Below, piece by piece: positions 1 through 64,000 of a stretch of 64,000 nucleotides of DNA (position 1 is its first letter; each line of letters opens with the position of its first letter). This DNA is from Gossypium raimondii. Its lineage: Eukaryota > Streptophyta > Magnoliopsida > Malvales > Malvaceae. The notes below the pieces were generated by a model, which worked only from the letters and a program-made list of their open reading frames with translations, did no database searches and had not been told where the DNA came from. Location: NCBI RefSeq assembly GCF_025698545.1, contig NC_068569.1, positions 12,028,001 to 12,092,000 of the forward strand. The letters are read 5' to 3'. The position numbers were made by a program, and so were the translations under genes.

Positions 1-173
1 GGGGCCTTTATGAATGATTCCTTGTTTTCTAAACTAGCATTTGGTCTTTCTCATTTCTCCTCCCATTGCTTTAATTCCACCTGGTTTAGATTATCCTTTT
101 AACTACTTCTTGTTATTTTTGTTCAAGTGTATATTTGGCATTCCTCAGATCATTTTATTACCTTTTAATGCAG

Positions 174-1525
174 GAAAATGCTGGTTCCTCTACCTGCTCC
201 ACTGGGCCTTGTGTGCTTTGGAAAAGTTTACCTATTGTTGACTTCATTTTGTTTTGTTTCCATGGGGAATGGGGTTAACTTAACAGATGGTCTTGATGGT
301 CTGGCTGGAGGGACTGCTGCATTAGCCTTTATTGGAATGTCAATTGCAGTGCTTCCAGTATGCCCTGGTTAGTATGGGTTTGATTTGAACAAGCAATATA
401 ATTAGTTGGGAGGGGAATTTTCTCCATTTTCGGGAAAGAGCTGCATAGTTTTTTTGAGGTCCCAAATAAAGTTCATCTCCTGGTCATTGCAACAATTAAC
501 TTTTTCTATGTCACATGATTGCACTTCCAAGTTGCTTCGTCTGGATGACATACTGGAATTTTGTTGAAAGGTTTTTGGCTTCTATTATCTTCCATCTTAT
601 CATAATTTTAAAATGATATTGTTGCAATGATCAGTTATTTCATCTTAGTGAAACACTAAAATTTGGTCTTGAATTCTAATCTTCATTTATTGTTTTGTAA
701 GTATTACCTTATCCTCTTTCAACACTGAATGTTATTTTGAATCCCAATCAGAGCTTGCTATATTTGGAGCATCAATGGCTGGAGCCTGTGTTGGTTTTCT
801 TTTGCACAACCGATACAAAGCATCTGTATTTATGGGTGATACTGGATCCTTGGCCCTCGGTGGCGCATTAGCTGCAATGGCTGCTTGTACTGGAATGTTC
901 TTTCCCTTATTCCTTTCATCTGGTATCTTTGTTTTCGAAGCATCATCTGTTATTCTGCAGGTACCCTGTCAGTTAAATGTCTGATTCTTTGTCCAATTTT
1001 GTTGAAAATCTTACAAATACCAAGTGTATATAATTTGCATCAAGATATGTTCGTTTCAGTGGCTTCTAATAATTGATTCATGAATCAGTATTTATTCCAA
1101 CCATGTATTCTAATATTCCCTCAGTTACCTTCCAACACTTACCTACTGGTTGCTCGTATTTTTATTTTCTTTTGAATTCCAAGTCATTAACTTAAAGTGC
1201 ATGGTCATTGATGTATTATTGGGTCATCTTTCCTGGTTTCTATATGATACATCATTGCTGCAACAAGGGATGAATGTTGATAAAAGTTTTCTTTCGACTG
1301 CATCCATTCTCTCAAACATAACTGACTTTGTGTATTTATTAGGTGGTATACTTTCGAACAACAAAGCGCCTGCATGGAACTGGGCGCCGCTTGTTTAGAA
1401 TGGCACCTTTCCATCATCATCTGGAATTAGGCGGGGTCAAAGAACCAGTGATTGTTGCTGGTGCATATGTTGTATCCTGTGTGTTGGCTTTATTTGCTGG
1501 TTATGTGGGCCTTATATCGGCATAA
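174..1525 (+). CDS. MRAY: MraY-like phospho-N-acetylmuramoyl-pentapeptide-transferase, plastid type (3' part)
   Basis: Last three exons of a spliced gene entering from the left: 174-367, 752-960 and 1343-1525 (stop TAA). All junctions are AG/GT and the phases agree (phase 1 at 367/752, phase 0 at 960/1343), giving about 194 C-terminal residues. The exons encode hallmark MraY segments: [12 protein letters not shown], with the Asp residues that bind Mg and phosphate, and APFHHHLE, the family histidine motif. Hydrophobic segments lie between and after them, as expected of this polytopic enzyme. In bacteria MraY joins UDP-MurNAc-pentapeptide to undecaprenyl phosphate to make lipid I. Plant homologues are known and are thought to act in plastids. 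The upstream exons, including any transit peptide, are outside the window. Bases 1-173 read as intron ending in a pyrimidine-rich tract and CAG. The family assignment is firm; plastid location is family knowledge, not seen here. Confidence 0.9.
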
Positions 1526-2822
1526 TATGTGCCATCATTTTCATTCATCTCGATTTTGTTCCCTTAGTAAGAGTCATAAAAGGTGTTCCCATTTCCCGAA
1601 TATTTCCAAAACTTACATTTGGTCCTGTTTTATGGTGTTACTTGAACCTAGGTATTAGTGCCGGATATGGATGACGGTATGTTCATTTTGTTTTTCAGAT
1701 TTCTTCATGTATTTGGAAAGTTATATTTCCATATCCATGTTCAAGTACGTGTTGGACAAAATTGTCAGGCACGTATGTCAGAACAATAAAGAGTTAGAGC
1801 AACGTAGCCATAGTGGTTTAGAAGACAAGACATGGAAGAGGTAGGAATTGATGCATGCAAGTTCAAGTTGAAGTTCAACCCTGTGAAGCTGATTGTAACA
1901 TGAGCCTTAGACTGTGACCCTTAGTTAACCTAGGATGAATCAGAGTTTACAGTTCTACAAGTTTTTTTGGTTCATGTAATTGAAGCCTTTTGTTTTTTTT
2001 TTTTTTCTTAAATCTATGACAACTTGGCATTTCCCCTTTTGCTTTTGTTCGTTCTCTCTCCATTTATTTGTTTTTTTATACTCTACTTGAAACTGCACCA
2101 CAGGCAATCACCATGTCATGTGTTACGGGGACCTCAATATTCAAAATTAAAAACATTTATTTTCAATTTAGTCTCTGGTGTTTTATAACTTTATATGATT
2201 CATGTTAGGTATGATTAAAATAAAATAAAAATTCTAGTTTTAGTGATATCTTTTACAGTGTTTGGTAGGTAAGGGATTTCCCTTTTTCTTGTTTCTTTTT
2301 TTCTTTTCGGTAGGTGAGAAGTAAAAAAAGTCAAGGGAAATGAGTTAAACAATTTCTTTTTCAAATAGAGTTACTTACTATTGAAACTATTAATTTAACT
2401 AGTAAAACCAAAAAGAACAAAGAAAATGTGAATGATGTTTTTTATAAAAGCTTTAAAAACTTCAAAATAAAAAAATTATATTCTTTTTTTTTTTTTAATT
2501 TTAGTAATGAAAGGACCTTATAGAACCAATTTCAATAGCTTGAGGATGTAGAAGCAATTTAGGATGAGGGTTTTGAGGATGTTGTGTTGTTGGATTTAAA
2601 TAACCTATTTTAGTGCTTTTCCCTTTTCTGTTTTTAGTTGTTGTTGATGATGTATATTTTCAATTTCCAAATGGTGTAAAATTACTCGCAAACTAATTAA
2701 AATTTAAAATTCTGAATCCTATGGTTAAGCTATGTAAATGTAAGTGCAAACGAAAAACATTTTTCCTGCATGCTCCTATGTGTTGTATCTATGTAGAATT
2801 TGATTGAGTTCAATTTTATTTG
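1526..2822. other. MraY 3' UTR and spacer
   Basis: The stretch after the MraY stop has unbiased composition to about 2.1 kb, consistent with 3' UTR sequence. It then becomes AT-rich with homopolymer runs. I see no further gene. Confidence 0.5.
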
Positions 2823-3451
2823 GGATAACGTTGCATTTAGTATCTAGAATTTCATAAAATGTATAATCTGGTACTTATATTTTGAAAGTGGTGGTACTTG
2901 AACTATCAATATATGTTTTATCATGGTACCTAATGTTAACATCATTATTGAATTGTTAAACCAACTAATCAAAACTCAACAAGTATATTTATCAACTCCA
3001 TATGGATAATACAACATTATGAGAAAAACTAATTTAAAAACAAATAAATACTAAACTTACATAAGTAAAAATATCATCTTCTCTTTTTAAGTAAATGACC
3101 CTCTTTTCCAAATAATTTTCCATTAAAATAATATTTTTATTATTCAAGGAAGTACATATACTTTCATGCAAATTTAGTATCTACTACTTTTATTAACCAT
3201 GTGTTTAGTTATTTGTTTTAATTTATTTATTTATTATTTTATTTAGTTTTTCACATAATATTATATTATCCACGTAGACTTAATGATTTAGAAAAAAATT
3301 ACGTGTCTAATTTTTATTGGTTAGTTTAGCAATTTACTAACAGTGTTAACATCGAGTATCATAATAAAAATATATTAATAGTTCAGGAGCATTTTCAAAG
3401 TACTAGATTAGACATTTTATGAAAATACAAATACCAAATATGATATTATCT
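2823..3451. repeat. Long foldback (MITE-like) element
   Basis: The two ends are imperfect reverse complements over roughly 200 bases. The left arm has TTTCATAAAATGTATAATCT and TGAACTATCAATATATGTTT; the right arm, read on the minus strand, has TTTCATAAAATGTCTAATCT and TGAACTATTAATATATTTTT. There is no coding capacity, and a non-autonomous DNA element is the simplest reading. The outer limits are approximate and I did not find a clear target duplication. Confidence 0.6.
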
Positions 3452-3455
3452 TATT

Positions 3456-4459
3456 TTATTTTAATATTTTATTAATGATGATTATATGTGGTAATTTTAA
3501 ATTTAAAAAACATTTAATTATTTATTTGACGAAATAAAACTTAATTAATTAAAGATTGATATTAGTACAATTATGATTGAAACGAACTATTTATGAGCAT
3601 GATAAATTGGTATTTATGGGTAATAATAAAGTATAAAGTTGATGATATATGAGTGAAACTGACATGAAGTTGGCAGTTAGTGAAGTGGTGGTCCATGCTT
3701 TCCATCTGCATTGTCAATGTTGTATCTTTGTATTTAGATTTTCATAACTTTAACGTCTTTTAGTGTTCGTCTGTTCACAGCTGAGATTGTAGTAATAAGG
3801 TATTTTGTGTCTTTTATTTTTATAGTGTTAGGTGTAATAATGAAGTATATCGTAATTTCAATTTCAAATCTTAAAAGAAAAACATCTCAATACAACAATT
3901 TCACTATAACATACTCAATAATATAATTTCGAATTTCATATGATGATCTGACGGTCAAGAGTGTTTAACGCCCCAGGTATGACCTGAGTTTGAGTTGTGC
4001 TAGTCATGTTTATTGTTTGGGCTTTGCCTTATTATTATTTCGGTTGGAATGGTAAAATCAAGTAAAAGTATCAAAGAAGCATATGTAATTTGTGTTTCGA
4101 TCTTTCTATTAAAAAATGCATAAATTAATCTTAATATATTTCGAAGCATGTAAATTAGTCTTTCCACTAAATTTTATCTCTTAAATGATGATGTGGAATG
4201 TTATTTTAAATGATTAATTACTAATTTAGTCCTTGAATTATAGCTGAAAACCATTTTAATTTTTTTAAAATTTCTTAACAATAATTTTAAAAAGTAAAAA
4301 TCTTAAATATAATTAAAATATTAAAAATCATGTTAAAACAAAATCAAACCCAGATTTATTAAAGCCAAATGTTACATTCAAATAAATTTTTTTTTCTGAA
4401 AAATTGAGCTCACTTTCAATAGTAGGGAGATATTTTCATCTTCAATAAGATTCTCGATT
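3456..4459 (+). repeat. Duplicated block R1
   Basis: This block matches the sequence downstream of CYP710A copy 1 almost base for base: 11311-11718 continuing at 18101-18758, once the inserted solo LTR is removed. It includes a short SINE-like segment and the left arm of a foldback element. It therefore looks like the 3' flank of a CYP710A unit whose gene is no longer present to the left. The match stops abruptly near 4459. Confidence 0.75.
3935..4035 (+). repeat. SINE-like short repeat, copy 1
   Basis: About 100 bases with a phrase like a tRNA-derived promoter (CCCCAGGTATGACCTGAGTT, close to a B box). The same phrase recurs at 18196-18292 and, inverted, at 38415-38512. The A box is not convincing, so the SINE class is tentative. 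Confidence 0.4.
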
Positions 4460-4732
4460 TGCTGCAGAAGCATATTTATTTAATTAGTTTGACTTTACTT
4501 GGGCTTTATCAACTAATTTAATTGATTAAGTTGAATACGGAAAGGTGCAATGCATGTGTTCCATAATAATTTAAATAATATTACATCAATTTAATTAAGC
4601 TTCTGGATTTTGTAAATCAACTTTGAAAAGACCAGAATCTTTATTAGGTTTATTGCCAAACCGTCGGCAGCTTGACCACATTAAATTCAAAGAGGCAACA
4701 AGAAACTAAGAATTTTTTATTATATTATATTA

Positions 4733-5583
4733 TATTATATTTAGAATAATAAACACCTTAATTATCAAATGAATATTAGTTCACATTGATGATATTTTTT
4801 ATTATGAGAAAACAACAGTAATTTTATTTCCGACTACAATTTTCTCCACCCAAGTCTGCAACATAAGCATATTTATTTAACTATTTTAACTTTGCTTGGG
4901 CTTTATCAACTAATTTAATTGATTAAGTTGAATATCGAAAAGTGCAGTGTATGTGTTCCATAATGATATTGCATCAATTTTATGGATTTTGTAAATTAAC
5001 TTTGAAAAGACCAGAATCCTTATTAGGTTTATTGCCAAACTGTCGGCAGCTTGCCAACAAAGAAACTAAGAATTAGTAATTAAATTCCATTGGTTGATAG
5101 AAATTTTAGGAAAGGATGAATTGTTAACGTTGTTTTGTTGTTAAGAAAGTTCATTGGGGTTGACAAAAAGGTTATGGAAGAGTACAAGCATAATAAAAGG
5201 AAAATAAGTTCAGCCGAAAGATATAAGTAATCAGCCGTAATGAAAGTCGTGACATGTGTGAAAGAGAAATGTTCCAACTACGGTCATTTTATAATCTTTT
5301 CCCTAATAAAAGTAACAATATTTCATTAAATTTATATTTTAATTATTTAACTTTAAATAATTACTTTTAAAAATTCTTATTTAAGTCGTTCGACTATTAT
5401 AGTATTCTTTGTTTACATCACGTGCATCAATCGACAATTTTCTTTCTTCTTCTTTTTTATGATTTAGTTTTTTTTCTTCATAAAACAGTTTTGAATGTTA
5501 CAAATTTGTGAATCAAAACTTAAATAATTTTCTTCTCCAATATTTGACACTGGCAGTCAGATCAACTTTGATCTAAGGTGTTT
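4733..5583 (+). repeat. Duplicated block E1 (pair of 36059-36904)
   Basis: About 850 bases nearly identical to the block that follows CYP710A copy 3 (36059-36904); even a fortuitous 65-codon minus-strand frame inside it translates identically. A more diverged relative lies at 28320-28700 behind copy 2. E-type blocks therefore belong to the CYP710A duplication unit. The match ends at about 5583, where a GC-rich composite insertion begins. Confidence 0.8.
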
Positions 5584-5631
5584 TTAAAAAAATACGGGTC
5601 AAAATACGGTCAACGGGTCGGGTCGGGTCGG

Positions 5632-5712
5632 GTGGCGCCTATCAGGTAGGCGCCAATGAAGGTGCCTCATAGAGAGGCGCCAATGAAGGTGCCTTATAGA
5701 GAGGCGCCATTA
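5632..5712 (+). repeat. GGCGCC-containing short tandem repeat
   Basis: Two and a half copies of a unit near 29 bases built on AGGCGCCAATGAAGGTGCC, preceded by four GGGTC repeats at 5613-5636. GGCGCC boxes recur at 6063, 6691, 9390, 9418, 9434 and 9530. They mark one composite insertion running from about 5586 to about 9640. Confidence 0.7.
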
Positions 5713-5715
5713 CTA

Positions 5716-6060
5716 GACTTGTCCATGGGCCGGGCCGGGCCCAAAAAATTTTCGGCCCGACTCCTAGGCCCGGCTCGAAATATGGGCCTAAAATTTTGTC
5801 CAGGCCCGGCCCGGGAAAAAATCATGTGCCCAAGCCCGGCCCGGCCCGGCCCATTTTTTAAATAAACACCAAAAAATTTTTAAAAATAAAAATTAAAAAT
5901 ATATTTATTGTATTCGGGCCGGGCCGGGCCCGGGCCAAAAAAGTTGTGCCCGAGGGCCTAATTTTTTTGCTCAAACCTATATTTCGGGCCTATATTTTTA
6001 CCCGAACCCTCCTATATTTCGGGCGGGCCATCGGGCAGGCCGCCACCCATGGACAGGTCT
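5716..6060. mobile_element. GC-rich TIR element, copy a
   Basis: The element is bounded by inverted ends AGACTTGTCCATGGGC and, at the right, its near reverse complement CCCATGGACAGGTCT. The interior carries GGGCCGGGCC arrays on both sides of an AT-rich core. There is no coding capacity. It is the same family as 23285-23712, 6698-9393 and the worn copy at 27003-27580. Confidence 0.75.
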
Positions 6061-6062
6061 AT

Positions 6063-6696
6063 GGCGCCAAGGCCTCATAAATTTAGGATTATGTTATAAA
6101 TTTTTGTGTTTGTAATTATTTAAAATTTAATTTATTAGTAATAAATTACTAATAAGTTACTAATAAATTTATAACATAATCTTAAATTACTAACAAATTA
6201 ATTATAAAATAATTACAATATTCATACAAAAATTACAATATTACAATATATACGACATTCAATATTCATACAAAATTATAATATTACAATATTCATACAA
6301 AATTACAAAATTACAATATTCATATAAAATTGCAATATTTTTGTTATTAATTATTAATTATAAATTATCTATATTTAGTATGAATATTGTAATTTTTTGT
6401 ATGAATATTGTAATATTATAATTTTGTATGAATATTGCAATTTTTTGTATGAATATTATAATATTATAATTTTGTATGAATATTGTAATGTCGGTATATA
6501 TTGTAATATTGTAATTTTTGTATGAATATTGTAATTATTTTATAATTAATTTGTTAGTAAATTAGGATTATGTTATAAATTTATTAGTAACTTATTAGTA
6601 ATTTAGTAATTTATTACTAATAAATTAAATTTTAAATAATTACAAACACAAAAATTTATAACATAATCCTAAATTTATGAGGCCTTCATTGGCGCC
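6063..6696. repeat. About 630-bp near-perfect palindrome
   Basis: The outer ends are GGCGCC followed by GGCCTCATAAATTTAGGAT on both strands, and the complementarity continues inward for about 300 bases to a centre near 6380. The inner arms carry many copies of TATGAATATTGTAAT and its complement. It is a foldback element sitting exactly between two GC-rich TIR elements and sharing their GGCGCC boundary boxes. Confidence 0.8.
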
Positions 6697-6697
6697 T

Positions 6698-9393
6698 AGA
6701 CCTAACCATGGGCCGGGCCGGGCCCAAAATTTTTTTTCGTGTAACACCCCTTACCCGAGACCGTCACCGGAATCTAGTACGAGATGTTATCCAATTTAAC
6801 TTACCAATTCGGAGCATAAAAAATTTGTTTTTAAAATTAAATTCACTGTTCACAACAAAACTGTCTACCTGCGTGACTTTCACTAATTTAATTATAACTC
6901 GAGTTACAGAACTCAAAATTTAAATCCGTAAATTTTCCCTGAAAATAGACTCATATTACTACTTACCATAAAATGTTCAGAATTATTGACTTGGCCAATT
7001 AGTACAGTTTATTCATTAAAGTATCCCCTGTTTCACAGCTCGACAGATCTGACCTCTCGGCACTAAAAATCAATTATCTCTTTGTACAGAATACATATAA
7101 GGTTATCGTTTTTTTCTTTTGAAAATAGACTCACTAAGAAATCTACACATATAAATTATGACCCATAATTCTTTCTGTACAATTTATAATGATTTTCTAA
7201 AGTCAGAACAGGGGACTTCAAAAACCATTCTGACCCTGTCTCACTAAAATTCAAATATCTCAAAATACAGAATTCCTTTTCCTACATCGTTTCTTTCATA
7301 TAAAAATAGACTTGATAAGCTTTAATTCCATATATAAGTCACTCTCTAATTCCATTTCTACTATTTATGGTGAATTTTACATTCACGTCACTGCTGCTGT
7401 CAAAGAAACTGCTTCTTTGAATTAGTTACCATTTACACATACATAATACCAAAACATAATCTTTACTAACCATTTCAATAGCTAATCTTAGCCATATCAT
7501 TTGATCATGCTCAAAATGATTAAGACTCTATACATGCCATAGTTCAAACATTTTGAAAAGCACATAATACCGAGATGGCTATGATAGTGTGATACGACTC
7601 CGACGGTCCACTATTCGATCAAGTTCAAATCACTATAAAACAAAGGAAAGAAAGAGATGTGTAAGCTATAAATAGCTTAGTAAGTTACATGTAAACAATA
7701 ATTACTCATTTAATAATTAACACTTTTAACATATAACTAATCAAAACATTTCTTAGCAATTTCAATCACTTACACATGCACAATCTTACCAATTCACTTG
7801 CATATACATTTTCACACTTAACATTTCATATTCACTTTAATTCATTATAAATCCCGTTGAGCAGTTGGAATATACACGGATACGTAGAGATTTAGCACAT
7901 AAGTGCCACATCGATATGTAGCCGGCTACCACCGATATGTAGCCGGCTACCACTTGAAATGTAGCCAAGCTACCAGCGATCAATAACACTGAAATGTCCA
8001 CGGTTCCGCTCACACAAGTCGTCGGTGTCTGCAACACATGCTAGATCACCCAGCACCGGGACTCATCAGAACACTCTTAACATCTGTAACATCTGGTCTC
8101 TAGTGACATGTCACTTGTATCCAATTCTATTCCTAAGTTCAACCGGAATTTACACTTAACACTTTATTACTTGAATAATTCATGAACAATTTTCCTTCCA
8201 CATTCAATATTAATTCACATATCAAATATAATTCACAATTTATACAAATATAACTATTATTTACATATAACTTACCTCGGATGCAAAACGACTATTTTTG
8301 TAATTTAGTCGATAACTTTCTCTTTTCCGATCACTTCCACTATTTCTTCTTTCTTGATCTATATTAACACAATTTAATACATTTTATCAACATTTCATTC
8401 AAATACAATTCATACACAACATTTTGGCAAATTTACATTTTTCCCGAAACTTTTCAAAATTCCACTTTTGTCCCTAAGCTCGTAAAAATAAAATTCACTA
8501 AATTTTAAATTTCAAACTTCACTAAATCATATTTCATGCTCATAACAGCCCTCAATTTCACAAAATCACAACTTTATGCACACTTTACCATCTTTCACAA
8601 TTTAGCCCTTTTCAACATTTTCATCAAAATTCATCTAGTAAAACTTGTAATTAACACTTCAAACATTCATTATCTAACATCACTAATCAATTTACAATTA
8701 TATCATGAATGGGTCAATTTTTAAACTTTAATTTCATTTAAATTAAATGGTAGAAACATGAAATTCAAGCTTCAATAAGCATAAAAATACGAAAATAATC
8801 AAAAGCGGGCAAGAAATCACTTACAATTGAGCTTAGGAAGTTCAAGAACCCTAGCTATGGTGACATGAATTTTTTGGCAGCAAACGTCTGATTTTAAGAA
8901 GATGAACACTTGTTTTCATCTTTATTTTGTCTTTATTCAATTTGGACAAAATGCCCTTGACCCATTACTTAGATATTTTTCTAGAAATACCCTTTTGTGT
9001 CCATAACACTAATTTATGGTCTAATTGCCACATAAACACTTCCAATTTCATGCAATAATTCAATTAAGTCATTTAATCACTAATTAGACACACTTTGCAT
9101 TTTTTTCAATTTAGTCCTAAAAATTCAATTAAGCACTAAAGCATTAAAATTTCCTATCCATATTTTCACACAATATTTCAATCAATCAGTAACTAATAAA
9201 AATTTATAAAATTAAACTATTTCACTTCGGATTTGTGGTTACGAAACCACTATTCCGATTAGGCCCTATTTCGGGCTATCACATTTCGGCCCTACTCCTA
9301 GGCCCGGGCCCGGCCCAAAATATGGGCCTAAAATTTTGTCCAGGCCCGGCCCGAGCAAAAATCATAGGCCCAGGCCCGGCCCGGCCCATTGGC
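6698..9393. mobile_element. GC-rich TIR element, copy b, split by a solo LTR
   Basis: Two pieces, 6698-6739 and 9284-9393, read as one GC-rich element when the solo LTR between them is set aside; they align with 5716-5850 of copy a. Only the left half of the family is present, and it runs directly into a GGCGCC box at 9390. Confidence 0.75.
6740..9283 (+). mobile_element. Solo LTR 1 (LTR retrotransposon fossil)
   Basis: A 2,544-base segment that starts TGTAACACCCCTTACCC, ends GGGCTATCACA and is flanked by the perfect 5-bp target duplication TTTCG (6735-6739 and 9284-9288). No internal region, primer site or second LTR is present, so this is a solo LTR left by LTR-LTR recombination. Its terminal sequence matches the start of the LTR at 38685-41575 read on the minus strand, so both belong to one family of large LTRs, probably Gypsy type. 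A short internal run of repeats lies around 7905-7975. It is younger than the GC-rich element it splits. Confidence 0.85.
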
Positions 9394-9667
9394 GCCTCTC
9401 AGAATGGCACCACCATTGGCGCCTCCCAGATAGGCGCCAATACTATGTATTATGCGGGTTCTATATTAACCCGAAAAAGTATAAAATTATATTTTATTCA
9501 AAAAAAAAATTTATTATTATTTTATTCATTGGCGCCTATCTAATAGGCTCAAATGAAAAAAGTAACCAATTTTGGTAAATACTTTTTCTGACACCCTATT
9601 TCAGTAATTTTTTTTTCAACCTATTTATGTAAAAAACCCCCAATTTTCCTCTGCGCGCCCAGACGAA
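9394..9667. other. Right part of the GGCGCC composite insertion and truncated CYP710A leader
   Basis: GGCGCC boxes and a short AT-rich run lead to about 9640. From there a sequence equivalent to the CYP710A copy 3 leader (ending CCCAGACGAA before the ATG) begins. The proximal promoter present in copies 2 and 3 is missing here. Confidence 0.6.
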
Positions 9668-11176
9668 ATGTTATCTAATTTATCCTTTCTTTCGCCTTTC
9701 GCCCCATTTTTTGTCACATTTTTGCTTCTTTTTCTTTTCGTAGAACAAATCTCTTACTTGCGTAAAAAGAGAAATGTCCCTGGCCCCAATATCATCTTGC
9801 CTTTTTTGGGCAACGCCATTTCATTAATCACAAAACCAACAAGCTTCTGGGAAGTTCAAGCTGATTTGGCTGCTTCTCTTGGATTTTGTATTAATTATAT
9901 CATCGGTCGCTTCATCGTCTTTATCCGAAACACCGAGCTTTCCCACCTTATCTTCGCTAACCGCCGACCCGATGCTTTTTTACTTGTGGGACACTCTTTT
10001 GGTAAAAAGCTTTTCGGTGAACATAACATGATTTATATGTTCGGATAGGATCACAAAGATCTTCGCCGTCAAATCGCTCCTAACTTCACTCATAGGGCTC
10101 TCTCTACCTATCCTGCATTGCAACAGATTATCATTCTCCAACACTTACGGTCGTGGGAGCGTCTTTCCTCGGAATCGCCGGGGAATCCGATTTATTTCCG
10201 CCTTTTAGCTCGCGACATGAATCTCGAAACCTCTCAAATTGTTTTCGTGGGCAGGTATTTGTCTCATGAAGCTCGGGAAAAGTTCAGAGACGATTATAAT
10301 CTATTCAATACAGGTTTAATGAAGCTCCCGTTTGATCTCCCCGGTTTCGCGTTCCGAAACGCCAGGCTGGCCGTTGAGCGATTAGTCGAAACCCTTAGTG
10401 ATTGTGCTACTCAAAGTAAAAAGAGGATGTCTGAAGGAGACGAGCCTTCTTGTTTAATCAATTTTTGGATGCAAGAAACTGTTAGAGAAATAGCGGAGTC
10501 CAAAACGGCGCCACCTCGCTCTAGCGACGTGGAAATCGGCAGTTACCTCTTTGATTTTCTCTTCGCCGCTCAAGACGCCTCCACTTCGTCGCTCCTCTGG
10601 GTGGTGACCCTCCTCGACTCTCATCCCGATGTTCTCCAGAGAGTTCGGGAGAAAGTGTCAAGGATTTGGTCGCCGGAGTCGGATACTTTAATAAGCGCAG
10701 AGCAACTGAGGGAAATGAAGTACACTCAAGCAGTGGCGCGTAAGGTTATAAGATATCAGCCCCCGGCGGCGCTAGTACCGCACATTGCGATGAAGGATTT
10801 CCCGTTGACAGAGCCGTACACGATTCCCAATGGCACAATTGTGTTCCCCTCGATTTACGAATCATCCTTCTAAGGGTTCACGGAGGCGGACCGATTCGAA
10901 CCGGAGCGATTCTCGGAGGATAGGCAAGAGGAGGTGATTTTCAAACGAAACTACCTGGCACTCGGTGCTGGGCCCCACCAATGCGTGGGCCAAAGGTACG
11001 CCTTGAATCATCTGGTACTTTTTATTGCCATGTTCATCACGGTGCTCGATTTCAAGCGACACTAAAACGAGGGCTGTGATGAAATCATGTATTGCCCGAC
11101 CATCTGTCCCAAAGACGGCTGCCGCATCTCCTTATATCAGAGGTGCCCACGTTATCCCAATCTCACTTTGAATTGA
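9668..11176 (+). pseudogene. CYP710A-like sterol C-22 desaturase, copy 1, stop-interrupted
   Basis: An intronless P450 sequence, colinear with the intact copy at 24470-25978 and exactly the same length (1,509 bases), so there are no net indels. Three in-frame stops interrupt it, at codons 127 (TAG, 10046-10048), 402 (TAA, 10871-10873) and 466 (TAA, 11063-11065). In addition the invariant Glu of the K-helix ExxR motif (codon 359 in the intact copy) is Lys here, and the Phe before the haem loop is Leu. The N-terminal membrane anchor, the I-helix AAQDAST and the haem loop [13 protein letters not shown] remain readable. The shared 5' leader is short and the shared 3' flank runs to 11313. It is a dead member of the tandem array; transcription cannot be judged. 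Confidence 0.9.
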
Positions 11177-11718
11177 CCAAAAAGCCCTCCAATGTTCACT
11201 CACCTTCTTATTCGGTAAACTTGGTTGCTCTCTCTGATTTGTTCTTTGCTACTTCTCACGTCCTTGAAGGTTGGGACCGTCACACTTTGTTTGTAGCTAT
11301 GATTCTTTTGTTTTAATATTTTATTAATGATGATTATATGTGGTAATTTTAAATTTAAAAAACATTTAATTATTTATTTGACGAAATAAAACTTAATTAT
11401 AAATATTGATATTAGTACAATTATGATTGAAACGAACTATTTATGAGCATGATAAATTGGTATTTATGGGTAATAATAAAGTATAAAGTTGATGATATAT
11501 GAGTGAAACTGACATAAAGTTGGCAGTTAGTAAAGTAATGCACATGTTGGTTGGAATCAAGCGGTGGTCCATGCTTTCCATCTGCATTGTCAATGTTGTA
11601 TCTTTGTACTTGGATTTTCATAACTTAACGTCTTTTAGTGTTCGTCTTTTCACAGCTGAGATTGTAGTAATAAAGTATATTGTGTCTTTTATTTTTATAG
11701 TGTTAGCTGTAATAATGA
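11177..11718 (+). repeat. CYP710A 3' flank joined to block R2 (left part)
   Basis: Bases 11177-11313 match the flank after copy 3 (35484-35619). At about 11311 the sequence switches to block R (equivalent to 3456-3862) and is interrupted at 11718 by solo LTR 2; block R resumes at 18101. The switch point marks a duplication or deletion junction. Confidence 0.7.
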
Positions 11719-13238
11719 TGTATCACCCTAACCTCAAACCGTCGTCGAAATAGGATTACGAGGCATTATCAGTCATATCAAATAATTTACAAATAATTCT
11801 TAAATAAATAACCAACATATTAAAATGATTCATAAATTGTTATAAATTTTACTAATTGATTTAATTCATTTTTATAAAAATTTCGGCAATATTTCTACCT
11901 ATTTTTACATAAAACCCTAATATAATCATCAAAACACATAATATCTTACTTTACAACAGAACTATATAACCTACCAAAATGACTATTATAATTCCTATGT
12001 AAATGCCACTTTCATTTAAGGAAGAAACATCACCGTAATCTCTATGCAGGAGTTGGGATTGACCTGGATGCTGAACCGAGACTCAGACCCCTTTTTCAAC
12101 CTGCGCACGGAAACAACCGTACGCTGAGTATTTTATACTCAGTGGTATTACCATAATTCAAATTATAATAGCAATAAAGAATTGTAATTACCAAGCATGT
12201 AACTATCCGATTTTTTTTTAAATATCAATTAATTCATAAACTTTCATTATTTAACAATAACAATAAAATTTTTAACTATTCCTCAATCTCACTCACATAT
12301 CACATGTAACAATTTCAATCACTACATAAACATTAAATTCATGCCTTTTATTTTCAATATCAATTTTCAATCTGCAAATTTTAAATTTTCTCATATTCAA
12401 TACCACAATCGATCAAATTCATTTGATTTTCTCATTTCAATTATTCACCCTATTAACAATCTGGACTTTGACGGATACACGGATTCCAACCCAAACACAC
12501 CAGTACGGCACATTGTGCCTAAAACGGTACATATTTCTTGATTAGTATACGACACATAAGTGCCTGAAACGACACACGAGGTGCCTGATACGACACATAA
12601 AGTGCCTGAGATACGACACATAAAGTGTCTGATCAGCAAAGTCGATAAATCCCGTACTCCTCCAAATCCTATGGCATGCCAACTATATCCGACTTAGTCC
12701 GACTAGTTAATAGGGTATTCAAATCATTTTTCTATTTCAAAATCAAGATCACTTTTCCACTTTCTAGTCAATTAACAATTTAATACCAATACATATTTCA
12801 AATAATCACATATAATCATATTTCAATTCAATTCAAACCACTTTTCAATCAATACACAATTCACATTTTCATACATATTCATAAATTAATTCATTTTATT
12901 TAATTCATATTTTAAATTCATTTTTCAATCAAATTCAAATCACTAATACTTTTTAATCAATATACATTTCAAATACTCACATATTTCCATCATTCAATTT
13001 AATTTGATTCAATTCAAGTCACTATTATCATTCCAAATGCTTACCTAATTTTACTTACCATGCATTTTAATTAAAATATATCAATTAATAATAAATAAAT
13101 TTGAATTATAGTAATACAAACCCGAATTTGCTCGATTATTCCTCAATAACCTTCTTTTTTCCTTTGTCTGCCGATGCCTCGAGTTCTTTGTTAGCTACGA
13201 AAATAATAATAATTTACACTATTAATTACAACATTAAT

Positions 13239-13239
13239 T

Positions 13240-13286
<47 letters not shown>
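13239..13286. repeat. (TAA)n microsatellite
   Basis: About 16 uninterrupted TAA units inside solo LTR 2. Confidence 0.95.
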
Positions 13287-13288
<2 letters not shown>

Positions 13289-13876
13289 TTTCTATCTAAT
13301 TTATACTTTAATTCTAATTTAATCCTAACTAAATTTATTTACTTTTCTAATTTAATTCACACTCTATTTCTATTCAAATTTCTTCTAAACTCAAATTTAT
13401 CTACTAATTTTCAGCACTTTTCACTAATTTCGAATTTTCCTCAATTTAATCCCTAAAATTCAAAACTTGTAGTTTAGTTTACAATTCAATCCCTTATTCA
13501 ATTCCAAATAAAATTTCTATCAAATAAATCCTCAATTCCATCATTTATTCAACATAAACCCTACTCAAAAAATCTATTAACTTTCAAACTTTCAACTTAA
13601 ATCCAAGGGCACGTTTGGTTCGCTGTATTGGTTTAGAGGTGTATTGGATTAGAGGCGTAATGGAATAGAGATGTAATAGCAAATCAACTGTTTGGTTGAA
13701 TGTAATGGAATAGAGGCGTAATAGTAATCTTGTGTTTGGTTGAATGGAATAGCATAATGGAAAAAACTAAAATGACTAGAATACCCTTAGCATAAATTTA
13801 TTTTGGTAAATGATTATTGTTATTGTTATTTAAATTTTAATAAGATTATTAATATCAATAATAAATAATTTAATCA

Positions 13877-14161
13877 TATTTAAACATAACTATTATTAAA
13901 TATATTATAATTAAAATATATAATTTAATAAAATTCTTAATAATTAATATTCTTATATGAATATTACTCAAATCATAATATATGATACTATAAAATATAA
14001 ATTAACATAATTATTATTAAATATAGTATAATTAAAATATATAATTTAATAAAATTCTTAATAATCAATATTCTTATATGAATTTACTCAAATCATAATA
14101 TATGATACTATAAAATATAAATTAACATAATTATTATTAAATATATTATAATTAAAATATC
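13877..14161. repeat. AT-rich tandem repeat, unit about 121 bp
   Basis: About 2.3 units; each contains ATTCTTATATGAAT, CTCAAATCATAATATATGAT and TAAATTAACATAATTATTAT. The array ends abruptly at 14161, where unrelated unique sequence begins. Confidence 0.85.
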
Positions 14162-14533
14162 ACAGAGCTTTTTCATTTAGCGTGCGGTTTGTTTATTCTT
14201 TGCACAAGCATCGTGATGTCAAGCTCTCAATGTGACGATAAGGACAAGTTAATGAGTTACATCTCGACCTAGAACCCCCAAAATCATGTCATCAACTCGA
14301 TAGTTTAAAATTTTTACAATTTGATCCTTATTCAATCTTAAATTATCTATTGAGCTTCAGAACTTGTACAAGTCTCGCATACGATTGTATAACATGATAA
14401 AATGATATTTTGAACTTTATAATATGTACTAATTGTTAAATTGAATTGAAATTGATCATAATTGTTCTGACAACAAGTATGATATCCCATAACTCGAATT
14501 CGACAATCGAGTTGGGTATAGAATGTTACAAAT

Positions 14534-14698
14534 CTATAATGTGGGCAGTTTATTATTCACATTCATTGCCGGAACATTTCCACCGTTACCTAGATTAGGT
14601 ACATTATCTGAAAAAGTAGGCCTCAGATCTGTTGTTTGAGAAACTGGGGAAGATTCCATAGTCGCATCACCCTGTGTTAATCCAATTGCTTTCACGTC
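14534..14698 (-). pseudogene. Open exon-like segment, possible second captured gene piece
   Basis: On the minus strand a pyrimidine-rich tract and TTTAG precede an open frame of 54 codons (DVKAIGLTQGDATMESSP...) that ends in TAG at 14534-14536. I do not recognise the protein. It is Ser/Asn/Gly-rich and does not match the proteasome sequence expected downstream of the neighbouring exon at 14885-14954. Its entry phase (0) equals the exit phase of that exon, so splicing would give an in-frame chimera. Transcription is unknown. Confidence 0.4.
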
Positions 14699-14884
14699 CT
14701 AAACATGATCCAAGGGAAAACTTTTAAAATTCTATGACTTGTGCACATATACCCGAGCTTAGAAAAATCCAAAACCCTGATAATATAAAAAAGATACAAA
14801 AATAATGCTAAAAAATGGAGCAGTTAAGAAAACCATTAATTTTGGTATTGAGAAATATAATCAACTATTATCAATGAGAAATAC

Positions 14885-16828
14885 CTGATACAATTGTGGA
14901 CCATTGTCATCGTATCCAGCAACTAGTAGAGACACACCAAAAGGCCTTACACCACTACAAAGAAAAAGAAAGATACATCAAACTTACCATCAAAGCAAGA
15001 GGATTGCACAATTTAGCATTTTCACTTTTTTGGTCCAATTCAAACGGACTCAAAACATAGCAGCAAGGCCATGGATCATAAGGCATGTGAAAAATAGTGA
15101 TCTACAACATTGCCATTTTTCTCTGAAGTTCCCTTATCATATTCCACTTTCAGCTCCGAGATAATGCAAAACTATTAAGGCCAAAATATTAACTTTGATT
15201 AATAGAACAGACCAAAGCTACAATACCATGATTTGATCTGACATAATTTTTTCCCAGATGCACATAGGTTAGAAATTAAGTAAACTAAGCGTCATTAAGA
15301 GCCATCAATACCTTATACAATCTATGATATTTATTTCTTTGCTTTCTACTTTTCCGAACCAAAACTCGAAAATCAAGGCCCATACCACTGCAGAACAATA
15401 TGAAGATTTATGTGAATCTATATATCAAGAAATATAGAAGTTATATTAGCAGCAAAGAACTGTATTAAAACATAGAAATGGTGATGAGCTACTTACTTAG
15501 TAGCCTAGTAATCAAACCTACGTATTTTGAAAGAAACGCATTTCACCTTTCTACATGCCTAACCATCTTTCAAAATCAAAAGCACAGTCTCCTTTCTTTT
15601 GTTGGATATAGCAATACGTGGCACAAAATAATAAACCATAAAAAAAACTATATTACATGGTTAACAACTTACAGAGCTTCCTTACAAAAAAAAAACCATA
15701 ACAAGACAGCAAGATCATAAATAAAAAATTCTTTGACAAATAGGATACGAGTAAATGAATTCTTCATATATCTATCAAGGCATAGAACAAAAAGTAAAGG
15801 AAGGAAAGCTTTTTAAAAAAGGAATAAATTCCATGAAACAAAAAATGGTCATGTACTGGATAGTCGATATTTAGAAAATGAGTATTCTACGATAGACCAA
15901 CTTATGAAACGTGAAGTTAGTAACTTAGGGTGCTCCTTTTGAACTCCCTGTTTGGTAAGTCAACAATGTCATAGATGCACATGAACTGGTACTTGCTCAA
16001 GACATTGGCGAAACACAGAGATAATTGCAGATTTAATTTTCAAGCGCTTTAATGCAATATGCATGCTAATCGGATCCAATATATCTCCAACTAAAAGAAC
16101 AAAATAACCTAGCTTTCCAGATAATTGCGAATGAAAAAAACATAAACAACTCCAATATTTGGTGTCGACACATATTTTCGAACTCAAATCGGACATCAAA
16201 TGTCCATATTTTGTGGTAATTAACAAAAAATCATCAGCATGGAATTAGAAATTGAATACCCTAGGCTTTTAATCTTCATACATTATAAAGTTGAATTGCT
16301 TCAAAAGAACTAACTAATTCTACCAGGAAAAGAAAACTAAAGCATCATCAATTATCAGTTATCTTTTACATGATAACATAGAACCTCACATATTTTCTCA
16401 AAACAAAAACTAAATGTAATTAAGCAAGTACAAGCATTGCATGTTTCTATCGCTGGGCCTAATTTTTGGTAAACCCAATACCCAAGGTCATATTGACACC
16501 GAGGTCGATGTAACATGGGAAAATCTAGAAATTCAAATGCAGATAGAAAGTGTGAGTGTATGGTACTAAATAATATACTCACAGAGGTTTCATCAACCAA
16601 GATTGAAGGCAATTTCTTCTCAAGAGTAATTACCACCCCATTAGCAATTGTAATTTAAAACCATTTATTAGCATAAAAATCAAAATCATCAAGAACTTTT
16701 TACTACTTCTAAAATCCCAAAACCCTTTTTAAAAAGAAAACAAAGAAACCTTTGATTCCAAGAGATGTTTGACCCGATCCTACTGCTGTCAAGGCGTGCT
16801 CGATCTGAACTAGCTTTCCTGAAGGACT
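14885..16828 (-). pseudogene. Captured 20S proteasome subunit alpha-2 (PAB1-like) fragment
   Basis: Four exon-like pieces on the minus strand match plant proteasome alpha type-2: 16750-16828 (PSGKLVQIEHALTAVGSGQ and onward), about 16577-16645 (GVVITLEKKLPSILVDE), 15312-15390 (GMGLDFRVLVRKSRK and YHRLYK) and 14885-14954 (GVRPFGVSLLVAGYDD). Each has plausible splice signals and intron-like DNA between. The first exon (normally MGDSQYSFS...), the exon between RLYK and GVRPF, and the C-terminal exons were not found. The intact subunit is about 235 aa and builds the outer ring of the 20S core. This copy is incomplete, lies wholly inside a TIR element and is most likely non-functional. The pyrimidine-rich DNA at 16830-17260 may be captured leader or promoter. 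Confidence 0.8.
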
Positions 16829-18100
16829 GTTCAAGAACACAACAAAAAAAAAGAACTTTTGTTTTAAAAAAATTATGAAATATAGTACATTAACAAAGCT
16901 ATAAAGCGATGAAAACATTACAGAAAAGAAATATTCCAAATTTGAGCACAAGCAAAAGCAAAAGCAAAACAAAATCAAAATCAAAATCGATTTTACAGAA
17001 AAGAAAAGAAAAGAAAAACAGAGAAAAAATTTGGAAGAAGAAGCAGAAATCTGGAGAAAAGAAAATGGAGAAAATAAAAGAAATGTGAGAATAAAAGAAG
17101 CGTACCGTACCAGAAGAAGAAGTAGAAATCTTGAAGGGAAAAAATTGGGAAACGTCGGGAGAGGATGAGGGCAGAAAAAGGAAGAGGAGACGCAATGAGG
17201 AAGCCAATCGGAAGGGTAAAACAGGGAGGGTAAACGATGCAGCAACTAAACTGAGCAAAAGGGTTGTATTACAAATCGGTGGTTTTCACCGATTAGATAA
17301 GTAATTGATTACACGCGTAATAGCAATACATTGAACCAAACGACGGAATAAAGAGGGATTAGGTGGGGGCCCACCGATTAGGGGTGTATTGGCTATGCCA
17401 ATACACCCAACCAAACATGCTGCAAGAGTATTTCACTTTAGGATTCTAAAAAACATCAAATTTATGAGAAAATGACTTGATTTAGCTTACCTATTAAACT
17501 TCAAGTTTCAAAATCTCCATTTTCCCCCTTTCTTTTCTTACCCTTTTTCTTCCCCTGTTTTCGTCTTTTTCTCTGTTTCTTTTATGGTCTTCTCTTGTTT
17601 CTTTGTCTTTTTATTTTACTTACTTTACTTTATTTCTTTTATTTTAACTAATAATATATTATATAAAAAATATTTTACTTATTATTTAAGCATATATTTA
17701 TCTTTATTACAAGTGTACCTATATAATTATTACTATTACACTTGTCTTTAATCTTTACCATACATTTGTCATCCATTTAGTTTATTTAATATATTTTAAT
17801 ATAATATAATATATAAAACATAAAAATCTAATATTTTTATCACTTATTCTGCCCCATTTCTTATTAATGGCTTAATTTCCATTTTAATCCTTGTTATTTT
17901 CTATTAATCTATAATTCAACTTTTACCCCTAGTTCAATTTAGTCCCTTTTCCTAATTTCTCTTAATTAAACTAAACTCACCTAATTAAGCACTAAACTAA
18001 ACTCTTAATTACTTCTAATAATTATTTTCGAACTCAATTTACTAAGACGGAGGCCCGATATTATACTTTTCCGATGCCCGTGAATTTTTGGGTTATTACA

Positions 18101-18758
18101 AATGAAGTATATCGTAATTTCAATTTCAAATCTTAAAAGAAAAACATCCCAATACAACAATTTCGCTATAACATACTCAATAATATAATTTTGAATTTCA
18201 TGTGATGATCTGACGGTCAAGAGTGTTTAACGCCCCAGGTATGACCTGAGTTCGAGTTGTGCTAGTCATGTTTATTGTTTGGGCTTTGCCTTATTATTGT
18301 TTCGGTTGGAATGGTAAAATTAGGTAAAAGTATCAAAGAAGCATATGTATTTAATAGTAATTTGTGTTTCGATCTTTCTATTAAAAAATGCATCAATTAA
18401 TCTTAATATATTTCAAGCATGTAAATTAGTCTTTCCACTAAATTTTATCTCTTAAATGATGGTGTGGAATGTTATTTTAAATGATTAATTACTAATTTAG
18501 TCTTTGAATTATAGCTGAAAGGCATTTTAATTTTTTAAAATTTCTTACCAATAATTTTAAAAATAAAAATCTTAAATATAATTAAAATATTAAAATCATG
18601 TTAAAACAAAATCAAACCCAGATTTATTAAAGTAAAATGTTACATTCAAATAAATTCTTTTTGGTGAATCATGATTTTTTTTCTGAAAAATTGAGCTCAC
18701 TTTCAATAATAGGAGATATTTTCATCTTCAATAAAATTCTCGATTTGATGAAAACTAT
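18101..18758 (+). repeat. Block R2 (right part)
   Basis: Resumes the paralogy to 3863-4459 directly after the AATGA target duplication of solo LTR 2. Includes a SINE-like copy at 18196-18292. Confidence 0.75.
18196..18292 (+). repeat. SINE-like short repeat, copy 2
   Basis: Same 100-base sequence as 3935-4035, carried along in block R; here the B-box-like phrase is GAGTTCGAGTT. Confidence 0.4.
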
Positions 18759-19905
18759 CTAATGCAATGAGACACTAACCTTATTTGTTGAAAATGCTCT
18801 CCAATGCAATTCTAAAAGCATTTATTTAAATAAAACCATGGTTTTATTACCATTGAAATACAATCAAACCAAAAAACAACACATTTACAATAAACAACAT
18901 ATTTAGCAATAAAGAAGAAAATGAAGACAATGAGCTGCTTTACTACTTTTTCATCTCTAGAGATGACTTGATGGCTTTAGGGTTTTATTTTAAATTAAAA
19001 TTTTATTTTTACTTTTATTTCTTCTCATAAATTGAAACACTAATTCTAAAATTTCAAAACCCACGGAGTTCTTATTAATAACCTAAAATTTATATTAAAA
19101 TTCAAAATCTAGAAATTGTTAAACTTAGTAACTTAAAGATTAAAGCTTCTTAGGGTATTAAACAATAAAATCTTCAAATGGGAATGTTTATAATAGCTTA
19201 TGGGATGCAAAAATGAGTAATCAAAATTTTATAACAGTGATTACATACCACCAAGAGATGTGAAAATGAGTATTCGCCAAAGTAGAAGAAAGTAAACATT
19301 AAATAAATTTTCATGTACGTTTTAGTTGGAAGCATGAACGATGAAGATGAAACTAAGCATTAACGAAAGCATGAGAAACTTGAAAGTGAGTAATCAAAAC
19401 TTTTAGTTGATTTTTTTTTCTTAAATTAAGTTTTTATTTATTTGTAGCTTCAATCAAGCATGGAAATATTTTTTTTTTATTTTTCTGGGTTTGGTAAAAC
19501 AGGGAAAAAAAGTTTTGCAAAAAGGTCATGGTTTCTACTTTTGATTGGATAATTTGATAAAAAAAATTAAGATTTTTTTGTAAGATTTTAGATTGTTTTA
19601 CATATATATTTTGAAAATTTATTTTTTAAAATTAACATTATTTTAAATATATCTTTTAACAATTTATATTTATTTTAAGATTTATTTTAATTTTTTAGAA
19701 TTATTGTTAATAATTTTAAAAAATCAAAATGATATTTTAGCTATAGTAAAGAGATCAAATTAGTAATTAATCATTTAAAATAACGTTCCACATTATCATT
19801 TAACAGACCAAATTTAAAGTAGGGGTTAAGTTGCATGTTTTGAAATGTATAAGAATTTATTTATCCATTTTTTCAATAGAGGAGTCAAAACGCAATCTAC
19901 CTCTA
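18362..19905. repeat. Foldback element with arms of about 250 bp
   Basis: The left arm (about 18362-18600: TGATTAATTACTAATTTAGT, TCTTAAATGATGGTGTGGAA) is the reverse complement of the right arm (about 19640-19905: ATTAGTAATTAATCA, CCACATTATCATTTAACAGA). The centre holds AT-rich sequence with no coding capacity. The block at 4085-4459 has only the left arm, so the duplication junction at 4459 cut the element. Confidence 0.6.
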
Positions 19906-20184
19906 AATGTAAGGACTTTCTTAATACTTTTAATGTAAAATGAAGACATTGAAAAGATTAAACTAACTAAAAGTTAATGTTTTGAATAATTTTGTTAAAC
20001 ACGTTTAATAATCTATAATAAAATTGAAATGATAAAAATTTCAATAAAAAGAATGTAGGTTTCATAATCCATAATAAAATTGAAATGATAGATTTTTTAA
20101 TAAAAATTAATAATAGATAAAATGGTTCTTTTCTTTTTTGGGCATTCTAAATATTAGATATATTCATTCATACTGAATCGTGTA

Positions 20185-20350
20185 AAGGTTATTGTCCAGG
20201 TTGGCCTTAAAATACTATTTGGTTGCTATAATTACAAAGGATAATCCTGGATACAAAATTCATAAACTTGGTTATATGACCATCGCAATAATTCAAGACA
20301 CCTTACTCAATAATTGAGGTGAGGTCAACTATCCCCAGGATTTGGATGTG
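20185..20350 (+). repeat. CYP710A 3'-flank block D1
   Basis: Resembles 26230-26370 behind CYP710A copy 2 (shared phrases TACAAAATTCATAAA, GCAATAATT, GACA(C/G)CTTACTC). The phrase GGATGTGACGATC at its end is also found at about 28018. It marks the end of a CYP710A duplication unit. Confidence 0.6.
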
Positions 20351-21715
20351 ACGATCTATTTGTTAAACTAGATCATCATCACTCTCAATAATTAAAAACT
20401 TGTTCAATATATTTATGGTGGCTAGACATTAATTTTAAAATTTAGAACATCTTTGATTTTAATTTTGATCAAATATTTGGAAATCAAGCTGGTCCCATTG
20501 AATCAGTATTTTATTTGAGTTTTTTAGGCTGTTTTACTTAAATAGTCTAAAAAAATATTATATTTACAAAAACAACCCAAGTTTAAAAATAATCACCAAA
20601 ATAACCTGATATGAACAGTAAAATAGGATTATGGCCTGTCAATGGCCGGAACCAACTCGTATTTTGGACCCATGATTGCCTGATAATTGTATCAGAGTTT
20701 AAAAAATGATTTTTTTAGTTCTGACCTGTCAATGACCAATGTTAATATAAAAGGAAATCTTAATTCTCCATCCAAAGTTAATATAAAAGGAAAATAGATA
20801 TTATAAACCGGTGGTGCCACTTTCAATCTTTTGCTTCATAAATAGGATTTGCTTGTTTATAAACATTAATAAAGAATAATTTAATCATTTTCTTTTTAAT
20901 TATCTCACTTTTTTCTTAAATTAAGTAAAATATATTTTATTGTTTTATTATTACGTTTTTTTATTGAATTTATTTTAATCTTACATTCACCATTCGCCAA
21001 TACCATTAACACACTGTTTAGTCTGCCATCTGCAAAATGCACGAGTCAAAGAAGAAGATTAGTCTGCCATCGATAGCGCACAACTTTCGTGGGTGCTAGG
21101 GTCAAAAGAAAAAGAGAGGCTATTTTACCCAAATAGCCCAAAAAATATTTTATTTACAAAAATAATCTTGGTTTAAAAACAAAAACGAAAAGAACCTGAA
21201 ATGAACAGTAAAATCAGGTTGTGGCCTATAAATGGCCGAAACTAATGTATTTTTTTTGGACCCATGATTGCCTAATAATTGTGTTAGACTTAAAAAAATA
21301 AATTTTTTTTATTTTGGCCTGTCAATGGCCGAAACTAGTGTATTTTTTTTAAGATTTTATAATACTGATATACAAAAAGGAAAAAAAAATTTTGGATGCT
21401 GGCCTGTCAATGGCCGGCACCCTTGTACACCAAAAAAAATTTGAGTTTTGGTCTGTCAATTACCGGTACCAGAATACGAGAAAAAGTAAAAAAAATCTTT
21501 TTTTGGTGGTGGCTTGGCAATGGCCGGCACCACCTTTTTTAAAAAAAATTTACTTTTTTCATGTTAGATGAAGCTATCAGTATATGAAAATAGTAAAAAA
21601 AAAAATTTGTTAAAGGTGGTGCAGGCCATTCCGAGACCAACACTAAAAAAAATAATTTTTTTTACTTTTTTCGTTACATCTAGATCCTGGGGATAGTTGA
21701 CCTCACCTCATAAAT
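20315..21715. repeat. Inverted-end composite with repeated GGCC-TGTCAAT-GGCC boxes
   Basis: GAGGTGAGGTCAACTATCCC at the left recurs as its exact reverse complement near 21690-21713. Between the ends, two direct repeats of about 215 bases lie at 20527-20740 and 21121-21340, both containing CCTGATATGAACAGTAAAAT-like and GGACCCATGATTGCCT phrases. The box GGCCTGTCAATGGCCG, or a close variant, occurs about six times (20633, 21205, 21317, 21397, 21449, 21512). There is no coding capacity. A truncated, inverted piece of the same repeat lies at 24283-24342, just upstream of CYP710A copy 2. The family is not recognised. Confidence 0.6.
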
Positions 21716-21866
21716 GACATAATGCCTTAAATAATTTATACAAGTCCTCATCTTTGTTACAGTATAATTTGGCCATATCTCCCTTTCCATTTTTTTTTTT
21801 ATTTTAAGAAATAGTCAATAACATAAAACATATATTCTTAATGGGCAAATGAAATTTTAATTTTTT

Positions 21867-23780
21867 ATAATGGAGGGGAACCCAATGTACTATTCACTGC
21901 CTCTTAGCCTCACATCGTCATTACTTGCATTCCCTTCCCAATCTATAATAATAAACCCATCAACTAAATCGAACTTAAAATCTATCTTTACCACTATGTA
22001 TAGTAATTCTACTTGAAGATAAATTAAATTCCTAAAAAATATTTTAAAAAAAACACTTCAACAAAATTGCAAGTAATTGGTGATGTTAGCAATGACACTA
22101 ACATCTCGAAGCTTTTCTCAGTTTGGTTGATGGCCAGTTTCCTGTTGGGACTTTTCGACAAGACAGACACAAGTGCCATCGAAGGAAGGGAAAAGGACAC
22201 TTTTCACACTATTTATCGCTCAATTTGACTTGCTCTCCTCGCTATTTATAGCTTTTTGCTTTTTCTATAATTACTTTTTCACTTTAAAATTTCCTTCGTT
22301 TATTATAAAATTAGATGCAACCAAATATATTTCAATTACATTTATATTAATATAAGTATTAAAATTAATAATTATATTCAATAACTTAATTAAACTAATT
22401 AATATTATTAGTTAATACAATTGACATAATTACATTTATATTCAATTACTTCATAAAGCAACATTATTTAAAATAATAACTAATTGACATAATTAAATTA
22501 TTTTAATCATTCAAATATAATACTAATAAAAATAATTTAATCATTATTAAATTAATTATTTGTACAAAACTGAGAAAATGTAAATTAAACTCTTCACTCC
22601 TTTTTATTAGTCAATAAATTGACTTCATAAATAATATATAATCAATACAATTATAATACTTTAGATGAATTATTTATAAAATCTTATATATTAAATATGG
22701 AGTTACTTTTTTCTTTTTACTTTTCAAACAAAGTAATATATCTTTTAGTTAAGGAAACATAATAATTTAAACAATTTTTTATCTAACAAATATAAAGTAG
22801 TTTAATATAAAATTTATTTTATTATTATATAAATTCATTTAATAAAATTTTTAAAATAGAATCAAAATTTTTATTTAGATAAAATTTCTTATTAAATCAA
22901 TTTGTTTAGTGAAATTAAAAATATTGTGGCAAATCTTAGAAATAATAAAAGAAAACATGGTTTTGTTTTTGCCATCTGCCCTCCAATCTTACCATAATTA
23001 ATTAATTAGCTAAATGTATGGCTGAATTCATTGGTTGAGTTGGCATGAATATGATATTGATTGGTTGATGTATAAATCCAATTTAAAATTTGAATGCGCA
23101 TTTTTCTTGAAGAGAAAACAAGAATATTTTTATTTCCACTATAGTTTTCTCCACCCAAAGAAGGATATGTACTAGTTTAAATATTAAATCAAAAATTAAT
23201 TAAAAGTTTTGTCTGTACCTGGATTTTGCTAATCAACTTTGAAAAGACCAGAATCCTTATTGCCAACCTGTTGGCGGTTTGATCTAGACCTGTCCATGGG
23301 CCGGGCGGCCCAGCTCGACCCGACGGCCCGCCCGAAATATGGAGGGTTCGGGTAAAAATATAAACCCGAAATATGGACTTGGACAAAAAAACGAGGCCCG
23401 TTTAAAAAATAGGCCGGGCTCGGGCTCAACTTTTTTGGCCCAAACCCGGCCCGGCCCGGCCCGAATATATTAAATATATTTTTATTTTTATTTTTAAATT
23501 TTAAAATACTTTAAAAATATTTTTTTTATTTTTTATTTTTAAAATATTTTTTGTGTTTATTAAAAATCGGGCCGGGCCAAGCCGAGCTCGGGCTTATTAT
23601 TTTTTTCTCGGGCCGGACCTAGGTAAAATTTTAGGCCTATATTTCGGGCCAGGCCTAAGAATCGGGCCAAAAATTTTTACAGGTCCGGCCCGGCCCGGCC
23701 CATGAACAGGTCTGATCACATAGGCGTAACAAAGAAACGCAAAAATAATTTTAAATTCCGAAACGATTAAAGCAATTTTA
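21867..23780 (+). repeat. CYP710A upstream block U2 (pair of 31791-33257)
   Basis: About 1.4 kb colinear with the block upstream of copy 3. The GC-rich TIR element at 23285-23712 is present only in this copy. Both blocks carry a TATAAATC/TATAAATA motif, but they lie several hundred bases to over 1 kb from the gene starts. Similarity stops near 23780 and 33257. Confidence 0.85.
23285..23712. mobile_element. GC-rich TIR element, copy c, with empty site in the paralogue
   Basis: Inverted ends TAGACCTGTCCATGGGCC and GGCCCATGAACAGGTC enclose 428 bases with GGGCCGGGCC-type arrays around an AT core. The flanks are a perfect TGATC duplication (23280-23284, 23713-23717). The paralogous block reads GGTTTGATCACATAGG at about 33205 with a single TGATC, which is a true empty site. 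The element therefore inserted after the U2/U3 duplication. Confidence 0.85.
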
Positions 23781-24365
23781 ACCATGATAATTTTAGCTTG
23801 CAACATATATATATTATAATTAATTCGAAATTTGCAGCGTCTACCACGAAAAACACCTTGTAATATTTCATATAACATAATAGTAACATATTAAAAACAA
23901 TAATTTAATCTATTCAAAAGATTCTTTTTAGACCTACACTATTTATAAAAAAATAACAAATATAATTAGAATATATGAAGAGATTTTTTTTAAAAAATTA
24001 TATATTTTAAAAATTATTATTTAAACTCGATAACGCAGGTCAAAGTTTTCATTTGATAATATTAAAATAATTTTATATTGCGTGGACTTGTGGAATTCTT
24101 TATACTCTAGAAGCTGTGGGCTACAATTTCATGGAGTTGTATCAGGTTTTTCATTGCTCTGTACAAGTTGAAAAGTCAAGGCGGAGATCGACTTGATTTC
24201 CAGCTATTTATTTCGAAAAGGACTCTGCTGACCTCAATCATTCCAATGGATGCCAAACTCTTTCGTCATTAGATGTTGATATAATATTTTTGTATTTTTG
24301 TAAATACAAATATTTTTTTGGGCTATTTAGGTAAAATAGCCAAAAAAAAAAAAAAGATGACAAAT
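23781..24365. other. Spacer upstream of CYP710A copy 2
   Basis: AT-rich DNA without a gene. Bases 24283-24342 are an inverted, truncated copy of the repeat seen at 20527 and 21121 (TTTTTTGGGCTATTTAGGT). This spacer is unrelated to the one upstream of copy 3, so distal control of the two genes may differ. Confidence 0.6.
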
Positions 24366-24469
24366 TTTGACATTGAAATCTCAACACCTTCCCCTCTGCT
24401 TTGACCATCCATTCCCTCTATTTAATTTCTTTCTGCCATTCCCAATTTCCTCTGCACGCCCAGAAGAAA
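24366..24469 (+). promoter_or_regulatory. CYP710A copy 2 proximal promoter and leader
   Basis: About 100 bases shared with copy 3 (33870-33979), including CTTTGACCATC(C/G)ATTCCCT and the TATA-like CTCTATTTAAT at 24416-24426. This box lies about 45-50 bases upstream of the ATG, which implies a very short leader. Sequences further upstream diverge. Confidence 0.55.
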
Positions 24470-25978
24470 ATGGTCGCTTGTTTTTCTTTTCTTTTCCCTC
24501 TTGCTCCATTTTTTGTCACCTTTTTGTTTCTTATCCTTTTCCTGGAACAGATCTCTTACTTGCGCAAAAAGCGAAATGTCCCTGGCCCCAACATCGTCTT
24601 GCCTTTCTTGGGCAACGCCATTTCATTAGTCACAAAACCCACAAAGTTCTGGGAAGTTCAAGCTGATTTGGCTACTTCTCTTGGATTTTCTGTTAATTAT
24701 ATCATTGGTTGCTTCATTGTCTTTATCCGAAGCACCGAACTTTCCCACTATATCTTCGCCAACGTCCGACCCGATGCTTTTTTACTTGTGGGACACCCTT
24801 TCGGTAAAAAGCTTTTCGGTGAACATAACATGATTTATATGTTCGGACAAGATCACAAAGATCTTCGCCGTCAAATCGCTCCTAACTTCACTCCTAGGGC
24901 TCTCTCTACCTATACTGCATTGCAACAGATTATCATTCTCCAACACTTAAAGTCATGGGAGCGTCTTTCCTCGGAATCGCCGGGGAAGCCGATTTCTCTC
25001 CGCCTTTTAGCTCGCGACATGAATCTCGAAACCTCTCAAACTGTTTTTGTGGGCAGGTATTTGTCTCATGAAGCTCGGGACAAGTTTAGAGACGATTATA
25101 ATCTATTCAATACAGGTTTAATGAAGCTCCCGTTTGATCTCCCCGGTTTTGCGTTTCGAAACGCCAGGCTGGCCGTTGAGCAATTAGTCGAAACCCTTGG
25201 TGATTGTGCTACTCAAAGTAAAAAGAGGATGTCTGAAGGAGACGAGCCTTCTTGTTTAATCGATTTTTGGATGCAAGAAACTGTTAGAGAAATAGCGGAG
25301 TCCAAAACGGCGCCACCTCGCTCTAGCGACGTAGAAATCGGCAGTTACCTCTTTGATTTTCTCTTCGCCGCTCAAGACGCCTCCACTTCGTCGCTCCTCT
25401 GGGCGGTGACCCTCCTCGACTCTCATCCCGATGTTCTCCGTAGAGTTCGGGAGGAAGTATCAAGGATTTGGTCGCCGGAGTCGGATACTTTAATAAGCGC
25501 AGAGCAACTGAGGGAAATGAAGTACACTCAAGCAGTGGCGCGTGAGGTTATAAGATATCGGCCCCCGGCGACGCTAGTACCACACATTGCAATGAAGGAT
25601 TTCCCGTTGACCGAGTCATACACAATTCCCAAGGGCACGATCGTGTTCCCCTCGGTTTACGAATCATCCTTCCAAGGGTTCACGGAGGCGGACCGGTTCG
25701 AACCGGAGCGATTCTCGGAGGATAGGCAAGAGGAGGTGATTTTCAAACGAAACTACCTGGCATTCGGTGCTGGGCCCCACCAGTGCGTGGGCCAAAGGTA
25801 CGCCTTGAATCATCTGGTGCTTTTCATTGCCATGTTCGTCACGGTGCTCGATTTCAAGCGACACCGAACCGAGGGCTGTGATGAAATCATGTATTGCCCG
25901 ACCATCAGTCCCAAAGACGGCTGCCGCGTCTCCTTATCTCGGAGGTGCTCGCGTTATCCCAATCTCTCTCTTAATTGA
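24470..25978 (+). CDS. CYP710A: Sterol C-22 desaturase, cytochrome P450 CYP710A, intact copy
   Basis: An intronless gene of 502 codons, the usual length for CYP710A, a family that desaturates C-22 of the sterol side chain (beta-sitosterol to stigmasterol) at the endoplasmic reticulum. Visible parts: an N-terminal hydrophobic anchor (residues about 3-24), the proline-rich hinge NVPGPN, the I-helix AAQDAST (300-306), the K-helix ExxR (Glu359, Arg362), PERF in FEPERF, and the haem loop [14 protein letters not shown] with Cys439. The ATG at 24470 is preferred to an in-frame ATG at 24401, because the 24401-24469 stretch matches leader sequence in the other copies and the family starts here. It lies in a tandem array between block U2 and block D2 and is the only array member with an unbroken frame. 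Base composition is richer in GC than its surroundings, as expected for a selected gene. Confidence 0.95.
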
Positions 25979-27002
25979 CCAAAAAGCCCTCCAAAGTTCT
26001 CTCGCCTTCTTTTCCGGTGAACTTGGTAGCTCTCTGTGATTATTGTCCTTTGCTGCTTCTCACGTCCTTCAAGGCTGGGACCGTCAAACCTTGTTTGTGG
26101 CTATGATTCTTTGATGTGAGGTATTTTTATGTACATACACATTGATGGAGGGTTTGGATAATTTCTTCTTTTTTTTCCCTTAAATTAATAAATGAAAATT
26201 GGTTGGTGTTTTATCAAATAAACAAAAAATTGTATTTTAAAGTTGTAAAGGTCCTTAAAATATTAATTGGTCACAATAATTACTACAATTACAAAGGACA
26301 ATCCTGCACCTGCATACAAAATTCATAAAACCATTGCAATAATTTAAGACAGCTTACTCCAATAATAGAGTTATGTGTTTGCATTATAATGATAATAATA
26401 ATGGTGTCATTTGATCACTATCTTCTTTATTTGCATGAATATAATTTGGCATTTTAGGCAAAAATGACAATAATTCTGAGTTTGAAATTACCTTTTTTAA
26501 CACGATAAAAGTATTTTATGCATAAGTAATCCATGTTATACTCGTGCCCATATCGTTTTCGCTCCCGACAGAAATGTGTTGCCGAGTACTATTTTTGGAT
26601 TTATTATTATTTTTAAATATTTTTCATATTTATTTTTAGTTTTTAATAAAGTAGGTTACAAGAATGAGACATCCCACTATCTTATCCTCACTCTCAATCA
26701 TAAAAGATAATTTTAATTTAAAATATCAAAATTTTATATTAATCCAAATGGGTCAAAATACAACAAAATGTTTGAACTGCCCTCAAATTTTAATCAAAAG
26801 TTACGATTTGACTTAAATGATATTAACTACTATGGACATGAAATTTAGACTGCAACATAAAAATTCAAAATTTATCTTCTTCATTTGAATTTGTATTTAT
26901 TTTAATAAAACAAAATGACAAGTGACATGGAATAACATTGGCTAATATATTAATTTTAGCAGATATATAACTAAATATTCCATTGCAAAACCTATATTAT
27001 AA
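25979..27002 (+). repeat. CYP710A copy 2 3' flank, including block D2
   Basis: The first 140 bases match the 3' flanks of copies 1 and 3 and are likely 3' UTR. About 26230-26370 matches block D1 at 20185-20320. The rest is AT-rich with no gene seen. Confidence 0.6.
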
Positions 27003-27580
27003 TTAGACTTATCATGAGTTAGGTCATTTGTCCAGATCCGAAGGTCTGCTTGAAAAGTGGATGGATTTAAGTAAAAATATAGGTATAAAAATAGGCTTGG
27101 ACAAAAAACAATACTCTTCTTCTAAATGAGTCAAACCTCGAGTAAGTTTTTTCCTAGGCCCAATTTAAAATTGCCTAAATATTTTTTTCATTCTTGTTTG
27201 CTACTATTTTGCCATGGTTTGCTGCCATTTTGACATTTTACTGCCATTTTGCTATTATATTATTACTATTTTAAATATATTTGTTTATTGTATTATAATT
27301 ATCCTAGTGTTATTTAAGTATAAATAGTTTTTTAATGTATATTCAATTTGTTCAGAAACATTTATTCTAATGTTTTTAGTGTATTTAATGTATTATTTTT
27401 AAAATTTTTTTTATATATATAAAAAACATAAAACGGGCGGGTCAAGTCAAGCTCAACATTTTTTATTTAGGCTAGACTTGAACAAAATTCTAAGCCCATT
27501 TTTAGGATTGAGCCATACCTACGCCTAGAAAACGGGCTTAACATTTTGTATTACTCCGATCTAGCCATGATCAGGTCAAG
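27003..27580. mobile_element. Old, worn GC-rich TIR family relative (copy d)
   Basis: Shows the family order (a start like TTAGGTCATTTGTCCAGATC, the phrase ATAGGCTTGGACAAAAAACA, an AT-rich core, then GGCGGGTCAAGTCAAGCTCA and CATGATCAGGTCA at the end). Most GGGCCGGG arrays have decayed, so it is clearly older than copies a and c. Confidence 0.6.
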
Positions 27581-28319
27581 CGATAACCCCCAAAATTAAA
27601 AGAAATGAGGAATTAAAGTTATTACTATATCATAAATTTATACTTTACAAGTTTAAAATGGGGTTAATTTATGTTTTAATGCTGAAAAAGATTTATACAA
27701 AATTTTAATTTCTAACCGTAAAAAAAATAATTAAATAAAAACGCGCCCTATAAATCGTATTTTCACTCCTCTCAAAATATAAAGTAAATCGATAAATTTT
27801 AAAATATCAACTTAGATTCTCAAATAAATTTTTTTCCAATATGTACATAAATTAACATTTAAAATGGTTAAAAGTGTTTTTTCTTTTATTTACTTCACTT
27901 TATGGTAACGGTGTTAAATTATTTCTAAAAAAAAAGAAAAGAAAACAAAATAGAAAAGGAGATATGGCTAAATTATATGGCGAGAAAGATGAATGGTTAT
28001 AAATGTTTCCCAGGACCGGGATGTGACGATCCATTTATTAATTAAAACCTTCTAGAAAGATTGAATTTGAAATTTAAAATATGTTTGGTTTTAGTTGTGT
28101 TTTGAAATCAAAATGATCCCATTGATTTGAGTTATCAATTAATATTATTCAAAGAAGTTAATCCCACTTTTAAACACTTAAGAGGCCCCAAAGAATATTC
28201 AAAAAAGAAGGCCCTAAATTAAAACACGATCAACGTTAGAATTTGTTATATTCCTGGAAAGATTTTCCTTTTTCTTTTCTTTCTCCAGTTGTCTAAAATT
28301 TTGTGTCAACAGAATTCTC
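27581..28319. other. AT-rich spacer
   Basis: No gene. Near 28010-28040 the phrase GGATGTGACGATCCATTTAT matches 20338-20357, another trace of the duplicated unit. Confidence 0.45.
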
Positions 28320-28700
28320 CGTAGTCGATATAAAATACACATTAAATTATTAGTAAATTTATATTTTAATCATTCAATTTTAAAATGTTATACAGTAGCC
28401 ATTAAATTATTTAAAAGATTTTGTTAAAATCATTATTATATGACTTTCTCCATTTGCTTGGCCTACATCAATCAAAAGCTCTCTTTTTTTCTCCTATATT
28501 CTATATTTAATTTTTTTTTCCATGAAACTACTTTAAACCTCACGATTTTGCAAACTAAAAGCCAAACAGGTTTCTTCTCCGATCTCTCACACTGACTGTC
28601 AGATTGATTTGGATCTTAAGTATGTCCTTCTACTCGTCGATGTGTATTCATCCACCATATTGACCATCGAATTGTTGCTTAAAGCTCATTAGCCGAACTT
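28320..28700 (+). repeat. Diverged block E2
   Basis: A worn relative of blocks E1 (5300-5583) and E3 (36600-36980), recognisable by the order TTTTTCCATGAAAC, CTTCTCCGATC, CACTGACTGTCAGAT and TCTACTCGTC. It places an E block behind CYP710A copy 2 as well. Confidence 0.6.
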
Positions 28701-28874
28701 TATAAAAGGAAAATTTAACAACCTAGTGACTTAAATAAAAACTTTTGAATTGTTCAATGACTTAAATGAAATTTTTGAATAATTCAATGACCACTTTATA
28801 AATTTTTAAAGTTAAGTGACCAAAAAATAAACTTATTAATAATTTAGTGACTTTAAATGTAATATACTCATATA

Positions 28875-28960
28875 AAAAATAGATACTATGAACTGGTGGT
28901 GCCACTTTCAACCTTTTAATTTTAAACTCTCATGACAAATAGGGTTTGCTTGTTTATAAG
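28875..28960 (+). repeat. Short block shared with 20795-20880
   Basis: Shared phrase GGTGGTGCCACTTTCAA followed by ATAGG(G/A)TTTGCTTGTTTATA. It is part of the duplicated intergene of the CYP710A array. Confidence 0.55.
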
Positions 28961-30359
28961 TATTAGCCTTTAATGTCACATGTGTTACCCATTATTTTAT
29001 ACATTTTTAATTTATAGAATAATATATATTTTTAATTTAAAATGCATTTATATTGATTAAATTGTACTAAATGTCAATTTCTTTTGAAAAATAATGGAGA
29101 GACTAAAACAACGTATTAAAATAATAAAAACAAAAATTGAATTAATGTATAAAATTATCAAAGTAATATACAAATTTGAAAATATATGAGAAAGTAAATA
29201 CCAAAATATTTACACAAAATCAACGATGACTAAAAATAGTTGTAAAATTTTGAATTTCTTTTCAAAACAAATATTTTATTTGCATCAAACAAATAATAGA
29301 TAAAGAAAAGAATAGATTTAAGATTACTTGCTTTGTGTAGTATAAACAACTTACAAATTTTAAAAAGTAATATCATGATATTATATTACCTCATCATTAA
29401 TTAAAATAAGATTTTATCTCATTTTGGTGTCATTATTATTCGAACATAATTCGATATTGACTCTTCAAAGAAACATTAGCACTGCTTGAATGCTTTATTC
29501 TTTTTCTATAATTCTATCTTATTATCATTAATCGCCTGTAATTTTTCTTAAATGCTCTAAGTGGTTGCATATACCTAACCATTGAGTGTTACTTATAAAG
29601 CTAAAAACAACTCTAATATTAATTAAATGAGAATCAAGATACTTATAGTTTTATTCAATTAATAAATCTATTTTTACATAAATAATATTGGCATAATATT
29701 TTTTAAAAATAAAATAAAAATTATAATAGGGTCAAAATTAAAGTATAACTATTTTAATTAATAATTATAATTATAATTCTATACAAGTAAAAATTCTATT
29801 ATGAAATTAGCAAAAAATTATTTTCATAAAAGAATGTTTTAAATAAAAATTATAAATTTAATTATAATTATTTTTAAATGTGTAATTATCACAACTTCTA
29901 TTTTAAGTTAATATTTTTAATTAATAATTCTAAATTAAATATTATAAATATTTTTAAATATCAATTTAATAATATGATGAAAATGAAGAATATTTTGTTA
30001 GTTCAAAAGTTTTTCTAAACCGTAATTTTATATATACTAAAGATTAATAAAGAGTAATTTAGTTATTATTTTAAAATTTTGTAATATTTAATCATCCTAC
30101 TTTTCATAAATTTAATAAGAAGTAATTTTTTATTACATGTTTATTGTTTTAATATCACAATCACCACTACCATTAAACACTCATGATATTTTCTAATAAA
30201 CGGCACGTATCTAAAAGCGTAGGAGACTTGGCATCCTTTATTAAATGATACAATACACCCTTTAAATATTTTAAGAATTTAAATTTAAACTAATTTTTCC
30301 GAATTATTTAATTTAATTTAATATTAAAATTTAAAAATAATAATTCAATTTAAAATATT
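28961..30359. other. AT-rich spacer without genes
   Basis: Very AT-rich; no coding frame, RNA gene or clear element seen. Confidence 0.5.
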
Positions 30360-30900
30360 TTAGGGTTAAAATATAAATTTATCATTATAATTTGTTTTCA
30401 TTGATATGTGCCATTATATTTTAATAATATGAGCAAAATTACTATTTAACTTTTATGCGATTTAATTCTATTACTAACCTTTTATTTTTGAAATTTGCAA
30501 TCAATTTTGATTTTTAATTAAATTTTACAGCTCAACGTTAAATTTGATAATTTGAAAACTTGATTTAATAAAAATATTTTATTTTAATAGTTAATAATGA
30601 TTTAACTTATAAATATTAAAAATTAATAAATTAACTTAGAAGTTGTATTTAATGAATCGAAAACTTGAAATAATAAGAAAAACAAGTTTATTTTATAAAA
30701 TAACCATTTTTATTTATTTTAATATTATATTAATTAAATTATTATTGATAAATATTAAAGTAAAATATAAAAATGATTTATTAAATTTGGTCTTCAAACT
30801 ATTTAAAATTAAACTTGGCAAAATTCAATTAAACTTTAACTTTAAAATCAAATAAAGGTAAAAAAATCAAAATAGAGTATAATGATAAATTTATCTTTAA
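30360..30900. repeat. Possible foldback element
   Basis: AATATAAATTTATCATTATA near the left end recurs inverted as TATAATGATAAATTTATC near the right end. The interior is AT-rich and contains a chance 70-codon frame that is all K, N, I, L and F and is not credible as a gene. Confidence 0.4.
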
Positions 30901-31114
30901 TTTATAAGAACAATGATAAAATATTAATCATGATTTTCAATTTCCGCTGAAAATATAGTCACCAAATTGCATATTAACCAAACATTTTAATATAAAATTA
31001 TAAGATATGGCGTTTTAAAAGAATATATTTCATCTCCACCCAAAACAAAACGTTTAATTTTGTGCTTACCAATAAATAGAGTGAAAACGGGTGGGAATAT
31101 ATAAAATTTAATCT

Positions 31115-31372
31115 TAAAGTAGGGGCAAAGGCAGAACAATTTTTTATGGCGAATGAAATTTTAACTTTTTATATAGTCTATATCTTTATAATTTTTAAAG
31201 GATTAAATTAAATTTTTATAATTTTAAGAAGGTCAAAATATAATTTTACCTTTACTAATTTAAAATTTTAAAAAAACTAAAGGACCTAAATGACAAATTT
31301 TCATTTTAGGGAGGCCGGGTCCCATTGCCCCCCCCCCTCCCCCCGGGCGAGTCGCCTCTGCCCTAAAGGATG
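31115..31372. repeat. Small TIR element
   Basis: Ends TAGGGGCAAAGGCAGAAC and, inverted, GTCGCCTCTGCCCTA; a C-rich run lies at 31328-31345. Probably a non-autonomous hAT-like MITE. No clean 8-bp duplication is visible. Confidence 0.45.
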
Positions 31373-31790
31373 CTTCCAACCATGTGAAAGATAATTTGCC
31401 TCATTGATGATGCAATGAAGATGTTGGGTCAAAGAAAAAAGTGATAAGCAACCGAAGAAAAGAAGGTCAAACAGCCTAATTGGAGGTCCAAATTAGTATA
31501 TGGAGATTAGCATTTGGCAAATTAGCATGTTAACCGAAAGCCAAACTGTGCTGGCCATCTGCGTCAAAGAAAAACAAATATGACTAGTCTAGAAAGATTG
31601 TTTTGAATGAGAATAGTTTGATGGTTTCGTGGTCACTCGGGACAATTTAAGAATGACAAAATTTGACTATTGTCTGAAATATTATCAACTCAAACCTTGA
31701 AACATCTCTTACTTGGTAATTTAGTGCTAAACCAAAACTAAATAATGTTTGTAAAAATAGATTAGCGACTTAAAATGGCAGTGTCTGTGT
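31373..31790. other. Spacer before block U3
   Basis: Unique sequence of mixed composition; no gene or element recognised. Confidence 0.4.
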
Positions 31791-33257
31791 GATAATGGCG
31801 GGGAACCCAATGTACTATTCACTGCCTCTCAGCCTCACATCTTCATTACTTGCATTCCCTTCCCAATCTATAATAATAAACCCATCAACTAAATCGAATT
31901 TAAAATCTATCTTTACCACTATGTACAGTAATTCTACTTGATGATGAATTAAATTCCTAAAAAAATAATTAAAAAAAACACTTCAACAAAATTGCAAGTA
32001 ATTAGTGATGTTAGCAATGACACTAACATCTCGAAGCTGTTTCTCAGTTTGGTTGATGGCCAGTTTACTGTTGGAACTTTTCGACAAAACAAATACAAGT
32101 GCCATCGAAGGAAGGGAAAAGGACACTTTTCACACTATTTATTGCTCAATTTGACTTGCTCTCCTCGCTATTTATAGCTTTTTGCTTTTTCTACAATTAC
32201 TTTTTCACTTTAAAATTTCCTTCGTTTATTATAAAATTAGATGCAACCAAATATATTTCAATTACATTTATATTAATATAAGTATTAAAATTAATAATTA
32301 TATTCAATAACTTAATTAAACTAATTAATATTATTAGTTAATACAATTGACATGATTACATTTATATTCAATTACTTCATAAAGCAACATTATTTAAAAT
32401 AATAACTAATTGACATACTTAAATTATTTTAATCATTCAAATATAATACTAATAAAAATAATTTAATCATTATTAAATTAATTATTTGTACAAAACTGAG
32501 AAAATGTAAATTAAACTCTTCACTCCTTTTTATTAGTCAATAAATTGACTTCATAAATAATATATAATCAATACAATTATAATACATTAGATGAATTATT
32601 TATAAAATCTTATATATTAAATACGGAGTTTCTTTTTTCTTTTTACTTTTCAAACAAAGTAATATATCTTTTAGTTAAGGAAGCATAATAATTTAAACAA
32701 ATTTTTTTATCTAACAAATATAAGTAGTTTAATATAAAATTTATTTTTATTATTATATAAATTCATTTAATAAATTTTTAAAATAGAATAAAAATTTTAT
32801 TTAGATAAAATTTCTTATTAAATCAATTTGTTTAGTGAAATTAAAAATATTGTGGCAAATCTTGTAAATAAGAAAAGAAAACATGGTTTTGTTTTTGCCA
32901 TCTGCCCTCCAATCTTACTATAAATAATTAATTAGCTAAACGTATGGCTGAATTCATTGGTTGAGTTGGCATGAATATGATATTGATTGGTTGATGTATA
33001 AATATGATTTATATATTGATGCGCATTGTTGTTGAAGAGAAAACAAGAATATCTTTATTTCCACTATAGTTTTCTCCACCCAAAGAAGGATATGTACTAG
33101 TTTAAATATTAAATAAAAAATTAATTAAGAGTTTTGTCAGTACCTGGATTTTGCTAATCAACTTTGCAAATATCAGAATCCTTATTGCCAACCTGTTGGC
33201 GGTTTGATCACATAGGCGAAATAATTTTAAATTCCGAAACGATGAAAGCAATTTTGG
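31791..33257 (+). repeat. CYP710A upstream block U3 (empty-site copy)
   Basis: Colinear with 21867-23780 and lacking the GC-rich TIR element. Indels between the two copies are few and mostly in homopolymers. Confidence 0.85.
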
Positions 33258-33979
33258 GAAGCAATAAGTTTACCAAAGTTCATTGTGGGCTTTTCTACTT
33301 ATATACAAAAACATAAAAAGATCTAATATTGTACACTACATGGTTCAATGAATGACAAGAAAGAGGTGGTGGAAGGTGGCGCTTAGACGGTACTACTCTT
33401 AAAATCTAACACAAACAGTTGAGAGTTCAAAAGAAAAATGGTGCAACCTTTTTTTATAAGCGACACCAAAGTATTTTTCTCATAATGATGCCCATGGAAA
33501 AGGCAGCAAAGAATTTAGATAGTAATGTCTATAGAAAAGCGACATCAACTACTATCCTATTATTTAGAAAGAATTAGATAAATTCACATCGTAACTACTC
33601 ATTCAAATTTATATAATTATCTTATTGATATCACCATTATTTATGAAGAATCATTGTGTCTATTCAAAAGTTAAGAAACTAGAATTCTTAATGATTGATA
33701 TATATATAATATAACCCCACTACATAGTTAAAGTTTTTGAACTGACCCACATGCAAATAGCATCTAATATTGTTGTATATATTACTGAAAATTTGAAGAA
33801 CAAAACTACTTTTTATATACATATAGAAACAAATTCCCTTCAATGCAAGCTTCTCGAAGCATTGCTTCAGTGACATAGAAATTTCAACACCTTCCCTTCC
33901 CTTTCTCTGCTTTGACCATCGATTCCCTCTATTTATATTCTTTCTGCCTTCCCCAGTTTCCTCTACGCGCCTAGACGAA
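33258..33979. other. Spacer and proximal promoter of CYP710A copy 3
   Basis: Bases 33258-33860 are unique to this copy. Bases 33870-33979 match the copy 2 proximal promoter; the TATA-like CTCTATTTATATTC at about 33926 lies some 50 bases before the ATG at 33980. Confidence 0.55.
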
Positions 33980-35483
33980 ATGGTCTCTTATTTATCCTTT
34001 CTTTCGCCTTTCGCTCCATTTTTTGTCACCTTTTTGCTTCTTTTTCTTTTCGTAGAGCAAATCTCGTACTTGCGTAAAAAGCGAAATGTCCCTGGCCCCA
34101 ATATCATCCTGCCTTTTTTGGGCAACGCCATTTCATTAATCACAAAACCAACAAGCTTCTGGGAAGTTCAAGCTGATTTGGCTGCTTCTCTTGGATTTTC
34201 TGTTAATTATATCATCGGTCGCTTCATCGTCTTTATCCGAAACACCGAGCTTTCCCACCTTATCTTCGCTAACGTCCGACCCGATGCTTTTTTACTTGTG
34301 GGACACCCTTTTGGTAAAAAGCTTTTCGGTGAACATAACATGATTTATATGTTTGGACAGGATCACAAAGATCTTCGCCGTCAAATCGCTCCTAACTTCA
34401 CTCCTAGGGCTCTCTCTACCTATACTGCATTGCAACAGATTATCATTCTCCAACACTTAAGGTCGTGGGAGCGTCTTTCCTCGGAATCGCCGGGGAAGCC
34501 GATTTCTCTTCGCCTTTTAGCTCGCGACATGAACCTAGAAACCTCTCAAACTGTTTTCGTGGGCAGGTATTTGTCTCATGAAGCTCGGGACAAGTTCAGA
34601 GACGATTATAATCTATTCAATCTGAGTTTAATGAAGCTCCGTTTGATCTCCCGGTTTGCGTTCAAACGCCAGGCTGGCCGTTGAGCGATTAGTCGAAACC
34701 CTTGGTGATTGTGCTACTCAAAGTAAAAAGAGGATGTCTGAAGGAGATGAGCCTTCTTGTTTAATCGATTTTTGGATGCAAGAAACTGTTAGAGAAATAG
34801 CGGAGTCCAAAACGGCGCCACCTCGCTCTAGCGACGTAGAAATCGGCAGTTACCTCTTTGATTTTCTCTTCGCCGCTCAAGACGCCTCCACTTCATCGCT
34901 CCTCTGGGCGGTGACCCTCCTCGACTCTCATCCCGATGTTCTCCGTAGAGTTCGGGAGGAAGTATTAAGAATTTGGTCGCCGGAGTCGAATACTTTAATA
35001 AGCGCAGAGCAACTGAGGGAAATGAAGTACCTTCAAGCAGTGGCGCGTGAGGTTATAAAATATCGGCCCCCGGCGACGCTAGTACCGCACATTGCGATGA
35101 AGGATTTCCCGTTGACCGAGTCGTACACAATTCCCAAGGGCACGATCGTGTTCCCCTCGGTTTACGAATCATCTTTCCAAGGGTTCACGGAGGCGGACCG
35201 GTTTGAACCGGAGCGATTCTCGGAGGATAGGCAAGAGGAGGTGATTTTCAAACGAAACTACCTGGCTTTTGGTGCTGGGCCCCACCAGTGCATGGGCCAA
35301 AGGTATGCCTTGAATCATTTGGTGCTTTTCATTGCCATGTTCGTCACAGTGCTGGATTTCAAGCGGCACCGGACCGACAGCTGTGATGAAATCTTGTATT
35401 GCCCGACTATCTGTCCTAAAGACGGCTGCAGTGTCTTCCTATCTCAGAGGTGCCCACGTTATCCCAATCTCACTCTGAATTGA
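33980..35483 (+). pseudogene. CYP710A-like sterol C-22 desaturase, copy 3, frame-shifted
   Basis: Intronless and very similar to the intact copy 2, but 5 bases shorter. The shortfall comes from four small deletions (1, 1, 1 and 2 bases) packed between about 34638 and 34666, next to a short run of substitutions at 34621-34626. The frame runs from the ATG through codon 234 (stop at 34682-34684), while the downstream frame (from about 34656) is open to the normal stop at 35481-35483. Everything else looks functional: membrane anchor, AAQDAST, ExxR (REVIKY) and the haem loop [13 protein letters not shown] (Val to Met after Cys). Three deletions fall in C or T runs, so a sequencing or assembly error is a real alternative to a young pseudogene. 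The 5' third and extreme 3' end resemble copy 1, while the middle matches copy 2, which suggests gene conversion. Confidence 0.85.
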
Positions 35484-36058
35484 CCAAAAAGCCCTCCAAT
35501 GTTCACTCATATTCTTATTCGTTAAACTTGGTTGCTCTCTGGGATTTGTCCTTTGCTGCTTCTCTCGTCCTTGAAGGTTGGGACCGTCACACTTTGTTTG
35601 TAGCTATGATTCTTTTGTGTGGGGTACTTTTATGTATATACAATTGATGGACGGTTTGGATAATTTATTCTCTTTTTTCAGTAAGTGAAAATTGGTTTGA
35701 TTGATTGGGTGATTATTGGGTATGTGTTTTAGACGACAAATAAATAAAAAAAGATGGTACTTTAAAATTTCAGTTTTATTGTCAGTACTTATTGTGAGCA
35801 GAGATAAGTTGTCGTGGCTATAAATATACAATTAGAGTGACAGGGATGGAATATGGATAAGTTCTAAAAGGTGTCCTTAATTAGCGAACTGTTTGGCAAT
35901 CCATAATTAGCTAATTGTATGTTGGCATGAATATGATATTCATTGCTAATAATAAATTTGTTTTCCTATATGTATTGAATGATGTATGCATTGATGGTAT
36001 TTTCTTTTATAAATTACAATAAAATATTAATAGAAATGCGATTAACGTAATTTAAACT
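35484..36058 (+). other. CYP710A copy 3 3' flank
   Basis: The first 135 bases match the flanks of copies 1 and 2 and are probably 3' UTR. The rest is AT-rich spacer without a gene. Confidence 0.5.
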
Positions 36059-36904
36059 TATATTATATTTAGAATAATAAACACCTTAATTATCAAATGA
36101 ATATTAGTTCACATTGATGATATTTTTATTATGAGAAAACAACAGTAATTTTATTTCCGACTACAATTTTCTCCACCCAAGTCTGCAACATAAGCATATT
36201 TATTTAACTATTTTAACTTTGCTTGGGCTTTATCAACTAATTTAATTGATTAAGTTGAATATCGAAAAGTGCAGTGTATGTGTTCCATAATGATATTGCA
36301 TCAATTTTCTAGATTTTGTAAATTAACTTTGAAAAGACCGAATCCTTATTAGGTTTATTACCAAACCTGTTGACTTGCCAACAAAGAAACTAAGAATTAG
36401 TAATTAAATTCCATTGGTTGATAGAAATTTTAGGAAAGGATGAATTGTTAACGTTGTTTTGTTGTTAAGAAAGTTCATTGGGGTTGACAAAAAGGTTATG
36501 GAAGAGTACAAGCATAATAAAAGGAAAATAAGTTCAGCCGAAAGATATAAGTAATCAGCCGTAATGAAAGTCGTGACATGTGTGAAAGAGAAATGTTCCA
36601 ACTACGGTCATTTTATAATCTTTTCCCTAATAAAAGTAACAATATTTCATTAAATTTATATTTTAATTATTTAACTTTAAATAATTACTTTTAAAAATTC
36701 TTATTTAAGTCGTTCGACTATTATAGTATTCTTTGTTTACATCACGTGCATCAATCGAAAATTTTCTTTCTTCTTCTTTTTTATGATTTAGTTTTTTTTT
36801 CTTCATAAAACAGTTTTGAATGTTACAAATTTGTGAATCAAAACTTAAATAATTTTCTTCTCCAATATTTGACACTGGCAGTCAGATCAACTTTGATCTA
36901 AGGT
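36059..36904 (+). repeat. Duplicated block E3 (pair of 4733-5583)
   Basis: Near-identical to E1; continues past 36904 with TTATTCTACTTGTC, whereas E1 is interrupted there by the GGCGCC composite. This copy therefore shows the uninterrupted state. Confidence 0.8.
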
Positions 36905-38684
36905 GTTTTATTCTACTTGTCAATGAGTATTGATCAGTTGTATCAATCGTCGCTTGGAGTTCACTAGTCAGACTTTAAAAAAAAAATTTACTAGAACCGA
37001 CTTCAACAAGGCTTTGTTCACTGGTCTCCTTGGTGTCTGCCCTCCTTCTGATGGGCTCGATTTCTTTGGACGATGAGGCCCTGATCTTCATTACTTGGTG
37101 GCACTGTGAGTTTGGTCTCACCAAAAGGCTTTGGGGAGGCCCAGAGTCTACGCACCAAAATTTTTTCTAGTGGCTGAAAGTGAAGAGAAAGTCTTATTTC
37201 TCCGTTGAAGTTCCGTTGGCGCCATGGTGGTTAGGGCCTCCGGTGGAGGCGTGCGTGCAAAGGGCTTGGTATGAAAGTTCGTTCTTCCTCCTCGATTGCC
37301 TCTTCTCTCTGCCTTCTCTTTGACAAACGACAGCAACGTTTGGTTGCTACTATGGTTTGTTGGGGATTAGGACTTTTTGGGCCTGTTGTATTGATTGTTA
37401 TATCTGTTTCTTTTCTAGACCCTTGCGCCATTTTTTCACTGCATCAGTACGTATCTCATTCATAAATCTATGCATATTCTAAAATGCAATTATTTAGAAT
37501 GAAGAGAGTTACATGTTTACGTCTTGAGATACGAAACAAATCATTTATTTAAAGACTCACAGTCAAAGAAAGATTTCGTAAATGTTATAATCTATTGTTA
37601 TAGTAACAATCGAGCCTTATAAAAAGAATTTGAGTCTCATTGTGATATTAATAAGTTGAATGCTTTTTGTAATTGATATTTTGGATTTTCAAGAGATGGC
37701 TGATCTTGGATTGGACTCAATTCTAAAACTATATTTAATGGAGTCTATAACTTGTATGTAGCAATGCTTTTAGGGTACATTTTACTTCACATTTCTAAAT
37801 TATTAGCAAATTAATATTTTACGATTGTTATGAGGAGACAGCGAGGTTACCGGCCGGCTCGAAGGCTTTTAAAATTATTTTTGAAAAAGTATTTTTAAGA
37901 AGTGTAGTGGAAAATTAATTTTGAGAAATATTTTTAGAAAGTTTGATTTGAGATTTAATTATTTAGTATGGTTGTTAAAAGTGTTTTTAATAAATAAAAT
38001 GTTGATTTTAGTAAGAATATGAAAAAGTAATTTATTATAATTTATTGTTAATATTTTAATATATAAAATATAAATTTTAAATATTTTAAGTAATTATTAT
38101 TAATTATTTATAAAATTTAATTGAATATATAAACTATACTTAAATTATTAAAATATAACCACTGAAAATTTAAACATATACTATTATATATTTAAAATAA
38201 ATTTCAATAGAAAAGTAATTACATACCCAAAATAAATATTATATAAAATACTTATAATGATTAAAATTGTCCTTTATTCCTAAAGGCACTTCTGAGAAGC
38301 AATACTGAACTTAGCCTAAAAAACTTACTGTATCTAGGGTTGCTTCAAAATGATTATTTTATAACCAATGTATCTTTCATGTTTGTTTTTTTTTTTTGGT
38401 TAATTATAATAACAGGGTAAAACTCGAATAATCAACACGACTAGTGGGACCCGAATCTAAGCCACACCTGGGGCGGTGAACACACTTGACCATCATGTCA
38501 TCACATGAGGTTCAATGTATCTTTCACGTTAAACGGTCAGTGAAGATTAATTTTATTGGAGTTAATGATTACTCATTTCAATAATGTCAATTTTAATATT
38601 AGAATAATTTTTTTATCTGAGAGTACAATATAATTAATTATTGTATCAAATACTTGTTAATAAAACAAAAACTAATATATACAT
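36905..38684. other. Spacer with gene-like remnant and SINE-like copy
   Basis: Bases about 37000-37440 have a richer, gene-like composition but no frame I can identify. The AT-rich part beyond 37850 may be a worn MITE (AAAGGCACTTCTGAGAAGC near 38283). A SINE-like copy lies at 38415-38512. Confidence 0.4.
38415..38512 (-). repeat. SINE-like short repeat, copy 3
   Basis: On the minus strand it reads GGTCAAGTGTGTTCACCGCC then CCAGGTGTGGCTTAGATTCG, matching 3935-4035 with several differences. Confidence 0.4.
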
Positions 38685-41575
38685 TGTAACAGCCTAATTT
38701 TCAGTGGTGTCAGAAACAATGATTCGAGATCACTAAATCTGACAAGTGAGTCTTAAAATTTAATAAATTAATAATTATGGGTCAAGTGTGAATTTAGAAG
38801 AATTTTTGAATTAGTGAATTTTGTGATTTAAAAAGAATTTAATAGGTAAATTGGGTCTAAAATACGGTGTCGAGACATCGAGTTCATAAACCGAGCCATA
38901 AATATTTTTATAAATATTTATGGAATGTCATTGAGTTAGTATAAAAGTTTCGTTAGAAAATTTTAACGTTTGGTTAGTCAATTAACTAAAAAGGACTAAA
39001 TTGAGAATAGTGTAAAACTTGTTAAATTATGATTAAATAGCTTAAGTGACTAATGAGGAGGATTTAAAAGGCAATTAGGCCCAAAATTTTATGGGCTGGA
39101 CGGTTAGGCAAGAAAAATCAACAGGAAAGTAAGGAGAAATAAGAGCAAAATTGGAAATTTTACAAATTAAATATATAAAACAAAGATAAAAGTGAAAAAT
39201 CTAGAGATATCATCATTTTTCTTCAGCCAAAACGTAATAGGAGAGGGTTTTCAAGCTGGTTTTTCATATTTTTCATCACGTAAGTTCAATTCTTGCTTTT
39301 TCTTTGAAATTTTCATGTTTTGTGACTTTTACAACTAGGTCCAATTATTGAATTTATTAGTTTTTGAATTTATGAGTGATTTTGTAAGTTACCATGAATA
39401 ATTTCTGGAATTTTATGATGAACTATTATAGATTTTAAGTCTTAATTTCATTATATTATGATCTTATTAAAATGATTTTAGTAGAAAATGATTTTTAGGG
39501 CCTAATTGTGAAAAAGTTAGGAATTGGGGTTTTGTACTGAAATTATGAATATCAAAGGCTGTTTAGTAGCCTAAAATGGTTAGATAGGGTGTTAATTGAA
39601 AAAAAAAAATAGATCAATTGAAGGGTTAATTGAGTAGGGACCAAATTGTAAAAATTGTAAATTTTGAGGTAAAAGTGTAATTTTGAAAATTGAAAGACAT
39701 AAATTGTGAAGAAAATTAGTATTGAATTAGATGCTAATGAATGGAAAATTTTATATTATAGATCGGGAATCCGAAGATAAACGCGGTAAAGAGAAAGTAT
39801 CGAGCTAGTTTCTGAACTTTTACAACTTTTACGAATCGGCCCAAGTAAGTTCATATGGCTGAATTTTTATGATTAATTGTTAATGTGGAAATGATATATT
39901 GTATAAATTCGTATATTGTTACTGAATTATGATTATGGTAAAAATGAGAAGAAGATGAGATTGTTAGTTCAAATTAAGGGATACGCAGGATTGAGTACAC
40001 ATGTTTGGCAACCAACGACGAATTGACGGATAAGTCCATGGTGGATCCATGGCAAAGTGTGAAAAGTAGGTATGGTGTTTCGGTGAAGAAAACCATACTG
40101 AGTTGTAAAAAGTAGGTATGATGTTTCGGTGAAGAAAACCATACTGAGTTATGAAAAGTAGGTATGGTGTTTCAGTGAAGAAAACCATACTGAGTTGTGA
40201 AAAGTAGGCATGGTATTTCCGTGAAGAAAACCATACTGAGTTATAGCAATGTGAAATATTCAAGCAAATTGTGGCACCGGGCAAACGATGTACTCAATTC
40301 CGTAAGACTATCCTTAATTTGACAGGTATTTGTAAGTGCAATTGAAGCTAAATGTCGGAATAGAAGTTGACATCTGATATTGAGCTCGATTGGATATATT
40401 TATTATCTGAGATTGTGGTTGGCAGGAAATGTTGAATTTTTATTTGTTTGTTAATGTTGTTAGTGAAATTTTGGTAATATTTTATTATGAGCCTGTGAAC
40501 TTACTAAGCTTTCTGTAAGCTTACTGGTGTGTGTTTACTGTTTCTTGTAGATTGACGTATATATATATTTCGGAGGATCGGATCTACAACAACGATCACA
40601 CTATCCAGATTTACTCCGGTAGATTTTGTTAAACAACTTTTTGGATTTATATGGCATGTATAGGGAATTGAAGTAAAAAGTATTAGTATGAATGACTAAG
40701 TATGCAAAATAAATTTGAATGTTATGGTTGTGTTAGATATCGAAATATATACATGTTTTTAGTTTGAAATGGTTGATTGGTTGAACTTCATTAGTATTTA
40801 AATGAAGTAGTTGAAATACTGGAATTGGTTGTGATTTAAATTTGCAGGGAAGGTTAGATAATTATAAATGGGTTATATTGAAATTTTTTTAAAAATTTGT
40901 AATGGAACAGTTTTTGGATATATGCATTAAGGTAACTTTGAAAATCATAAAAATGGTGGAAATTGAATTAGAAGCTGAGTGAGATACTAAATTAAAGCTG
41001 AATGAGTCTACTTTTACATGAAAGAAATAGATTAAGAAAAAAAGTTGTATATTTTTAGATATTTGAATTTTAGTGAGACAGGGTCAGAATGATTTTGAGG
41101 TCCCCTGTTCTGACTTTAGAAATTCATTAAAAATTTCACAGAAGGAATTATGTGTTATAATTTATATGTATAGATTCCTTGATGAGTCTATTTTCAGGAG
41201 AAATAAGTGGAAGCACCATATGAAGTCTGTACAAAGAGATAATTGAATTTTAGTGACAAGAGGTCAGGATGGTCGGTCACTGAAATAGGGGAGACTTTAA
41301 CTAATAAACTGTACTAATTGGCTAAACCAAAAATTCTGAAAAATTTAAGGTGAAAAGATATATGAGTCTAGTTTCAGGGAAAATTTACGGATCTAAATTT
41401 TGAGTCTCGTAACTCTAGTTATAATTAAATAAGTAACTGCTGTGCAGGTGGACAGATTTGCTGTAAATAGTGAAATAAATTTTCAAACTAAGTTTTTATG
41501 CTCCGAATTAGTAAGATAAGTTAAGTAATGCCTCGTGCTCGACCCCGGCTACGGTCTCGGGTAAGAGGTGTTACA
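38685..41575 (-). mobile_element. Solo LTR 3 (LTR retrotransposon fossil)
   Basis: A 2,891-base segment with TG...CA ends and the perfect 5-bp target duplication TACAT (38680-38684, 41576-41580). On the minus strand it starts TGTAACACCTCTTACCCGAG, matching solo LTR 1, and shares internal phrases such as TCGGAGCATAAAAA. No internal region is present. It is longer than solo LTR 1, in part because of the 46-bp tandem repeat at 40062-40247. The family is probably Gypsy type. Confidence 0.85.
40062..40247. repeat. 46-bp tandem repeat inside solo LTR 3
   Basis: Four units starting at 40062, 40108, 40154 and 40200, each containing AAAAGTAGGTATGGTGTTTC and GTGAAGAAAACCATACTGAG with one to four differences. 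The corresponding part of solo LTR 1 (7905-7975) has a different short repeat containing GATATGTAGCCGGCTACCAC. Confidence 0.9.
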
Positions 41576-41580
41576 TACAT

Positions 41581-42341
41581 TTAGTATTAACTTAAAAAAC
41601 ATAAAAAATAAAATTCACCCTTTTAGGGTTTACCAGTTTTTTTACAATAAAAAAAAAAACTAACGTCAACTGGTTTTCAACATGGTGCCACACAACACTA
41701 ATGACATTTTTGAATAAATTTTATAAAAAAATATAAAAATATAAAAAAGGCTTGAATGGTTAAAAGAACAAATGTAAAATAAATTGACATCCAATTTCTC
41801 GAAATTATCTCATCTGTTGAAACCCCTAAGGTGTATAATTTAATTGCAAATGAAAGTTTTTTTATTGTTATTCTTTTAATTATACATTAATAAATTGAAT
41901 AATTTTATTTTGCAATAATTACATAAAATAGAAACACTGTATTCAATTTCTATTTGCGAGTATGTTTTGGCTCCCTTATTTTCCTTGAATTTTTAACCAA
42001 TTTTGTGGTGGTTTTTGTGATGGATTAAATCAACTCGTTAATATCAAATCCGTAATAATTGTTTATTGAAATTGGTTTTGTACATCCTTTTCTGGAAACT
42101 TTTGGCATTCATTATGTATCTCTCTCTCATCCAGCGCGCTTTTATGATGTGCAAGCAACTGTGAGAAATCACATTTTCATTTTGATTTTTTTAAAATCTA
42201 CTGCTTTTATTTTTTTGTTGTTGTTGTTCAGTGAATTGTGTTGGGTAGTAGTTTTGAATTAATAAACTTATTATTTCTCCAAAAGAAATACAAATAGTAT
42301 TATATTATTACCTCCATTGAGTTGGCGCCGCGGTGAGAAAG
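41581..42341. other. Spacer upstream of RPL18a
   Basis: AT-rich, no gene; it becomes promoter DNA of RPL18a toward the right. Confidence 0.5.
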
Positions 42342-42342
42342 A

Positions 42343-42351
42343 AAACCCTAA
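42343..42351 (+). promoter_or_regulatory. Telo-box upstream of RPL18a
   Basis: AAACCCTAA, the interstitial telomere motif common in promoters of plant ribosomal protein genes, lies 66 bases before the ATG. The role is inferred from the family; the motif itself is exact. Confidence 0.6.
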
Positions 42352-42416
42352 TTTCCTCTTCTACATTGAGGTCAAGGGCGAAGGGTGATCCAGACAGAGG
42401 GCCGGGTTTTTCACAA

Positions 42417-43935
<1,519 letters not shown>

Positions 43936-44962
43936 CTTGTATGTTTTGATGAAGGAGAGTTAAGAGGTTGTTCGATTTTTGGAATTTTTGGTAAGTGAAT
44001 CTCCATTAGTTTGTTGATCAGATATTGTTTCATTCGAGAAGCCTAGGTTGTCAGACAAGTTGAACCTGGGTTCTTTTCTGGGGCTCATTTTTGTTCTTAT
44101 AAATGTTGGTATTGTTAAGTTAAGTATAATTTAATGTTAAAATTCTTTTTGGTGGGGTTGGAATTTCCCAGGGCAACTTGCGCAAGTCCAGAAACAACTT
44201 ACTTTTTTGAGAATGGTTGGAAGCCATTTAGTTTTATATAAGGAAACAAATGTGATCGCTCATAAATGAAGAGGCTAATATTTCTTAACCACAACCGTTC
44301 CCATCTCAAGCATGAACATTTGCTATGAATCACTCAATTCAATAGCATTTTTGTCAAGTATTTCACCCTCTTAAAAGTAGTTTCTGGTAAGCCAAGTGGC
44401 TCTTTTTGTTGCTTGATAACTTATTACAATATTAATTTTCCATCAAATACTTCACCTACCCACCAAGAAAACAAGTATTAACCATAAGCATGATCATATT
44501 ACATCCATCTAACAATTAAAAGCTGCTCCTCTCATAAAATGTTCCTAGTAATAATAATGTTGTTCTTGGTTTTGAACTAGTACGAGATAAGCAGGTAATG
44601 GAGCACCAAGACTAGTGCCCCAGAAAATTAATAAGTAATATAACATTTCATAACATAGATGATAAACAGGACTGATCATGCACCCTGCAATTGGAGGGAC
44701 TTGGGGTGGGAATGGAACTTCAGAAAGAAAAGAATCCAAGACAGTGGGACTTGCGACAAGTCGGCTAATCTACGTGCAATTCATGTATCGGTGTGTTCTC
44801 CTATAATTATGAACCACCCGACCTGGAAACTTTTATTGGGTGGACGATTCGAGATCTTTAGGAGGAAAGGAGACAACATCTGCAGCAGAACATATTGTTG
44901 CTTTCAAATAATTTGGAAAGAAAGATACAGTGGATATCTGAACTGTATAGAAATTGAATAAG
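43936..44962 (+). other. RPL18a 3' UTR and intergene
   Basis: Probable 3' UTR to about 44250, then spacer. A frame at 44659-44961 resembles no family and is treated as chance. Confidence 0.45.
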
Positions 44963-45930
44963 ATGGCGAAGGAAGAAAAAAAGAAGAGGGTGGTGGTCGA
45001 ATCCCTAGGATGGCTAACGGAATCTTCCATCATGCCCAAGTTCGTAGGGCCTGGAAGAACTGCTGGAATCCTTGACAATGATGAGCATAAGCATTTCGTA
45101 AGGTCAGGATTTTACTTCTCTTCTCGCTAATGTTATGTTAATTCACGTTAACTTAAGATTAAATGTTCGATGGAGTTCACAATTCACGGGGGTTTGCATT
45201 TTTCCTGTTGTGCCACAGTTTGGATAGTTGCCTATAGCATTTGGTTACAAGGTTATTTGAGGTCTAAGAGATTTAGCCACATGGCATAGTGAAACAATCT
45301 CCTAGTATCATGCTGTTTCATCCATTTTCATCATTAGCCTTTCATTCACCTCCCATTATACATTGTTGAGTGTTCATGGATTTGAGGTGAAATTCTCTTA
45401 ATAGTTTTTTATAATGTTGTTGAAAATTTACCTACAAATTTGCTACGAATTTGAGTTAATGTCCCTTTTCGAATTTATTGCTACAACCACTAGTTGGCTG
45501 CCTGTTTTCATCTTGCTTATTTTTATGATTTATTTGCCTGATGGAGTGAGATATATCTGAATATGATAGTCACTAGTCCATGGATTGTGCACAATGTAGA
45601 GAAGTTTATGTGTGAATATGGTAATCTAAGACATTACTGGAGGTCCTGAAGATTGGAAATAATATTAAAAATCTGAAGTTCAAAGTCAAGATAAAAAATA
45701 TAATGTATTTGGATTGCTTGTGAAACTGAAAGTGAAGGCCCTAAATGATTTTATTGATGTTTGTTCACACAGAAGTTCATGAAGAAGTCAATCAAGCAAG
45801 GGAGAGAGTGTCTGAACTAAAATTGCGAAGGCAAGAGCAAGCAGCAGCTCATCGTGAGAAACTCAGGCAGGCCTATCTTCGGAAACAAGTGGAGAAGTTG
45901 AAGTCTGCGTCAAAAACAGAACAGGCATGA
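44963..45930 (+). pseudogene. Internally deleted CCDC174-like coiled-coil protein relic
   Basis: Two coding pieces: 44963 to about 45103 (MAKEEKKKRVVVESLGWLTE, then SSIMPKFVGPGRTAGILDND and EHKHFV) and about 45771-45930 (EVHEEVNQARERVSELKLRR... to the stop at 45928-45930). From memory, plant CCDC174-type proteins begin with the RVVVESLGWLTESSIMPK segment and end with the FVG.GRT...DEHK..V.EVHEEV and QEQAA..REKL.QAYLRKQ segments, with roughly 150 or more residues between. Here those two ends are fused within one exon at SSIMPK/FVG, so the middle exons are gone. No donor/acceptor pair I can find keeps both pieces in frame: the acceptor after CACACAG needs a phase-1 donor. I favour a degraded or strongly shortened copy; a short novel gene with an unseen exon between is possible. 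Confidence 0.5.
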
Positions 45931-47078
45931 GTAGTAGAGCTGGAAAGGTGATATGTGACTATGCAAATGGAAATAGAGAGAAACCCCCATTGTATTATTT
46001 ACTAACTTGCATTGATTTCGTCCTCTGTGCATAACAAAATTTAGTTACAAATCAACTCACCGGTTTGCTCACTAGAATATATTTATTCACTGTTTTTTAC
46101 CCCATCATTCTTATGGAACATATAGCAATTGCAGTCGTACCGCCCTCGTTTATCTGTCATTTTTGCTTGAGGCTGATTGCAGCATCAGCGTAGAAAATGA
46201 GTGAGTTCTCTTTCCTATTGTACAAAATACGTTTTAGCCAATTAACATGTAGGATTCTGAATCATTCTAGACTGTCAGCAGTTAGCTTGTTTAGAAGTAG
46301 AATTTGGGGGGGGGGGGGGGTTAGCTATGTTTTACTCTTTTAACTGCAAATATCAGCAGTTGAAGTATTTGCTGGTATTGTTGATTTGATTTATATGGGA
46401 ATGGCTCTTTGTTATGAAGTTGTTTATTTTTGAGTAAAACAGCAGAATGTTGGAAGTTTGGAAATATAATAGAAAAATGCGTGTGAACAAGTCAGATGGG
46501 AAGATCCAATGGAAACTACAACTGCCTTTTAAAATCATTGTTTTCTTAAGATTTGCACAAATTGTCGCCCATGTAAGAGCTCTTGCCCATCGTGTTTATA
46601 AACATATGAAACAAGGGGCCATCTTTTCCTTGAGTGCTGTTTGGCTTGGCTCTTCCTTTGGGTATAAAGGATTTTATTCTCCTGGTCCTGGAGGTCCTCC
46701 ATCAATCAGGATCCTGTCAAAGGGGGTATGTGGGTGCAAAGGAACGAGGTTGTCTTCAGAAAAGGGAATACTAATCCTATCTCTCGGTTATTCTTTCAAG
46801 TAAAATCGTTTGGTGAGGTATGGTTATTAGCTTTTGACATGAAGGGCTAGAGGAGATCAGATTGACTCGCCTTCTTCAGGAGAAGAGCCTAAAACGAAAA
46901 TGGGTTATGGCATTGCTTTTTGCTTTAATTCTCAAGGACAGTGGTTATCTGCTTTATCGACGCAGAACCTTGAGCATCAAGTGGCAGCCCTCATTTTGCT
47001 GAGAGAAAATTTCCTTCAAGTCGCAAAGAAAAACCTGAAGCTTTTTAATTGGCAATCCTGTTGAAAAATTAAGAAAAA
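45931..47078. other. Spacer with poly-G tract
   Basis: Holds an uninterrupted run of about 15 G ending at 46320 and a 118-codon plus-strand frame (46447-46803) with no family resemblance. No supported gene. Confidence 0.45.
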
Positions 47079-47151
47079 CGACTCCGCTGGGGATCGAACC
47101 CAGAATCTCTGGTTCCGTAGACCAGCGCCTTATCCATTGGGCCACGGAGTC
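47079..47151 (-). tRNA. tRNA-Arg (anticodon ACG)
   Basis: On the minus strand the sequence folds as a complete cloverleaf. It has a 7-bp acceptor stem GACTCCG/CGGAGTC, a D arm with GCCCAATGGATAAGGC, an anticodon stem CTGGT/ACCAG around loop CTACGGA (anticodon ACG), a 5-base variable loop, a T arm CTGGG-TTCGATC-CCCAG and discriminator G. There is no intron. The internal A and B boxes are intact. A run of Ts downstream (on the minus strand, from about 47073) is weak as a Pol III terminator; AATTTTTC at about 47068-47061 fits better. Confidence 0.95.
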
Positions 47152-47844
47152 AATTTTTGAAAGGAAGTGGCTATTTTTACTATATCATCAAAAGTGAGAT
47201 CTAAGGTCCGATACAAGGTTGATCCATATGGGTCAAAAGACGAGAAAACACCTGATGACCCTAAAACTTTATTAATACATCTTCACACTCTCATTATCAA
47301 CCCATACAACTGCCAAGCATAGCCCATACATCAACCATGATTTGTTTATACTCGTATCAAGTATACAAGGACTTGTTTATTAGTTGGAATGGAAATAAGT
47401 TTTATGTTTTCAAAGTAAGTTTGCGATTCAAGTAAAAAATAATGGTGGAGTTTAGGGTTTAGAGTCCCATAACTTATTATGATATGGCAAAACACCATCT
47501 AAAATTAACTGTTAGGATAGATACACTTCAAAATTCTATTGTATTTATAAACAAGGTTTAAAATTAACTCTTCAGATCTTGAGATTATTACTTCAATTTA
47601 AACAAAAATTAAATTGGATTACGATAACTGTGTGATAAAAAAAATAGAAGAAAGGCTTTCTTTTTCTTTAAATTTTGCATTATTTTTAACCTACACTTTG
47701 TTATACTCCATGTCCATGAAAAAAAAAAACACACACACACAAAATTGAGAAACATAGCATAAAGCAACTCTACTAAACAACGAAGCCCCTATTTTGACAC
47801 ACGTCTTACATGCATAAGAGAACAGCAACCCATTGTCACCGCCA
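47152..47844. other. Spacer between tRNA-Arg and the C2 gene
   Basis: AT-rich, with a (CA)n run near 47729-47741. No gene seen; it probably contains the 3' UTR of the C2-domain gene. Confidence 0.45.
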
Positions 47845-48434
47845 CTAATCTCTCCTCCTCTCCACCACCGCTCCACCACCTCCGAGCGACGTTGCCACCT
47901 CTCTTTCGACCATTTCTTCATCCGCCACCTCCTTCACGCTAAACGACAAACACTCTCTCCTCATCAAGAACCTCCCAGTTGGCGGAACCCACAAAGCAAC
48001 CCTTGTGGCCTACCCGAACTCCTCCAAACTTGCACCGTCAAGCACTGAATCGGGTTATCCACCGGATCCGAAGCATCCCCTCCTTTCAAGACATCGCAAA
48101 GTAAAACCCTGGCACTCCCCGCTGGCTTCTCCCTCACGTGCCCATGCTCGTATATGTCGACGTTCACCGCCGCCAACACGTCCTTCTCCGCCAGCTTGGC
48201 GTGGAACTTCACCTTCACCAATTGGTTCCTTGTGGGGTTGGTCCCTCCATGCTCGTCCACTTGGGTTTTGGCCATGTGGAAGTCCTTTTCCACGTAGACA
48301 ACCGCGTAGGCTCTCATTTTGGTCAAGTGCTTCACGTTCTTGAGGTCTTGAGCTGAGATTATGAGAACCTCAATCTCTCTTAGCTCATCTTCCCCTCGTT
48401 GAAATGTTGTCCAGCTTTCCGACATAATGCTCAT
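47845..48434 (-). CDS. Small C2-domain protein (SRC2/BAP-like), frame change near its C-terminus
   Basis: An intronless minus-strand frame from the ATG at 48434 to a stop at 47964 gives 156 aa with one C2 domain. The domain has a first strand EIEVLIISAQDLKNVKH, a loop/strand KMRAYAVVYVEKD, a second loop QVDEHGGTNPTRN, then VKVKFHAKL and VNVDIYEHGH. This resembles the plant SRC2 and BON-associated C2 proteins, which bind phospholipid, often with Ca, at membranes. The 156-aa frame ends with a poorly matching tail (GFRQLGGS). Switching frame near 48004 would give VPPTGRFLMRRECLSFSVKE and continue Glu/Val/Gly-rich to a TAG at 47845-47847, a more natural C-terminus. So a 1-base indel or sequence error is likely at TTGCTTTGTGGG. 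GC content is above the surroundings. Confidence 0.7.
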
Positions 48435-48684
48435 GATGCAGGAACATAAATAATTTCTCTTTTATTTTGCTGAACTAAACAAAAAAAATTCCAATTTGTC
48501 CAATTTACTATTGGGCTCTCTGTAATGTCATGGCCCAAACTTCACAATGTTTTGAACTTTTTTGGGTTTGGACTTTCGAGTTTCCACCATTTGTTATTTT
48601 TTAATAAATTTAAAATTTTAACATTGTAATTAATATTTTCTTGTTTTAAAAGGTTGATGGTTGAATTTGACTTTTTTTTAAAGG
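48435..48684. other. Promoter region of the C2 gene
   Basis: Upstream side of the minus-strand C2 gene; AT-rich, with no specific motif claimed. Confidence 0.35.
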
Positions 48685-49059
48685 TTGAGGACTAAATTAA
48701 TAAAAAAGAAGGCTTTTTTTCAAACATTCCTCAAAATTTTAACAGAACAAATTACAGCAAAGGTTTGGAACCCAATTCGCCAGGCATGGTTCAGCAATCC
48801 AATGAAGGACAGAAGTAGCCGCATTGGTAATAACCCAAAAACAACATTGGCCTCACTGGGGATTCAAGCTATGTCCTATGAGTATGATATCATCATTACA
48901 GAAATCTCTCATGGACCCATTCAAAGCATGTATGATGTTTATGCAGTTAAATTTGGGGCACATTACAAAATTCCTCCTACACTGGAACATGCTCTTTATC
49001 CCCAATATTCCATCCACTCAAAGTCTCTCTTTGGTGTTTTGATTCAAGTATTTCCATAA
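48685..49059 (+). CDS. Unrecognised 124-aa open frame
   Basis: An intronless frame (MRTKLIKKKAFFQTFLKI...) with mixed, protein-like composition (WNPIRQAWFSNPMKDRSSR, MSYEYDIIITEISHGPIQS). I know no family that fits and see no signal peptide or clear membrane segment. It could be an exon remnant or a chance frame; composition is slightly less AT-rich than the flanks. Confidence 0.2.
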   Translation: MRTKLIKKKAFFQTFLKILTEQITAKVWNPIRQAWFSNPMKDRSSRIGNNPKTTLASLGIQAMSYEYDIIITEISHGPIQSMYDVYAVKFGAHYKIPPTLEHALYPQYSIHSKSLFGVLIQVFP

Positions 49060-49754
49060 TTGAATTACTTTGAACTTTTCCCCACTTTATTACAATTTTC
49101 TTTTAATAAAGGATGATCATCACCATTTTTTTTCTTTAATAATATATTAAAATTGTGTAAAAATTATGATCCAGCTATGGGTAAAGTGCATGGTGCTTCC
49201 AAAAGGAATTACAAAGAAGATGCTTAACAAACCAACCACTGCCAATCTAATAATTAATTTATATGTTTAGGCTACTAACCATGTTACTTTTATGTTAACT
49301 AATGTCTTAAGCCTTGAGATACCCATATAATGCCCTATTTTCTCATGGTGAACAATCTTTAAGCTGATTCTCTAACATGCTCCTCATTTCCAAATTCCCA
49401 ACATACTGTTTCAAAATGAGTGAAACTTATTGAAATATATAATAATGGCGGCGTAAAGTTTAAGTTTCAAAAAATAATTCAACCAAAACCCAAATTATGG
49501 GAATGAGAATAAGCAAAAAAGCTTGGTTAGAATGAGTTATCAGTCCAGGCTGGTATACAGTTTACAAAGGAAATTAAAATAAAATAATGAGATGACAGTG
49601 CCTTGAAATGATTTTGTTTGTGGTTAAAGCAGCAAAACAAAGCTGGCAATTAGTTTGAATATTAGAGCTTCGTCTATAAAAGAGTTCCATTGCAGTTAAA
49701 AGATTGTGTTCAATATATACATATAGCTTCTCTAACTTGGGTAACTTGTGAGAA
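49060..49754. other. Spacer and AGP-peptide promoter
   Basis: No gene. A TATA-like CAATATATACATATAG lies at 49711-49726, about 30-45 bases before the ATG at 49755, so it may direct the peptide gene with a short leader. Confidence 0.4.
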
Positions 49755-49946
49755 ATGGAGGGAAGCAAAATGAGCATGATTTTGATTGCCTACATCACAC
49801 TTGTTGCGAGCGGAGCGATGGGTTTGAGGGAGGACCAAGGAGCGGTTGCACCCTCACCAATGGAAAGTGGCGGAGTGGCTCTGGGTGTTCCGGCCGCACT
49901 TGCTGCTGCCTTGGCTTCTATGCTTGCATTTGGCTGCTTCTTTTGA
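49755..49946 (+). CDS. Small secreted arabinogalactan-type peptide, probably GPI-anchored
   Basis: A 63-aa intronless frame with an N-terminal signal peptide (MSMILIAYITLVASGAMG), a short mature segment with AVAPSP, and a hydrophobic C-terminal tail (GVPAALAAALASMLAFGCFF). The tail follows small residues (MESGGVA) that could serve as the GPI attachment site. Arabinogalactan peptides of plants share this plan: signal, a few AP/SP motifs for hydroxyproline glycosylation, and a GPI signal. Only one clear APSP motif is present, fewer than in typical AG peptides, so a different small GPI-anchored peptide is possible. An upstream TATA-like box supports expression. Confidence 0.6.
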   Translation: MEGSKMSMILIAYITLVASGAMGLREDQGAVAPSPMESGGVALGVPAALAAALASMLAFGCFF

Positions 49947-50839
49947 TTTTAATTCCTTTGGTGAATACTGTTTTCCAGTTTCCATTTCCTTTCATTTGCC
50001 AACTAGTTTCTTTCTCTGTAAATTTCATTGTTATTTTTAAGTAATTGAATAAAATCTTGATTTATTTATTCTTTTTTGTTGTTTAGCTTTCTCATAGCAA
50101 ATCTGGAACAGGTACTGTGCTGAAAAGGGGATGTTAAAAACAAAACACACACTAACCAGAAGAATAAATAAGAGAAATTTTGTTCAAGTGTTAAAACAGT
50201 TGAATTTATGTAGATTTTTTCAATTTTGTTTTTTTCTTCCGTTTCTTCATACAACAACTCCTATAGGCGTTTTGTGCCCAAGGCAGTAAGGGTTTTTTTC
50301 CCTCTTAGTTTTTGCGTATGCCTAAAACTACATATATGAATGGTCTGAATTTTTTATTTAAAATTCGAATTTGGTGTCATACAAATATTTCATGTCAAAA
50401 ATAATTTTGCTGAAAACAACTCCTAAATTTTATCATATACATAACAGGAAACAAACATAAATGTATTAGTTAATTTTAACTAAAAAAATAAAGGTCAAAT
50501 TGATAATAAAAAACAATTGTATACATTAATTAATAAAGAAAACGTTCAAATCAGGTTCCAAAGAACCAACTTATAAGTACTTCATTAAAGCATTGATCTC
50601 AACTTTCTGCATCTTCAGTCTCCAAAGAATACATGTTACATCAAATTCGGGAATATGTAAGACCTATTTCTGAGCACTTCACAGTTCACCTAATATCAGC
50701 TACACGACATGATCATTCTTTTAAGATCTTAGACTAAATCATGAGTATTATAACTTTCATGTCACAATGAAGCAGAACCATCATAGAAGATCAGCTCCAT
50801 ACCTGCTTATTTTGGTTGATCCTGGTCTTCTCTTACATC
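49947..50839. other. Spacer between the AGP-type peptide and MCM3
   Basis: AT-rich; probably 3' UTRs of the two convergent genes. No RNA gene seen. Confidence 0.5.
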
Positions 50840-55304
<4,465 letters not shown>

Positions 55305-55398
55305 TTTTTTTTCCTTCTTACTGTACTACAGTATTGAGACCAAAGTGCTAATTCGATGAGCTACTTTTCCTTTTTCTTCTTCAGCCCTAGACCCTGGT

Positions 55399-55440
55399 AT
55401 TGGCGGGAACAAGTGAGATGATGGCTGTTTTGGCGGGAAT
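55399..55440 (-). promoter_or_regulatory. Two E2F-type sites upstream of MCM3
   Basis: ATTGGCGGGAAC at 55399-55410 and TTTTGGCGGGAA at 55428-55439 both fit the plant E2F consensus WTTSSCSS. They lie about 95-135 bases before the MCM3 start codon. Paired E2F sites in this position are typical of plant MCM genes and predict G1/S expression. Confidence 0.75.
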
Positions 55441-55489
55441 TGAGTCAATGTATATATTTTAAATATTGTGCGAAGCGTATAACAACTAT

Positions 55490-55562
55490 GACTTCATGAC
55501 CCAATGGGTATGGCGCTGGTCTACGGATGAAGAGGTTCTGGGTTCGATCCCCAGTGGAGGTG
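55490..55562 (+). pseudogene. tRNA-Arg(ACG)-derived pseudogene
   Basis: Same length and order as the tRNA-Arg at 47079-47151: GACTTCATGACCCAATGGGT at the 5' end, CTGGTCTACGGA at the anticodon loop and an intact T arm CTGGGTTCGATCCCCAG. The 3' side of the anticodon stem is ATGAA instead of ACCAG, so that stem cannot pair, and the acceptor ends in GGAGGTG instead of GGAGTCG. It is likely inactive as a tRNA, although its B box is intact. Confidence 0.8.
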
Positions 55563-56694
55563 GATTTGTTTATTTTACTTTGATTTTTGGTATTGTAATC
55601 CAAAATAAATATTGGGCTCCCATAAAACCCATCTGTTATGAAAATCCGGAGCCAGAGGGCTTAATGTTATTTCGCTGATTATTTGGGAGTTGATGAGTCT
55701 TATTTTATCATTCTAATTCGATTGATATTGAGTTAAATTTAAAATTTTAACATTCTTTAGATTTTTTTAAATTTTTATATATATTTTTAAAAAAATACAA
55801 ATTTTGGAATTTTTATAAATATTTAAATTTTGTTTTTTATTTTTGTTGAGGCTTGAGAGTGACCAATTTGCTAATTTTAAAAATCGACGGGAACTAAAAA
55901 GATATTTACACTAATCTGTCATTCGACTCGAACTCAAAACAAGACTCGAATAATTCAAAATTTAAAATCTTTTTCTTAAATTGACTTTTACTCACCCCTA
56001 ATTATTATCATGAACTATCACCTCAAATATATAGTGATTAATCATATCTAGTTATTTATTAAACTTCACAACCATTCCAACAGAACCACAAATTACATTG
56101 AATATGTTTCAATTTAATTTAACACCAGTAAAGGTCGATTGTGCATTAAATTATAGTGTTATTGCTTTTGCAGAGATTGGGGGTTCAAATGCTGTCGAGG
56201 GAATAAAGAAATCAGACGATGGTCTGCGAAGAGATGTAGTAAGGAGGTAAAAGGAGGAGGAGAAGATCCCTCCCCAAGGTTAGAGGGCTTAACTTAGATC
56301 GGTCACTTAAAGCAGCACAACCAGAGAGGTTCTGTTTAGGCGGGAATTTACCCAATAGTTTATAAATCCAATCAAAGTAGTAATGAAGAGCAACCCAGTT
56401 CACATGGTACGTATTTAAAACAGAACAAAATCTCTCCTTCATTAATTGCCTCATCAAATATTGTCGTGTTGGTGTTGAAAATATACGAGTTCACCAATTC
56501 CTAGGCTAAAGCTAGAATTCAACTCAAAATCATTCCGAAACTGACAAAATCACAAATTGGCTCTCACGAAAAGTTACACAAGGATTGAAGCAGCCTCCAC
56601 ATCCACAAACAAATACCTGACTCGCTCTTTTAAGGATCAATATTCTCTATCATCATCTTTCCTAACAAATGCAGAACACGTAAGTAACAGACTT
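55563..56694. other. Spacer between tRNA-like relic and KAS I
   Basis: AT-rich to about 56150, then of mixed composition (probable KAS I 3' UTR at the right end). No gene supported. Confidence 0.5.
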
Positions 56695-59600
56695 TCATGG
56701 CTTGAAGGCTGAAAATGCCACCACCGAGTTGTGTCCTCCAAATCCAAATGAATTTGAGATTGCTGAATCCACAAGAACAAGTCGATTAGAATTACAGAAC
56801 ACACAGGTTCTGGATGATCCGTATCCATCAAAATGTAAGTATATAGACAGAGATGGTGTGCTTCCCAAGAAAGGATAAAGAGTCTTACCAACATTAACCT
56901 CGTGCTGCTGCTTTTTGTTGGCAACAGTGTCAAATTCAACTGATGGCTCTGGATTCTGCATTCAAAAAATTTAGCACTTCAAGGTATCTAAAGAGATCTA
57001 GCATTTAAACATGAAGTAGAGGAAAGAACCAAATATATTTTAAACACTCCCAAAATGTTCTTTTCCAAGTAGTAAAAAAATATTGAGTTACCAAAAAGGG
57101 GTGCCATAAATAAACATAAAAATTTGAAAAAACAAAACAGAGTTCAGGCGGGGTTTGGTCCCCATTAAATCAAATATTCGAGACTTGGTAGACAATTTGA
57201 AGAAAAATTAGTAATGGGGAATTACTGTAAATAAAAGTTTTAAAGAAAAAGGAAAACCGATAAATGACCAAGACTCGCACACACTATCTTAAGTTAGTTT
57301 TAATACACTTTACAGAACAAACAAGGTGCATTAAACAGGAAACTGGCACATACAAATTGGTTTATGGAGGGATGCAGCCATCCCGTGGTAATGGCTTTCA
57401 CCGTGGCAATGGCTTCTAAACCGCCTGCTGCACCCAGACAGTGCCCTATCATCGACTGAAACAAAAAGCAAAGCATTTTAGCCAATAGCAAAAGCGTAAC
57501 ATCACGGCATGGTAATCTCAAATTTTGCAAGAGAAAGAAAAGGTACCTTTGTTGCATTGATTTTGATGCCAGATGTATTCTTGAATACCTTTTTAATAGC
57601 GTTTATCTCAGCCAGATCACCAGCAAGAGTAGAAGTTGCATGTGCATTTATGTAGTTTACCTGAAATACGGAACTTACTTAGTTCGCTAATTTTTCCACC
57701 TTTGGAACCATGCATAAATTTTAGAAAACACATATATTCTTAAACCTATTATTGATGTTAAGTCAACAACACTGTGTTAACTAGTCACTATAATGATTTA
57801 TGAACCGCAACCATTAGAACGGTTCTCTACAGTCTCACTTAAAATTGGAACCTGGATCTAATAGATAAAATAGAAGTTAACTCGATACAGATTTTGTGAA
57901 GACAAGCCAAAGACAAACATTAAATGCACCATAAAACATAGAATTTGGAGTGCTATCGATTCACCCCCGCCCCCCAAACTCTAAATGCCTGCACAGGAGT
58001 CAGCAAACCTAGATAGAAAGAAACAACATAACATGGGAGAAGATGAATATCTAGAAACCAGAACAACCTAACTGGATTTCCGCACCATATATTAAGAGAA
58101 TTGGTTGAAAAAGCATAGAATCACCTCTTCAGGAGACACACCAGCATCTTCAAGGCTTCTCTCAATGCATGAGGACACCCCAAGACCATCAGATCTTGGA
58201 TCAGTCATATGATAAGCATCACAATTAACAGCTCCACCTAAGTACTCAGCAATAATTGGTGCACCTCTTTTCATGGCATGTTCCAAGCTTTCCATTACCT
58301 GGAAAGCAAAATAAACAACTCATTATAAAAGGCTATGGCATTTCCCCCAGTTCAAGATCAGTAAGCAAGTAACAATCAAGCCAAGAATCTATATGGAAAA
58401 GCAGCATCCACTGACTCAAGACCATGTCTCATTAATCAAGTAGTTCAAAGTGATAAAAAGAGGGGGAAAGTATGCAAGTATAACTGGAAAACTTTTCACG
58501 AATTCCCAAGTCGGTGAAAATTTATACTTCATTCCTACAAAAGACCACAATAATGCGTACAAAAGTTTACATAGATAGTGAATTAGGTTCCATCAGTATA
58601 AAACAACACAATACAATGGCAAAGATTTTGATATTGTAAAGGAAGTGTTCAGCCCCCTCCCTTCACCCCCACATAGTCAGACTCCCCATCAGGCCACAAA
58701 GCATCTCTTAACAACAGTATCAAGGATCACCAATGGAGGCAAAACAAGGTGCTAAACAGGCATAAACAACATAACAACTAAAAAAGAAGTCAAATGATGC
58801 ATATAAAGGATTACTATGTAAACTTACCAATACTCCAGCACCCTCACCCATAACAAAGCCATCTCGGTCTTTGTCCCATGGTCTTGAAGCAGTTTGAGGG
58901 TCATCATTTCTTTGAGACAATGCCCTGCAGGCAACAAAGCCCCCCAGCCCAATAGGAATAATTGCAGCCTCAGTTCCACCAGCAATCATCATTTCAGCCT
59001 CACCTCGACGGATGTGGTTGGCAGCAGCATAGAAGCAATAATTGGAGGTAGCACAAGCAGTTGAAATTGAATAATTTGGACCCATGAGACCAAGATCAAT
59101 GGCTAGCAAGGCAGATGACATGTTTGTTATAGCATAGGGAATGAAGAATGGTGTTATTTTTCTATAGCCTTTCTCTATCAGATTTTGGACGCCATCAGAG
59201 AACACTGTTAGACCACCCATACCAGTTCCAACTAGCACTCCAGCTCGCTCCTTATCGATCTGCAACGTATACAAAATTCTGTAAGCATTACAGGGAGAAA
59301 AAGTAGTAAAGGAACATTATTTAACGAAGCACTGCTAACAAGAGCCGAAGCTAAATCACAAAATAAAAAGTGAGTTGATAATCTAAAAACCAGACGAGAG
59401 AAATAATGAATCCACAGTCCTGTAAGCACTCATGTAATTCTAAGAACAGATTTCACTCTCAACATATCTTTTTCATTCTGTAGGGTAGGATTGATGCAGG
59501 CGACTATACCGATGCTATAAAACATAAAACCCCAGTAAATATGCTCACAAAAAATAGAAATCAAATAAAATCAATAATGCTAAAAGAACAATCGGGTAAC

Positions 59601-60300
59601 AAGCACAAAAAGCATCAGGGTTTGTAAAGTTAAATTAAATCTTGCTGAGGTTCGAAAGTCATGCAAATAAAGAAGCAACTCTTTCTTGTGAAAATCGCAC
59701 ATCAAGGCAAGCCAAGCCAATAAAGGAATAAACTTTGGGTCTCTAGTTCAGGAATAAAACCTACAAAAATGCAAATCACTAGCAAAACAGCCCAAGTAAC
59801 AAAACCCAACAAGCAAGAACCACTGAAAAACCCACCTTGGATAACTTATCGCCCCCGAGATCAGCATCTTCCAAAGCCTTCTTTCCTGCAACAATGCAGT
59901 ACCTCAAGCAATCGTCAAGTCGCCTATCGTTCTTTCCGTCAATGTAACCCTGAGAAGAGAAACCCCGGATCTGACCGGCGAACCGGGTAGGAAACTTGGA
60001 AGCATCGAACCGGTCGATGAGTCCGATCCCGCTTTCCCCAGCCAGCAACTTATCGTAATAAGCATCGACATCATTCCCAAAAACGGAAACCAATCCCATA
60101 CCCGTAATAACGACCCGTTTTTTGGGGTCCTTCTCGCGCTTGGGAGCAGATACGGTGGGGGATGAAGCGGTGATGGAAGAGAATTTCTTGGTTGGCCTGG
60201 GAACGAGTCTCGATGCATTGGGGAAATGGATATTGAGTTTGGGTTTTTGGAGAGGTTTTAGAGGGGAAGCTCGAAGAGATGAGGCTTGAAGAGCTTCCAT
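56695..60300 (-). CDS. KAS1: 3-oxoacyl-[acyl-carrier-protein] synthase I, plastid (KAS I)
   Basis: Seven exons on the minus strand: 59836-60300, 58828-59259, 58125-58298, 57547-57660, 57354-57455, 56889-56955 and 56695-56762. They total 1,422 bases (473 aa), the usual KAS I length, with agreeing phases. The enzyme condenses malonyl-ACP with C4-C14 acyl-ACPs in plastid fatty-acid synthesis. Visible: a Ser/Pro/Lys-rich transit peptide (about the first 45-50 residues), the thiolase-fold start KRVVITGMGLVSVFGNDV, nucleophile Cys224 in STACATSNYC, His364 in NAHATSTLAGD, His400 in MIGHCLGAAGG, and the C-terminal SFGFGGHN. The ATG at 60300 (MEALQASSLRASP) fits the family; an in-frame ATG 51 bases upstream lies in the leader. 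The catalytic set is complete, so the gene looks functional. Confidence 0.96.
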
Positions 60301-61279
60301 GACTCGTGGGAACTGGGGAAAGAGCTTAGGGCGATAATAACAAAGTGACACTGAGCAGCCAATAAAAACGAAAACTTTACTGTATATATAGTCAGAGCCT
60401 CAAATCTGGATTGTGGAACTACTTAGAGGGCTGCCTCCAATTGCACTTATGACTCACCTTACCGGCCGCCCAGCCACTGGGACGAGTTTATATAGCGAGG
60501 CTATTATCCACACATTATTTTATTTTTATTTTTGTTCATTCGTGTAAATCCAACTTCATAAATTCATGGAAGGTGCAACTAATCCTTATACATTCCGGAT
60601 TTCAATCCTTTGGAATGTCAAATTATTTCATCCTTACACTATAAAAATGTTTATTTTATTTTAAAATATGGCTTTTTCAGTTTGATTATAAATTATAATG
60701 AATATTTATAATTATTTCAATATACATTATTTCTAATTATGCTCGTATTTTTATTCTTTAATAATTATTATTATCTTAATAAGGAAAGTTTTACAGTTCT
60801 ATCCAATCATTTTTCCCATATAATTTATCTTGAGAAATATTTAATGTATCATAAGTGCATAAATTTTATGTACCTTTTCTGAATAATATCATAATATTTC
60901 TTTATTAAATGAAAAACAGTAGAGAAATGTCAATTGAGTCTTAATTTAATTGGCATGGGTAATATTATCAATACAAAAAGATGTTGTTTCGAGTGCACTG
61001 AAACACAATATCTTTTTATTCATGAGTTGGGAGGGGTTATACCTAATTATAGGCATTGCGTGGTGGAAAACTTATAAATAAATCTTGATAACTTTATTTA
61101 AACACAATTAAATAATAATTATTTATAAATAAATACTAAAACCTTGAACTTTATTTACAAGTCCTTCGTAGTTTTTTGTTTAATTTAATGATAATGTATC
61201 ATATTATTATTCACTAATAGTGCATGAGATTTATACACCAATTATGTGAGTAAATTAAAAAAAATGTTTGTTTTAAAAC
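60301..61279. other. KAS I promoter side and AT-rich spacer
   Basis: A TATA-like CTGTATATATAG (minus strand CTATATATACAG) lies at 60382-60393, about 85 bases before the KAS I ATG. Beyond about 60.5 kb only AT-rich spacer is seen. Confidence 0.45.
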
Positions 61280-63244
61280 ATTTTTAGCAAAATAGGTCGG
61301 TTTTTTTTTTCAAATTTAGAAAAATAGGTCGATTTTGGAGAGATAGATAGAAAACCCTTATTGCAGGAAGCGTTTTCAGCTGGCATATTGAAAAATGCTT
61401 TTTACAAAACACATTTTCTTTTGGCACATTAACTCTCTTAGTCAGATGATTGAATGTTAGTGATTTTGTCCTTTAGTCTCGAGTTTGATTTTTTTCTTAC
61501 TCACATTTGTATTTTTTAATTTCACGTTGTTTTAAATTTTTTTTAATCTTTAATTAATAATTATATTATTTTCAAATTTTTAATTCATCTTTTAATTAAT
61601 AACTCTTTTATTTATATAAATATGTAAGTATATAATGAAATTATATAAATTTTTACACATTTTAAAAAATTTGAATTAATGTTATCAATTAATAATTTTT
61701 ATTTTTAAAATTTATAGTTCTTTTATTTATATAAATAAAATAATAAATATGTAATTATATAATGAAAAATATAAAATTTATTTATAACTCTTTTAATTAA
61801 TGATAAATATAAAAATCATATAATTTAGTTATATAATTACATAATTGTTATTTTATTTACATAAATAAAAGAAGTATTAATTAAAAAAGTTAAAATACTA
61901 TATTTATTAATTAAAATTAAAAGAATAAAACAACATAAAATAAAATATACAAATATGAAGAGGAACGGAACTTGAAATTGAATGAAGAGTTTCATAGAAA
62001 GTGTTTTCCAACATATGTGCTGAAAATGCTAATTGAAGAAAGTATTTATTTTATTTCTTTCTCCAAATGAAAAAAACCGATCTACTGTACAATTTTTCCT
62101 AATTTTCCGCCAGATTAAATATTATTGCTTGCTCATTCTTGAACAACTATTTGTTTCTATCCGCAACATTTCGCTTCTTAAAAGGTTCGGATTATGTTAG
62201 TATGATAGTATCGACATCCATGCACCATACATATTTCTCCAATACAAAAATCCCTTTTAGCCTCATCTCATTTTCTCTCTATAAACAATTAAATATCCAA
62301 TACTATTTTTTTCCTAAGTATATCTACACGCGCAAATATAAATATATGTTGAATTCCTTGTTCCTTTCAATGGCAATCAATCCTCCAAAACTTTCGGCAT
62401 ACGAAGGAATAATTTAAATATTTAAAATAAACAAAATTTATAATAGATTATTCTACGTATCAACGATAAGCATTAAAATATCATCTTCAATCATGGGCAA
62501 AGTAACTCGTATGATTTTCATGAGTTAATTGTATACATATTTTAAGGGAGAGTAGCCGAGATATGAAATCAATGTATGGAGATGTCTTCTCTAATACTTG
62601 TCAAAACCATGTATGTGAAAACTCGTAGCTTAACTTATAAAATAGTGTATATCTTGATTAAATAAGTCACGGTTTTGTCTTCAGAGTTTCTCCTGACATT
62701 GATGTGTTGACATTCATGGCATTTCTGCAAGAGGAAGAAGACGCAAATGTTTGTCAATGTTGCCACTACTTTTGTGGATTTATATGACCTGTTTAGGCTT
62801 GCTGAAGTTTTTTAGTAAGCTTGTATAGAGATATCATGACAATAAAAAATATTAGTGCACGGCATAGGACGCCAACGATATTGATGGTTGATTGTTCATA
62901 TTCAAGCTCTGGACTTGAAAAGGGAATTAAAAGCTACATGTGATATTGCAAGCCAGAAAGGAGCAGGGTTTGGATCCGGCTGTTCATAGTAAATATTCAT
63001 GGATTTTATGCCTACTGAGAGCTGCAGCTGCTGCTTTCTTCTTTTTTGAAATTCCCCTCGTCCTCTATTACTTGAATGTTGGATCAGGGGATTATGCCTT
63101 CTTCTTCTTCTTTCTCTGAGTTTGTATTGTTTAATAAAACAATTAAATCCCAGCCTTGATGCATATTTCATTCTAGCTTTTATACCAACATAATTTTTAG
63201 TTTCTATAATTAATAAAATGAGTATCTTATCCAATTTTGATAAG
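61280..63244. other. AT-rich spacer with worn repeat
   Basis: Phrases such as AAATAGGTCGATTTTGGAGA near 61325 and CCGATCTACTGTACAATTTT near 62078 suggest a worn inverted element of about 0.8 kb. Frames at 62139-62417 and 62902-63234 have no family resemblance. Confidence 0.35.
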
Positions 63245-63990
63245 GTTAAATTACACCAATTATAAAATTTTCATATTAGGCACTCAAAATAAAAATTTTA
63301 TAATTTGAGCACTTATGTTACATAGTTCCATAATTTTGACCACTCCTATTAAAATCACAAATGGCAAGTTGGCATGACAGTTAAAAATTAATATAATAAT
63401 AAATTTAGTCTTCAACTTTTATATATTATATTGATTTAGTCATAAATTTAAAAATTAACTGTTAACATTTACAAATATTTTCAATTTGATCCTAATTCTA
63501 AAAAAATCAAAGAAATGCATAAAACATATAAATATTTTAAATATATATATATAAATTTAAAATTATATATATAAAAATTATTGTTGACAAAAAAATATAT
63601 AAAATGTAATATTAATATTATAATTTAAATTTATTATTATATTTTTCGAGACTATTTATGTATTTTTAAATTTTATATATTATTTTTTGTGAACAATCAT
63701 TTTTATTTTTATATATTTTTAAATTTATTATTATATTTTTGGAAATATTTATGTTTTTCATATATTTCTTTGAATTTTTTAGAATTAGGATCAAATTGAA
63801 AATATTTGTAAATGATGAGGGTTAATTTTATATATTATGACTAAATTGATATAATATATAAAGGTTCAGGGCTAAATTTATTATTATACTGATTTTTTAA
63901 CTTTCACGTCAGCTTGTCGTTTGTGATTTGAACGTAAGTGACCAAAATGGCCGAACTATGTAACATAGGTGCTTAAATTACAATTTTTTT
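63245..63990. repeat. Long palindromic foldback element
   Basis: GAGCACTTATGTTACATAGT at about 63308 is mirrored by ACTATGTAACATAGGTGCTT at about 63955. Likewise TTCAATTTGATCCTAATTCT (about 63480) is mirrored by AGAATTAGGATCAAATTGAA (about 63781). The arms are about 330 bases, the centre is near 63630 and the interior is AT-rich. It is a MITE-like element whose outer right limit is close to the window edge. Confidence 0.75.
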
Positions 63991-64000
63991 TATTTTAAGT

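Follow-up and report, generated by a model that had tools for sequence, protein, structure and literature searches.

How do exons and introns of a gene for a proteasome core subunit come to lie between the inverted ends of an element that is itself lodged in a solo LTR? The question is raised by a locus in a 64,000-nucleotide stretch of Gossypium raimondii DNA (the window; contig NC_068569.1, positions 12,028,001 to 12,092,000), in which the initial annotation had seen a gene-capturing element with terminal inverted repeats (TIRs) and proteasome alpha-2 (PAB1) cargo. The evidence supports capture by a TIR element, whose superfamily can now be specified: the element, at 13607-17422 (3,816 bp), is a non-autonomous Pack-type PIF/Harbinger transposon. 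We consider it very likely that the locus as a whole is explained by such an element together with serial templated capture of PAB1, exchange of the right end, and cargo decaying as a passenger.

Nested insertion and superfamily of the element

The element and its surroundings comprise the following features:

9608-10873, plus strand: cytochrome P450 pseudogene, disabled by an in-frame stop (10046-10048)
11719-18100, no strand assigned: solo LTR split by the element and flanked by the 5-bp duplication AATGA (11714-11718, 18101-18105)
13604-13606, no strand assigned: left target-site duplication CAA
13607-13631, plus strand: left terminal inverted repeat, from end comparison across copies; identical to the right repeat at 20/25 positions
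17398-17422, minus strand: right terminal inverted repeat, from end comparison across copies
17423-17425, no strand assigned: right target-site duplication CAA

The nesting first described is borne out at each layer, for the outermost at the level of the P450 family. The P450 gene beside the LTR is indeed broken by its stop, with a Pfam p450 match covering its second half only, and the LTR family is continuous across the insertion point at 40/40 scored places among 1326 candidates; the one uninterrupted LTR copy that was read out (L044) has a single CAA, i.e., the pre-insertion site. The inverted ends are likewise real, but the bounds originally given for them (13609-17420) were off by 2 bp on each side. 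All 13 elements that were read at both ends, among them the window's own, have perfect 3-bp flanking duplications (TAA in seven, TTA in three, and TAT, TCA and CAA in one each), as against 0-4 of 13 at shifted-position controls; the element signal is real and well above chance.

This length is that of PIF/Harbinger target duplications, which are typically TWA. A 7,174-bp relative with matching ends and its own duplication (L025) encodes the Harbinger transposase domain DDE_Tnp_4 (PF13359) and, in the Myb/SANT-like second ORF expected of PIF/Harbinger elements, Myb_DNA-bind_3 (PF12776). Its left end is 96% identical to that of the window element (over 532 bp of the left backbone) and its right end 89%; PF13359 is present at a further locus (L032), where the right end alone was compared. 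The window element matches the transposase-bearing relative in its two end regions only, in agreement with the earlier remark that it holds no transposase. As expected of Pack-TYPE elements, it thus lacks its own transposase, holds a host gene fragment between its TIRs while the gene is present elsewhere, and has moved as a unit, with ten complete PAB1 copies having differing flanks and their own duplications, and an uninterrupted LTR site. In many Pack-TYPE elements the cargo is also transcribed, frequently into chimeras, though this does not define the class.

Pack-MULEs are marked by a ~9-bp target duplication and a Mutator transposase, neither of which is found here, the duplications being 3 bp and the relative's transposase DDE_Tnp_4. 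Mutator-like and hAT Pack elements were considered at first from the ends, whose terminal GTTTGGTT motif is by itself not decisive, and many described Pack elements are MULEs (PMC13317346). Both readings were dropped because the duplications are 3 bp in 13/13 elements, not 8 or 9 bp, and because the Harbinger transposase with its Myb/SANT partner was found in a relative with matching ends; they now have a vanishingly small probability.

Donor, copies and decay of the proteasome cargo

Inward of its ends the element is a composite of several segments:

13607-14160, plus strand: left element backbone, with subterminal repeats at 13631-13727 and AT-rich ~120-bp tandem repeats
14161-14845, minus strand: earlier cargo, a retroelement-like piece (~14240-14530) and the last exon of another host gene
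14537-14698, minus strand: 54-codon exon of a host gene other than PAB1, open in 12/12 element copies found
14846-14854, no strand assigned: junction filler, degraded in the window copy
14855-16921, minus strand: captured proteasome alpha-2 (PAB1) segment, exons and introns, 94.7% and 95.8% to C5:11660792-11664370
14882-14953, minus strand: PAB1 exon 7
15184-15187, no strand assigned: internal deletion point, ~484 bp of donor gone including exon 6; 7-bp microhomology TAATTTT in the donor
15312-15389, minus strand: PAB1 exon 5
16142-16185, minus strand: PAB1 exon 4, bounds approximate, frame lost in the window copy
16583-16647, minus strand: PAB1 exon 3
16750-16826, minus strand: PAB1 exon 2
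16922-17183, minus strand: B-type right-terminus remnant, whole or in part at 22 loci without PAB1
17178-17183, no strand assigned: right-end exchange point, microhomology AAGGAA
17184-17422, minus strand: A-type right terminus, also in transposase-bearing elements

Translated from the window, the exon pieces give peptides that match proteasome alpha-2 (PDB chain 7qve_i, E 7.4e-31). The identity, introns and single strand of the cargo stand as first described, but the number of exon-like pieces is five (exons 2, 3, 4, 5 and 7) and not four. The donor is an intact-looking PAB1 gene at C5:11660792-11664370, on the same chromosome and 377 kb from the element, with ~95% identity to the cargo, introns included. 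A PAB1 gene elsewhere with matching introns is what the initial annotation had named as support for capture; this one has exon pieces for residues 1-235, complete over that span, and it runs past both capture points. A PAB1 paralog on C10 matches the element in pieces only (77-89%).

PAB1 cargo is present at no fewer than 13 element loci (10 complete, three reduced), the copy counts being lower bounds with at most 40 candidates scored in most DNA searches. Nine full copies, and two halves on C6 taken together, cover identical donor bases (2501/2502 to 5080 of L020); since the full copies start and stop at the same donor bases, the cargo arose by one capture. Had the PAB1 similarity run past the inverted ends, the locus would have been a simple duplicated gene fragment, but at the ten element loci with ends compared it never does so. 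In the window, the match to the donor falls short of the left end by 1,248 bp and of the right end by 501 bp; beyond it the donor locus is matched only twice, by a dispersed repeat that lies 2 kb upstream of the donor gene. A segmental duplication of a gene fragment, with inverted repeats nearby by accident, would fit a donor on the same chromosome; it is ruled out, to the point of negligible probability, by copies on eight chromosomes (C3, C4, C5, C6, C8, C9, C11, C13) with common ends, differing flanks and perfect 3-bp duplications.

In each of 11 copies, at least one of the five PAB1 exons has a frameshift or a stop or is lost. With the exons broken in every aligned copy, the cargo is a decaying passenger, and a working protein from it is unlikely.

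Other cargo in the family and its orientation

The proteasome segment is one of several captures. The window element already holds cargo of multiple sources, with the retroelement-like piece and the other gene's exon also found at L022 and L023, at neither of which a PAB1 match was found. A search for the donor of the 54-codon exon returned only a 57% identical paralog on C12, and Pfam and PDB gave no identity for the exon. Across the family, matching ends or backbone accompany fragments of SHMT, MSH2 (a name supported by one ORF and not by another), ATP-citrate lyase and mS35, as well as the transposase and Myb/SANT gene. Matching ends therefore do occur without PAB1, contrary to the other circumstance in which capture was to be doubted, and because these relatives carry other housekeeping genes, a 20S core subunit is not the special cargo it had first seemed. 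Further cargo looks, by eye, aldo/keto-reductase-like and kinase-like; Pfam and PDB gave no confirmation of the former, and database comparison did not confirm the name of the latter. No gene name emerged for the ORFs examined at L046, L047 and L054.

All eight named or traced gene pieces lie in the transposase orientation (two-sided p 0.008), as do all five database-confirmed ones (p 0.06). This common orientation, the openness of the 54-codon exon in every copy found, and the retention of the captured intron-1 donor site GTAATG in 5/8 copies shown would be in line with a new functional chimeric protein under selection. However, exon 6 is deleted and 54 open codons may be chance at such divergence; the reading was dropped on the exon integrity noted above (0/11 copies) and is highly improbable.

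Joins, capture and known systems

Among Mutator and CACTA elements, Pack-type capture is a familiar phenomenon; the route by which the DNA enters is debated. In the present family, the joins themselves are readable. With the filler, L013, L015 and L016 have a full 13-bp repeat (TATTTCTCATAGA) of a donor stretch 26 bp away, and the 7-bp and 6-bp microhomologies at the internal deletion and the right-end exchange have chance probabilities of 0.001 and 0.005, from simulation at three joins only. Little or no microhomology is seen at the join of PAB1 to the right-end remnant or at the left deletion join of A-type copies; an internal join of MSH2 has 3 bp of it, and one of SHMT has filler with no visible template. 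At the 22 loci with the remnant and without PAB1, a B-type end follows within 12 bp in 11; the other 11 are outside the scored B-type list, and 0/22 are in the scored A-type list. In the donor-rooted tree the A- and B-type groups are sisters, with A not nested within B, so it is this remnant that supports B as the earlier type.

This anatomy suggests serial, templated capture of PAB1. A break would have occurred in an element that had a B-type right end and already held another gene's exon. As the break was repaired, or in the course of replication, the nascent strand would have changed template to the PAB1 gene, slipped backwards by 26 bp to leave the copied filler, and skipped ~484 bp at the 7-bp microhomology before rejoining the element. 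The transposase of autonomous relatives may then have mobilised the composite, and one lineage, the window's, would have swapped its right end for an A-type at 6 bp of common sequence. Since the captured genes run in the direction of transposase transcription, the right end is probably a promoter, now or formerly, that would yield sense chimeric transcripts. The searches found no element in which the capture took place.

The alternative, as in the Pack-CACTA model, is that the PAB1 segment once lay between two insertions of the family, whose inner ends were lost to decay and whose outer ends mobilised everything they enclosed. Such fusion of neighbours has been proposed for all Pack-TYPE superfamilies, maize Pack-PIF included (PMC8903248); the PAB1 cargo does sit between remnants of two element interiors, and tandem neighbours do exist, as at L010, where a second right end of the family, oriented alike, lies 137 bp upstream. 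Against this, five donor loci (L020, L038, L039, L040, L041; 1.9-7.6 kb each) have no left-end, remnant, A- or B-type match (BLAST, E 1e-3), the MSH2 and SHMT fragments, which come from two chromosomes, abut with no element sequence between them, and templated filler and microhomology occur at several joins. We regard fusion as rather unlikely, if deserving of some weight, and favor template switching. L041 has one TIR-like 10-mer.

The kind of gene shuffling seen here is already known from Pack-PIF; what is new is a well-resolved case with proteasome cargo. The maize Pack-PIF elements are non-autonomous, multicopy PIF/Harbinger elements with mostly TTA/TAA duplications and host gene fragments, and in cluster 18 a second fragment was added stepwise (163 bp and 58 bp, in elements that average 535 bp; Gisby and Catoni, 2022, PMC8903248). 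The PAB1-bearing cotton elements resemble them in non-autonomy, multicopy state, target duplications and host fragments, and probably in stepwise addition. However, they measure 3.8-5.1 kb, and, unlike the maize example, the PAB1 segment is 2.07 kb and multi-exon, with introns retained, the donor identified and a right-end exchange visible; Gossypium or cotton has no mention in the main text of that paper. The grapevine Pifvine-3 elements are also PIF elements with host-exon- and intron-like stretches, sometimes common to several copies, but that family has ORF1 and transposase, and its foreign DNA is described as a long 5' region (PMC2528002). The window element has no transposase. Rice Pack-MULEs similarly multiply host gene fragments within TIRs, some expressed as chimeric transcripts, yet belong to another superfamily with another target duplication (PMC13317346). 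The proposed switching at joins with microhomology or filler, followed by transposition, is like the FoSTeST model for metazoan multicopy Pack-TIRs, with its template switching and microhomology or short insertion at the breakpoint (PMC8277862, in part); those cases are animal elements, and 'harbinger' occurs 0 times in that paper's main text.

It is conceivable, if somewhat doubtful, that this is a directional gene-capture family, in which breaks are repaired via template switching onto unlinked genes, only captures in sense relative to the right-end promoter are kept, and right-end modules are interchangeable. If so, interchangeable right ends would let one cargo acquire another promoter end and remain mobile, and the one-direction rule would couple capture, or survival afterwards, to transcription. 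The one-strand bias of the cargo is a simple genome-wide prediction. As this one family offers an identified donor, cargo-less relatives, two right-end types on one cargo and readable joins, it makes template switching versus neighbour fusion directly testable.

Insertion of the element into an LTR

The window corresponds to C5:12028001-12092000 (C numbers denote chromosomes) of the 750.8-Mb genome, and the element boundaries were set by aligning the window element with its copies at other loci fetched from the same genome (L handles). Its organization is as follows:

13607-17422, the element
13607-14160, left backbone
14161-14845, earlier cargo
14855-16921, minus strand, proteasome alpha-2 (PAB1) cargo
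16922-17183, remnant of a B-type right end
17184-17422, A-type right terminus

An identical 3-bp duplication immediately flanks the ends in all 13 elements having both of them (the window's, L009-L016, the split C6 copy, L021, L024, and the transposase-bearing L025+L027), namely TAA in seven, TTA in three, and TAT, TCA, and CAA in one each. When both sides were moved by 1-4 bp as a control, a duplication was seen in only 0-4 of the 13, and in 0-1 when the right side alone was moved. The host LTR carries its own AATGA duplication (11714-11718 and 18101-18105), its family is unbroken over the insertion point at 40/40 scored places (best 40 of 1326 candidates), and an uninterrupted copy (L044) has one CAA at that point; the element therefore represents a clean insertion into the LTR, as the initial annotation had proposed. 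A P450 gene bearing an in-frame stop lies upstream of the LTR. The left backbone includes an AT-rich tandem array of ~120-bp units (13876-14160), whose length varies between copies (about 0.3 kb in the window copy and >1 kb in L013). Separately, GPGPA-rich reading frames at window 9193-9578 and L046 449-1014 appear by eye to be one dispersed repeat.

The proteasome cargo and its donor

The exon peptides of the element match proteasome alpha-2 in PDB (top match, chain 7qve_i), in keeping with the identity first assigned to the cargo. A genome search with an Arabidopsis PAB1 protein recovered two genes, one at C5:11660792-11664370, with exon pieces covering residues 1-235, and one on C10. The element matches the C5 gene (L020) over 2501-4266 at 94.7% and over 4750-5080 at 95.8%, introns included, a gene elsewhere in the genome with matching introns being what the initial annotation had named as support for capture; its matches to the C10 gene are only piecewise, at 77-89%. 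Over the cargo, 11 copies lie at K2P distances of 0.030-0.048 from the C5 gene; the distance to the C10 gene is about 0.40-0.46, in a comparison with poor alignment of the introns. Because it continues past both capture points, the C5 gene is, judged by sequence comparison, the donor or the donor's closest surviving form. The cargo comprises exons 2-5 and 7, with about 484 bp including exon 6 absent, and the same donor start (2501/2502) and stop (5080) bases recur in nine full copies (the window's and L009-L016), in the C6 halves jointly, and in L019, as expected if the PAB1 cargo of all full copies stems from a single capture.

PAB1 sequence occurs, the donor excluded, at a minimum of 13 element loci (copy counts are lower bounds, from the best 40 candidates scored in that search). 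At least 10 are complete and retain both ends plus the duplications, although about 12 kb splits the C6 copy; three are partial or reduced (L019, L021, and C7:37.18 Mb, the last from a search match only). In every one of 11 aligned copies, at least one of the five exons is frameshifted, contains a stop, or is lost. Two further stretches of the window, 6880-7027 and 41284-41480, show 78% matches to a region >2 kb upstream of the donor gene and are probably a dispersed repeat.

Related elements and probable stepwise assembly

The same ends, or the same backbone, also occur with other cargo. A 7,174-bp element (L025+L027) encodes DDE_Tnp_4 and Myb_DNA-bind_3 domains, and a further DDE_Tnp_4 piece is found in L032, which has an A-type right end. 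L024 (3,551 bp, TAA duplication) carries SHMT and MSH2 fragments, whose genes were located on C4 and C9, and this cargo is common to eight loci (six whole, two split). L042+L026, read without its own left end, contains an mS35 exon and a piece of ATP-citrate lyase that matches C10:47.98 Mb at 97.6% along 1,397 bp. An exon in L037 resembles aldo/keto-reductase and one in L049, L050, and L051 a kinase, both names given by eye and not confirmed by database. The ends therefore occur without proteasome cargo, and no donor match runs beyond the ends at the ten loci where these were compared; both outcomes that the initial annotation would have taken as signs of a simple duplicated gene fragment are thus contradicted. 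The mS35 exon (L042 799-1098) is present, whole or in part, in the backbones of L024, L048, and L055, and so seems to be an older capture since incorporated into the backbone. Window 14537-14698 and L029 1863-2143 resemble different pieces of one C12 locus (L043; 76% and 79%), the best match, with no direct donor found at high identity; two different elements may thus each have taken up part of a single gene family member.

Relative to the element, both L025 ORFs, transposase and Myb, are read from the minus strand. The same strand holds the database-confirmed PAB1, SHMT, MSH2, ATP-citrate lyase, and mS35 pieces and, by ORF only, the 54-codon exon at 14537-14698 and the aldo/keto-reductase-like and kinase-like pieces. 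Captured pieces that were named or traced thus share the transposase orientation in 8/8 cases (two-sided 0.008; 5/5, 0.06, for the database-confirmed ones), in a small sample of loci picked by shared end or backbone, not by strand; unnamed ORFs, which occur on both strands, were left out of the count.

The 16922-17183 segment recurs, whole or in part, at 22 loci lacking PAB1. In 11 of these a B-type right end lies no more than 12 bp further on; the other 11 are absent from the scored B-type list (best 40 of 156 candidates). The scored A-type ends (best 40 of 628) include not one of the 22. PAB1 copies L013-L016 keep the B-type end; the window copy, L009-L012, L018, and L019 instead have an A-type end, joined at AAGGAA (chance of at least 6 bp, about 0.005). 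Since these A-type copies still hold a stump of the B-type end, the right end of their lineage was exchanged from B-type to A-type. A tree over the cargo places the A-type copies apart from B-type copies and donor (local support 0.981) and unites the B-type copies (0.905), a topology that alone cannot establish which type came first. The earlier cargo is also present at L022 and L023, with other sequence joined at the same base and no PAB1 match found at either, which suggests that PAB1 would have entered an element already bearing other cargo. L022 (C274) and L023 (C7:29.65 Mb) have near-identical earlier-cargo stretches followed by the same LTR-like sequence, and the C7 locus may be present a second time as the unplaced C274.

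Joins and the route of capture

At the join between earlier cargo and PAB1 in B-type copies L013, L015, and L016, TATTTCTCATAGA is repeated 26 bp apart and, to judge from this repetition, is templated filler; it is degraded in the window copy. At the internal deletion join the microhomology is 7 bp (chance 0.001). The two sides of the MSH2/SHMT join have CAAAAC in common (chance of 6 bp, 0.003) and, beyond one differing base, TTT; at the internal join of MSH2 the shared stretch is 3 bp. Microhomology is little or absent at the PAB1/remnant join and little at the left deletion join of A-type copies, and no template could be seen for the filler at the SHMT internal join. Given the microhomologies and templated filler, we lean towards template switching in repair or replication as the origin of the joins, a process that would have brought gene pieces into the element. 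Fusion of neighboring elements enclosing captured DNA appears a rather improbable route: tandem neighbors do exist, but neither ends nor remnant were found at the fetched donor loci. One such pair, at L010 (6718-6780; C3, about 47.330 Mb), consists of a PAB1 copy and, 137 bp upstream of its left end, another right end of the family, both oriented alike, the kind of arrangement proposed as a substrate for fusion capture.

Surveys of maize and rice have covered Pack-PIF elements (PMC8903248), and grapevine has been reported to harbor PIF transduplications that include both exons and introns (PMC2528002). In the open-licence literature, with transduplication papers covered at the level of title and opening abstract, we found no Pack-TYPE or Harbinger gene capture in Gossypium or cotton; outside the transduplication papers, the one match was an article on the yellowhorn genome. 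The phenomenon is a known one, and its anatomy here is unusually complete.
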